NCBI GenBank assembly: GCA_018398585.1
Contig: JAGTTD010000002.1
Span: forward strand, 34,650,186 to 34,714,185
Length of the DNA: 64,000 bases
Reading direction: 5' to 3'
DNA from: Simmondsia chinensis
Taxonomy: Eukaryota; Streptophyta; Magnoliopsida; Caryophyllales; Simmondsiaceae
Shown one piece after another: positions 1 to 64,000 of the stretch (its first letter is position 1; each line of letters starts with the position of its first letter). The notes under the pieces were generated by a model. The model saw nothing but the letters and a program-made list of their open reading frames with translations. It was not told where the DNA came from and ran no database searches. The translations under genes were made by a program, and so were the position numbers.

Positions 1-917
1 CCTTCATGCTGCCATCGACCATCGAAGATTGACAAAACACACACGCTTTCAGGTGTGCAACCAACCATTCACCAACATCAGTGGAATGGACGATGCATGC
101 AAAAAATATTGATGCTAAATATTAATGCCATATGATGGTTGCGACACCCAAGTTGTTGATCCTAGAGGTCACCTATATCGTAGTCGCTAAATTTACTATA
201 CATGCTCGGATTATATACTCGAAAGTATTTACTACAACTAATTTCAAATTTGCCCCTAATCAAGAAACATCTTGAACCGACCTATCCTCCTCACATCCAC
301 CCCGTGTCATTTGTCCCAATTTGTAATCAATTAACTAAAACATGAATTGAAAATATGTATACTCAATTTATCTAAAATAGCCATGACAAATATAATTAGA
401 TTACAAAAAAATCTATCTATATATTTAGTTCCAAGTTCCTTCTTCTCTACAAAACCTTCCCTCCCTATTTCCCAATTTTCTAAGTCTTTTGCTTTAAAAT
501 ATCAAAATAATATACTTGCAAAGAAAATGTGGACATAACCGCCCCACTCATTATTCCTCACATGGAGTTAGTGTCTCAGGTGTATGATCATGGGGTGGTG
601 GAGGTTACATAATGTTATTTTTGTTATAAAAGCAAAGCAAATCCCAAAAACAAAATTCAAAAAATCAAAATAGTCATGCATGAATTAGAGAAAGAACCAA
701 CAGAAAAAAAAAAAAAAAAAAGAACAAAACAAAAAATAGAGACTGAGAGAAGGAGAAAAAAAGTATTTACGGAAAAGATTTTGAACTGCCTCATTGTATT
801 TCTGACCAAATCAAATATTATGAAATTTGGGATTTAAACATTCTTCATGTGCCTCCCCCAACTTCACAAAAGATGCATGGAAGAAGGAAGATGCATTGTC
901 AATTCAGAAGTAGTCAT

Positions 918-986
918 CTTTTTTTTGATAGAGAAAAAACTCTCGATGGAAAATCCGGCGCACTAACGAAAGCGGAGCCCGAGAAA
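918..986 (-). mobile_element. Short 5'-truncated SINE 3' end
   Basis: A 69-bp insert runs from a T-tract (a poly(A) tail read on the - strand) into a GC-richer segment. It is bordered by the direct repeat TAGTCAT at 911-917 and 987-993. The T-tract on one side, the short duplication and the composition change are what a 5'-truncated, poly(A)-tailed retroposon would leave. I do not recognise the family with certainty. The 7-bp duplication is short, so chance is not excluded. Confidence 0.4.
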
Positions 987-1421
987 TAGTCATGCTCCGA
1001 GCACGATTATGGTGAGTTTACATATTTACATAATTAAATACATGTAATAATGTTCTATGCAGATTTTTGTAAAATTCTGTTATGATAATAGACTATTAAA
1101 TGGCCTTTACTTATGTGTATATATAAGTGTTCTCTCATATTCCCTTCCAATTTGATGTATTTTTAAGCACCAAAAAAATTCCTCATAAGGCTCATGAAAT
1201 AACTTTAATTCACAAATGTATCCAGTGGGGAAAAAAAAGCACAGGTTTCATTATCTCAATTACCATCCCTAAAAACTTAAGACCTTCATACTAACTTTTA
1301 AACAATAAAAAAGAAACAATCAAAATAACTCATGCTCCCGCAAGAAAATTGTAAACATTCTATTTGCTTTGAGGAGATGGATTAAATTTCAAAAAGAAAA
1401 AAAATGTTAAGACATCAGACC

Positions 1422-1426
<5 letters not shown>

Positions 1427-1477
<51 letters not shown>
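1427..1477. repeat. (TA)n microsatellite
   Basis: An almost perfect TA dinucleotide tract of about 50 bp, typical of plant intergenic DNA. It is self-complementary and likely to vary in length. Confidence 0.95.
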
Positions 1478-1479
<2 letters not shown>

Positions 1480-1910
1480 ATTCTACTTATTTTATAGAGA
1501 TACAATAAAATATTAAAAACAACAGAGTATAAAACATTAGGGCATCCAACATTTTCATAGAATGCAAAAATTTTAAATATTTAATCATATTTGAAAGAAG
1601 TTCCCAAAAGATAGATATAATAATCAACAAACATTGAAAAACACTTAAGTACTTCATTTTAGGTGTGCACATCAGTCCAAGACTGGACAGGATCAAATCG
1701 GGCTGGATCAAACCGGACAGAAGACTGAACTACATCGAATTATGATACCGAGGACCAGATCGATTAAATTGAGCCAGTCCAGGTTCAAGACTGGTTAGAA
1801 ATTGGTCCAAAGCAGACCATACTGATTTTTCATCTAGCAAATGCAACTATAAGAAGAAAATCTTCCATACAAAGTTAAAAACTTAAAAAAGTAATAATAA
1901 TATAATATGC

Positions 1911-1945
<35 letters not shown>

Positions 1946-3078
1946 ATATAAATTTTGACTCAAGAAAAAGATACATTTATAATCATAAACTAATAAAAAA
2001 TATTTTCTAGGAGTTAATATTTTTAGACACATATATTATATATTAGTTATATATTGAAATTATGTACACAAAATATTTAATGCAAATTTAATGTGGATTG
2101 GTTTTCGGTCTGATCTTTGAATTTTCTGAACTTGGACCGGACCGGAATGAAGACTAATTAAGCTCATATACTACGACTAAAGACTGAACTGATGTATGTT
2201 TGGTCCCATCTGGTAAAACGGCATGAATCGATTTTTATTCATCCCTACTTCATACCAACATGCACTAACAACCAAATATGTTTAGATAAAATTTCAATTG
2301 ATCAAAAAAATTTCTAAAAGAAAACAAAAAAGAAGAAAAATATTTTTTTGAAAAAAAAAATTGAAAGGAATTTATTTATTAGGACATAAAGGAAAACAAT
2401 ACAAATATGCATAAATCAATTTCTTGGAGAAAAGGAATTTTAGGGGAAAAAAATCAAGAAACAAAAAAAAAAAAAAAACAAAAATTATACCAAAAAATAG
2501 TTTAATTTTTCTTCAATAATATATTGCATTTAAATTATACTATTATCTTTGCAAAACATCATAATTCATTAGCACAATATAATTTTAAATATCAAGCTAT
2601 CAAATCCGTTGAGGGCAATACCGGATTTAGCATTGTAATTCAAGATTCATACAAAGTTGTTTAATACCTTTTACCGAATATCAAAAATCTATAGCTTCGA
2701 AACACTTTGCCTTATTTGATTAGTTAATAGTCTAAAAGTTTAATAAACTTTATGCATGCTTATTCTCTAAAATCATTTAATGAAACAATTGATAATAAAT
2801 ATTAATTAAAAATACAAATATTTTATATGCAACTGAATTACGTAAATTATAAAAGATGATCGTGCATCGCATGGGAAACAACTAGTACTTTTTTAATTAC
2901 ATGTGTGAAACAACAATTATTGGATACACAAACTAGGACGGATAATGAATACCCATTGGATACTATAGGTAGTGGAGTGAATATGGATATGGGTTTGTAC
3001 CCGCCAAGGTGGGGCATGGACATCTACCTCATACCCTAGCGGGTAACGGGCCAGGCGGTAGGTATGGACTTATAGCTA

Positions 3079-3960
3079 CTGGGACCAGTGACGGATCTAG
3101 AAAAAATAGTCACTGGGGGCACTATTATAACAAATTCAATTCAAGACACTCTATTAGAGAATTCACTATCTTGTATGGATGGATATTTTCTTTTGAAAAT
3201 CCTCTCCATAATTTTATCTGTCCAAAAATAATATATTTTTCCTTAATAATGAAATCTTATACAATCAACAAATTTTACAAACTAATTTTATAATTATATT
3301 TAGAACTTTATAATACAAAATATTTAAATCTCAAGGTACCATATTGTATATATTTAAATATTTAGATCTGATAGTACCTAAACGGTAAAATCTCTAATTT
3401 TTACATCAAAATTGAATATCCAAGCCCTAAAACATAATTTTTACATCAAAACACTTTTCGTTTAATGTGTAAACAAAACCCTAAACCAATAGGAGGACGA
3501 AAAATATAATAAATCAAGAAAAAATCAAAATGCAAGAGAGAAAGAGCGAGAGAAGACCTTTAATGTTAAGGAGGAGAGTCGGAGAGAGGGGGAGAACGAC
3601 GCCGAGTGGCTTCAGGGGTGTACCGTTCACGACGGGGAGTGAGAGAAAGTCAATGGTGGGAGAGAGAAAGGTGTTGGTAGGCATTGGCAGAGCGAGAGAG
3701 AGAGAGAATGTTTTCAGTGAGGTTTAGGATAGAAAATGAAGAGAGAGAAAGTCGGGTGTGGATGTGATCATGTGAATGGGGGGAGGGGAGGGGTCACGTG
3801 AGGGGGAGGAGCACGCCGGGAGGCCCGGTGAACTTTGCTTGTATTTGGGCTGGGAAGTGGGGGCCCAAATACTTTAATTTAATTTCTTAATGTAAATTGT
3901 TAGTCTATGGACTTTGGGGCACTGGGGGCCCATGCCCCAGTGATTTAACACTAGATCCGC
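3079..3960. mobile_element. Non-autonomous DNA transposon with terminal inverted repeats
   Basis: The two ends are imperfect inverted repeats. The left end reads AGTGACGGATCTAG and then a TCACTGGGGGC block. The reverse complement of the right end reads CTGGCGGATCTAG and then TCACTGGGGC. The interior (about 880 bp) has no transposase. It contains GA-rich sequence (3530-3720) and a GGGGGCCC-rich right part. The same kind of GGGTATGG repeat lies on both sides, consistent with insertion into that repeat. The superfamily is unresolved (hAT- or Mutator-like ends are both possible), and I could not settle the TSD. Confidence 0.5.
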
Positions 3961-4676
3961 CAGGATGAGTATGGGCATCTATTTCATAACCTAGTAGGTA
4001 ATGGGGTGGGAAGCAAGGTTGTTACAATCGCGCTTCTACTTAGAATCAATAGGAACTTTTATAATGGGAATCATAGACTCGAATCGAAAATCTTAAGGTT
4101 CTACTAAATATATATTATAATTATTTTTTGTATTAATATCAGTTATATAGTTCAAAAAAATATTAATAAAACCTTTACTTATATGGTGATATATAAGAAA
4201 TGTAATCAAATATGATAAAAATATTATCATGTAACATAAATGTGTCATTTTATGCCACAATAATCATGAGAGCTTTTTAAATAGATACTGCTATTCGATC
4301 TTTATATTAAGGTTAAAACATAAAACTAAATTTAATTTAAGTTTCTTGAATGCGTATGATGCTTCATTAGTTTTATTTTACTTCAAATTAATAAAGTAAG
4401 TTCATTTATAATATATTTTAGGTTTTTTTACGTTTTAAATTTTTGTTTGTATACGTTGGTAGAATCGAGGTGGGATCGGTAGAATAGTAAAATCGTATTA
4501 AGATTCTATCTATTAATTTCATGTAATATCAATTAATTGTAAGATTCTATAAAATTAAAATTCTACCTAGGATTCAGTTCGCTCAGCAATTGTTGAATAG
4601 TAGAATCCTAAGATTCTAAGATTCGAATTGGAATTTTAATAACCATGGTGGGAGGTAGGTATGGGTATATGGGTTT
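3961..4676. other. AT-rich intergenic DNA flanking the Tat element
   Basis: No coding signal. Repeated AGAATC / GATTCTA motifs (about 4030-4110 and 4460-4630) suggest a diverged internal repeat. The last bases before the LTR form one copy of the target-site duplication. Confidence 0.5.
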
Positions 4677-5061
4677 TGTAAAGAATAAGGACAAAAAGCA
4701 CCCAAAGAGAAGCCGCGAAGGCTGGGAAAGGCAGTAAAAGAAGCCAGGGCCATAACCAACAAGAACCGTGATAGCTAACACCACGCCCAGCATAACTTAG
4801 GATAAAAGCTTAAAGCCGTAACTCGATATGCACGAAGGCCGCGGTACCTTAGACAGTAGCCGCAATACCCAAAACCGCCATTAGAATTTTAGTCTTCAGT
4901 CAAAGGTATTCGAACTTATCTCCCCAACTTTATAAATAAGGGGAAGGAAGGACCAAAAAACCAAAAAAAAAAAAAAGAAGAGAGATGACAATCAAGAGAA
5001 AAGGTAAAAAAGGCTTGAGAGTAGCCTTCCTCCGCGAACCTAACCCAAAAATTCCTAAACA
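4677..5061 (+). repeat. 5' LTR of Tat element 1
   Basis: A 385-bp terminal repeat, TG...CA, matching 16105-16501 along its length with scattered substitutions. A TATAAATA box lies at 4931-4938 and marks the likely LTR promoter. The primer-binding region directly downstream (from 5062, containing CCATCTGTGGGAA) looks like a decayed form of the TGGCGCCGTCTGTGGG-type site seen in related elements. Confidence 0.88.
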
Positions 5062-5100
5062 ACTGACTCCATCTGTGGGAAAGGAAAAACCTTTTCCACC

Positions 5101-6560
5101 ATGTCAAATCTTAGTAGGCATATTGACCTTTCGGAAAGGCCAGAAAATGTAGATTATGTTACCCGAGCCCAGTTCAATCAACTACAATGCTAGATCGAAC
5201 AACTCCTCAGACAAATGTCTAACAGCATGAGCAATAACGCAGACACCACGGTGCGAGCCCTAGGTCCCAGTCAATTCACAATGGCGAACATGAGACCCCC
5301 TCTAACCCAACTTCAAGCTACGAAGGATGCCACTGAGTCAACAGCCAGCACTCATTGTAAACCCGTAAAAGGTGAAAGGAAAAACTCTGAAGAAGGAAAA
5401 AGGGTTGCCCCAACCCTTTAAGTGCTGAGAACACACTCCCCGATCACCTCAAGAATTTTGTTGGCCACAGTGGGGAAGGTTAAAATCCCGAACGTCGATT
5501 TATTATTTGGTATGGTACAAATGTATTTGCAGGACGTAGGGGAGGACATTTGGTGTAAATGCTTTCCAGCCACCTTAAAAGGGGTGGCGCAAAACTAGTT
5601 TGCATCCTTGCCAAATTTGTCCATTAACAATTTTGCTGAACTCTCTGAGCGGTTTGTTAGTCATTTTGTGAGCAATAAGAGAAGAAAGAAAATCGCTACG
5701 CACTTCTGAAACTACAGCAGTACGAGCATAAGCCTTTAAGAAGCTACGTACGACGGTTTACCCATGCAATGATTGACGTCGTCAATCTCTCAGATGAAAC
5801 AACTATTATAGCCTTTCTTAAAGAACTACAGGATTCGAACTTTAAATTCGTACTTGCTAAAGGGCAACCTTTTATGGTAGGCGAATTATGGCATAAGACT
5901 AACAAATATATTTCAGCAAAGTGGTGCAGTTGATGCCAAGAGTAGATAGCGCTGGAATAAATGTTCCTCCCAACTCGAGAGAAAACCTAAGGCAGCCGCA
6001 AAGAAATGCGCCTCAAACAAGTGGACATGAATTCATCCAGAACACCCAATCCCAGCAAGAGGCCCTGCGGTCTCTCTTGGAAGTAAAGAAAAAGGACCCA
6101 CGAAATAACCCCGGAGGGACCCCTCCCAAAGTGGCTAAGGATGACATGACTAAATGGTGTACGTATCATCAATCACTCAGTCATGATACCATTAACCGAT
6201 GCTCTCTAGAGTATCACCTACAAGAGGCGAAGCGCACTGGGCAATGGGAAGAATACGGTAACTTAAAAAGGATGAAGATGGAAAATCTTAAAAGAGAGGA
6301 CGAGCCCGTTAAAGACCCAGAAATTTCTGCACAAAAGGTTATCGCAACCATCACTGGAGGTCCTTTATGCTTCTTTGAATGTGCTAGCTAAGGGAGAACA
6401 TGGCCAGCCTTAATGATGTTGCGGTCTGAAGAACGTTGCCACATAAGCTTTACTGAAGAAGACGCTGAGGGGATAATCACGCCCCATGAGGATCCGTTAG
6501 TAGTCATAGAAGGGATTCATGATTGCCTGGTGCATCACATATAGATCGATCAAGGGAGTT
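5101..6560 (+). pseudogene. Degenerate gag of Tat element 1
   Basis: The frame opens with ATG at 5101, just after the primer-binding region. It contains a retrotransposon gag core at about 5500-5720 (CFPATLKGVAQ, NFAELSERFVSHF, NKRRKK) and a CCHC-like segment near 6150-6220 (CTYHQSLSHDTINRC). Several stop codons and frame changes break it (for example near 5190, 5420, 5600 and 5705). The family product is the structural capsid protein that packages element RNA. No intact product can be made. Confidence 0.8.
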
Positions 6561-9500
6561 CCACAGACATACTCTTTCTAGAATGTTACAATTGAATGGA
6601 CCTCCCATTGACAGCTCTCGAGCCTGCTCTGTATTCGGTTGTGGGTTTCACAAGGGATCCCATGTTACCACGGGGAAAAGTTACTTTGACACGATCTTTC
6701 GAGACAGAATCAAACAGCGGGAAGTGAGTGTGGATTATCTGGTTGTAGATGCCCCTTTGGCTTACAATGATATATTGGTTAGACCAACATTAAACCGGCT
6801 CAAAGCCGTGATCTCAACTTACCATCTGACTATGAAGTTTATAACAGATGGTGGTGGTGTTATATCAATTAAGGGGAGTCAGGCTCTAGCTAAGGAATGT
6901 CACCAAGTACTTACAGGCCCAGCCGTTATGCTAGCTAAACCTGCTCACCCTCAACAATCATTCCCCACTGTACCAACCACGGCTATTAACTCTGCCTCAC
7001 CGTTGTTAGAGAAATATGAACTTGAGACTGGGCGGTATGTCAACTTGGGCACGAGGTTACCCTCCCGCCTGCGCGAGGAAATATGAGAGCTCTTAAAGCA
7101 GTTTCGCAATGTCTTTGCATTTGTAACAGAAGAAATGCCAAGGATATTCCCAGAAGTAATCACGCATCAGCTTAACATACGGATTGACAAAACACCTGTC
7201 AGGAAAAAGAGGCACAGCTTTTGCACAGAGAGATAAAGGTTGAAATACAGCGGCTACTATGGGTAGGGTTCATTTGAGAAGTTCTATATCCTGAATGGTT
7301 AACCAATGGGTGCTTGTAAGAAAGCTTAACGGGAGTTGGAGAATGTGCATGGATTTTACTGACCTTAATGCTGCATGCCCGAAGGACTCGTACCCGTTGC
7401 CTAAAATTGATAGGTTAGTAGATTTAATGGCAGGAAACGAATTGTTCAGCTTCATGGATGCTTTTTTCAGGTATCATCAGATACCAATGCACCCCAGCGA
7501 TGAAGAAATCATGTCCTTCATAACAGCCAAAGGAACATACTGTTATATGGTTATGCCATTTGGCTTAAAAAACACCGGCAAAACCTATCAACGACTTGTT
7601 AATAAGGTTTTCGCTCAGCAAATTAGCCGAAATATGGAGGTTTTTATCGATGACATGATAGATAAGTCACGGAAGAAATCTGAACATGTGAAAGACCTAA
7701 AGGAAGCCTTGGAAGCCCTCCAAAAATATCGAATGAAGCTGAACCGGGAAAAATGCTCGTTTGGAGTATACGAGGGAAAATTCCTGTGCTTTATTGTAAG
7801 TTCCCAAGGAATCCAAGCAAATCCCAGGAAGGTCCACGCCATTCTCGAAATGGGGTCTCCCATAATAGAGAGAGGTCCAAAAGCTAACGGGGTGTATTGC
7901 TTCGCTGAACTGATTCATTAGCCGTTTGGCCGATAAAGCTCTTCCCTTCTTCAAGGTATTAAGGGGCAAACAACCCTTCTGTTGAAATGATAATTGCAAA
8001 CAAGCATTTCTTCAGTTGAAACAGTATCTTTCTCAACTACCCACCATCACGAAACCTGATCTCAGTGAAACACTGTACCTGTACTTGGCTACATCTAAAG
8101 ATACTGTAAGTGTAGTCGTGGTGGTTAACCGCGAAGGACAGTAGCTTCCTGTATACTTCAGAAGCCAGATTCTTACAGACCCAGAAAGAAGGTATCACGA
8201 CTTGGAGAAAGCCGTACTAGTTCTAGTTACAGCAGCATGAAAGATAAGACCGTACTTTCAAGCTCACTCTATAGTGGTGCTGACTAACCTGCCATCCAAG
8301 AAATTGCTCTCAAGATTAGATTGTTTGGGAAGAATGCTGGCCTCGGCAGTTGAGCTTTTAGAATCTGACATTTGTTATTCGCCACGAACAACCATAAAAG
8401 CACAGGTCCTAACCGACTTCCTAGCTGAATGTTCTTTTGACCGTTAGCACGTCTGAACCTCTAACATCAACAGGAGAAGAATGCACTTGGAAAGTATTTG
8501 TTGATGGCTCTGTTAACAAAGAAGGCTGTGGTGTGGGAATAGTATTAGTTAATCCAGGCGGAGAACAAGTTGAGTAGGCAGTCAAGTTAAATTTCAAGGC
8601 AACTGGTAACCAGGGTAAATATGAAGCCCTACTCCACAGCATTGACTTCGCCATGGTAGCCGGAGCGCAACGCATTGTTGTCCAAAGCGACTCGAAGTTG
8701 ATAGCGAAGCAAGTGTCGGGGAAGTATGAGGCAAAGGAACCGCAGTTGCAAAGGTACTTAGATCTAGTCCTAAGAATGATTTCCAAATTAGAGGACTTCG
8801 TCATACAAGGGATTCCCCGTGAGGACAATAAGCATGTGGATGGACTAAGCTGCTATGCTCTCATGAAGTCATCCACGGGAAAGCAAGAGGGACGTGTAAG
8901 TGTGTAGGAAGTTGAAAGTACCTTGACAAACAAGAGTCAAAATGGCTAATGCAAGTATAAGACAAGGAAGGGTGGATGGGACCTATCCTTGCATATATCT
9001 TACAAAATAAATTGCCATCAGACGATAAGGAAGCACGTAAGCTCCGAAGGTAGGCGGCCCACTTCGTCTTACTCGACCAACAACTTTATAAAAGGTCATT
9101 CACACACGCTACTAAAATGCTTGACAGAGGAACAGGGAAATTACGTACTAAGGGAAATTCATGAGGGCATTTGTGGTACCCATATTGGACGGAGAACCCT
9201 AGCTAGAATGGCGCTACAAGTAGGTTACTTTTGGCTAACCTTCAAGAAAGACGCTGACACCTTAGTACAAAAGTGTGAAAAAGGCCAAAAATTTGTACCC
9301 TTAATCCACACCCCGGCAACGGATTTGCCCCCAATCGTTGACCCCATGCCCTTTGCACAATGGGGGATGGATATTCTGGGACACTTTCCATTAGCCAGCG
9401 GACAAAGGAAGTTCCTGATAGTGATGGTTGATTATTTTAGTAAGTGGGTTGAGGCCGAACCAGTGGAAAGGATCACCGAGAGTGTCACCCATCAGTTTCT

Positions 9501-9855
9501 ATAGAAAAACATCATCACCGGTTTCAGAATCCCACGGGCTCTAATTACTAATAACGAAACCCAATTCAACACACTGCGACTTCAAAAATACTACCAACAG
9601 TTGAAAATCGCTCTTCATTTTGCATCGATTTCATACCCACAAAGCAACAGACAGGTGGAAGCCGAGAACAAACAGATTCTCAATGAACTCAAATGCCGAC
9701 TAGACACTACCAAGGGAAAGTGGGTAGACAACTTGCCTAGCATTCTCTGGGCGCATTGTGCCATATACGGGGTAGCCAAAGGGGAAACCCCGTTCACATT
9801 AGTATACGGAACAGAGGCCGTGATCCCTATTGAAATAGGAGAGCCGAGCTATTGA
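6523..9855 (+). pseudogene. Degenerate pol of Tat element 1 (PR-RT-RH-aRH-INT)
   Basis: Domains in order: a protease relic (6523-6900, ending with the STYHLTMKF block typical of Tat proteases); the protease-RT linker (about 6900-7290); RT (7295-7900) with FTDLNAACPKDSYPLP, MPFGLKN and a VFIDDM active site; RNase H (about 8040-8300, VYFRSQIL); archaeal-type RNase H (8460-8880, VFVDGS, KYEALL, VQSDSKLI); and integrase (8989-9855) with IGRRTLARM, the core aspartate in WGMDILG, and the later VYGTEAVIP block. The IDDM motif differs from the commoner VDDM of this clade. Stops at about 7085, 7240, 7921, 8576 and 9503 plus frame shifts inactivate it. Confidence 0.85.
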
Positions 9856-10762
9856 GTACAGTACTATCACAGATCTGAGAATGATGAACTACAACGACAT
9901 TTGCTTGATCAAGTGGAAGGAATCCGAGAAAAAAGCACTCCTTCGCTTAATTGCTAAAAAACGAGTATCCCAATACTTCAACACACACGTGAACCCTAGG
10001 AATTTTGATATAAGGGACTTGGTTTTTTGACGAGTTGATTAGAGGGTAGGGCAAGGCAAAATGTCAGCACACTGGGAGGAACCTTACCATGTTATACGCA
10101 AGCTAGGGGATGGAAGTTATATGTTAGAATGCATGGATGGCTCTAAGGTCCCTCGGACATGGAACGGACAAAACCTTAAGAAATATTATGTGTGAATATA
10201 TAGCAACACTTTTTGTTATGTAAGACGGGACAATCAAAGAATGTTGTACAAAAGTAGGGTACTTTCGAATCATCTTAAAAGAGCAAGTTAGGTAAATGTC
10301 AATGTGTAATAGGGTTGCCTCAATACAATAAAAGGACATTCCCATCTCTGTAACTTTACCCCGTTAGTATAACATTTCATAAACCATGTAAACATGTACA
10401 ACCCTTCTTCAAGCTTAACCAAAAAAAAAAATTTCTAACCTAGCTTTACATATCCTACTCATGCCCATTCGCCTAGCAAAAATTCTATTACAGCTGTGTT
10501 TACATCAAAATCTATTATAACTATTCCGTTATGCAACCAAAACATCAAAATTCTATTAGAAGCCTTGTCACAACTAATAAAGTTGATTCGATTTAGATGA
10601 GGTACCACCAACAGCGCTTCCCGGACTAGAAACATCTTGGTGGATCTGGTCCGCCACTTGTTGAAGAACGTCACAGCTAAGATCGGGTTTAGCTCGCATT
10701 AAACAGTAGGCAAACTTAGAAAGGCTAGAGGAAAACCCTTTCCAGAACTGAAAACTCAAGAG
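9856..10762 (+). other. End of pol and post-pol spacer of Tat element 1
   Basis: To about 10195, broken + strand frames still resemble the C-terminal part of Tat integrase (for example the GDGSYMLECMDGSKVPRTWNGQNLKKYY stretch before a stop at about 10192). After that the sequence is AT-rich and non-coding up to the antisense gene. Confidence 0.6.
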
Positions 10763-11110
10763 CTAACGGAATTCATCACCCGCCTTGAATTGTGTCATGG
10801 CACCCACCACCTCCTCCCTTGCTTTAGCTGCCTCCTCCATGCAACGAAGTACCTCTTCCTCTGAACTTTTCAAATGGCACTCGTAGTCCCTTTTTGAAGC
10901 CATGAGTTTCTCCCTTAGTCGTTGAAGCTCATTCAAAAGCTCTTCCTTCTCACTGGCTGAAGAAGCGGACTTCTCCCTTAATCGCTGAAATTCGTTCAAA
11001 AGCCCTTCCTTCTTGCGGTCTGAAGAGGCGGATTTCTCCCTTAGTCATTGAAGTTTACTTAAAAACTCCCCCATCTCACATTCCAAAAAAGCTGATTTCT
11101 CTTTCAATTG
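10763..11110 (-). repeat. 69-bp tandem units encoding a coiled coil
   Basis: Within the antisense gene, a segment of about 69 bp is repeated at least three times with divergence. Each unit encodes about 23 residues centred on LQRLREKSA with charged flanks. Leucine spacing suggests coiled-coil heptads, so this part probably mediated self-association. Confidence 0.65.
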
Positions 11111-13209
11111 CTGCAACTCCTTTGCCATCCCTTCCCCTTCACAGCTCCAATAAGTTGCCATTGCGGTAGACTAAAAACTTATCTACATTCCCAAAATATA
11201 AGTCAGTAAAAAGATAATAAGCTGACGCTACTTGTAATAATAGGAAAACTTTACCTTCAAGGCATAGGCAGTAGTGGTCTCACGAGTAATGGCTTGTAAC
11301 TTTTTTGCATCTCCAGGGAAAAGCAAGGCTGAGCAAGCACGTCTGTTGAAATCCATGTCATCCCCATAGATAGAGGCCATATGAGGCAAAGAAGATACGC
11401 CTTCACCAACTGCAGTAGGAAGGACACGGGGAAAAGACTCGCCCACTATAAGTCCCTCACCCTGTGGACCAAGCGGTAAAGGACCAGGCGGAGGAGACAG
11501 TGGAGGACTCTACGCTGTAAGAGAACCAATTCAAAATGATTCTAGAACCACGTGGGAGCCAACACTAATACTAGGCTCCATCCTCTCTACACCCGTCTCC
11601 TGTTCTTCTGCCTCGGGACCTCTCACGCCATTAGAAGTCGAAGTCCGTGATGATATCTTAGCTTCTCGCTCCGCCCCCTCTGTTTGAATCTCTTCCGCTT
11701 TTGGTTCAGGTGGAGGTGGGCCCGAAGGAAGTGCTATCGCAGTGCGTGGTAACAAATTCAATGTGGGGAATGGATCCTCTATCGAAGGTGAAGTCTGGAC
11801 AACTGTCTGAAATGTTCCCTTGGGAAGGACATGATACCGAGGAGGCCTCCCCCTTGTAACAACAGTGGTTGCCTTCCCCTTTTTGGGTTTAGCAATCCTG
11901 ATAGGGGACTCCCCCGATTCGTGACCAGTACGCCTTTTCTTCCCCTTTTTTCTAACCTGGGACCTTACATGCTGGTTCTTTTCCCTTCCCTTGATGAACA
12001 GACTCTGCCAAGGCAGGAATATCCACATCAGCATCCTCTCCTGAAACACAAACACAGGTATAAAGAAAAGCGTAGTTCAATATGACAAGGAATTATGAGT
12101 CTCCCGTAACTGAGAAGCTTACCACCAACGGGTTTCAAGAACAACCCGCTTTAATCAAAACCCTCCCCTACTCCAACAACTCTTTAGTTTCTAAGAAACG
12201 AGAATCAGGGTCTTGCTCAAAATAACGAACCACCTCTTTCTCACGGGGGGATAATTCATCCTCTGGAGGGATACGGCTCTTATTTAATGTGGTCCAAAAA
12301 GCAAGGAAGGAAGGGGGCCGTGGGGCTTCACCCACACGAACTTGTTCCGCCAATAGCTCAACTTAGAAGGGGTATTCTCAACAAACTTAAACCCACATTT
12401 GCTTTTAAATGAGATAACACCCTTTAATTGCTTCATCCTAAATAAATAGTCAAAACTGCATGTGGAAGGAGGCAATCCCTTCAAGAAACAAGTAATCAAA
12501 TAACCATAAATGTCTAATCTGGCTAGGCCGTATGAAGTATTGTCTAAGAATTCATTCAACCAAGCTGGGAAGAGGGAATCTCAAGCCTGCATCCAAAGCA
12601 TCCACGATCACAGCAAAATAACCTGGTTAAGTTGTCTTTCTACTCAGGACCCTGAACATAGTGGTCTCCCGAGAAGAAGTACTTTTCTCAAAATTTCTTC
12701 ATCCCCTCTTCCATAGCTAATAAGGAAACAAATGACCCCAAGGAAAGAATCAAAGCAGCCTCCGGGAATTTCTCCCTTAACGCCACCTCTTCGGGAGTCC
12801 TGACAGGAGAAGGGGCAAGCCGAGAAAGGGGTTCCACCACCATAGCCTCCCCAACCTGAGGTTCTCTATCCTGACCCTCCCTAGTATAGCTTTTTGAGAT
12901 GGATGCGCTTGGGAGCCATTGTTCTAAAAAAGCAAATGCGAGAGAAAGAAGAGTTAGTAAAGAAGAGCCTTACCCTACTGACAACCAGCTTCCTCATCTT
13001 CAAGTTCATTAACATTAGTTAGGGCAGAATAACCCCCCTCGGAGGCAAAGGATGTATCTCCCTGACCAGGCCATTGATGAATGGGTAAATTTTCTTGGAA
13101 CATCCCTGCCTCCGTTGGCTGAGCCCTCAAGGGAGAAAGCATAGGTAAAATTCCCCCACCTTGAGAGAAAGTCCGTAAGAAATTGGGCATTCTCATGTGG
13201 ATCTCCCAT
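10763..13209 (-). pseudogene. Antisense extra gene of Tat element 1 (putative gypsy-type transposon protein)
   Basis: On the strand opposite gag-pol lies a long decayed gene. The N-terminal part begins near 13209. A middle part (about 12560-12170, with VRYFEQDPDSRFLETKELLE) matches the equivalent region of element 3. A Pro/Ser/Glu-rich part follows (12055-11520), and a coiled-coil C-terminus (about 11160-10763) with repeated LNELQRLREKSA-type units of about 23 residues. The layout resembles the Pfam family once called putative gypsy-type transposase (PF04195), known from Tat elements. Two - strand introns are readable: GTAAGC after about 12137 to TTTCAG near 12041, and GTAAAG near 11255 to TTTTTAG near 11171. 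Function is unknown; stops and shifts make this copy dead. Confidence 0.65.
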
Positions 13210-13505
13210 GAGTGAAAACCTTCACTTCAAGAGCTCCCCAACAGGTAAAAACAGAGGGCTATACAAAAGAAGAGGGAGAAAATGATAATTAGAGAATAAC
13301 AATTGCTTACCTTAACCAGAAACGAGAACAAAATAGATGGCTGACAAGGGGAGGATGAGGCTTCGAAGTCGGAGGTAAAAATCGTAAAAGAATAGAGAAG
13401 GGAATGAAAGGTGGATTTCTGAAAAGGGGGCATTTACAACATCTGATAGAAAAGACAGATGGTGGAATGAGGAAAAAACACATGTCTCGCCCTGCCTCAT
13501 CTTAT

Positions 13506-13995
13506 CAATAACCTATTCACGAAATGCACCACCCTAACTAACAGCTGGGGGCTTATGGTTTATTCATTTACGATACGCTCCACCCCAGCTAACGGTTGAG
13601 GGTTAGGGGCATATGGGTTGTTCATTCACGAAATGCTCCACCCCAGCTAACGGTTGAGGGTTGGGGGCTTATGGGTTGTTCATTCACGAAATGCTCTACC
13701 CCAGCTAACAGCTGAGGGATGGGGACTTATGGGTTGTTCATTCACGAAATGCTCCACCCCTGCTAACGGCTGGGGGCTTACGATTTATTCATTGACGGTA
13801 TGCTCCACCCCAGCTAACGGCTAAGGGTTGGGGGCTTATGGGTTGTTCATTCATGAAATGCTCCACCCTAGTTAATGGCTGGAGACTGGGGGCTTACGAT
13901 TTATCCATTTACAGTATGTTCCACCCTAGCTAGCGACTGGGGGTTGGGGGCTTATGATTTGACTATTCACGAAATGCCTCAACTCAGCCCTTGGC
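13506..13995. repeat. Tandem repeat A, about 58-60 bp unit, about 8 copies
   Basis: The phrase CACGAAATGCTCCACCCCAG followed by a GGTTGGGGGCTTATGG-type segment recurs every 58-60 bp, with increasing divergence towards 13990. Tandem arrays at this place, between the extra gene and the 3' LTR, are known in Tat and Ogre elements and have seeded satellite DNA in some plants. Confidence 0.9.
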
Positions 13996-14049
13996 TGGGA
14001 CACTAGGGGATAGCTATTTACAGCACGCTCTGCCTCAGGGTAGGGGGCT

Positions 14050-14490
14050 CATGATTTATACGTCTATGCTATAAGCCCTTTTCAGGCAAGCAAAGACATG
14101 CTCATAGCTGTAAGCCTGTTTTTGGAAGGCAAAACCCGTCTATGCTATAAGTCCTTCTCAGGCAAGTAAAGACATGCTCGTAGCCAGAAGCTCGTTTCTG
14201 GCATCCAAAACTCGTCTACGCTATAAGCCCTTCTCAAGCAAGCAAATACATGCTAGTAGCCATAAGCCCGTTTCTAGCCGGCAAAACCCATCTACGCTAT
14301 AAGCCCTTCTCAGGCAAGCAAAGACATGCTCGTAGTCGTAAGGCCATTTATGGCGGGCAAAACCCGTCTATGCTATAAGCCCTTCTTAGGAAAGCAAGGA
14401 CATGCTCGTAGCCATAAGCCCGTTTCTAGCAAGCGAAATCCGTTTACACTCTAAGCCCTTCTCAGGCAAGCAGAAATGCGTTTGCTCATG
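14050..14490. repeat. Tandem repeat B, about 76 bp unit, about 6 copies
   Basis: Starts of the unit (CGTCTATGCTATAAGCCC) fall at about 14061, 14137, 14213, 14290, 14365 and 14441, a very regular 75-77 bp spacing. Each unit carries GCAAGCAAAGACATGCTCGTAG and then CATAAGCCCGTTTCTGGC. The sequence is unrelated to block A, so one element has amplified two different units side by side. Confidence 0.92.
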
Positions 14491-16104
14491 TATATTATAC
14501 TCCACTTCAGCCTAAGGCTGAAGGCAAGGAGTTAGTCATTTGTCCATTCGTGATACACTCCAACCCAGCTCATGACTGGAGGCAAGAAGTCAGATACTTG
14601 AAGCACACTTTAGAAATTTTGACAGAAAGTTCACACAAAAGAATTTTTCAATGGCAAAATAGATAAGAGCAAAAACGTAACATTTATATTAACAAAACAG
14701 ACAACTCATTACAAGAAAATTACAAGATAACGTATACAGTCAAAATAGTACAAAACAGAGAGGGACAATATTAATGCAAAACAAGAACCCCCTCTCCTGT
14801 AACCCCTAAGACATTACTAGTTGAAGACGTCAAAAGGAACTAGAGGCTCCTCCCCGCAACGGAACAGCGAACTAACATACGGGAACAACTGAATTTGAGT
14901 ATCGCATTGATGATTTCCCAGGAGAAGTATACGACCTCGTGAACTCCCCTAAAGAGCACAACGATACAAGTGATCGCGGGTGGCGAAAGTAAGATACTCT
15001 CGTGACACAGTAAAGCCGGTAATAACAGGATTCCACCTGCCCCCACACCGAGGTAGTCGGATAAACAAACTATAATGTTTTACCTAAGAACTTGGGTCCT
15101 CCAAGTTCGATAAAGTCCATACTGTAAAAACCGGATTCCGCAAAGTCAGCAAACAAAGTGTAGGCATCTCCGCCAAGGCGTTCCACCATTTAGAAATCCT
15201 CGCGTTGGTACAAGCAAATAAATTTTCACAAACCGGGTCTGTAAAGGGCAGCATTGTCATGGTACCTGGTCCCACGCACCAACGCACCACATAAGGTTAG
15301 TTGAAAGTACCACCAAGATACTCCCCCAATCAGATACCAAAAACAGCTCCCTATTGATGCACACATGGCCAACAAAGATGTGTTTCTAGGACCCACATCA
15401 ACAATGCCCCTGAAAACCCACTCTTCCTCCCAAGAATATACCTAATATTCGCTGGTCCAATAACCACAACAAGGATAATTTAAATCTAACACCAGTAGAT
15501 ACAGGTAAATCCTAAACTGCATCGCTGCATCAGAACATCCAAATACCAGGGTTTAGCAGAGAATCCAGATAATTAAGTGAAATCTCTTTAGGCAAAACTA
15601 TTGACTGACACAACTTAAGGGCGAGATTACACACAAACAGCCATCAGAGATTATAATCCCAGCATAATACTAATCCGCCACTTGAATCCGCGACCCGCAT
15701 ATTATCTGGTAACAGCTTCATTGCCTCCGGGGGCATACCAAGAGAAAGATCTCCCGAGGAAGTTAACATCTCTAGGCTGTCACGGACAAAATCAACATCT
15801 GGTTGAAGTAAAAAGCCATCAGCACAGCGAGCTAAAGACCGAAAGGATTATTTCTCAATAAAGTCATGATCCAAGAGCAAATTTGAATACATTCGAGAAA
15901 CAGAGGAAAATCTTAGAAGTAACTTGGTGGGAAGCCAAGACCATATTTCACAAGCCGCAACATCTACAAAAGGCTCCATTTATAATGGCAAAATTGAATA
16001 AAACCCCTACCGTCTATTTATAGGGAAAAATACGCATCTCGAGGCAGATAAATTACACACTTAGAGATCAAAAATTCTTTTAACCTCGAAGTGGGGGGGC
16101 TATT
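14491..16104. other. 3' untranslated region of Tat element 1
   Basis: No recognisable domain on either strand; the open frames at 14840-15290 are short and match nothing I know. The region ends in a purine-rich tract at about 16088-16099, the likely plus-strand primer site, a few bases before the 3' LTR. Confidence 0.6.
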
Positions 16105-16501
16105 TGTTAAGAATAAGGATAAAAAGCATCGAAAGAGAAAAGCCACGAAGCCTGGGAAAGGCGGTAAAAGAACCCGATGCCATAAACAACAAGAACTGTG
16201 ATAGCTAACACCACACCCAGCATAACATAGGATAAAAGCTTAAAGCCGTAACTTGATACTCACGAAGGCCGCGGTACCTCAAACAGCAGCCACAATACCC
16301 AAAAACGCAAACAACAATGGCCCAATAGGATTTTTGTCTTCAGTCAAAAGGATTCGAATTTATCTCCCCAGCCTTATAAATAGAGGGAAGGAAGGACCAA
16401 AAACAAAAAAAAAAAGAAGAGAGACGACAATCAAGAGAAAAGGTAAAAAAGGCTTGAGAGTAGCCTTCCTTTGCAAACCCAGCCAAAAAAATTCCTAAAC
16501 A
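16105..16501 (+). repeat. 3' LTR of Tat element 1
   Basis: A 397-bp partner of 4677-5061, TG...CA, with TATAAATA near 16375. Several substitutions and small indels separate the two LTRs, indicating an old insertion. Confidence 0.88.
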
Positions 16502-16879
16502 GGTTATATACCCGTGAGAGCAGGTATGGGTATCCAATTGTATACTCATTGTGGATAATAGGGCGGGCGGTGGTATGGGTATGAAGGTGGCACCTCCATA
16601 CCGCCCCAGCCCACCACCATCGTATGATTCCATGTGGAATTAGGGTTTGGGCTAAAGAGGATGGCAATGATTTGAGGCATGAATGCTTCGACTAATTCTA
16701 GGGCACACATATATGCAAATGAAATATACAAGATTTGGGATGGCTAAGGTTAGAGACCATAAATTCAATTCGACCCTAAAAATCAACCTAAAAAATATGT
16801 AGATCAACCTGACCTGAATCAAAAAAATTTCTTTGATAATTGACCCCGTAGTTGAAATGACATGACTTGAAACCAACCC
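16502..16879. other. Intergenic DNA between Tat element 1 and the TRIM
   Basis: The first part continues the GGGTATGG-type repeat interrupted by Tat element 1. The rest is AT-rich, with degenerate GACCCGA/TTGACCC motifs that also flank the TRIM. No gene is seen. Confidence 0.5.
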
Positions 16880-17411
16880 TGTTAAATTTCACCAGGCCTC
16901 GGGCTCGACCCACGGAATTGGTACATACAAGATCCATATATAAGCCCAAGTCGGGTTCCATCCTAAAACCAATTGGCAATAAGTGACCCACTAGGCTGAT
17001 AAGATGATCTTTTCTTCCTCAAAACTCCAATGTGGGATTTTGCAAGACTCACATGTGGAGTCCTCAACACTCCACCTCACATGTGAGTCTATGACAAACG
17101 CACCCCTTGCCTTCTCCGATCCAACCGGATCCAACATATTGGAGAGGCTCTTGGCGCACCAAATACAAATGCACCCCTCTTCATGAGGACACGTGCGACA
17201 AACAAGAGATTGAGATCATCTACCGCTCTGATACCATGTTAAATTTTACCGGGCTTTTAGGCCCGATCCATGGAATTGGTACATACGAGATCCACATATA
17301 AGCCCAAGTGAGGTTCCATCCTAAAACCAATTGGCATTAGGTGGAATAACCCACTAGCCTAATAAGATGATCTCTTCTTTCTCATAAGACTCACGTGTGG
17401 AGTCCTCAACA
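16880..17411 (-). mobile_element. TRIM (terminal-repeat retrotransposon in miniature)
   Basis: A complete 532-bp element. LTRs are 16880-17069 and 17237-17411, both TG...CA. The TSD AACCC is perfect at 16875-16879 and 17412-17416. At 17225-17236, GCTCTGATACCA touches the right LTR; its complement TGGTATCAGAGC is the classic initiator-methionine tRNA primer-binding site, so the element reads on the - strand. On that strand a purine tract (GAGGTGGAG) touches the other LTR. There is no coding capacity. TRIMs depend on proteins from autonomous LTR elements. Confidence 0.93.
17225..17236 (-). promoter_or_regulatory. Primer-binding site of the TRIM
   Basis: The complement reads TGGTATCAGAGC, a perfect 12-nt match to the plant primer-binding site for initiator Met tRNA. 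It abuts the LTR at 17237 with no gap. Confidence 0.93.
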
Positions 17412-17619
17412 AACCCAACCTGTTCTTTATTTGACCCCAAAAATGACTCGATAATCAATTTAACCAGACCCGACTTACCATGGACCTGAACCAACCCTAC
17501 TCAAAATGACCCAAAGTCTAACCCTGAACTTAACCCAGGATTTTTAAATACAATGATAATTATTACTTGTCAGAACTACAATTAAACTTCACAAATATTA
17601 TTAAACATTATATTGGTAA

Positions 17620-19589
17620 TGATGCAGACTTTGTGTATGCGTTAGCAAGTGCACTAGTCGTACAGTGAGTAGAGTATCGTTCCCACGATGATTGTATTGA
17701 GTGAATACCAAAATTAGTAGCTGCAATACTATTTGAAAAACCAAAAAATTTAGGATTTTGATATGAAATAAAGTAAAATAATATAAAAAGAAATAAAAGT
17801 TAAAACGAGATTAGAATGTGCTAATTTTTTGTTAGTTTTTATCAGTTTATAAAGTCTAAGGCATCCGATTACACCTTAGTTGCATCAATACGCCTTTTCT
17901 ATTCTCGATATTTAAGTTGTTACTGTGTGTTGATGGTTGAAAATCCTAATTTACTAAACATTCTTTTTCGAGCAACATTTAGCATACTATTTAACATATT
18001 AACCCATCACTTTCGTGCATGAATTTAAATAAGAAAAGGATTTTTAAAGCTCTGTGATTTTCTTTTTTGAAAACCATACAAATCGCGTTAATCTCTGTCG
18101 AGCATTCGCCCAATTTGTGGTGCTTATCACCTCGGCAATCATCATAAATCTCCTTTCGGACTCATTATGAATCATTATAGGCTTTAAATGGTGATCAAGC
18201 GTTTAAAACTGATGAAGAACAATGATAAACATTTCAACAACACAATAATATAACATTGAATACTTTGAATTAGAAACAAGCGTATATTACAACTTAGGCT
18301 ACATCGTAGCCTTAGAATAACAAAATTAGTTCATGATAAACTTAATATAAGACATTATAAATACAAAATTCATGAACTTAGGAAAGAAAAAGGGTAGAAA
18401 AAACTAAAATTACAAACCAAACTTTCTTCCCTTCTTCTTCTTTCTTCACCCGTTTTTCTTCTTCTTTTTCTACACTTTGTATGAGATTTTTGTTGAGTGA
18501 AGGATGATCCAAACACCCCCTATTTATAATGTTTGAAGGGGAAATAAACTATGCAAAAAATTACATCAAACTTGCTTCCCATTTGCTACATGGTGCAGCC
18601 ACTGCTGAAGCTACTTTGTTCATCTATTTTTTTATCTTTTCCTGAATTTCACCGCCCAAAGCCTGCACAAAAGCATCATGTGCATGTTTTATAAGGTGTA
18701 TACAATGAATTTGAGCTAAAATATTGCATAATATTTGCGCCCAAAGTGAGGAAAGTTTGCAAGTTGAACAAAAAAATCTTTTTTTTTTTCCTACTGCTGC
18801 ATGTTGTGTTTTTCACCCTTTTTTTTAATTTTTTCTGCAATTCCATCGCCCAAAACTTGCAAAATATGAGTTAATATGTGTTAAAGTATGTTTGTAAAAT
18901 AAATTTGGGTAAAAAGCATTGAGTTTTTGCTCCCAAAATGCAAGTTGAAGCTGATTGCACCACGACCTGCACCCAGATTCTGCAATGGCTGTTCAACTCG
19001 ATTTTTTTTATTTTTTATTGCTTTACACTGCCCAAAATCAGCTTTAACATCAACTTGAACATGTTAATAAAGTGTTCAAGAAGTTCTTTCATGTTATTTG
19101 TCCATTTTGCCACCCAAAATTTCAAGTTGAAATGGATTGGTTGAGCTTTGTGCATTTTCTCTGTTCTTGCTGTTCTTTGCTGATTTTCTTCAAATTTTTG
19201 AGCTTAGACCCACCTAAATTTAGAGTTTACATCAACTTTGACATGTTAATGCATTGTTTAATTAATCCTTACACTAGGTTTATACATTTTGTTACCCATT
19301 TTTGCAAGTTGAATTGTATTGTGCACGAACTTGTTGTGTTCTTGCTTTAGCCATGTTAATTATTATGTTTTGCCCAATTTTTGCTTTGGTTTGGTGTATC
19401 TTGTTTTTACTTGTTGATGTTAATGATAAAACCTAGCAAGATTTAGCATAAAACGAGTGTTTTTGTAAGAAAAGGGCAATATGAGCAAAAAAGTGCAAAA
19501 TCAAGCAAAAGCGATAAAAATTTGATGTAAAATGTTTAAAAATATATTAAAATAATATAAAAAAATTATATAATAATTTAGACTTATCA
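17620..19589. mobile_element. Solo LTR, about 1.97 kb
   Basis: The sequence begins TGATGCAGAC, ends GACTTATCA, and is flanked by perfect GGTAA duplications (17615-17619 and 19590-19594). No internal retrotransposon region is present, so this is a solo LTR left by LTR-LTR recombination. Near the start is the stretch GTCGTACAGTG...ATCGTTCCCACGATGATTG, a motif I associate with a class of large plant LTRs, though I cannot name the clade. The second half holds diverged repeats of CGCCCAAA...GCAAGTTGAA. Short frames such as 18938-19350 fall in these repeats and are not genes. Confidence 0.85.
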
Positions 19590-19594
19590 GGTAA

Positions 19595-20120
19595 TACAAT
19601 AAAAATAAAGGTAAGAATATGAATTATTTAAAATATAATTTAAGCTTTTGTAAATAGTTCATGCCATAAAGGCCCTATTTATAATGACTCAAAACCCATA
19701 CAACCGGACCTAAGATTGATCGAAATACAAAGCAACCTGAAATTAAAGTGACCCGAATCTGAAATAACTAAACACTGAGACAACCCGACCTAAGTATAGG
19801 TAAAAATCGAAAGTGACTTGAGCCAGATTGGGTTGAGCCTGATCCGACCCTACCCGAGTTTATTGTAAATCCGAAATAACTCGAAATCGAATGGATACAC
19901 TCGAAATCAGGCCAGATGATCCAATTGCCAACTCTAGCTAATGCCAAGTTAATGGCTCTACGCTATCAAAAAAATTGCTAATGAGCTCAATGGTATTTTT
20001 TTTTTTTTTTTGAAAAAACAAAGAAGAGAAAGAAAACGAAGTTAAAGGGCTAGACACTTTAAAAACGAAGTTAAGGGATCGATAAGGACTTGTTAAGAGC
20101 TCGTTAAGGTATCATTAACA
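19595..20120. other. Intergenic DNA with degenerate GACCCGA motifs
   Basis: The stretch continues the ACCCGA/CCGAAAT low-complexity repeat that flanks the solo LTR and TRIM, then a T-run at about 19988-20011. No gene is seen. Confidence 0.5.
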
Positions 20121-20445
20121 GTTAATATTGACTTAATATAGTTCGGTAATGGCTCGATAATAACTAGAATAGCTCAACTAGATTGCAAGCTCGACTTGAT
20201 AACAAGCTCGGCTCAGTTATGAGCTCGATTCAACTCAATAACAAGCTCAAATTGGCTCTATTAGGCTAACTAGCCGAACTGAGCTGAATATCAAATATAC
20301 AAAAGTCTTATCGAATTGAGTTTGAACAAAAGTTCGAAAGCTCGATAAGAGCTCAGCTTGAACTCAAGCTCGATGAGGCTTGTCAAGCGCAAGTTCGAAC
20401 AAAGAGGTGCTTGGCTTGGCTTTGCTTGTTTATACCCCTAACAAC
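20121..20445. repeat. AGCTCGA-rich dispersed repeat
   Basis: Densely repeated AGCTCGA/GAGCTCAA words end in AGGTGCTTGGCTTGGCTTTGCTTG. The same ending (GGGGTGCTTGGCTCGATTTGGCTC) closes the related stretch at 57585-57880 inside an intron of the F-box gene, and a third related stretch is at 56385-56770. This is one dispersed plant repeat family without coding capacity. Confidence 0.65.
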
Positions 20446-22484
20446 AACACAAGACAAAATAGAAGGATATTACGAACATTGTTATCACCTATCCTAAAAG
20501 ATGTTCACTATTTTTCGGTGTGGACAGCATCACCAGTGCTCATCTTCTAGGATTAGCGTGATTCAAGTCCAAATGTGCGTTTGTTAATCATCATGTAGGA
20601 GTGCCAACAGAAGCTTTTCCAAAGGGATTGAGAGAGACTGAAATAGAAAGAACGAAAGGAAAAGATTGTTATTTTGGATGGAATGAACCTTTTGATAAAG
20701 CAGGATTAATTTTATGGGGGCTAAGGTGACTGTTACGAAGAGGTGCCGTTACTGCCCAACAGTTACCCAGCTTCAATAAAATATGATTGTTGAAATAGGT
20801 GGTTGTCGAACAAAGTCAAACCCACAGAAAAGGGGAAACTTATTCATTTGACACAACATTTCCTGAGAATGAAGAAATTGTTTACTATAAAAAAGAACAC
20901 CTTCGCCGCTCAGCCTTGTGGGCAGTACGTGCATAGTTTACATTTACCTTTCATCATTAACTTTATTCAAAATGTTAATTTAAATGGTTTTCTAATGTGG
21001 AACAAGACTTTCAAGATTTTACAAAGAAATAAGATCTTAAAACACCTACATTTGTGTCATTTCCAGTTAAAGTTGCCAACTTTGCAAATGGGTGGAGTGT
21101 GTCAATCCTATCTTCATCCATTGTAAGTTTGTGCAACATAGATTTTTATATTAAGTTTTACTTGTTCTATATTACAAGTTCTAGGATGTGAGAAATAGAA
21201 AGATTTTCTAGGGTGTGTAGTTATTTTCCCTAGGTTCTTAGTAGTATTTAAATAATGTTGGGAAAAATCATTAATCAAGCATAATGGAAGTGTAAAATGA
21301 ATAAAAATATCAAAATAAGACACCAAATTTCATGTGAGAACCTACTCTCAACGAAAATAAAAAACTACAGGACCTAAACAGGTGCCTCATCCACTATAAA
21401 ATTTGCAAATCGCAATCTTCAATTAAAATCCCAAACCCTATATTACAATCATTATCATTGTGACTATTGCATGGTAAGTCTTCAATCCTCTCACAACGTA
21501 ACTACTGTATGATGAGTCGCTAACCATCCTCAACATAGCTACTGCATAGTGAATCGCCAATTCTACTCAATGTAACTGTTGCATGATGAGTTACCTACCC
21601 TCCTAAAAATAGTTTGGTAAGATAAAGTTACAAACTATCATTAACTCTCAATCAGATCTCTTTTCCCCTACCCAAGTGCCACGTGGGCACCCCTTTACAA
21701 AATTCAAAAGCCACATCTTTCCGCACTTTTCTTCTCTTTTTTCTTCTCACTCAACCGTCAATCTTAACCCCCTTTTATAATTGAGTTGTCTAAATTTTAG
21801 CTGATTCACAATATCAATCCCAATCAAACTCCTATAGATAACACAATCTTACTCAGAACTAATCAAATAATATCTTACTCAAATCTCACTCAAATCAAAT
21901 CAATATTAAATTTTGAAGCAAATAATATCCTAATAAATAGTAGTTTTATATTTGTATAGTGCCTTTAGAGTCTACACTCCACTATATATATAGGAAATAT
22001 ATTGCTTAAAGTGCTTCAAGATTTTATCCTTAATTACATGAGTATTCTAACATTTCAAAATATAATGAGATACATGAAGTTTGGAAATTTTAGGACTTTG
22101 GTACCTTCTGCGAGAAGCTGATGATATTTTTAGAATCCAGTAAAAATTTACCAGAAACTATTGATGTAGCATATGATTTTAACAAAATAGTATGTTTCAA
22201 AAGGAAATGTAGTGATGCTTGGGGGCACCTATATACGATGGGAAATATGCTCGACATCAACATTTTTCAATGGATATTCAACGGATTTTAACTGAGGGTA
22301 CGTAGTAATGAAATTCTTAAAGCCCCAGTATAAATGAAAACTTTAAGGTGCCTAAGTAATAAAACGTAACCCTCAAGATAGCTAGATCATAAGTTCCTTG
22401 GTTAAGTTTTGATATATGCTTTTGTCTTCGTGCAAAAGGAAATTTGCGGCTTTGAATATTCATCACTTAGGTATCTAAGTTAAT
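20446..22484. other. Intergenic DNA with a possible gene relic
   Basis: Mostly AT-rich. Around 20790-21115 the + strand in mixed frames reads like decayed coding sequence (for example PENEEIVYYKKEHLRRSALWAVR and TPTFVSFPVKVANFANGWSVSIL), interrupted by shifts. I do not recognise the family, and it could be a pseudogene fragment. The remainder holds the minisatellite at 21465-21605 and nothing else identifiable. Confidence 0.4.
21465..21605. repeat. Minisatellite, about 48 bp unit, 3 copies
   Basis: The phrase TAACTACTGTATGATGAGTC followed by CTAACCCTCCTCAA-like sequence recurs about every 46-50 bp with divergence. Confidence 0.7.
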
Positions 22485-22802
22485 TGTCATGGATTTGCTT
22501 CCATGTAAGCCTGATTTGGGATAAATTGAAGGGAAATCAGCGATTGAAATGAAGAATGAGGGAGAAGAAGATAGAGGTAAGGGAGAGAGAGAGAGAGAGA
22601 AAGAGATAGAGAGAGAAGAGATTAAGAGAGAGAAAAGGGTATATTATTTGTTAGATGATTCTAATACATCAGTAACTATACTTTATATACTTAGTTTAGA
22701 TATTAACCACCATAGCATCATGGTTAGTTAAGTCTAACTAACTAGGTATTTAACACTTTGCTAGTTACAATGACTCATGCTTACAATATTACAACTATGA
22801 CA
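22485..22802 (-). repeat. 3' LTR of chromovirus
   Basis: A 318-bp copy containing a GA microsatellite (about 22585-22625). It matches 27658-27967 closely apart from the GA tract length and scattered substitutions. Confidence 0.92.
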
Positions 22803-22984
22803 TTATCCCCTTCTTTTGAAATCCTTGTCCTCAAGGATTGGACTGAACTACTAAGAAGTAAAACACTGTAATACAGAATACAAGCCATTACTGCAATTAC
22901 ACAAAGAATACAAGCTATAAGGACAGTGAAAGAATACAAGTATGACTCAACTACAATACTGAGCAATAAAGTCTGGAAATTGCG

Positions 22985-24346
22985 ATTGAAGCACTGTGAA
23001 GTCTTTCCAAATAGCTCACATTCATCCAAGTCGAACCAATTAATGACCAATTGAGTTACAGCTGCAGCATGCCTTTCTATGATTCGTCTAGCCAAGAGAG
23101 TTTTAGGCTCCACCTTGATTTCTCCCTGCAAGGTGGTTTGCGTTAGTGAGGGAGTGATGGTGACATTAGAGCCTAGCTTCTTCTTCAGTTGGGAAATGTG
23201 GAAGGTGGGGTGAATGCGACTGGTAGCAGGCAGCTAGAGCTTGTATGCAACTTTTACCACTCTTTGTAAAATAATAAAAGGGCCATAGAACTTGGAGGAG
23301 AGCTTGAGGTTCTGTCTTATAGCCATAGAGGACTGCCTATATGGTTGTAATTTTAAGTAGACCCAATCACTAGGCTGAAATTCTCGTTGAGACCTATGTT
23401 GATCTACAAAGTGCTTCAGTCGAGCTTGAGCATGAATGAGGTTTTGTTTGAGGTTGTGGAGCATAATGGCTCCTTTAGAGAGCCAATTCTGCACTGTTTC
23501 CACAGAGGAAATAGGATGTGGAAGAGACTCCGTATGTAACTGTAGTGGTGTATATCCATACAAAGCCTGAAAGGGAGAGCATTGTAGGCTTGTATGGTAG
23601 TTTTTGTTGTACTAGAGTTCTACTAAGGGCAGCCATTTATGCCACTTCTTTGGTATGTCCATACAAAAACACTGCAAGTATGTTTCAAGACATTGATTCA
23701 CCCTTTCAGATTGGCCATCTGATTGGGGGTGATAGGCTGAAATTAAGTCAAGAGAACAGCCCAACAAGTGAAATAGCTCTTGCCAAAACCGGCTGACAAA
23801 GACCTTATCTCTATCAGAGACAATACTTACTAGGGGGCCATGAAGTTTATGAGCATAGTCCATGAAGAGGCGAGCAATATGGGAAGCATTGAAGGGGTGA
23901 GATAGAGAGATAAAATGAGCATATTTGGTTCGCCTATCCACAACCATCACGACAGTGTCTTTGCCCTCAGACAAAGAAAGGCTCTCTATGAAATCCATAG
24001 TTATATGAGACAGCATTGGTTTGGAACTGGGAGGGGCTATAACAGCCCTGGATAAGCTTTGTTTTCAGACTTGTTGCATTGACATATGTCACTAGGAGAC
24101 ACAACAGTTTGCACATCAGATTTCATGTTAGGCCAGTAAAACAATTTCTCACCCTCTAGAGAGTGGCAGCCACACCAGAATGGCCTCCAATGGAAGAAGA
24201 ATGTATTGAATGGATGAGTTGCTGCCTGAGATTGTGGCTAGCACCAATGAGTAACCATCCATGCTTTCGGATAACACCACTTTGAGGGTATACTCTGACT
24301 GACCATCAGGGTGCACTAGTAATTTAGTGAGCAACTGAGTGCACAA
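22985..24346 (-). pseudogene. Integrase and chromodomain of chromovirus
   Basis: One reading frame runs from 24346 to 22985 with several stops. It holds the integrase core: a first aspartate in ITMDFIESL, the second in SDRDKVF, and the glutamate in GQSERVNQCLETYL (a DDE-type active site that joins cDNA to the host genome). A C-terminal region at 23563-23234 (SDWVYLKLQPYRQ, FYGPF) follows, and then VEPKTLLARRIIERHAAAVTQLVINW, which resembles the second type of chromodomain found at chromovirus integrase C-termini. Such domains are thought to guide insertion into particular chromatin. Confidence 0.85.
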
Positions 24347-24439
24347 TGGATCTCCTTTATAGCTTATGGTGACATCATTAACCCAGGTGGGTTGTACTAC
24401 TGAAGTGATAAGGGTATGGCAGGACCCCTCATGTCTTCT

Positions 24440-25484
24440 AGATAAGGCATCCGCAATAAGATTCTCCTTACATTTCTTGTAAAAAATTTTGTAATAGTGT
24501 TAGTAATTCTCTGCTAAAGAAGGTACTTAAGGGCTTGGTGGTTAGTTTTGATGATGAAGCAACCAAGTTCAAGATGATGAACCAACCAAGTTCAAGATAA
24601 TGTCACTACTTAGCAATGGCCATGAGAATAGCCATGAACTGTTTCTCATATGTGGATAAACCTAAGCTTCTAGGCTCAAAGGCCTTGCTTAAAAAGGCAA
24701 TAGGTTTCCCCTGGCGCATTAATACAGCCCCCATACCTAGGAATAAGCATCAGTTTCAAGTGTGAACTGTTGAGTGAAACTGGAGCACTAATTATAGCAG
24801 CCTTAAGCTGCTGGAAAGCAGAATCAGCTGCAGGGGACCACTAGAAGCCCCCTTTTTGAGGAGTTTTGTGAGTGATTTGGCTATAGTGCCATAATGTTGT
24901 ACAAATTTGCGATAATAACCAGTCAGGCCAAGGAAGGATCTATGTTCCTTGAAATTTCGTGGCTTGGGCCAGGACAACATAACCTCAACCTTGGATGGGT
25001 CTGTAGCTATCCCTGTAGCCATGATAATGTGTCTAAGGTACTCTATCTTGGGCTGAGCAAAGCTACATTTTGACCTTTTGGCAGAGAGTTGATGTTGTTT
25101 AAGTGTGGCTAAGACAGTTTGGAGGTGAATAAGATGAGAAGTAAGAGAAGGGCTATAAACAAGGATGTCACCAAAGAAAACAAGCACAAATTTCCTAAGA
25201 TAAGGCCCAAAGATTTCATTCATAAGAGCCTGGAAGGTGGCAGGGGCATTAATAAGGCCAAACGGCATGACCTTAAATTCAAAATGACCATGGTGAGTTT
25301 GGAAGGTTGTTTTTGGGATGTCAAGTTGATGCACGCACACTTGGAAATAACCAGCTCTTAAATCTAGCTTTAAGAAAATAGTGGCACCATTTAATTCATC
25401 TAATAGATCATCAATATGGGGTATGGAAAATTTATTTTTGATAGTAAGGTCATTGAGTTGGTGGTAATCTACACAAAACCTCAT
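24440..25484 (-). pseudogene. Reverse transcriptase and RNase H of chromovirus
   Basis: RT spans 25484-24792: MRFCVDYHQLND, the first catalytic aspartate in LKLDLRAGYFQV, VMPFGLINAPATFQALMN, then VFFGDILVYS where the family has FFDDILVYS. That change replaces one of the two active-site aspartates with glycine, which should abolish polymerisation. FLGLTGYYRKFV ends the domain. RNase H remains can be followed in broken frames to about 24440. Confidence 0.88.
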
Positions 25485-25784
25485 AGATCCATCTTTTTTT
25501 AACTAACAAAATAAGGGATGCAAATGGGGAATAGCTAGGTCGTATGATGGAGTTTTGAAGCATATCTTGAACTTGTTTCTCAATTTCATTTTTATGCAGA
25601 AAAGAATAGTGATAAGGTCTAATGTTTATGGGTTTAACATTGTCTTTTAGTGGAATATGGTGATCATGATATCAGAAGGGTGGAAGGCCCTTAGGTTCTT
25701 GAAACGCGTCATCAAAATCAGCTAAGAGGGATTGAATTACGGGAGGAAGAGGATCAGATTGTACCTGCCCAAGTTCCTGGCCAT

Positions 25785-26441
25785 GAACCAGCAGTAAAGT
25801 GGCTACAAAGTACTCATCTTCTTGTTACAGAAGTCCTATAGCTTTCGTCCAGTCATCATCTTCAACGATCCAGAATCTACAATGCCAATTAGCTCTACCT
25901 ACTTCCCATCTTTAGTAAAACTTAGCTTGAGGTTGTTGAAATCGAAAGAAATAGGGGTTGTACTGCTTCATCCAGTCCACCCCAAGTAACATATCACAAC
26001 CTTCAATTTTCATGAGTAAACAAACAAACAACAACAAACCCAGTGCCTCCAAGGGCTCCCCCATAAGCAGGGTCTGGGGGGTAGATGTACGCAGCCTTCC
26101 CCCTTCAGGGGGATACCCTGAAGAGAGGCTATTTTCGATGACCCCTAACCTGAGTCTAATGTCATAACAGAAACTGTGATTCTGCATCTGCCACTTAACC
26201 CGGCTCTATTATCTACTGAGCATGGTTTGGCCATTTGCAACTGTGATGCCAAGGGGAGAAGTATCCTCCATTGTGAATCCAGCCTCTCTAGCAAGCCTAG
26301 GATTGAGGAAGCTATGTGTGCTTCCACTGTCGATGAGACTAATGGCAGATCGCTTATGTAGGTGGCCAAGGATTTTAAGGGTGCTGGATGAAGCCCCATC
26401 AGTAAGAGCATGAACATAAACCTCTTCAGCTTTGTCATCAC
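25785..26441 (-). pseudogene. Protease region of chromovirus, split by a retroposon
   Basis: Near 26350 the - strand reads AISLIDSGSTHSFLNPRLA, an intact aspartic-protease DSG motif. Downstream, the CYDIR and KIEGCDMLLGVDWM blocks, normally adjacent, are separated by the insert at 26018-26150. The protease would have cut the gag-pol polyprotein. Confidence 0.82.
26018..26150 (-). mobile_element. 5'-truncated TTG-tailed SINE/LINE 3' end (copy C)
   Basis: On the - strand a 133-bp insert starts AGGTTAGGGGTCATC, continues GGGGGAAGGCTGCGTACATC and a CCCCCCAGACCC block, and ends in TTGTTGTTTGTTTGTTT. It is homologous to the 3' end of the element at 31680-32265 and to the body of the 5S-headed elements at 60362-60478 and 60902-61038. 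The flanking direct repeat TGAGT (26013-26017, 26151-26155) is short. Insertion split the chromovirus protease, so this event is younger than the chromovirus. Confidence 0.82.
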
Positions 26442-26475
26442 AAGGATCTATGAGTTGGTCTTCCTCAACTAAATC

Positions 26476-27566
26476 TTAATCAACCTCGGATTGTGGGCAG
26501 GAATCCAGGTCAGCTGCTTCAATGCTAAGAAGAGACTGATTCTCACAATGATGGCCTGGAAAATACCGCTTGTTACACTTGCAACAGAGGTTAGAGCTTC
26601 TCGGAATGGGGTTCTTGGTCCAGTTTGTATTGCTTCTGGGACGGGGTATGGAATTTCTTAGGGAAGTAAGGGAAGTGGAAGTGGGTGCAATGAGATTTTT
26701 ACCTTTGTGGAGGGTTGCTTCAGAGGATTTGGTGAACAGCTTGGCTTTTGTATAAGCAGTTGTCAAGGATCTTGGATTTACTGCTTTAACCAAGGGTTGA
26801 ATCTCGTTATCCAGACCAAATATGTAAGAGGAGAGGAAATAGCTTTCACTAAATAAATTTTCATTGGAAAGCTTGTGCGATCTAAGAGCCTCAAAACGTT
26901 CTTGGTACTCCTGTAACGATCCTGTCTGCTTGAGCTTATTGAATTGGCTAACCACATCAGCTTCATCATTGCCTTCAAACCGTTCATACAATTCCTCGGG
27001 AAATTCATCCTAAGTCAGCCCCCCTTATCCATTATAAGTTCCTATAGCCATACATCAGTTTTGCCGTCGAGATGCACACCCGCGATTTTCAACTTCATAT
27101 TCTCTAGAGTCTGGTAAAGAGAGAAATACCTCTGACAATGACGCAGCCAACTCCTAGGGTTTTCCCCACTGAACAAAGGGAAACCGATTTTGGTCTTAGG
27201 TACAGAACCATTCCCTGGATGAATATCATCAGTCTGACTGTTATCACTCTCTTGCTCTAGGTGAGAACCAAGAATCGAGGGTTTCTCGAAGTTGTCCTAG
27301 CCCACATGTGCCCTGGATTCATGCAATCTGGCCTCTACCTCGTTGTTCCATGCCGGATTCGAAGATTGTGAGGAATTAAGTCCCAATTGTTGCATGAGTG
27401 AAAACATTTGCATGCTGTTCTATTGCAAAGCCTCCATCATCTTGCTATGGTGCTCCTCTTTGCTGTGGATGACATCGGGAAGGCGATTGTGCAGTCGTTC
27501 AGCTTGCTGTTTTGATTCTGCAAGCTTTTGCACTAGGGTCTGGACCTGACTTTCGATTTTGGCCAT
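26476..27566 (-). pseudogene. Gag of chromovirus
   Basis: Reading begins at ATG 27566-27564, about 90 bp inside the 5' LTR, with a coiled-coil-like N-terminus rich in Gln, His and Glu. It continues through GFPLFSGENPRSWLRHCQRYF and YERFEGNDEADVVSQFNKLKQTGSLQEYQERFEAL (the gag core). It ends with a CCHC zinc knuckle, CCKCNKRYFPGHHC. Stops near 27420, 27300 and 27010 and a frame change break it. Confidence 0.85.
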
Positions 27567-27657
27567 TATTGGACCTCTTCATCCTCGAGCCAGCGTGAGT
27601 CAAAAATTAGGGTTTCCAAAAAAAAAATTGGGCTCAAGATCGAGCTCGAATACCAAA

Positions 27658-27967
27658 TGTCATGGATTTGCTTCCATGCAAGCCTAATTTGGGATAGATT
27701 GAAGGAAAATCAGGGATTGAGATGAAGAATGAGGGAGAAGAAGACAGAAGTAAGGGGGGGAGAGAGAGAGAGAGAGGAGAGATTAAGAGAGAGAAAAGCG
27801 TTTATTATTTGTTAGATAATTCTAATACATTATTAGCTATGCTTTCTATATTTAGTTAGTTTAGATCTTAACAACTATAGCATCTTGGTTAGTTAAGTCT
27901 AACTAACTAGGTATTTAACACTTTGCTAGTTATAATAACTCATGCTTACAATATTACAACTATGACA
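27658..27967 (-). repeat. 5' LTR of chromovirus
   Basis: A 310-bp LTR, partner of 22485-22802. It carries a G-run and then a GA microsatellite near 27756-27778, where the two LTRs differ most. Confidence 0.92.
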
Positions 27968-28024
27968 TTAACATTTTCAATTTATATAATCAGATATTTT
28001 AATATTTAAAAATTTTATCACTTA

Positions 28025-29041
28025 GGCTCTGATTGCCACAAGGAATTGGAATTAGATGGTGGAATTGAAATTCCAATTCTACAGTGAATTGGAATTCTAA
28101 TGGGATTAAAATTTCATTGTTTGGTTCATCAAAGAAATTGGAATTCATAATTATAATTCCATAATGATACGAACCATCAACGGTTCTTGGTTAATCGAGT
28201 TGGAGTATTTCGAGTTTTAAATTAACTATGATTGGATTTTGGTCGGAGCGGTTCACATTACATTCGAGTTATTATGGTCACAGCGATTCACTTTGAGTAA
28301 GAGTTATTCGAGTTTCAAGTCAAATCGGGTTGAATATCGCGTTGGGACATTTAGTGTTCAAGTTTTCTCGGATTTTTAGTTAATAGGGTTCAATCTTTTC
28401 AGGATTTTTGCTAGAGTCAATCGAGTTTGAGCTGTTTTGGGTCATTTCAAGCTCAAGTCATCTTAATTTTAGAACAGATCAGTTGTACATTTCAAATTTC
28501 AAGTCATCTTAGGCTCTGAGATGGATTAGCTCATTTTGGGTTTAGGTCAAATTAAGTTTTAAATTAGTTTGGTCGGGTCATTTCTACTTTGTGTCAGCTT
28601 GTTTACATGACATTCAAGTCGAGTAGATTCATTTTCTACATTCGAGTTATCTCAAGTTTGGAGTCTTTGAACTAAAGTAATTTCAGTTATTTCAAGTTCA
28701 AGTTATTTGAGTTGGGTGATTTCATGGTTTAGGTCAAATTTTTAGGTTGTATAATTATTTAGATTTTGAGTCATCTTGCGTTTGAGTTCAAATGGGATCA
28801 TTTTGGATTTTATATCAGTGGAGTTAATATGGAATTATAATTCATTACTTCCACCCTAGGAATTAGAAAGTGTGATTTTTAGTTAAAATTCAATTTCATG
28901 GAATTGGGTATCAAAATTCTAATTCCAAGTCTAGCAGGTGAACCAAACAACAAATTTGGAATACCGCTGCCCCCCCCCCCCCCCCCCCCCCCCCAAAAAA
29001 AGTTCCAGCCTAAGCCCCAATTCCATGCTCTAAATACAACC
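28025..29041. mobile_element. Tourist-like MITE, copy 1
   Basis: This element of about 1,017 bp is flanked by TTA on both sides (28022-28024, 29042-29044), the target preference of PIF/Harbinger transposons. The left terminus GGCTCTGATTGCC pairs as an imperfect inverted repeat with the right terminus, whose complement is GGTTGTATTTAGAGCATGGAATTG. Sub-terminal AATTGGAATT words are abundant at both ends. The interior is made of degenerate TCGAGTT/AAGTCATTTC units and has no transposase. A C-run of about 23 bases (28972-28994) lies near the right end. Confidence 0.75.
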
Positions 29042-29076
29042 TTAAGTATCTTATGTTTAAATTCGAGGAATTCTTA

Positions 29077-30101
29077 GGCTCTGTTTGGCACATAGAATTG
29101 GAATTGGACTGTAGAATTACAATTCCAATTCTAATTCTAATGGAATTAGAATTCTGATGAATTAAAATTCCATTATTTGGTTTATCAAAGGAAATGGAGA
29201 TCGGAGTTATAATTACATAATGCTTTGAATTATCAAGGGTTGTCGGTCAATCGAGTTGGAGTATTTCGAGTTTTAAATGAACCACGGTTAGATTTTTGTC
29301 GGAGCAATTCACATTGCATTCGAGTTATTATGGTCGGAGGGTTTCACTTTGAGCATGAGTTATTCGAGTTTCGAGCCAAATCGGGTCAAGTAATGCTTCG
29401 GGACATTTAGTATTCACGTTATATCTAATTTCAATTAATTGGGTTACGACTTTTTGAAGTTTAGGTTAGAATCGATCGGGTTGGTTGATTTAAGTCATTT
29501 CAAACTCGAGTCATCTTAGTTTTGGGATAAACAAGTTGTATCATTTCAAATTTCTAGTCATTCTAGGCTGAGTTTGAGATGGGTTGGGTCATTTTGGGTT
29601 AGTTGTATTAAGTTTTGGATCAATTTAGAGGGGAACCTTTCCACTTTGACTCATTTTGTCTACATCACATTCAAGTGACTAGTTTCATTTTTTGGATTGA
29701 ATCATTTCGAGTTTTGGGCTGATCGAGTTAGGTCACTTCCGACTTTGAGCTAAGGTGATTGTCATTTCAAGTTCAAGTCATTCGAGTTAGGTGTTTTTGA
29801 GGTTCGGGGTCAGATTTTGGTTGTCTTCTTTAATTTTTGAGCCATCTTGGGTTTGGGCTAATTAAGTGGGGTCATTTTAGGTTTTAGATCAATGAAGTTA
29901 CAATGGAATTGCAATTCCGTACCTCCACCCCTAGAAATTAGAAAGTATGGTTTTTAGTTAAAATCTAATTCCATGAAATTGAGTAGTGGAATTGTAATTC
30001 CAATTCCAACAGATGAGCCAAACAATAAAATTGGAATTTTGGGCTCCAATTTCAGTCTCAACCCCAATTTTAGGCTTCAATCCCATGCTCCAAATACAGC
30101 C
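29077..30101. mobile_element. Tourist-like MITE, copy 2
   Basis: A second copy of the same family, about 1,025 bp, starts only 35 bp after copy 1 in the same orientation. Ends: GGCTCTGTTTGGCACATAGAATTGG, and on the complement GGCTGTATTTGGAGCATGGGATTG. Flanks are TTA (29074-29076) and TCA (30102-30104), a TSD with one change. The copies align over their length, including the AATCGAGTTGGAGTATTTCGAG block (about 28197 and 29253). The small frame at 29225-29410 lies inside this repeat. Confidence 0.75.
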
Positions 30102-31664
30102 TCACAGAATTTGGTAAAATTTTTACTAAAAATGCTAATGTAACACATTAATGCAATAACATGTATATATACATTACTGAAATAATGTATCATGTTAGTA
30201 TTTTTCAAAAAACATAAGACTTAATAGATGATACCTATATATTATTCGAACTATATGTGACATTATCATTTTCTGATAAAAGTTTGCTAAAATTTAGTAA
30301 ACAATGCCTTATTGATAAAATTTTTAAATTTTATGATACTTGAATCATAGAAGTTTTTAAACTTTAAAATATTTTATTACTATATATATATTAAAATATT
30401 TAAATACATAACCAATAAATTCTAGAGGTGGCAATTGGGTCAACTGGGTCAAGTTCGGGTGAGCCCATAAGGGTTTGGGTCATCTCGGGTTTGCAATGGA
30501 CTCGGGTTGGGTCGGGCTCAGGTCAACCCAATCGGGTTTGGGTCATCTTCAACTTTCGACTATGCTCGGGTCAGGTTCGGTCAGGGTCAAGTTATTTCGG
30601 ATTTAGGTCAACTCAATTTCAGGTCATCTCGGGTATGGGTCAATTTTGGGTCGGGTTATACGGGTCTTGGGTAATTATGGGTTGACCCATCAAGTTGTTT
30701 ATTTTTGCTTAATATGTATATTTTATGAATTATAATTGTATCTAATTTTTTTAACATAGTTTTTTTTTTTATCTCTATTATATTATAAAATACAATACTT
30801 ATTATTTTTTTTGTTTTTCATTCACTACCACCACTTCAATGTAAGTGAAGAATATAGATATCATGTGAGCTACGTAAATTTAATATCTTTAGTAGTGGAT
30901 GATATCCATATTCTTCCGAATATCTTTCCTTCATTATATATGTCTTTTTCAATCTTAACTTAATTAAACGTACCCTATGTAAATTCATAAAATGAAATAA
31001 TTTTCACATGATAAAATAATTTTCTTTAACTGGATAAACAAAAAAAATGAAATTTTGATTGAAAATATTTATGAAAAGTTGACACTTTCCTTCATTTTTG
31101 GAAAAAAACACATCTTTAGCAGAATTCTCACATTATATATGTCTCTTTTTTAATTTCAACTTAATTAAGCATGAACTCCATGTAAATTCATAGAATGAAA
31201 TGATTTTCATTAACCAGAGAAACTAAAAAAATATATAATTTTGATTGAAAATATTTACGAAAAGTATTTTATATACAGAATTATTTTAAATATGAATAGC
31301 AGGGCGAGGGATAAATTGTGTTTGTGCGGTCACCGGCCAAGTAATGGGAAACCGGTTATGTCTCCCCACTCTCCCTCCTAACAAAATAATGGGTGCAGTA
31401 TAGTTATGATAAGTTTTTTTTTAGTTAAAATTCATGTCATATTTGGAATTTTTGTTTTAGGTTTTGAAAATTTTTGGGAGATGAGGCAACTTGTATTTAA
31501 ATATTGTTAAATTAAATTAAATTAAATATAAATATAGATTTTTAAACCAAACATAGCCTTACTAATCTATATTCAAGTCAAAACATTGCTCCTATGTTTG
31601 TTGGTGGGTTGTGTCAAAATAATAACTTCGGTTAATTCGGGTCAAAACAATAACTCTTTAATCG
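30102..31664. other. AT-rich intergenic DNA with GGGTCGGGT repeats
   Basis: The part at 30425-30690 is a degenerate array of GGGTC/GGGTCAACTCGGGTTT-type motifs, and similar motifs resume at 32310-32590 beyond the non-LTR insert. The open frame at 30428-30685 is a by-product of this repeat. The rest is AT-rich without a gene. Confidence 0.5.
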
Positions 31665-31679
31665 TAATTCTCCATAGTA

Positions 31680-32265
31680 CAACAACAACAACAACAATTC
31701 AGGTGCCTCAAGGGCTCCTGCAAAAGCGGGGTCTGGGGGGTAGATGTACGCAGCCTTCCCCCTTCAGGGTGTCAACCTAAAGAAAGACTATTTCTGAGGA
31801 CCCCCAACCTGAGAGATATGTCTTCATCGCATCATGGTGACCTGTGAGCAATGAACTGTGAGTAATAGGGTATGAAAGCAAAAGAGTAAGCCATAGCATA
31901 AAAACGCCCTAGAAGAGACTACGAGGCAAAACCTTCCCTTCAAGGCAGCTAGTATAAGCAAATAAGCCAAATAAACAAATAAGTAAATAGGCCAATAGTA
32001 AACAGATAGGCGTATAGGTAGATAGGTCTAATAAGCCTATACGCCTATGAACACATAAATAGCAGAATAAGCAGCGGTGTGAGGCTGCTACCTTTGCTAC
32101 TCCTATGCTAGTCCTCCCTCGAGCTCTAGCTCTATCTATATCTAAGGCCATTTCCTTCCGTGGGTTTAGGTGGGTGAGGTCTTGCCGTACGACTGCAGTC
32201 GTCCCTCCTTTGGCCTGTTTCATCCTCTTCTTCCTAGCGTGGTACAAAGCTGATCGCAATACCTA
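31680..32265 (-). mobile_element. 5'-truncated non-LTR retrotransposon 3' end, RTE-like, TTG-tailed
   Basis: A 586-bp insert is bounded by a perfect 15-bp TSD, TAATTCTCCATAGTA (31665-31679 and 32266-32280). On the - strand it opens with an open frame (to about 31909) containing VVRQDLTHLNPRKEMALDI, which resembles the C-terminal tail of plant RTE-clade LINE proteins. Then follows a non-coding part ending CTCAGGTTGGGGGTCC...AAGGCTGCGTACATCTACC...GCACCTGAA(TTG)n. That last part of about 150 bp is shared with copy C and with the 5S-headed elements. The long TSD and TTG tail fit target-primed reverse transcription. The LINE assignment rests on a short protein resemblance and is the weaker part of the call. 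Confidence 0.7.
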
Positions 32266-32280
32266 TAATTCTCCATAGTA

Positions 32281-32776
32281 GTAACAATACTTTTCAAGTT
32301 TGAAGACCTTAGGGGTAACTCGGGTTGCAGGTCGGGTTGGGTTTTTACTTGGGTTTACATGGGTTTGGGTCTACTTGGGTCTGGGTCATTTTTGATCGGG
32401 TTACATCGGGTTGTCGATGGGTCGGGTTGGGTCAATATTCTTATTGGGCCTTTTCGGTTTAGATTAAGGCTGGGTCGGGTGAGTATCAGGTCGGGTCATT
32501 CTAAGTTTGGGTCAAGTTATTTACATCGGATCTTTGGGTCAAATCAGGTCAGGTCAAAGATTTTTCAGGTCGGTTTAACGGGTCAGGTTGTCTTTGCCTC
32601 CTCTAATAAATTCCCAAATCGCACAATATTTTACTAATAAATTAATAGAAGCAGTACTATTTGACAAAAAAAATTTGAGGGAAGCAAGATCCAATGTTGC
32701 TCCTAAAAGATACGGTTTTGTTTCGGTGAATTTTTAATAAATATATATATGCACATAAAATATGCATAAATATATA
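32281..32776. other. Intergenic DNA with GGGTCGGGTT repeats
   Basis: A degenerate GGGTC/TCGGGTTGGGTC array (32310-32590) continues the one seen before the non-LTR insert. Then comes AT-rich DNA up to the ATATA duplicated at the ends of Tat element 3. No gene. Confidence 0.55.
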
Positions 32777-33572
32777 TGTTAGGAACAAAAAATCGCATCC
32801 AAAAAAACCGACAGGTGGCCTCCCATGAACTGCAACGAAGGGATGGCACGTGGCCTCCGGGCACTATGATGACGGGGTGATGTGTGGCTCCCGGACACCG
32901 CAGCATCTAGCCCCGAGATGCCCTCCTCTGGGAGCTGGCCGAGCAATAACGACTACGCGGCACCACGACTCGGGTGGACGATGACTCGATGCTTGGAACC
33001 CGGACACAACTCTTGCCGAAGGACACCTTTTCCGAGGAACTCCTCTTCTGAAGGTCCCAGACACAGCTCTTGACGAATGCCTTCTCCAAAGGATACCCCC
33101 TCCGAGAAACACCTTTTTCGGAGGATGCGGCTCTCGTCTGACACGCCCTCTGAGGCCCCGGACGCAACTCTTGTCAGACACACCTCACGAAGCCTTGGAC
33201 ACGCCTTCCGTCAGACGCGCACCCGAAGACCCGTCGGCCACATCTTCGGAGACCTGCTCTCCTAAGCCTAGCCACCCTACAAATAAGGCCCTGGCCCCCA
33301 CACATAAGAAGGGATTGATACATGCCCATCAATACATCCATACTCACTCAACTTCACCCCCACTCTTGGATGTCCTCACGACCCTTCCTCTAGGACTCGG
33401 CCGAAGGACCCCGAGAGTAGCGGGACCCCCTTTATTTTTCTTTTCTTTTCTTATACCCCATCAAAAAATCCTTGTAATAAAAACATTTATACTTAATAAA
33501 AATCTTAAATAAAAATAAAAGGCCTGTATTATTGCCTTCCATAAAACAATCCCTATTACTGTTACCAAAACA
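32777..33572 (+). repeat. 5' LTR of Tat element 3
   Basis: A 796-bp LTR, GC-rich in its first half, starting TGTTAGG and ending CCAAAACA. The part at 33000-33250 is built of diverged 45-50 bp units of the GACACCTTTTCCGAGGAAC type. A TATA-like CTACAAATA near 33275 corresponds to CTATAAACA in the 3' LTR. Six-frame open frames here are by-products of high GC. Confidence 0.9.
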
Positions 33573-33699
33573 GTTGGCCCCGTCTGTGGGAAATGGAAAT
33601 TTTTCCTCAAAGTAACACCGTAGGATCTCCCCCCTCCCCGAGGTGGTCCAGAGATCAATACATCATTCATAGCAGCTCTGTGAGCTCCGTACACTCATC

Positions 33700-34620
33700 A
33701 TGCAACTTGCCGATCGGGACGACTCCTCCAAGGCCTCGCCGCGTCCCGCACCACCAAACCCGGAGGAGGTCGTCGAGTCCCTTGCCTCCACGGAGCGTGG
33801 AATCCATGAAACCAGCATGGAGGAGAGAGGGATAAGATGTCTCGCTACCCTGACCGACCCAAAGACACCCCGGCATGCCCCCCTCCCGACCGAAGCAAGC
33901 TTCGACACTGACTCACACCATGTGGTGCATGGGCTCGTAGGCAAAATTCCTATCACCTATTCGCCCTTCACTGCTCGTATCCTCGCCGTCCCCATGGGGA
34001 AGTGAAGATGCCAAACTTGGAGTTGCTTGACAGAAGGCAAGACCCCAACAACCACATCTTGGGGTTCGCAGCACACATGTACATACAAGACGCCTCTGAA
34101 TACGTGTGGTGCAAATGCTTCCTGGCCACCCTCAAGGGCATGGCCCAGGCTTGGCTCGCATCACTCTCCAACGGATCCATTCACAACTTCAAAGAACTAC
34201 CTGAAAAGTTCACTCGCCACTTCCTCAGCAACAAGAGGAGAAAGAAGACTACCGCCTAGTTGATCCAGCTACAACAAGCCGAGGATGAGTCCTTGAGGGC
34301 GTTCGTGCTGCGGTTTTCAAAGGCAATGATCAGCATCCCGAACTTGGCTGATCAAACCGCCATTACCACCTTCATCAATGGCCTCTGGAACAGCGACTTT
34401 AAGTTCTCTCTTGCCAAGGCTCTCCCCACAACCATGAACACCCTCTGGGCCAAAGCCGATAAATACATCATTGCCGAAGATGTCATGGATAAAACGGGCC
34501 CTCCTCGACGCGACTACCAAAAGCCTGAGGCTTGCACCCTGAGGTTCAACCCAAAAAACTAAAGAGCTGTGAAGAACACCCGGGGGACTCGCAACGCCGG
34601 ATCGAGAAGACCCCTGGGCT
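33700..34620 (+). pseudogene. Gag of Tat element 3
   Basis: The frame from 33700 has an acidic/proline-rich N-terminus. It shifts near 34000 into KMPNLELLDRRQDPNNHILGFAAHMYIQ, CFLATLKGMAQAWLASL and FTRHFLSNKRRKK, the gag core. A TAG stop at 34257-34259 interrupts it, and it continues in frame through QAEDESLRAFVLRFSKAM to about 34562. The zinc-knuckle region after this is broken by several stops. The gag core parallels that of element 1. Confidence 0.85.
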
Positions 34621-34797
34621 CCTCTTGGAAGTCAAAAAGCCAAAACAGGGCGAAATAAAGTCCCCGTAGGACCGATTGAGAGACGCTGTCCAAACCCGTG
34701 GTGCGAGTACCATGGAACCACCGGGCACGATACCAAGGACTGCGGGATACTTCAAAGCCAGCTGGACGAGGCGGAGAAAAAAGGGGACCTCCGGAGG

Positions 34798-37700
34798 TTG
34801 GTGGATGTAAATAAGCTCAAAAGTAGAACTTCTGGCCCCACTTGCGAGGAGCCCGGCAACGCGGCTCATGCAACAAGACACGTAATTTCGACCATAAAAC
34901 AGAAGCGGGAGAACATGAGTCTCGCTATCGTGAGGAGAGAAGAAGGCAGATTTAAAAAATATCGGCCCTTAACGTTCTCCCAAGAAGACTTAGAGAATGT
35001 CCGCACCCCGCACAAGGATCCCATGGTCATCTCCATGGATGTCCATGACTGCACCCTCCGAAGGGTCCTAGTGGATCAAGGAAGTTCGGCCAACATATTG
35101 TTCCTCCATTGCTTCGAACTGATGGGCATGCCGCTCGCGAAACTACCCCCCACGACTGGGACCCTCGCGGGATTTTCTCGCAAGGTAGTTGATCCGCTAA
35201 ACACCATAAAACTCGAGATCCTCTTAGGCGATGGAGAGCAAAAGCACGCACTTATCACCAAATTCTATGTCGTGGCGGCCCGCTCATCATTTAATGCCAT
35301 CCGAGGTCATCTGGTGCTAAACTCGTTAGGCGCTGTGATGTCAACATACCACCTCACCATGAAGTTTGAGACTGACAAAGGGGGCATCATAACCATGAGA
35401 GGTTGTCAACTTTTGCACCGAACGAAACTAGGTCATAAGAGAAGAAATACGGAAGCTCTTAAAAGTTGGCTTCATACTAGAGGTGTCATACCCGGACTGG
35501 CTAGCAAACATGGTCCTGGTAAAGAAGCCGAGTGGAAATTGGGGGATGTGCGCAGACTTCACCGACCTGAGTAAAGCCTGGCCGAAAAATGCGTTTCCTC
35601 GCCCCAAGATCAACCAGTTAGTCAACTCCACGGCAGGGAACGCGTTGTTCAGCTTTATGAATGCCTTCTCTAGGTGCCACCAAATCGGAATGGACCCGAA
35701 GGATGAGGAGAAAATGGCTTTCATTACCAACGAGGGAACTTACTGCTTCCGAGTCATGCCATTCGGATTGAAGAACGCCGGAGCCACCTACCAGTGCTTG
35801 GTGAACCATGTCTTCCAGCCGCAGTTAGGGAGAAACTTGGAGGCGTACGTCGACGATATGATCATAAAAAGTAAGGAGGCTGCTAATCATGTGAACGACC
35901 CAAGGGAGACCCTAGAAACACTTAGGGCTCACGGGATGCGCCATAATCGGAACAAGTGCATGTTCGCAGTCCCGGAAGGGAAGTTCTTAGGCTTCGTTGT
36001 CAGTGTAAGAGGAATAGAGGCCAATCCTGCCAAGGTGGATGCCATGCTCCAGATGGAAACTTCGAAGACCCCAAGGGACATTCCAAAGCTGACCGAATGT
36101 CTCACCGTGCTCAACAGGTTTATCAGTCGATTGGAAGATTGGTCACTCCCCTTCTTTAAGTATTACAAAGAAGAGAAGCCTTCAATTGGGTCGAATCCTG
36201 TGAGCAAACACTCCGAGAGCTCAAGGAGCACTTGGCTAAGCTTCTGATCCTGTCCATACCCATTTCGGGCAAGGACTTAATTTTCTACACCTCTGAATCG
36301 GACGACACCATGAGTGCCATGTTGACGTCCAAGAGGGAAGGCCTCCAGCTGCCGATTTACTTCGTAAGTCACATATTGAAGGACGCCGAGACATGGTACC
36401 CCAACATCAGGAAACTCGCCTATGCCGTCATCATAGCCGCACAGAAACTCCGACCTTACTTCTAGGTGCATCGTATTCGGATACGAACCAATCGGCCCTT
36501 GTAGAAATCCCTCCAACGCCTGGAGTGCTAGGGAAGAATGCTATCCTGGGCAGTCGAAATTTTCGAGTATGACATCCTGTTCAAGTTACAGACAGTGATT
36601 AAGGCACAGGCCCTAGCAGACTTCTTGGAAGAATGCTCGTTTACTACTGTGGCGTCACCTAGCTCTGAACAGCAAGATACTCCGGAAGGATCATGAAAGC
36701 TATATATAGACGGGTCTTCCAACCACCAAGGAAGCGGAGCTGGTATCTTGCTCATCTTGCCCAAGAAGCAACACTTCCTCTACGCCTTAAGGTTCAAGTT
36801 CAGGACTAGTAACAACGAGGCCGAGTATAAAGCACTCTTTCATGGGTTAAGAATGGCCCGAAAGGCAGGCGCACACCAAGTTGAGATATTCAGCGACTCT
36901 CAATTAATCGTCAAACAGGTACAAGGAATTTATAGAGTGAAAAGCACCGCCATGGAGGAATTCTTGGAGGTGGTAAAAAAGGAAGCGAAAACCTTCTCTT
37001 TCTTCAAAATCCACCGCATTCCAAGAGCCAAAAATGTCAAAGCCGATGAGCTCAGCCGGATTTCCAGTTCGACAATGGAGGAGACAAAACTAGAACCCGC
37101 CATTCGGATAGAGGAAATTCAGACATCATGCCAACATTTACCTCAGCCCGCGGGGATCGCCCTAGTCTAGCCCTTGAAAGATTGGCGGCGACCCATCATC
37201 GAGTTCGTAAAAACGAAACTCTGCTCGAGGACCCGGTGGAAGCTAGATACATCCGAAGACGCGCACCGTGGTTCGTGATAATCGACGAAGACCTCTACAA
37301 AAGATCATTTGTACACCCCCTGCTGAAGTGCGTCGGAGGGGAAGAAGTGAAGTACGTCTTATGAGAAATTCATGAAGGTATTTGTGGACAGCACCTCGGC
37401 CATCGAGCCTTAACCAACAAGGCCTGTGATCGGGTTACTATTGGCCTACCATGAAGAAAGACGTGTAAGACCTCGTCTAGAAGTGCGAAAGGTGCCAGAA
37501 ACATGCTCCGATAATCCACGTGCCGCAACTTTTTTACAACCTATACTTAGTCCTATTCCTTTCACTCAATGGGGGATGAACATCTCGGGACCATATCCCA
37601 AAGCGACCGGACAACGGACGTACATCATAGTAGCCGTGGATTACTTCAGCAAATGGATAGAGGTGGAACCCGTCGCGCAGATCACGGATCAAGCCGTCCA

Positions 37701-38270
37701 GCGTTTCCTCTGGAAAGGGATCATCACCCGATATGGAATCCCTCTAGTCCTAGTCACGGATAACGGCACTCAATTCAGCTCACGAAGGTTCTGCGACCAT
37801 TATGAGAGCTTGGGAATCAAGATACACTAAGCCTCCGTAGCACACTCCCAAAGCAACGGACAGGAGGAATCCGCAAACAAGCACATACTAACAGGTCTGA
37901 AACGGCGCTTGGATGAAGCCAAAGGGAATTGGGTGGAGGAATTGCCAAGAATATTGTGGGCGTACCGGACGACAATCCGGAACGCCACAGGAGAGACCTC
38001 CTACAACCTGGTATATGGCACAAAGGCAGTAATGCCGGTGGAGACAGGTGAATCCAGTCTCCGGGTTCGCAGCTACGATCGAACAAGCAACAGAGAAGCA
38101 CTGAGGCAACCGTTCGACGAAATAGAAGAGACCCGTGAGAATGCACTGATCAAAAAGCAGAAAATAGCAAAGTATTTCAACTCCAAGGTCCAGAGAAGAG
38201 CCCTTCAAGACGGAGAGTTGGTACTACGACGAGCCGAGTCGGCCGGGCCACCCTGGAAAGCTATCCGCTA
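34798..38270 (+). pseudogene. Pol of Tat element 3 (PR-RT-RH-aRH-INT)
   Basis: Protease 34798-35400 has RRVLVDQGSSANILF (active-site variant DQGSS of this clade) and ends at the STYHLTMKFETDKGG block. RT 35440-36230: FTDLSKAWPKNAFP, VMPFGLKNAGATYQ, active site AYVDDMIIKSK intact. RNase H 36232-36465: IYFVSHILKDAETWYP. Archaeal-type RNase H 36690-37080: LYIDGSS, NNEAEYKAL, FSDSQLIVKQ, NVKADELSR. Integrase 37128-38270: GHRALTN, the core aspartate region of WGMNISGPYPK (usual GxD changed to GMN), then TDNGTQFSS, and the later VYGTKAVMPVE. About 300 bp between protease and RT is missing compared with element 1. Confidence 0.88.
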
Positions 38271-38529
38271 ACTGGAAAGGGCCTTACCAACTCTCTAGGA
38301 CTACCGGAGAAGGAGCATACCGCCTGCAACAACTAAACGGGACCCCGCTCCCACGGACGTGGAATGTTTTGGACTTGAAAAAAAAATTTATAAGAAAAAC
38401 GGCTCGAGGTCAAAGAAACACCCCACCCTTTGCAAGAATGTTTTCCCCGAAACACGATAAAAATATATAATAATGCACATGAAAAAATGACCAACAAATC
38501 ATACCCCAGAAAAATCAGACTAAAAAAAA

Positions 38530-38570
<41 letters not shown>

Positions 38571-38759
38571 AATCAGCGATATATCCAAATCGACAACCCA
38601 AGAATGCAAACATTCGTGCCATGAGACTTCAAAAAAACAATCGGCACAAAGGCAAGCCGCAGCAAGCCCACCTCATTGGTCTCGCCCACAGCCCACTAAG
38701 TCCGTAAGTGTTTATGTCAAAAGTCCTACCAAAAAAAGAAGAAGGCTCCTATATGCTTA
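38271..38759. other. End of pol and spacer of Tat element 3
   Basis: To about 38390, broken frames still read as integrase C-terminus (LERALPTL, GAYRLQQLNGTPLPRTWNVLDLKK). Then an A-rich spacer with a (TA)n tract at about 38531-38567. Confidence 0.6.
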
Positions 38760-39765
38760 AGCCGTAAGGGCAGATCCGCTTCGAGCAAACAAACCCAGCA
38801 GACTCGCCCACGGCCCCTAAATAGCCCATGAAGACGCCCGTGGCAAACCAAGCTTACTAGATCGCTCACAGCAAATCATGCCTATTGGTCCAAGGCCCCT
38901 GAAGCCCGTGGTCCGCCCATGGCACCCTTAAGCCCGTGGTCCGTCCATGGCACACTTAATCCCGTGGTCCACCCATAGCACCCTAAGCCCGTTGGTCCAT
39001 CCGCGGCGAAAATATGTGCTCTTCCGACACGGGCATACCAGAACTAAGTCAGATTTGGAAATAGCTCGGGTACTATACGCGCCCTTCCGAAGTGGGTCAA
39101 ACTATAAGCCCGTTGGTTCGTCTGCGGCACATTAAAGCCATGCGGGCAGTCCGCATCGAGCATGCGCACCTCACCGGTCTTGCCCATGGCCCCTTAAATC
39201 CTAAGGACCAGTCCTCGGCACCTAGACCGTAGGTCCGTAGGACCGTCCACGACAGGCTAAAGTCCGGATGGCTCTATACACTGGCAATAAGCCCATAAGT
39301 CCAGATGGCTCTGTACATCGGCAGGAAAAAAGCCCGTGGATCCATCCGTGGCAAACATACCATAAGTCTGTGGATCCGTCCACAGTAGGCCAAAGCCCGT
39401 GGATCAGTCCACGGCAACAGATCCTAAGTCCGTAGATACAGATCCTAAGTCTGTAGATCCGTCTACAACAGGCTAAAGTCCATAGATCTGTCCATGGCAA
39501 TAGACCCTAAGTCCGTAGATCCATCTACGGCAAGCTAAGTCTGTGGATCCGTCCACAGCAACAGATCCTAAGTCCGTAGATCTGCCTACGGCAGGCTAAA
39601 GTCCGTAGATCCGTCTGCGGCAAATAGACCCTAAGTCCGTAAATCCATCTACGGCAGGCTAAAGTTCGTGGATTCGTTCGTGGCAGACCTATATCTTAAA
39701 TCCATAGATCCGTCTACAACGGGCATAAAGCCCGCAGGTCCGCCCATAGCAAGCTAACCCATTTT
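38760..39765. repeat. Palindromic tandem repeat array of Tat element 3
   Basis: Units of about 30 bp contain an inverted repeat such as CCGTAGATCCGTCTACGG or CCGTGGATCCGTCCACGG, joined by CAGGCTAAAGT or CAACAGATCCTAAGT linkers. They are most regular at 39350-39720 and more diverged before 39250, with more than 20 recognisable units. Single strands could fold into a row of hairpins. The sequence is unrelated to the arrays of element 1 although it lies at the equivalent place. The open frames at 38947-39500 lie in this array. Confidence 0.88.
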
Positions 39766-40107
39766 TTGACAGGGAACACACCCATGCTCCAAAACAAGAG
39801 CCCGCTCGAAGCGGAAAAGTCACTCAAGCCGTAAGTCCGCCCAAGGCAGGCAAGAGGCTGACATATGGAACCACGCCCCCTCCCTCGGGGAAGAGAAAAA
39901 TCAACACAAATCGTAAGCCCTTTCAAAACACGACACGCACCTGTACATAGTCAAAAAACAAACAAAAGGTCGAAAGAAGAACAAAAAAGGCGGATGGTCA
40001 TTACATTAATCAAACAGCTCGGGCACAACCATTCTTCCCGTATACAAAAAAGACCGTCAAAGATAAGGACGGGACAAACAAAGCAAAATAACCAAGTGCT
40101 CGAAAAG

Positions 40108-42606
40108 CTAGCCTATCCGCCACCTCCAGAAAAACCAAAAGGGAGGCACTAAGGGGACAAAAGCGAAAAGGATCCTACTGAGAAGGAGCGGTAGGACCGG
40201 TCTTTGAATAGTCCCGGAACCCAGGACCATTCCTATACTCGACCACTGCCTGGACGACCGTTCATATCCCTGGTCTAACACACGAAGCTCCAACTCAAGG
40301 ATCCGGGAACCCTGCACCGCGACCTGGGCCTGCAGTGCCGAGTTAGGCGTACGAAGCTCCTTGGTTTCCCGCCCACTCCGCCTCCAGCTCGAAGTACCCA
40401 ACGTCGACCACGCGACAAGCTGACAAGAACAAAAATGTGTCAAGGAAAAAGCGGCGAGAAAGGTGACGCAAAGTAAGCACAAAGAACAATAAAAATGCGA
40501 AGTTACATGAGATAGAAAGGCCGGCGCATCCTCAAAAGTCACCTCCGTCTAACATGCTATGCCGGCAAGCGAAAGGAACCGTGATCACATCTCCCAGCCC
40601 ACGTTGGCATCACCCGAATGGGCAACACCGTGAGGGACCGTCGGAGGGGCAACTCTCCCAAGACTCGGTACGTACGGCTCAAAGACTCCCGCACCTAACG
40701 ACGGGTCCGGAATCACTGCCGTCGTCCCTCTAGGAATCAAAGGAGACAACGACTCCCCTAAATCATGAAAAGCGCCGACGGGGAGCCTCGCCTCGAGAAA
40801 ATGCACTTCTGGGCCTCCGGAGGAAGGAGGCATAAGCCCCATCACACTTGAGCCAGAAGAACCCGTGACCTCAACAGTCGTTGTCGTCGCAACAGTCTCG
40901 CCAGGACCAGGAGGTCCTCCCTCTTCCACCTGCACGTCCACCGGGACGACAGACTCCAATATCACTTCTCCATCAACCGAGTCTGGGACTGCTTTCTCGT
41001 GACACACACGAGGTCGCTTAGCAACCCGACACGTTTGCGAACCACTCGGAGGGCTCGCTGACTTCCCTAATCCCCGGGACAGATCTAACAACGACGCCGC
41101 CAGCAAGGCAAGCACGACCATACCTGGCAGGGGACTCGGCTCCTCAGTAGGAGGTAACGAAGAGAACATGCTGTCCATGTCCACACTCATCAATTCGATT
41201 GCTGAAAAAGACGCAAGGGAAAGGTCAGCATAATACGCCAAACGCGATGACTAAGCCATCATAATACCAAAAGTCGAAATAAGATGATCAAAACATACAT
41301 AAGATACGTAAAAATGTAAGCAACAAACAAAATCAAGACAAGACGCTAAGTCAGGTAACCGCATACCTACGAAAGGCTTTTGGGAAAGTCCATCCTTAAC
41401 AAGCATTATTTCCTGCTCGAATAGCTCCTTCAAAGCTACAAACCACTTGCCTACGGAGCCTTTGTCAAAATAACGGACAATCCGTTTTTCGTGGGAAGTG
41501 AGGATGCCCCCTATCGCTGGGCGTGGACGTTGCAGCATACCCCATGTGATCAAGAACGACGGGGCTAAGGGAGGCTTAATCTAAACAAACTTGCGCTCCT
41601 TGTCCCTCACATTAGTAGGGTTATTCCTCACAAAGGCGAACCCCCTCTGACTCTCAAGACTGGCAGTATGCCTAGAATACCTAATCTTAAAAAGAATATC
41701 CAAAACCTGTGAGGAAGGAGTAAAACCCTTTACATAACGCGCAAGTAAAAAGCCATACATGTTTTTAAACCCGTCGGGAGTAATTTGCCCTAGGCACACG
41801 TTACAACGAATAAGCATTTCTTCTACTAAGGGAGACAGGGGAAAACGGATCCCCACCTCAAAAGAATCTATAGAAATACAAAAACAGCCCACTTTCAGAG
41901 GGAACAACAGACAATTGTCCGGCCCAGGACCCCACACCTCTTAATTCTCTGAGAAATAATACTTAGAGACGCTGCTCTCACCTAAAATGCTGGACACAAA
42001 TGTCCCTAACGGACGGATTCGGGCAATCTCCGAAAACATAAGCCATAAGGGTACACTTACGTCCGGAGAACACCGATTTAGCAGCTCCGCGGCTATATCC
42101 TCAGTCTCGGGAGACAAGCTACCCTCGCTCCGAACCTCTGAAGCAGAGGCCTCTAAAAAGCTCCGCTCACATTCCATCAAAAAGGGAAAACTGTAACAGA
42201 CAAAAAAATAAAATAATATACGCGCAAAATAATTTACAGACTTACTCGTATATAAAAAGTCAGGACAAATGGCGATTAGAGCAGACGCGGCTGCAGAGGA
42301 GGAGTTCCCGACCTCCGAGGACTCCCCATTTCCCCTCGTTACCGCAACGTCCCCAATCCAGAAAAGGACCCTGTCCGACATCTCCCCTCTCGGCCTTCTT
42401 ATCACTAACAGTCGAGAGAAAAAAGAATACGGTGATGCATACACTATGAACCAACTCGTCCAGATTCCAGACAAACGAGAAAAACCCGCCTTGTCCTTGG
42501 CCCGCTCCCACAAAACACTAAACACAGTAACCCGAAAACTCAATTGAAGTCTAAAAGAAAGGGAAACTGCGCCAAAAAAGCTACCTAAACGCCAAAAATA
42601 TGTCAA
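40108..42606 (-). pseudogene. Antisense extra gene of Tat element 3 (putative gypsy-type transposon protein)
   Basis: One - strand frame can be followed from about 42600 to 40108 with only a few stops, all in a single phase. It includes MECERSFLEAS (ATG at 42177), RFPLSPLVEEMLIRCNVCLGQITPDGFKNMYGFL (about 41850-41750), LDILFKIRY, RIVRYFDKGSVGKWFVALKELFEQE (41500-41400), a Pro/Ser/Gly-rich part (41200-40600), and LELELRVLDQGYERSSRQW at the C-terminus. The central part resembles PF04195. An intron is readable on this strand: TTCGTAG|GTATGC near 41369 to TTTTTCAG|CA near 41205, which keeps the frame. The role in the element's life cycle is unknown. Confidence 0.72.
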
Positions 42607-44986
42607 TCAGACGAAAAAGTAAAAATATCACAAAAGACGAAAACGGGGCTCTGTCTCACCCCCGGACCCGCGCCAACCATAAAAGAGAAAAAAAAATCTT
42701 TCCTAACCAAAAACTTAAAAATGAAACAAAAATCGAACAAAGCCCGGAACGGGGCCTAACTTGCCCCCGGTTCAAAAAATATGTATATATATGTATATAA
42801 AGTTTTTACAAAAACTTAAGGGTCATAAACAAACTAAGGTAATACAAAAAACGAACAAAAGCCTAAAACGAGGCTCTCTCTCCCACTCTCTCTCTCCTAC
42901 TCACCCCTTCATGCCCAACCGAAAAAAAAAACCCGCATGCAAACGTCATGCATGTACCCGGAAGTCGAGCCCCCCAAAAAGCGGCCCATAACGGGTCCGA
43001 AAACTCAAAAACACTTCCTCAAGGAAAGTGCTCGGGACAAGACATAGTCTTTCCCCAAAGAACAAGTTCATTTCAAAACTTTAAAAATGACAAAGTAAGG
43101 GAGAACGTACCTTTGATCCAAGCTCACCCAAAACCCGAGCTTAAACTCTCGCAAAGCAACGCAAAAAAACTAAGCCAAAGAGAGAGAGAGGAACGGTTGA
43201 GAAAGAGAGAAAGATGGTTAAGGGAGAGAAGGTGAGAAGTAGAGCATAGAGTTTGATGGGACACATCTAGTCCCATCAAAGAAGAAAAGAAGTTTACGTA
43301 TTGGAAAGAAACCACGTCCAAATGTTTCTCGGACGATCGACACTTACAAAACGCTATGAATCAAACACATGCACAGCAAAAAAAAAAGACACACAATAAA
43401 ATAAAATAAAACCAATTGACTCGAGGCGAGAACCCTTTACAGTTCGAAAAAATATAAAAAGAAAAATAAAGTTATAACAAAACCAAAAATAATAATAACC
43501 ATAAAAATAACTATAAATAATAGCAACAACAAAAAATAACGCTCGAGTAACAAAATAGCTCATAAGCCGGAGTTCATTAAAAACTTCGTCATAACATACA
43601 CCATCCCCTCCGGGGGCAAAAAACAACAACAACAGCAACAGTAAAAGCCAAAAAAAACAGCAAAATGACATTACTTCTAAGCCACCCTCAGTAGCTCAGG
43701 AAAAAGGATTCCCACATACGGGAACAACGAAAGCAAACCGCAGTATAGGAACGCACCCAGAAGCTCCAACATCCCATGATCTGACCCATTCATACTATAA
43801 CATAAAGTCCGCTGCCACAGGCCACCATCAAATATTTGCCCGAGACACAGAACCAGGCTGCTCGAAAACCACCAAGCTCGCCGGACACCGGGAACCAGTA
43901 CTCAATATTCCGATACAGAAACCATGAAGAAAAGTCACTCCGATCGTGAAGTAGTCATATCCCGAAGGAAAAATCGCCAACCAAAACCAGACACAACGAA
44001 GTCCCAAAGGTCGAAGGGCCATCCCAGCGAAATAGGCCCGTATCCTCACACTCCATGATGCTCCGATGGACTTGAGATGGAGAGAAAAAGAACGCCATCA
44101 TTCTCATAGTCGTGTTCTAGCGAACTACGTACGAATAGTAGAAGGGGGAACGGATCGAGAGATAAGAGGCCCAGTCCGACATCAAGAAGGTCAAGTCATC
44201 AATACAGACAGGAACATGGAACAACAGGTTCCGACCTCCGGTATCAAGCTCACCTTTGCAGGCCTAATCATCTTCCTAAGCAAAAACCTTATGGAAATTC
44301 GACCACCTTCCCCGGTCGGTCTCTATGGCAGAATCATAGACCAACGAGTGCACCCGAAAGTTGAATAACTCACCCCAACCCCGACATCCAATGATAGCTG
44401 TCAAAGGACACTGGGCCAATGGAGGCAAAACTCCCTCGGTTAGAGAACCCAACGGAAGCTAGAAATGGGTGGCCGCATTGAAGATAGAGAGACAAGAAGG
44501 GCTACCCGGGTCAAACTCACAGCACAAGACCAATTCCCCGTTACACCCCAGTATCTGCCGGTAACCAGAGAGGAACTCCACCGAAAACCGAGGAATCACT
44601 TGCCCCGTCCCAGGTGTACTCGAGAAGACAGAAATGTCGTCCGGGTCCACATAACACTGAGACTGGACCAACACGCCATTGACGTATCGAGACAACGAGT
44701 GGGACCCTTAAGCCTTGATGAAGCAAAGTGAGCAGAAACGTTCGGCATGAAATCAAGACAAGGTTTGGAACCGCAAAAGGGATTTGGCTAGAAGGCGTGA
44801 AAAAATGTCGAAAGTAACATCTTCCGAATCAACCATTGGACTATCGAAGAATAGGAGCGAAGAAGGAAATATGATATAAGAATTAGAAGACAAGAGATGA
44901 ACATTTGATAAAAGTACAGCAAGACTTAACCCCTATACTTCTAAGGGAGGAGACCTCTACAAACCGAATCGCAAAAGCGAATCATT
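42607..44986. other. 3' untranslated region of Tat element 3
   Basis: No domain is recognised on either strand. The part at 42600-43700 is A-rich on + with short GA tracts. The part at 43700-44930 is mixed in composition, with short overlapping open frames on both strands that match nothing I know. It ends with a purine tract (about 44942-44952), the likely plus-strand primer, about 35 bp before the LTR start I inferred. Confidence 0.55.
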
Positions 44987-46493
44987 TGTGCATCCAAAAA
45001 AAGGGCACATGGCCCCCCATAAATTGTAACAAAGGAATGACACGTGGCCTCCGGACACCACGATGACGGGCTGATGCGTGGCTCCCGGACACTGCAACAT
45101 CTCGCCCCAAGATGCCCTCCTCTGGGAGCCGACCAGGCAATAACGACTACACGGCACCATGACTCGAGCGGACGACGACTCGATGCTTAGAACTCGGACA
45201 CAGCTCTTGTCGAAGGACATCTTTTCCGAGGAACACCTCTTCCAAAGGTAGCTCTTGCCGAAGGACACCTTTCCGAGGAACACCTCTTCCGAAGGTCCCG
45301 GACGTAGCTCTTGCCGAACACCTTTTCCAAAGAACACCTCTTTCGAAGGTCCACACGCAACTCTTACCGGACACCTTCTCCAAAGGATACCCCCTCCAAG
45401 AAACACCTTTACTGGAGGATGCGGCTCTCGTCTACCACGCTCTTTGAGGCCCCGGACTGTCACGATCCTAGCCGTGACTCTGACAAGCCAAAGAACCGAA
45501 CGGCTATTTTTTGCTTTTGTTTTGTGTCGGTTATGTATGTAATGAAAAATATTGTAAAGATAATTAGTTTAAATATTTTGAATTTGAATTGGTTATGAGG
45601 GAGGCCGGTTGGAGGGAAGTGAAATTGGAGGCAAAGGGATTAGTTTGAATTAGTTTAAGTTTTGAATTTAAATTGTAATTAGGAGGGAAGGGTTAGTAGG
45701 GAGCCTCCCCCAACTTCTATAAATACCACTTGAATCTTGTATTTTTGGGCATAAAGAAATTAAGTGAAAAATTCAAATCAATTCTCTTTTCTTTTCCCTC
45801 ACTCTACCGTCACTCTTCCTCTCCCCCATTCCTCTATCTTCTAATTTCTCTTTTTTTCTCTAACTTATTCTCTACTTTCTCACCTTAAACTCCTCTCTTC
45901 TCATCTTAATATTTCACCTTCTTTCTCATCTTATACTCTAATTTCTTCTCATCTTACATTCTGAGTCTATTTCTCTTCCTCATCTAACATATATTTCACC
46001 ATCACGAGCCTAGGTTCGTGAATATCCCGTCACTAACCCTTAGGTTTGTGACAAAGTGGTATCAGAGCTCGTAACGAACATCAAGGTTCGTTACACGGAC
46101 GCGACTTGTCTGACACGCCTCCCGAAACCTCGGACACGGCTTCCTTCAGACGCGGCCCCCGAAGACCCATCGGACACATCTCCGGAGACCTGCTCTCCGA
46201 AGTCTAGCCACCCTATAAACAGGGCCCTAACCCCTACACATACATGCCCATCAATACATCCATACTCACTCAACTTCACCCCCACTCTTGGACGTCCTCA
46301 CGACCCTTCCTCCGGGACTTGGCTGAAGGACCCCGAGAGTAGCGGGACCCCCTTCGTTTTTTGTTTCTTTTCTTGTACCCCATCAAAAAATCCTTATAAT
46401 AAACACGTTTATAATTAATAAAAATCTTAAATAAAGATAAAGGGCTTGTATTATCGCCCTTCATAAAAAATTCCAATTACTGTTACCAAAACA
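44987..46493 (+). repeat. 3' LTR of Tat element 3, split by an insertion
   Basis: Aligns with 32777-33572 except for a short deletion after TGT, an extra 45-bp internal unit near 45240-45290, and the foreign block 45458-46095. Without that block and one TSD copy it is about 864 bp. It ends CCAAAACA at 46493. Confidence 0.88.
45458..46095 (+). mobile_element. Nested LTR plus primer-binding site, internal region deleted
   Basis: A 638-bp insertion in the 3' LTR of element 3, flanked by the perfect TSD CGGAC (45453-45457, 46096-46100). It holds one LTR (45458-46053, TGTCACGATC...GGTTTGTGACA) with a TATAAATA box near 45718. Three bases later comes a perfect initiator-Met primer-binding site, TGGTATCAGAGC (46057-46068). 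After it only about 27 bp remain, ending AAGGTTCGTTACA, which resembles the LTR terminus AGGTTTGTGACA. This is neither a solo LTR nor a full element: nearly all of the internal region and the 3' LTR have been lost while both outer ends remain. Confidence 0.87.
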
Positions 46494-47041
46494 ATATACT
46501 TATTATATATTATTTAATTACTATTTCTTAAATTTAATTATTTATGATATATAACTCATATATTTAATATATATTATTAACTATTAAATATATGAAAAAT
46601 TATCACTTAGGTACCATGAGTTTTTAGCATTTATCACTTAGGTACTATGACATTCAAATATATATAGGCTGCGTTTGGTTGAGGTTTTTAATAGCTTAAA
46701 GCGGTGAAAAAGCTCTTTTTGACTACAGGGCTTGCGTTTGGTAGGCAGAAAAGATCTTTTTATATCTTTTTCACAGCTTAAATAGAAAGATGAAAAAGTT
46801 GTTTTATAACTAAGTAGAAAAAGATGCAAAACTGGATCTTTTTCACAGCTTATTTCAGAGAAATGCTTTAAAAACATTACACTAACATTAAAGTTTCACT
46901 ACCATGACCTACTTTTACTTGTTATTACCACTTTCACCGACCACCACACCTTTTATGGTCAAGGGTCACTACACTCACCTCTTTCCACTACCATGGTCAA
47001 CTATTATCAAGATTCTCTCTTATCTACTATAATTAGATAAT

Positions 47042-47434
47042 TGTCATAACCCAAGGTGGGCCTGGGTTATGACTTAGAAAGAAAGAGAGTTTGGGAGAGA
47101 GAATTGAGAAAGAGATGAGATAGAGATAAGAATTAGAGGGAGAAGTAGAGAGAATAGAGAAGTAAAGGGAATTAACAGTGTTCTATTATCATTTGAATTC
47201 GTGAATACAAGTGAGGGATCTATTACTTATACTTGCTAAGCTCATGAAAGCTATCTAAAATATCCTAACCAACTCTCCTACCACACATTCAACTACTAAC
47301 TACTTACTAGTTTATCCTAATACAAGTATTTAGATTCTCTACACATCCTAGTATAATAGTGTAATTACAAGACTAATACAATCCATCACATTCTAACTAT
47401 CTTTGAGTACTTATCCCACATAGTATTCATGACA
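47042..47434 (-). repeat. 3' LTR of the RRM-carrying element
   Basis: A 393-bp partner of 49614-50018 with a GA-rich part (about 47080-47165) and a shared end, CACATAGTATTCATGACA. Confidence 0.92.
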
Positions 47435-47660
47435 TTACATCCCCTATTAGAGATTCTTGTCCTCAAGAATCTTGTTAGGAGATTGGTTCTTTAGTGATCA
47501 TAAGTGGTACTTGGGAGAAGTCTCTCTGTCTGCAAATCTGTTTAATTCCTGCAGCAGGCTCAACATACTTGCTACATGATGAATGTCCCTTCTATTTCAT
47601 GTAAGCAGAGTCAACTCAACATTTTGCTTGCTGCAACATTAGCCTCTAGCACGACAAACA

Positions 47661-49439
47661 TCAACCTAGTTGTAAGTATGCATCAGGAGGTCTGCCAGTT
47701 CCATACCAAATTAACCAAATTTTAACACCAAGAACCACACTTAAGAATCTCTTGTTACAACCAACATTGTCCGGCACCAATATTTTCCAGCAAAAATGTA
47801 TTGAACGATAAGATAGCAGCTGTACCAACCACGGATTACACATAACAGTCTGAATTGTTATGGGACCAATGTTTTCTGGTGGTTCTGTTGGTTCTACCAC
47901 CTCCTACTGCTGAATTGTTCCCTCTTTCACTGCCATGGTGATTCTTTGCATCAGTTTATCGTGAACAACAGAGAATAGAGCTGTTTTATACCCTTGAGGT
48001 GATGTTAAATTAGTTGCAGTGAGCTTGTCTGTATCCCTCTTGGTTTGGAACTCAAGGATTTGAAGGCTGCTATGAATCATTCTTACTTTAGAGCTAGACT
48101 TAAGTTGAATTTTGACATCTAACTCCAATCCTTCTAGATCAGGGGGCCTATTATTGGTGTTCTTTGATGAGTATACATCAACCCTCTTCAATGAAGCTCG
48201 CCACTAGATCTGCTTGTGCCAAACCCCTGGCTGAATTTGATCTTCCCTCTTCACTATAGAATTATCAACTTGTTTCTTTGCTGAATTTGATTGCCCTGCA
48301 GCATTAGCAACCCATTTCTCCACTAACTTTGCTTCTTTCCTGATAGAATTCATCCTTTCCTTTGCTATCTTACTTGTCTTCTTGATCCAAGAAAGTACCT
48401 CTAATCTATCAATGGTCTTCATCATCATTTTTGGTTGCTCTAATTTCTTAGTCTTGAGGATGTTGAGCTTGCTAAAAATCTCCTTATTGGACTTAAGGGA
48501 AGGAAAATCAGGTGGTCTACCTCTATCATTCAAGAGTGGTATTGCTTTTACCCCATGAGGCTTGGCAATTGTTTTGATCTGATCTTGCATTCCAATTCTA
48601 TCATGCTGCACAAGTTTCTTGCTCCCTGAATTCCACATATCACTCACTTTCAAGCCCAACCTCTGAGGCTGCAGATGCAATTTTGCTAATTGTTCAGCAC
48701 TTGATTTTGTATTGTCATCATTCACTGCTGAATATGCAGCAACTTCCTTCCTCAATTCAATGCAAACATGATTCTGCCTTTCAATATGTACTGCTGGAAC
48801 ATCGGTAGCAACTTGGAGTGCTGCCAAACCAATCTCGTCTAGATCTTCCAGCTTCTGTTGCTGCACTACTGTTGAAGAATTCAATCCCACTTCAGGGACT
48901 TCATGATTCAAGCCACTGCCAAATTCAATTGTTGCATTTTGTGAGCCATCTTGATTCAGATTCTGCTTTAAATCTGATTATTCATGAAACTTCTTGCTAT
49001 AGCCCACTTTCTTGCACTTATCTTGCTTGATCTCAACATTTTGTTGTAGTGTTATGACATTACCTTGATTCATTGCTGAATCCTCAACCACTTTTGCACA
49101 CATTCCTCCATTCTTTTCATCAGGGACATTAAGTTGCATTGGTCAATATGGGAGAAGATTGTCTAGTGTTTCTACAGTTTTCATCCAAGGATTGAAAAAT
49201 TGAACATCTAACAAACAACAGTTGTCATAGATGTTTCTTCCATGTAGGTCAATAATTGCCGAGGCAGCTTAGTTTATTGAAGAATATGTCACATTGGCTT
49301 CAATATCTTGGTTAGTTATTGAGTAGATTTTCATTTCTTCAATATGACCATAGGGATCAAAGACTTTGTGGAGGATATTTTTGGTGATGGGATAGAGAAC
49401 ATTCAAAATTTTTACCACAAGTGTAGATGCGGTTTCCAT
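47661..49439 (-). pseudogene. Element gene with N-terminal PTB-like RRM, about 590 codons, several stops
   Basis: On the - strand one frame runs from ATG 49439-49437 to about 47661 without a frameshift. It is interrupted by about five stops (near 49270, 49150, 48975, 48203 and 47903). Residues 1-85 read as a whole RRM: LVVKILNVLYPITKNILHKVFDPYG, a central VTYSSIN strand, then AIIDLHGRNIYDNCCLLDVQF. This pattern is typical of the second RRM of plant polypyrimidine-tract-binding proteins (LYPVT, LHKVFSPYG, LQGRNIYDGCCQLDIQFS). The remaining 500 residues are Lys/Gln/Asn-rich and not recognised. In host cells PTB proteins bind CU-rich RNA in splicing and RNA transport. Here the domain may have bound the element's own RNA, which is inference. 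Confidence 0.72.
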
Positions 49440-49613
49440 TCTTTAACACTTGAGTGTGGTATTTGATCAATCCTCTATATGTGCTGCAATTCTGAACACC
49501 GAACAAGTGCCTTGCGGTAAGCTATTGCAGCAACACAATTGCTTATGCAAGGGTTAAGTGCCTTGATCTGAATGCTATTCTTCATAAGCTCAAGATCGAG
49601 CTCTGATACCAAT

Positions 49614-50018
49614 TGTCATGACCCGAGGTGGGCTCGGGTTATGACTTAGAAAGAAAGAAAGTTTGGGAGAGATAGAATTGAGAAAGAGATGAGGTAGAGA
49701 TGAGAATTAGAGGGAGAAGTAGAGAGAATAGAGAAGTAAAGGGAATTAAGATTGTTCTATTATCATTTGAATTCGTGAATACAAGTGAGGGATCTATTAC
49801 TTATACTTGCTAAGCTCATGAAAGCTATCTAAAATATCCTAACTAGCTCTAACCAACTCTCCTACCACACATTCAACTACTAACTACTTACTAGTTCATC
49901 CTAATATAAGTATTTAGATTCTCTACACATCCTAGTACAATAGTGTAATTACAAGACTAATACAATCCATCACGTTCTAACTATCTTTGAGTACTTATCC
50001 CACATAGTATTCATGACA
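49614..50018 (-). repeat. 5' LTR of the RRM-carrying element
   Basis: A 405-bp LTR directly beside a perfect primer-binding site on the - strand (complement of about 49594-49611). Confidence 0.92.
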
Positions 50019-50064
50019 ATAATTTATATTATTAAGTCATTTTTGTGATTACAACAAGTAAATT

Positions 50065-50097
50065 GAGGCACTGGGATTGTTGTTGTTGTTGTTGTTG
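50065..50097 (+). mobile_element. 33-bp retroposed 3' end, TTG-tailed (copy D)
   Basis: GAGGCACTGGGA followed by (TTG)n is the extreme 3' end of the family at 31680-32265 (which reads GAGGCACCTGAA(TTG)n on its own strand). It sits between two copies of a sequence of about 40 bp (50025-50064 and 50098-50137, TATATTATTAAGTCATTTTTGTGATT...TAAATT) that differ at a few places. This looks like a retroposition event that copied only the last bases, with a long target duplication. Confidence 0.6.
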
Positions 50098-50303
50098 TAT
50101 ATTATTAAGTCATTTTTGTGATTATAGTAGGTAAATTACTTTTTTAACTTATATTGAAATGCTTTATATTGTAAAAAAGATCTTTCCGCAGTACATAACT
50201 AAACACTTCACTGTAAAAACATAGATATCTTAAATGAAAAGATCTGATTGAAACAAATAAGCTGAAAAAAGATGAGCTGAAATAAGCTGAACCAAATGCA
50301 CAC

Positions 50304-50998
50304 ATAATAAGGTACCTTGAAATTTGAATATTCAATCACCTACATACCTTGTGTTAAACTTTTATAAGAGTCTGACCAATTTTATCCAAAAATATTGATA
50401 TAATAAATTATCACGATAATATATGTAAGTCAATGTCAAAGTTTTCATAACAAATTCAACAAATTTTGGTAATATATTCACAACTTGTTGATTTAAGCTC
50501 TTTAAATATTGCCACAATTACGTGTCATTTTCACATTTTTGAACAAAAAATATAAAAAATATAATAATAATATATTGTTAAAATTATGTTTGATTAACAT
50601 TTTCCAATGAAAATCTATCCAGGTTATCCGATTGATAAAATTTGAAATTTTAAGATACCAAAATGATAAAATATTCAAACTTAAAGTTCCTCATTTTATT
50701 ATTAAAATGTCAAGGTAACATTATCTTTACATTAAGAAAAAATATCATGTCAATATCAATACTTTATATATATATATATATATATATATTTAAAATCCAT
50801 ATAAAATGAAAAAAATAATTTCTTATATTAATAATTTAATAATGTATGTTTTAAATATATAAATTACATTATATAAGGTAAATTACATATTAGTATCATT
50901 AGGTTTTGAATATTAATTGTTCAGTATATAAATTTTATAAAATAATATTTTTATCCAAAAGTTATATGTATCTATTAGTAAAATACTTTAGAATATTA
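50304..50998. other. AT-rich intergenic DNA
   Basis: Very AT-rich, with a (TA)n tract at about 50766-50790. No gene or element is recognised. Confidence 0.6.
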
Positions 50999-53030
50999 TG
51001 TTTAGTAGATTTATTATCTTTGATATATCTCATAGGAGCTCTATTGTAATTTCTCTACATGTAACTCTCTATATAATAATATGTAAGCAACCCTATTGGG
51101 ACGTGTTCCCAAAAACAAAACAAAAAAGAGGCAACCCTGTTGGGTGTGCCTTCAACATTATGCTTTACATGGTATCAAAGCATACCTAAATTTAAACCTA
51201 AAATCACCTTTCTTTCTCTTCCCCTAAAAACCCTAGTAGCCGCCTCTTCCCTAGCGGCAGCCTCGTGCACCGCCCCTCTCCTAGCGGTCCTGGCTTTCAC
51301 ACCTCCCCTCTCCTAATGGCATTGATGCAGTCACTCCCTCATGCTTACGGTGGTCCAATGGCTTTCAGGTCCCCCTCTCCTCCTCCTCACTCAACCCCGA
51401 TCTCCTCTCCTTCCCCAGCTTAGATGGCACACCTCTTGCCACCAGCTGTTTGGAAGTGATCCTCTCTACCACCGATCGTCTTCCTCCCTCCCACTCTATT
51501 GGTGCTATTCTAGCGTCCACTAACAGTCAAACCTATACGAACTAGGCTCAAGGATGGCATACATAAGTCCAAGCACATTTTATCCCTCTCCCTATTACAG
51601 TTGTTCAGTAACCAACCTTTTTTTTTCTTGCCAGGCTGTTAAGAATCCACAATGGCAAAAAGCTATGATCGAGGGATTCAACACTCTTATTCAGAACCAA
51701 ACCTAGGATCCAGTTCCTCCTTCACCCAATCAAAATATCATAGAGAGCACATGAAAGTATAAGGTCAAATATAAACCAAATAGCTCAGTGGATCGTTTCA
51801 ACACTCATCTTGTTGTTCAAGGCTTCCATCAAAGGGAAGACCTTGACTATTTTGAAACTTTTAGTCCTGTTGTCAAACTTACCACCATCCGCTTTATTCT
51901 TACTGTAGCCATAATCAATTCTTGGTCCATTTGCCAACTAGATGTGAAAAATGTATTTTTACATGATTTTCTCAATGAAGATGTTCGTATGACCCCAAGG
52001 GTTCGTTCGCCCTAAGTTTCCTAATCATATTTGTGGCCTACATAGAGCCCTATATGGACTCAAACAGGCTCCTATGCTTGGTTTTATAGGTTTAGTACAT
52101 ACCTATTTAGTTTTGGGTTTCAATATAATAAAGCGGATACTTCATCATTCATTCACCATTCTTCTTTAGGCATGGTTTGTATAGGTTGATGACATCATCA
52201 TCACCAGGTCTCACCCGTCTCTTCTTACTCGTCTCATTACCAAATTCTCCATATAGTTTTCCATGAAAGATCTAGGACCCTTCATTACTTTCTTGCAATT
52301 GAAGCTAAACTCACACCCCATGGTTTGTTCCTTACCTAGCATAAATTCACACTTGACCTCCTTCAAAGGCATGATATGCTTGAGGCCAAACCAGCTCAAA
52401 CTCTTCTCCCAGCCCGAGTTCAACTGTCACTCACTAATGGGGATATACTTGTAAATCCAACTAAATTTAGGAGTCTGGTAGGTGTGCTTTAGTACCTTAT
52501 TATGGCTCGACTTGATATTTGCTATCCTATTAACTGTGTGTTCTAGTTTATGCATGCCTCCATGTCTTCTCATTGGCAAGCACACACCAGATCGTGATTT
52601 CACCTTCACCCCAGGCTCTGCACAAACATAACGGTGTATGCTAATGTTGATTGGGGTGGTTGTGTTGACACTCAGTGTTTTACCGTTGGGTTTGCCCTAT
52701 TTTTTTAGTCCTAACCTCATCTCTTGGAGAGTAAAGAAACAACCAACTGTTGCCAAGTCTACCATTGAGTCTGAGTATCGAGCTGTGGAAAAGGTGGTTG
52801 TTGGATGTGATTGGATCCAGTATCTCATGCGTGACCTTGGCTTACGTCATACTGGTCCACTTTAGATTTTTTTGTGACAATATTTTTGCTACGTACCTGG
52901 CTAATAATCGTAATAAACATGTTCATGTTCGTGAAAAGGTGATCAAGAGTGATATTCAGATTTAATTCATGCCAACCACTAAACAAGTTGCTGATATATT
53001 CACAAAGGGCTTATCTTTCTATACTGTATA
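50999..53030 (+). mobile_element. Ty1/copia retrotransposon remnant, internally deleted, no 3' LTR
   Basis: A short 5' LTR appears to run from about 50999 (TGTTTAGTAG) to TTTACA at 51169, followed at once by TGGTATCAAAGC (51170-51181), an initiator-Met primer-binding site with one change. Instead of gag and integrase, only about 350 bp of Pro/Ser-rich sequence follow before the integrase tail and RT-RNase H. The coding end (KQVADIFTKGLSFYT at about 52984-53025) is present, but no 3' LTR is seen and MITE-like sequence begins directly after it. Confidence 0.78.
51535..53030 (+). pseudogene. Copia reverse transcriptase and RNase H remnant
   Basis: Fragments in order: TRLKDGIHKSKHILSLS (integrase-RT linker), [48 protein letters not shown] and [18 protein letters not shown] (RT; LDVxNAFLHG family pattern), VDDIIIT near 52190 (the catalytic YVDD region), then RNase H pieces KQPTVAKSTIESEYRAV, LRDLGLRHTGPL, CDNIFATYLANNRNKHVHVREK. 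Many stops and shifts. This is the RVT_2 family typical of Ty1/copia. Confidence 0.85.
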
Positions 53031-53260
53031 GTCAAACACTTTACTATAAAAAAATACAAATTTTAAATAAATAAATTTTATTAAAATATATAAATAAAAA
53101 ACAAATTAAAATAAGTTGAAAGAAACACATTTACATTTATGAAAACAAGATGGTGATCCTTAAAAATAGCTTTTCTTCAGAGTAGCTTTCAAAAGGAGAA
53201 AAGCTGTATACATTTATCCAAAATCCTGCTTTTATGGAAAGCTTTAAAGGCACTAAATTA
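53027..53260. repeat. Right arm of a MITE related to 46667-50303
   Basis: ACACTTTACTATAAAAA...AAATAAGTTGAAAGAAACACAT parallels ACACTTCACTGTAAAAA...AAATAAGCTGAACCAAATGCACACAT at 50200-50305. The left arm is not visible, presumably lost with the 3' part of the copia element. Confidence 0.45.
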
Positions 53261-53980
53261 TTATTGTTGTTGTGGAAGACAAGATGCCAGCTGGGAAGCG
53301 TAATTATCGCCGAGAGTACACATAGGATTCTACTCAATCAAGCCCACACGAACTGCTCCTCTTCACTTCTTCCAATGCAATCTTGCCACGTGTACAAGAT
53401 TCCCTTATTATTTAATTTACTAAAATTATCGTTTAGTTACCGTAAATTTTGATTATTTATTTATTATATATTCTAATATATATAATAGGATACCTTGAGA
53501 TTTAAAAATGTCATCAGTTAGATATCAAAAGTTTATCAATGAGATATTCTTTTTCCAAAGTTTGACAGACTTTCTTTGAAAAATATTCAAATGAAACAAG
53601 ATTTTGATAATGTAAGTTCATTGATTAGAATTTTATAATTTTTTACCAAAAAATGCTAATAGATAAGTAGTTTACATCTCAACTCAATAAAATTTTTATT
53701 GTTATTTATTAATTTTTTATTCAAAATATCAACACAACTTATATATATTATTGTAATAATGTATTATGTTAGCATTTTTTTGTATAAAATTGGTCTGATT
53801 TTTATAAAAATTCATCAAATTTTCACATAAGGTATCTAAGTAATTAAAAATTTCAAACATTAGGATATTTCATTGTGTATATTAAAACGTTAAAGTATGT
53901 AACCAAAAAATGAATAAACCTCAGGGTAACTAAATGATAATTTTTCTTTAATTTATTTAATTAAAAAAATCTTCCCCATT
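53261..53980. other. AT-rich upstream intergenic DNA
   Basis: No gene; AT-rich sequence before the promoter of the F-box gene. The open frames at 53137-53452 lack similarity to anything I know. Confidence 0.55.
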
Positions 53981-54110
53981 TCTCTCTCTCTCTCTCTTCC
54001 CAAGCTTCCATTTTTTAGAACTTGGCGGGCTTTCGAAGGAAATTCAAAATTGCCCAAACCCTAACCCTAGATTGCGCTAAATTCCCTCTCTCTCTCTCTC
54101 CCTCTGGCGG
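53981..54110 (+). promoter_or_regulatory. Promoter/5' leader of the F-box gene: CT tracts, telo-box, E2F-like site
   Basis: Two CT microsatellites (53982-53997 and about 54087-54107) flank TTGGCGGG (54022-54029), close to the plant E2F consensus, and AAACCCTAACCCTAG (54056-54070), a double telo-box. CT tracts are common near plant transcription starts. Telo-boxes with other elements are known from genes active in dividing cells. The exact start site cannot be fixed from sequence. Confidence 0.55.
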
Positions 54111-54155
54111 TATCGCGATTGAAGTGTTTCTCCGTGCAATTTCTCTCTTGTTAAG

Positions 54156-55026
54156 GTTCGTTTGAGTGATTTCATCCGTTTTTTTGTCGATCTAGGGTTT
54201 CAATTTTTGGTTTTCGCCGTTTGCTTTGAACTGTTTTGTAGAAATTGCGGTTTATAGCTCGATAATCAGTTGATTTCTCTTTTTCACGGTGAAAAAATTT
54301 GTCTTCGGAGTTAATTCTTGGGGTTTATACCTGGCTTTGATTATTTTTTGGAAGAGTTGTGTGGATTTTTGATAGAGTTCTTTCTTTTGGAATTAGTTGA
54401 TGGTGCTTTACTGTATTATGTAATGGAGAAATCGATTGATTGTGTGATGTTTTAGGTGCATGTTTCATTCGAAGTGAATAAAAAGGATATTCGGTGCGAT
54501 TGTATGTATTTGTTTTGAATTTTCAGTGATTTAGGGCTTCAATTTTCAATGTTCGTCCTTTTTTCTTTTAGCTTTTTAGCCTATTTTTGTCGTTTCTAAC
54601 TTGTTTGCCAGTTGATTTCTCTTTTTGTTAACTGAAACTCAAAAGTGTAGTGTTTTCGCTTGACGGATGGATCGTGTGATGTCCTTTAGTATATTATTCC
54701 TAAATTTTCTGAAGGTGCTTTTTTATAGGGTAATGTTATTACCAAATTAAAATTGTTAATGCCAAATTAAATATGTAAAATTTTGTGCTTATCTATTCAC
54801 TATATGCCACATCATTGCTCTGGTAATTAACATTTTTGCTGCGGAAATAAAAATACCCTTTTTATATCATGTACTGGGGTAATAGGTTGAATGTGTGAAT
54901 TTTATGATCTGCTTTTATCAGAAACGACATGAGAAAGGATATTCTAGGCAATTATCTGCAACTGTTTTGCTAGTTTTATTTTGTTAGATTTTGAATGTAG
55001 CTCATTGTCTATGATGTTTATTCCAG
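54156..55026 (+). other. Probable intron in the 5' untranslated leader of the F-box gene
   Basis: TTAAG|GTTCG at 54155/54156 and TTCCAG|GTGTAG at 55026/55027 fit plant splice sites. The intervening 871 bp is T-rich (intron-like), and no upstream ATG frame is conserved. A long leader intron is common in plant genes. An EST would settle it. Confidence 0.5.
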
Positions 55027-55138
55027 GTGTAGGAGCAGTTTTTCCTTTCTATACATATAATTTAGGATCGTTGTTTATTGCTGAAGGGATCATACAAGGA
55101 AGAGATTTTGTCTTCTTGAAATAAAAAGGTGGGTAGCT

Positions 55139-58100
55139 ATGGGTAAAGAATCTCTTACGGAACTGGATTCAAAAGCATTAAGACGGAGAAGGCGATCACA
55201 GAGCTCACGCAAGTATCTGAAGCCAGGAGCGCTCGCTCAGCTTCGATATAGCAGGACATCAGCTGCAAAGTCCTGTACAGATCTTGGAAAGAAAAGGGTT
55301 GCTTTGTCAGATGCTAGGAAGGTGGTGAACAGTGACTTCGTACTTGAAAATAAGGCTGTGGAAGGGAGCCCCCCACTGATGTCACCAGAAAGGTTTGAGT
55401 TTTCTCCTGTGCCTAGACCTCCGGACATTTTAGAACACAATAATATGCTGAAAACTCCCAAGACACCGCAGAATGTTGAAGCTGATTCCGAATCAAGACT
55501 TGAGGCTATTCCTATGGAGTTGTTGGTATGTTCTATATTGATGGCTTGTTATCCTCACTGTCGTTTTTAAGTTGATCCTTGCATATATGATGGTTATTGC
55601 TCTGCAATGAATATGAACTTATTCTTAGGTAAATCTGCTTGTGTCCCCAATGCGTTCTCTATGAACAAGTGAAACCACAAATTCATTGTTTGTGACAAAG
55701 GGAGGAACCATATGCACGCATGAAAATGGATAACTTAACTAATTAGATGTTGTATCTGTTCTCACGTTGACAGATGATTTGATATGAATAGGCATGCTGG
55801 AAATTTTAGAAATTGAGAACCTATTGACTTGGACTGCATGGTTATGAGAATAAGGGGAGAAGCAGTTGGAATCAAATCCCTTAAGGGAGGTCATCAGGAG
55901 TTTTTACAGCTCGGCTACTTCTCCTTTGACTTTTGCAATGTGGTTTTATGCTTTAGTTTTGTTTCCTCGCTTTTACCCAGAAAGTATTGTGATGTTGATA
56001 ATTCCAACGTATCTTCTTGTTTGATTTGGCACTCTCACTGATATTCCATGTATATATTAAACCATATCCTTCTCCCTCACTTCTGTTTATGTGCTTCCCA
56101 TCATCCATCTTCACTCAGTATGATAGGAAAGCAGTTGGAGTTTTGATATCTCAGGATTCTTACGGCTTTTGTGCGGGTTGAAACTTTCCCTGCGAGGAAA
56201 TTTTTCAATGGGATGGCTAAAATACTGGGCTGTCATTTCATTTTAGACCAAATATGATCACAAGTCACATACCTTCCCCTAATGCTCTTTAAAGTGTTTA
56301 TTGGATCGTTGTAATAGTTTCTAGTACATTATATGCGCTGTGCAGCTAGCTTATCATTTACCCAGAAACACCTTCAGGTATAAATGAGCTGAGCCAAGCT
56401 GAGTCCGAGCTTGTTAGGCTCGAGATTTGGCTTTCCAAGCCTGTAGATTTTGAGCTTAAACTCAACTTGCTATGAGCTCAAGCTAGCTTAGCCTAGTTTA
56501 GCTTGGATTACACCCAATGAATATTGTGCCAAGATTTGCTTGCGTACGCTTATTGATGCTGGGCTTAGGATCTTTTGGTTGGCTGATTGAGGCTTGAACT
56601 TGGCTTGTTGAGGCATTTTTAAGGTTGATTTTAGCTCTAGATTGACTCATTTAGCCTCCTTTGGGTTCATTAGGATTGTGACTCGTCAAATCCAAACTCG
56701 GGCATGGCCCGTTTAGCTGAAGAAGGAAACTTGACTCAGCTTGAGGTCGCAACCCAAGCATTTTAAGCTTAATTACTAGCCTCTTAAGTCCGTTCCCCTC
56801 AATTGTATTCCTAAGCAGAGCCCACAAGCAGGATCAAATCATGCTATTCCCTTTGCACCACCTTAGCATGCTAGAATCACCTGGATCTATGTTCTTATTT
56901 ACCGTTGTGGTTGACATATAGCAATGGTATGAGCTCGATTCCATTTTATTTTTGTTCTGTATCTTTATTCCACAAACGCAATGGAAGCAGGAGATTGTGG
57001 CCTGCCCTGATGCTTCATTTGCTCAATATGAAAGAATTTAAGGCTTATGCTACATTTCCTGTCCCTGATTTTACTTGTTGCAAATATTGATGAGTTTTTT
57101 TTGGCCGCATTCTATATAGGTGAAAATACTGTGCCACCTGCACCATGACCAACTGAGGGCTGTGTTTCATGTATCTCAAAGGATCAGAAAGGCCGTAAGT
57201 CCTTTGCCCTTTTCCATTTTAGTGTTAAGTGTCTTTGGGTGTTAGAAACATTTTGAATTTATTTTTTCTTGTGACTTCATTTCATTGAGGCAGGTCGTAC
57301 TTGCTAAGCAATTCCATTTTAATTACACAACACCAGATCGGTCGCGCCAAGAGATGTTGAGAACTATGACTCCACTTCCGACGGACCACTGGCCTTTTGC
57401 AAGGTCTGTAAAGTGAGTTTCATTAACATTTTATTTGTTTCTGTGTATTAATATTTAATTTACAATTCCAACCATAAAATCCTACTGCAGTTTGCAGTTT
57501 TAAGGATACGGTTGTAAATGAATCAAACATTTAATGAATTCCTCATGCTCCAAATCGATTAGAGCTCATTCATGTTTGTTATGAGGGTTCAATAGCTTAT
57601 TGAGCTAAGTTTGAGTAGGACTCGATAAGCTTAACAAGCTAGGTTTGTATGTAAGGGTGTTCAACTTGTTATAGTTCACGAAAATTTTGATATGGGCTTG
57701 TTAACTACTTAGTATCAGCTCAAAAATGGTTTGACATTGGCTTTATAGTAACTTGGATAACTAGACTTGATCCGAGCTTGACTTAGGTTAATAACGAGAT
57801 TACTCTAACGAGCACGCTTTTGTTGAGCTCAAGTTTGAACAAGGGGTGCTTGGCTCGATTTGGCTCATTTACGCCTTTAGTCGTGGATGTGGTGTGTCTT
57901 TTAGAAGTCTGAAGGAATAGCCCTAATCATTACTTTATCACTACCATTTGATAGGTTTAGCATATAAACACACTTGTATGTTTTAGCAAATCAAATACAA
58001 TTTATATTGAATTATGGAGGTCACTGTTGCATAATCACCAGCCTAAGTCCATTCCATTAAGTAACATTCTTCATTTGATTCCACGATCTCAATGCAACTG

Positions 58101-58365
58101 TATGTCCAACTGCAGCAAGAACGGGGGCAGAGGCTTGCGAATTCCAAGCCCACACACCCCAAAAGCGCCAAGGCATGGTCCTCGGCCACCTTCTCGCTTA
58201 AAACACACTGAGATGAGGCAAGTTGCTGCAGTGTTGTTTCAAGAATCGTCATTCCCTTCAAGATGCATGGTCCCTTCCGTCCTATCAAAACCACTCTGCA
58301 AGAACCGCGTCCTTTTCTACGAGGATGAGTTATGTCAAGCTGTTGCTCAGAACAAGCTCCTTTAA
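55139..58365 (+). CDS. FBS4-like: F-box protein, FBS4-like (At4g35930 family)
   Basis: Four coding exons give a 276-residue protein: 55139-55525, 57120-57194, 57294-57412 and 58116-58365 (stop TAA). All three introns are GT-AG and the frame is kept (phases 0, 0, 2). The N-terminus is basic, with KYLKPGALAQLRYS and the AAKSCTDLGKKRVAL block. The F-box is split by intron 1: IPMELL|VKILCHLHHDQLRAVFHVSQRIRKA|VVLAKQFHFNYTTPDRS, residues about 122-172. A PTDHWPF motif and a basic C-terminus with PSPHTPKAPRHGPRPP end in LFYEDELCQAVAQNKLL. F-box proteins recruit substrates to SCF ubiquitin ligases by binding ASK/SKP1. The match to Arabidopsis At4g35930 is from memory of its distinctive blocks. Exon edges are inferred from frame and splice signals. 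All exons look intact, so this is a functional host gene. Confidence 0.9.
56385..56770. repeat. AGCTCGA-type repeat in intron 1 of the F-box gene
   Basis: Dense GAGCTC/GGCTTG words (GAGCTGAGCCAAGCTGAG, TTGAGGCTTG) resemble 20121-20445. It is not coding, and lies within the 1,594-bp first coding-region intron. Confidence 0.5.
57585..57880. repeat. AGCTCGA-type repeat in intron 3 of the F-box gene
   Basis: From GAGCTCATTC-like sequence to GTGCTTGGCTCGATTTGGCTC it parallels 20121-20445. It accounts for much of the 703-bp intron. Confidence 0.6.
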
Positions 58366-59190
58366 CGCCTTTTCTATATCGATGCGTATAAGCTTATATT
58401 CCTATGTGTATAGTTCTGTTTTCTCAGTGAGTTTGGGGCTTTTTTGGTATCGTTTTCTATTTGCAGGTTTATAGTTTTTGAAAAATTAGAAACTAATTTT
58501 TAAACACAGGTTTTTCAAGTTCTTGATTTTTTGTTTTAGCATTCATTCAAGCTAGAAGAATTGAAAACAAGAAATCAAAAATCATGAAAAAAATTGTTCA
58601 CGAATGTAGTTTTTAGTTTTGGAAAAACCAAAAACGATACTAAACACGCCCTTTAAGTGTGCAGTTTGGTCATGATCTATGATTGGCTTGTCTCAAATAG
58701 GGTTAAGTTTCTTGTTCGTTTTGGTGTGTGAGGAAGAATGAATGCAGTTTTGTAGTGTCAGAGAGGATCATTAGGATAGTTGAGGTACATGTATATAGAA
58801 TTTGGTTCCTTCTAGATGTCGGACTTGCAATCTTGTATAATAACTATTTCCTTATACTAGTTCCTTCAGCTCGAGGAATTGAAAATTTCTCTTGTAAATA
58901 ATCCGAGGTTGAGTATAATATGTTTTTAGTACTGCGTTTGTAGTTTTTGGTTTTGAGAATAACTCTTGATGATTTTCGGTTTTCTATTTTTTTTTCTCAA
59001 ACTAGAAGAAAAGTAAAATTAAAAAGAAGTCATTTTCAAAAAGCCTAATTTTTAATTTTTCAATAAACCAAAACTATAAATGGGAACCAGCACCAAACAT
59101 GCCTTAAGTTTTTGTTGTTAGATTGTCTGATATTTTGTTCTTTTGGGTACCTTTAACCCTACATTAGTAGCAATTAACATGTCATTTGTC
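58366..59190. other. 3' flank of the F-box gene
   Basis: Contains the untranslated tail of the gene and AT-rich DNA. A diverged direct repeat (TTTTGGTTTTTGAGAAT / ACTAGAAGAA...AACCAAAAAC; about 58440-58650 and 58935-59105) is visible, with GTTTTTAGTTTTT words in both. No further gene. Confidence 0.5.
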
Positions 59191-59290
59191 GGTCCCTAGT
59201 TTATCCTAATGGTTAGGATGACAGTTGGCGAAGCGTGGGATGTGAATTTCAATTCGGCATCCCCGAGGCTTTAATGATGTAAAAAAACTG
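59190..59290 (+). mobile_element. tRNA-derived SINE-like fragment
   Basis: GGTCCCTAGTTTATCCTAATGG...TAGGATG, then GAATTTCAATTCGGCATCC and an A-run, resembles a tRNA-headed SINE with A-box and B-box regions (the B box decayed from GGTTCGAATC). Only about 100 bp. The flanking duplication is not clear (TGTCATTTGTC / TGTCGTTTTCA is possible). Confidence 0.45.
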
Positions 59291-59391
59291 TCGTTTTCAA
59301 TTGGATAAAAAAAAGTTTGCTTCAGTGGAGAAAAATTGACATTTTCTAGTACGTAACTACTCTAATAGGGGAAATCATCTAATTTTGGTTT

Positions 59392-59429
<38 letters not shown>

Positions 59430-59432
59430 AAC
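59392..59432 (-). mobile_element. Poly(A)-tail-only retroinsertion
   Basis: A T-run of about 36 bases plus GAAC sits between ATCATCTAATTTTGGTTT (59374-59391) and ATCATCTAACTTTGGTTT (59433-59450), an 18-bp direct repeat with one difference. This is the footprint of target-primed insertion of a retroposon so truncated that only its tail was copied. Confidence 0.6.
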
Positions 59433-59499
59433 ATCATCTAACTTTGGTTTTTGGTAAATACCAAGTAGGTCCTAAGGATACCTAAATAATATTCCTCTT

Positions 59500-59720
59500 C
59501 AGGAGATATTTAAGTGTTTGTTTGAGGCATTAAATTAGAGCTTGAAATTAGAATTGCAAACCAAAGTTTCAACTTTATTTATTTATTTTTTTTTTTTGAA
59601 CACCGACTTTATTGTTTGGTTCACCTATTAAAATTGAAATTATAATTCCATTGTTCAATTCTATAAGATTGAGTTCTAACTAAAAAGCATCAATTTTGAT
59701 TCTTTTGACAGAGGAAAGAA
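59500..59720. repeat. Fragment related to the Tourist-like MITEs
   Basis: TGTTTGAGGCATTAAATTAGAGCTTGAAATTAGAATTG and CTATTAAAATTGAAATTATAATTCCATTG resemble the termini of the elements at 28025-30101. It is itself interrupted at 59580-59605 by a T-run ending GAACACCG between ACTTTATT duplications (59572-59579, 59606-59613). Confidence 0.4.
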
Positions 59721-60225
59721 TTGAAATTCTATATTGACTTCTTTTACCTGAAACTGAAAATGACTAGCTCTATTTGCTCAAACACAAGATTACTTGAAAG
59801 CAAAAGATTTTACTAGCCCTAAATTTGATCTAAAACATGAAATGACCTAAATCTTGAATGACTTGAACCTAAAATGACTCTGTCCGACTCAAACTCGATC
59901 TTATTTGACTCAAAGTTTAAAGTGATCCAATGCGATTATGTAATATAAGGATTCCGGAACTTGGAAATTAAAATTTTTTGTTGGCAATATATGGAAAATT
60001 TGAAGCGACCCAGTGTGACCCGCCTTATGTACTATATTTTTTTGAAAGTTGTTATGTAATAATTATGAGTTCATATTAGGACTTAATAATTTTTTTTACT
60101 AAAAAATGTTGATAGTAGACATGATTAGATAATATTTAGATGTCATTTCAAGATCTATTGGATCTTTTGTATATTAGTAGAAAATACTAAGAAGTACGTA
60201 ACATCATTTCTGTTTTGTAGAATTG
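59721..60225. other. AT-rich intergenic DNA with GACTTGA/TGACC motifs
   Basis: No gene. Degenerate CTTGAATGACTTGAACC words (59820-59930) resemble those inside the Tourist-like MITEs. Confidence 0.45.
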
Positions 60226-60241
60226 TTTAGAGCTTGATGGA

Positions 60242-60361
60242 CCTAAGAGGGTACCAACACGCAAGCATCGGATCCCGTTAGAACTCCGAAATTAAGCGTG
60301 CTTGAGCGACAGTGGTACCAAGATGGGTGACCTCTTGGGAAAGTCCTCGTGTTGCACCCCT
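60242..60361 (+). pseudogene. 5S rRNA-like sequence forming the head of copy A
   Basis: Full length (about 120 nt) but with perhaps 15-20 differences from the usual plant 5S, so not a functional rRNA gene. There is no array and no T-run terminator right after it; the sequence runs on into the SINE body. Confidence 0.85.
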
Positions 60362-60478
60362 CAAGTTGGGGGTTCACAGAAACAGCCTCCCTGAAAGGGG
60401 AATGCTGCATACATCCACCCCCTCCCCCAAACGTTGCTTAGGCGGAAGCCCTTAAAGCACTGAAAATGTTGCTTTTTT
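60242..60478 (+). mobile_element. 5S rRNA-headed SINE, full-length copy A
   Basis: A 237-bp insert has a 16-bp TSD with one difference (TTTAGAGCTTGATGGA at 60226-60241, TTTAGAGCTTGGTGGA at 60479-60494). The first 120 nt (60242-60361) align end to end with plant 5S rRNA: TACCA-CAC, CGGATCCC, AGAACTCCGAAATTAAGCGTGCTTGAGCG (promoter A-box region), GATGGGTGACCTCTTGGGA (C-box region, 60322-60340), GTCCTCGTGTTGCACCCC. The next 117 nt (GGGGGTTC, CTGCATACATC, a C-rich block, AGCACTGAAAATGTTG, T-run) are a LINE/SINE 3' end. The internal 5S promoter could drive RNA polymerase III transcription. Confidence 0.88.
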
Positions 60479-60494
60479 TTTAGAGCTTGGTGGA

Positions 60495-60808
60495 AAATCA
60501 CCGTACCGAAAAAAAAAAAAAACCAAAGATAACTCAAAATAATTCTTCGAAAATAACGTAAACGAGCTCGATAGCACACAGAACATGAGCAAATCCTTAT
60601 ATACCGAATCGTTCAACCAGTACAATTTTCATGGAGCATTGACTAACATTAAAAGCTTTGCTTAAAAAAGAATACGAATCATGTCTTTTTCTTAAGAAAA
60701 AAAAATAAATTAAAAAAATTAAACATGCCTAGTTTTTATCTACTCCTAGAAAAGTTGGCCTAAATCAATCCCATCGATTCATGGAATGATATCCTGTTTA
60801 AGGAAATT
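60495..60808. other. Spacer between the two 5S-headed SINEs
   Basis: AT-rich DNA of about 310 bp without a gene. It is unrelated to the interior of Cassandra-type elements, with no primer-binding site or purine tract beside the 5S-like units. Confidence 0.5.
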
Positions 60809-60824
60809 ACATGTGAATTTTATT

Positions 60825-61038
60825 AGAACTCCGAAATTAAGTATGTTTGAACAAAAGTAGTATCAAGATGGGCGACCTCCTTGGAAGTCCTCGTGTTACA
60901 CCTCTCAGGTTGGGGGTACTCAAAAACAGCCTCTCTTTAGGGTAGCACCCTAAAGGGGAAAGGGCTGCATATACCCCTCCTCCCGACCCTAAATAGGCAA
61001 GAGCCTTAGAACACTGAGAATGTTGTTTTTTTTTTTTC
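60825..61038 (+). mobile_element. 5S rRNA-headed SINE, 5'-truncated copy B
   Basis: The copy begins inside the 5S part (AGAACTCCGAAATTAAG, about 5S nt 47). It continues through GATGGGCGACCTCCTTGGA and GTCCTCGTGTTACACC, and crosses the same junction into the same body (CAGGTTGGGGGTACTC, GGGCTGCATATACC, ACACTGAGAATGTTG, T-run). It has its own 14-bp TSD, ACATGTGAATTTTA (60809-60822) and ACATGTGGATTCTA (61039-61052), with two differences. It was therefore inserted independently of copy A. Confidence 0.88.
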
Positions 61039-61052
61039 ACATGTGGATTCTA

Positions 61053-61416
61053 TCAATTTAGGACTCTTACGATATAGTTTTCTATTTATTTTTAAGAAAT
61101 TCAAAACCAAAATTTAAAAAACTGTTTCCAGATATGAATTTGCTTCTAAAAAGCCAAAAACTATTTTTTTCATAATTAGTGACAAAATCATAATACAAGT
61201 ATTTCGTAGAAACAAAACCTAAATCAATTCGCAGAAAAATAGGGAACAAAACAAAGACAAAAAAAAAAAATACTACTGACCAAGGAAACAAGATTACAGG
61301 ACGAAATACAGGCAAACAACCAACAAGGACTATAGATCTACTACCACCACTAGATAGTATGGACAAGGGAAAAAAGCTAAAAGCTACAAATAGAAAAGGA
61401 TTACAAGCATACTCTT
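61053..61416. other. AT-rich intergenic DNA
   Basis: No gene or element is recognised. The - strand open frame at 61082-61366 is hydrophobic by composition only. Confidence 0.5.
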
Positions 61417-61435
61417 AATTATTTTGATTGATCAA

Positions 61436-61626
61436 GACCCACGAGGGCCTTGCCTTAGTGATAGGAGGCAAGCGAGGAGATAGAATCTTATTTTAGGCCA
61501 AGAGGTCTGGAGTTCGATTCCCCTTTGAACCTCTTCTTGAGGAATTCCTGAGTTAACTGACTCTTGTAGTATGTGGTTCGCTGCAAGAGCTGAAGTTTAC
61601 CGACTAACCGAATTTCTTGTTAGCAA
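61436..61626 (+). mobile_element. tRNA-derived SINE with 19-bp TSD
   Basis: A 191-bp insert between AATTATTTTGATTGATCAA (61417-61435) and AATTATTTCGATTGATCAA (61627-61645), one difference. The head carries GCCTTGCCTTAGTGATAGG (A-box-like) and TCTGGAGTTCGATTCCC (B-box-like, GGTTCGANTCC), the two internal polymerase III promoter boxes of a tRNA. The body is plant SINE-like and unrelated to the 5S-headed family. Confidence 0.82.
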
Positions 61627-61645
61627 AATTATTTCGATTGATCAA

Positions 61646-64000
61646 ACCATCTGACACAAACAAGCTCCTTTGGGATGTCTCGGTAGTCAAAACTCCACCC
61701 CATTTCGGTTGGGTCCCAAAATTCAAGCTTTCCAACATATATATTTTTAATAAAGTAGAGTTGTTTTTGTTCGATAAAATCCAATATGGACAGTGCACCT
61801 GCAGCGAAAATACAGTAAAATGATCAATTAATTTTTAGTAAATTAAACTAGAAATTGCAGGAAAACAAAGTTGAAATAATGTAGTAAATTATGCAGTAAA
61901 ATACAGACAAAAATTCAGCGAAAAATTGTATAAATTTATGCAGTAAGTCGCAGTGCGAAATTGGCATAAATTGTCTAAACACATCAATCAAATACTACCA
62001 AAAGTGGAGAGATTGATAAGAATACCGAAGATACTGCGCCGTGGAAAATACTACTGTCTTAAAAGACAATTTCGCCACTGCTCCGGTGCAAACAGTTGTA
62101 TCGGCGACCGCCCTCCAGGATTAACACGGTCGTGCACTTGTTAGTAGTCGGGTAGGAGAACCGAAGAACCTTGCCCAAGAATTTGAGATAGTGAACCAGA
62201 GAAGAGAGAAGAGAAAAAAGAAACGTCGAGAGTGTCGTGTTTTTTGATAAAAAAAAATGTAGGAGAGTAACATACAAATTTATACTAAAAGTGAGGAGCA
62301 AAAATAAGAAATTGCAGAGGAAAAAATGCCAAGCATATCTCAAACGGTTTTTAGTGGTCGAAAATCAAGCAGCCATATCTCGTAATATTTGTTGGTAACA
62401 GCTTAATTAAAATCAAGGAGCACAGCACAGCGAGCGGGTGGCACGCGCGCGTGTGGTTTCCATTCTATCACCCATGGCTTAACTCAAATGGGAGGATTTA
62501 CGTATACCTATTTAAACCCTTTGAAACTCTCCTCCTTTTCCTATGTGGGATTCTAGTAAGTGATTATAATTTTATTTGTTTTTCCAATGTGGGATTAAGT
62601 TTAGCTTGTGTCATTTTTCCAACAATCCCCCACAAAGGATACAAGCGGAAAAGAAAGATAGGAATAGATTGGGCAAAGGGAGTTTAAGTTTTTCAGTGTC
62701 GATATCTCGGGACTTGAATCGTCACCTAGTGTAACCCAAGTTTAGGACCAACATCTTACAAGGTGACTTTCATCTTGAACCTCACAAGGGGTTGTATAGT
62801 CTTCCACTTGGACACATACCAAACTCCAGATCTCGGCAACTCCTGCGATTTGGCGCGTTTTATCGGCCATGCGCTCGTCCTGGATATTCATAAGCGCTCT
62901 AGAAGGCAAGTCTCAAACCTTCATAGGGAGTGGCCAGACTCCCACACCTACATAGGTGAATCTCATCAAGTGTGTGTTACTGTACACTACCAAACATATG
63001 GATATGTGTCGATTAAGAGCTAAAGCTCAACCTCACCCCTGGTAACATACATACAGTGTCCATCAAGTGCAAGCCTCGCTTACACCACCAAACATATGGC
63101 TATGGACCCATCTCCGCACTGTCATACCATAGGGAGGGACAATATAAAATATAGTGCATTCCTTGAATCACATTGAACCTGTTAAGACCAGGTTGGATAC
63201 ATCACAGTTTATTCATGTATAGACTTTAGTCCTGTCCCCTTCGATGTTTCCACAACCGTTTTACGACATAACGTCTTTATCAATGAATTCACAAGGTTCT
63301 TTTCAAAACTTACACAGTTTAGTGATATCACTTTTTTTTTTCAAGTAGACCGTTTACGATCTTATGCCTGAGACGAATAGGTCTCCTCTTGCCAAACCCA
63401 TCAAGTGTGTAGTGTCCACACCACCCGTTACGGAATATGGGTTAGGTTAAAGCATCAAGCTCAACCATCATACATGGCATTTCACACTGTATTACAACAA
63501 AGCGATACTTGAGAGAGTTGGCCACTGCCAACATCAATCTCGAGTTGCTCTCACCCCCCACATTGAGGTATCTACAACGAGCTATTAAACAGCTAGCTCC
63601 ATCACTTGCCAACTTTAACAAAAGTCAGTATAACAAAATATTGGAGCAAATATCATATCAATAAAATCATATCTCCACTCCAAGTACTCACATAGTACAC
63701 ATATCATACGCACATCGTATATATAGTTGGCACGAAAGACATGTACCGCAAAGTGTCACTTTCACATCTCATCACAATCGTGCAACATTATCATCAGATT
63801 AGTTCACAATAGACCATATACCCATTCTCACCATACTTAGTGTACATACGTTATTACTATTAGGGGTAGTCCATGTCTTACCAATATTGCATCAAATTTG
63901 GTGATATCAAGAGAAAGAGGTACATAAGACCATAATTCACAAGATGCCTTTTTCAATTCAACATAAGGCAATCCAAGCCTCTACAAGGCTCTCGAGCACA
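61646..64000. other. Repeat-like DNA of unknown type up to the window end
   Basis: No coding frame is recognised. At 61830-61960 AATTGCAGT/GCAGTAAAT words recur. Around 62036-62160 there is a GC-richer stretch (ACAATTTCGCCACTGCTCCGG, GGTCGTGCACTTG). From 62600 the sequence is evenly mixed with repeated phrases (CCAAACATATGG at about 62990 and 63093, CATCAAGTG at about 62967, 63062 and 63400). The look is of an LTR or untranslated part of a retrotransposon running past the window, but no ends, primer-binding site or proteins are visible. Confidence 0.4.

Follow-up and report, generated by a model that had tools for sequence, protein, structure and literature searches.

SINEs with a head derived from 5S rRNA, the SINE3 type, have been described in animals and fungi (PMC3747384, PMC8010984, PMC5063351, PMC10886601), with examples that include zebrafish SINE3, AmnSINE1, springhare Ped-1, the lepidopteran elements HaSE3, PxSE4 and PxSE5, and SINE3-1_AO and AfuSINE3 of Aspergillus; capture of the 5S promoter by SINEs is likewise cited for animals (PMC10853983). 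Plant SINEs, by the account of a 2022 review, are tRNA-derived (PMC9033089). Among them, the tobacco TS SINE is described as having about 100 bases in common with an RTE LINE that, like the SINE, has a TTG ending, and the tails of Au SINEs are given as (T)2-5 (PMC3747384). In legumes, a Tn ending is reported for RTE-related SINEs and a (GTT)n ending for their LINEs, and plant RTE-clade LINEs and SINEs are reported to have a T stretch some ten nucleotides ahead of a target duplication that starts with T, usually followed by A (PMC13295347). A 2010 paper does speak of 5S-homologous sequences among SINE3 'including plants', and the citation given there is the one used for Cassandra (PMC3095306).

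Among the literature matches listed, a coverage short on subscription papers and on Repbase, there was no plant 5S SINE, and the body sequence of the element described here, used as a literature query, returned no plant-SINE title among the matches listed; the suggestion, made in an earlier note on this DNA, that the family is possibly undescribed is not contradicted. AnnoSINE, a program for annotating SINEs in plants, screens its candidates against 5S, tRNA and 7SL, and the accessible text of the paper describing it reports no 5S-headed plant SINE; since candidates nearly identical to known RNAs are discarded (PMC8825457), young copies of a 5S-headed family could be filtered out. Searches of other collections, little informative for plant DNA, gave no match for the junction patterns in viral and prokaryotic contigs or for the body pattern in viral contigs, and no relative by blastn against plasmids. 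A peptide query spanning the junction returned no candidate sharing three words.

A 5S-derived head on a LINE/SINE-type body

The window, by which we mean the whole 64-kb stretch of DNA that was analysed, contains a single host gene that we could identify, an F-box frame at 55085-55567 (+) resembling plant At4g35930; its named relatives, among the matches listed, are dicots, and the best named relatives among the best 120 of 143 matches, from Opuntia and Camellia, are 60% identical. The host is therefore most likely a dicot, with no closely related annotated species in that protein collection. Pieces of LTR-retrotransposon reverse transcriptase lie at 7295-7918 (+; Pfam RVT_1) and 35432-36247 (+; 1859 protein relatives), and an open frame of 257 aa at 48204-48977 (minus) has no Pfam match and is not, by eye, a recognisable retroelement.

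At 60242-60478 we find an insert of 237 bp (copy 1), bracketed by a 16-bp target duplication and built from the following parts.

60226..60241, no strand assigned: 5' target-site duplication, TTTAGAGCTTGATGGA, 15/16 identical to 60479-60494
60242..60362, + strand: 5S rRNA-derived head (Rfam match, 5S register and identity)
60292-60304, + strand: A-box region, within the head
60320-60329, + strand: C-box, AAGATGGGTG, within the head
60363..60472, + strand: body, or 3' region, common to four other copies in the window (nhmmer, blastn and alignments)
60473..60478, + strand: T tail, the element's first run of at least four T
60479..60494, no strand assigned: 3' target-site duplication, TTTAGAGCTTGGTGGA

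The T run of the tail carries on into the 3' duplication. Random placement of 20,000 inserts of matching size in the window gave 15 that scored equally well for their flanking duplication. The 237-bp insert and 16-bp duplication claimed in the earlier note are borne out by these figures, as is the claimed switch from a 5S head to a LINE/SINE-type 3' end, which falls at about 60362/60363 and recurs at the same point in a second copy described below.

In a search of the whole window against Rfam 15 at the gathering threshold, the sole match is 5S rRNA, at 60247-60360 (55.8 bits, E 5.6e-9). ARAGORN, in its bacterial setting, gives 0 tRNA in the window; decayed tRNA heads of SINEs can escape this program, and it is the 5S match that carries the weight of the identification. 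For finer comparison we used a generic plant 5S reference, which may differ from the host's own 5S. If A60241, the final duplication base and assignable equally to duplication or insert, is taken as position 1, the landmarks CGGATCCC, AGAACTCCGAA, TTAAGCGTGCTTG and GATGGGTGACCTC fall at 29, 40, 52 and 82, exactly the positions they hold in the reference, and one extra base in the head places a further, last landmark at 101, as against 100 in the reference. Positions 12-100 agree with the reference at 76 of 89 sites; positions 1-11 agree at only 3 of 11, no better than chance. The earlier note had described a complete 5S head beginning at its first nucleotide, and of this description the register and the length stand while the first 11 nt do not.

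Read from its sequence, the head of copy 1 has lost the 5' strand of helix I and has kept the core of the putative internal promoter. The A-box region TTAAGCGTGCTTG is intact in copy 1 (by the usual box limits), and the C-box agrees with the canonical 5S C-box, given as AGGATGGGTG (PMC10853983), at 9/10 positions for the first copy and at 8/10 for the second; the IE was assessed through the overall identity of the head only. Folding of the copy 1 head yields no 5S-like closing helix, and with a z-score of only -1.62, a fold equalled by 14 of 200 shuffles, a 5S function at the RNA level is unsupported. The pairing of an exact 5S register with 11 leading nucleotides that are not 5S may be accounted for by a promoter that sets its start by distance, together with uptake of neighbouring DNA.

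A second headed copy with its own target duplication

A second headed copy (copy 2) lies 345 bp from the first and begins inside the 5S part, immediately after its own target duplication.

60809..60823, no strand assigned: 5' target-site duplication, 13/15 identical to 61039-61053
60824..60906, + strand: 5S-derived head, 5'-truncated at 5S position 39 (alignment to the reference 5S)
60907..61038, + strand: body and T tail, with the T run at 61026-61037
61039..61053, no strand assigned: 3' target-site duplication

In the corresponding control, 44 of 20,000 random inserts scored equally well for their duplication. The two copies carry an identical 5S/body junction and are 73% identical overall (67/80 aligned sites in the heads, 79/105 in the bodies). 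Their target duplications differ, which indicates two separate insertions, and we reject a tandem duplication of one copy. Copy 1 is a genuine retroposed 5S-headed SINE, a type represented by at least two insertions in the window. Neither headed copy has a run of four T ahead of its tail, an absence to be read against the frequency of such T4-free stretches in GC-matched DNA (0.675 and 0.70).

5S pseudogenes are generally common, and a processed 5S pseudogene might have landed by chance beside an old SINE or LINE tail. The target duplication encloses head and body together, however, and the same junction is found at two separate loci; a lone 5S pseudogene is ruled out by the second copy with its different target duplication, and we regard a chance landing as having next to no probability.

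The two copies might also be read as long terminal repeats, paired or solo, left by a Cassandra-like TRIM with 5S inside its LTRs, Cassandra being the known 5S-bearing plant retroelement (PMC10853983, PMC10886601). Yet each headed copy has its own duplication of 15-16 bp, whereas related TRIMs leave 5 bp, a length that PMC10886601 gives for Helenus in plants and for Ajax; the 5S here sits at the edge of the element, whereas that of Cassandra is reported never to lie at the LTR termini (PMC10853983); and both copies end in T runs. A repeat scan of 59900-61300 showed no LTR pair besides the two copies themselves, and three exact primer-binding-site strings are absent from the plus strand of 59901-61300. 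With a long duplication for each copy, T ends and none of these strings on the plus strand, we reject a Cassandra LTR pair, to which we would assign hardly any probability, and the absence of Cassandra LTRs asserted in the earlier note holds good.

Headless copies and the 5S/body junction

The 3' region of the body is present in three further copies in the window, which have no 5S head.

31683..31818, - strand: headless copy 3, with a (TTG)n end (nhmmer E 7e-13, copy 1 as query)
26023..26155, - strand: headless copy 4, with a TTG-type end (nhmmer E 3.6e-10, copy 1 as query)
53147..53272, + strand: headless copy 5, heavily decayed, with a TTG-type end (nhmmer match 53147-53213, E 0.0013, copy 2 as query)

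Copies 3 and 4 are identical at 102 of 121 sites; copy 5, which starts at the start of the body, is 67-70% identical to the four other bodies. All three end in TTG repeats, as against T runs in both headed copies. Target duplications of copies 3 and 4 were looked for and not found. Copy 4 is situated inside a minus-strand LTR retrotransposon, between its gag-like frame at 26476-27009 (by eye) and its reverse transcriptase part at 24792-25502 (Pfam RVT_1).

In all three headless copies the common sequence begins no more than a few bases away from the 5S/body junction, a start that could be an effect of the nhmmer query, which has 5S upstream of that point. In comparisons of the 200 nt upstream of the headless copies with shuffled sequence, 255, 75 and 17 of 300 shuffles scored equally well, and copy 4 is flanked, by eye, by LTR-retrotransposon sequence right up to the junction point. 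With no clear similarity among the upstream parts, and with LTR-retrotransposon sequence next to copy 4, the junction has the appearance of a genuine 5' edge. An account of the headless copies as randomly truncated LINE ends is weakened, since all three start at the junction with dissimilar upstream parts; the same common starting point, unlike random truncation of a LINE, is also a point against the SINE3-type explanation set out below. With three of three headless copies beginning there, the junction is probably a stop for the reverse transcriptase.

A recurrent stop of this kind bears on how the headed copies arose. They might be two independent chimeras, in which a LINE reverse transcriptase, having stopped at the 5' edge of the body, twice switched to the 3' terminus of a 5S rRNA of the cell, with no replicating 5S-headed source. 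The junction does coincide with the natural 3' end of 5S RNA, the apparent stop of all three headless copies at this point suggests that a jump there could recur, and the headed copies number only two in the 64-kb window, with the junction constant between them. Against two separate chimeras stand the differences that the heads have in common. Over 83 sites, with the extra base of copy 1 omitted, comparison with the angiosperm 5S reference, which may differ from the host's own 5S, gives 8 differences for copy 1 and 16 for copy 2; six of the changed sites are common to both copies, and five of these carry the same base (hypergeometric P 4.7e-4, relative to this reference). G-to-A or C-to-T changes, of the methylation type, account for four of the five, and for that type alone P is 0.017; the remaining one is T-to-C, which cytosine deamination would not explain, again by this reference. 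One of the five sits at the edge of the copy 2 duplication. Common changes of this number favour one replicating lineage over two chance fusions.

The bodies group in the same way: eight columns set copies 1 and 2 against copies 3 and 4, with two and one for the other groupings, though at four of these eight columns the difference is between A and G and could come from parallel decay. Both headed copies, moreover, end in T runs and not in TTG. Given these observations we hold two independent chimeras to be unlikely. The 5S-headed SINE family put forward in the earlier note gains substance from the two independent insertions, their same junction and the common head changes, on a sample of two headed copies in 64 kb.

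Target signature, proposed mechanism and relation to known systems

Upstream of each headed copy lies a short T stretch.

60213..60216, + strand: T stretch of copy 1, T4, 11 nt before the TA that opens the duplication
60797..60799, + strand: T stretch of copy 2, T3, 8 nt before the TA at 60808

A T stretch followed by TA, the signature reported for plant RTE-clade elements, is thus present at both headed copies, in a test made post hoc on two sites; across the window, 6.0% of TA dinucleotides have T4, and 15.5% have T3, ahead of them at a gap of 7-12. No RTE LINE, and no LINE coding region carrying the body, was identified in the window.

We consider it likely that the headed copies belong to a plant SINE family of SINE3 type, mobilised by an RTE-clade LINE, and such a family would presumably extend beyond the window. 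For its replication we propose that pol III would transcribe the element from the 5S-type internal promoter of the head (A box, IE and C box, dependent on TFIIIA), with the transcript starting a set number of bases ahead of these elements, on or beside 60241, and that the polymerase would read through the body and terminate at the T run. The body would correspond to the 3' end of an RTE-clade LINE and be recognised by the protein of that partner LINE, which would nick the target at a TA some ten bases downstream of a T stretch; target-primed reverse transcription would then insert a copy of the RNA and leave a duplication of 15-16 bp. Where the start is set by distance, a source copy without its first bases could adopt neighbouring DNA as a new 5' end. 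The founder perhaps arose by a jump of the enzyme from the stop at the junction onto 5S RNA.

A 5S-headed plant SINE would mean that the 5S promoter has been taken up by LINE-mobilised elements in plants too, besides animals and fungi. Cassandra has been speculated to originate from insertion of a SINE3 into an LTR (PMC10886601), and a plant SINE3 would give this proposed class of donor a concrete form, testable by comparison of the 5S parts. A broader proposal, which we would put at even chances, is that the copies represent a SINE3 lineage, so far undescribed, in flowering plants, founded when a reverse transcriptase left its stop in the tail of an RTE-clade LINE and switched to 5S RNA; that plants have accordingly made the type of 5S donor speculated for Cassandra; and that the lineage may exchange its first 11 nt for flanking DNA through a start set by distance and still be active.

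In its general plan the element agrees with the SINE3 type, whose head is likewise derived from 5S and contains a type-1 pol III promoter. Several SINE3 members share their 3' part with a LINE, and springhare Ped-1 joins a 5S head to a BovB tail, of the RTE clade (PMC3747384). The SINE3 hosts named above are animals and fungi, whereas the present copies come from a plant, most likely a dicot, and have a tail of plant LINE/SINE type that ends in T. In body and ending the copies appear to resemble what we take to be their nearest plant counterparts, the Au-like SINEs of the Angio-domain superfamily, with its 37-bp 3' domain, and the tobacco TS SINE. The Au-like, Angio-domain SINEs have a tRNA head, in contrast to the 5S head found here, where no tRNA was found. 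The T runs of the two headed copies and the TTG ends of the three headless ones recall the contrast of Tn and (GTT)n described for the legume RTE system (PMC13295347). The 5S promoter also serves Cassandra, another retroelement of plants, but Cassandra has its 5S within LTRs, while the element described here combines a 5S head with long target duplications and a T-run tail and has no LTR that we could find.
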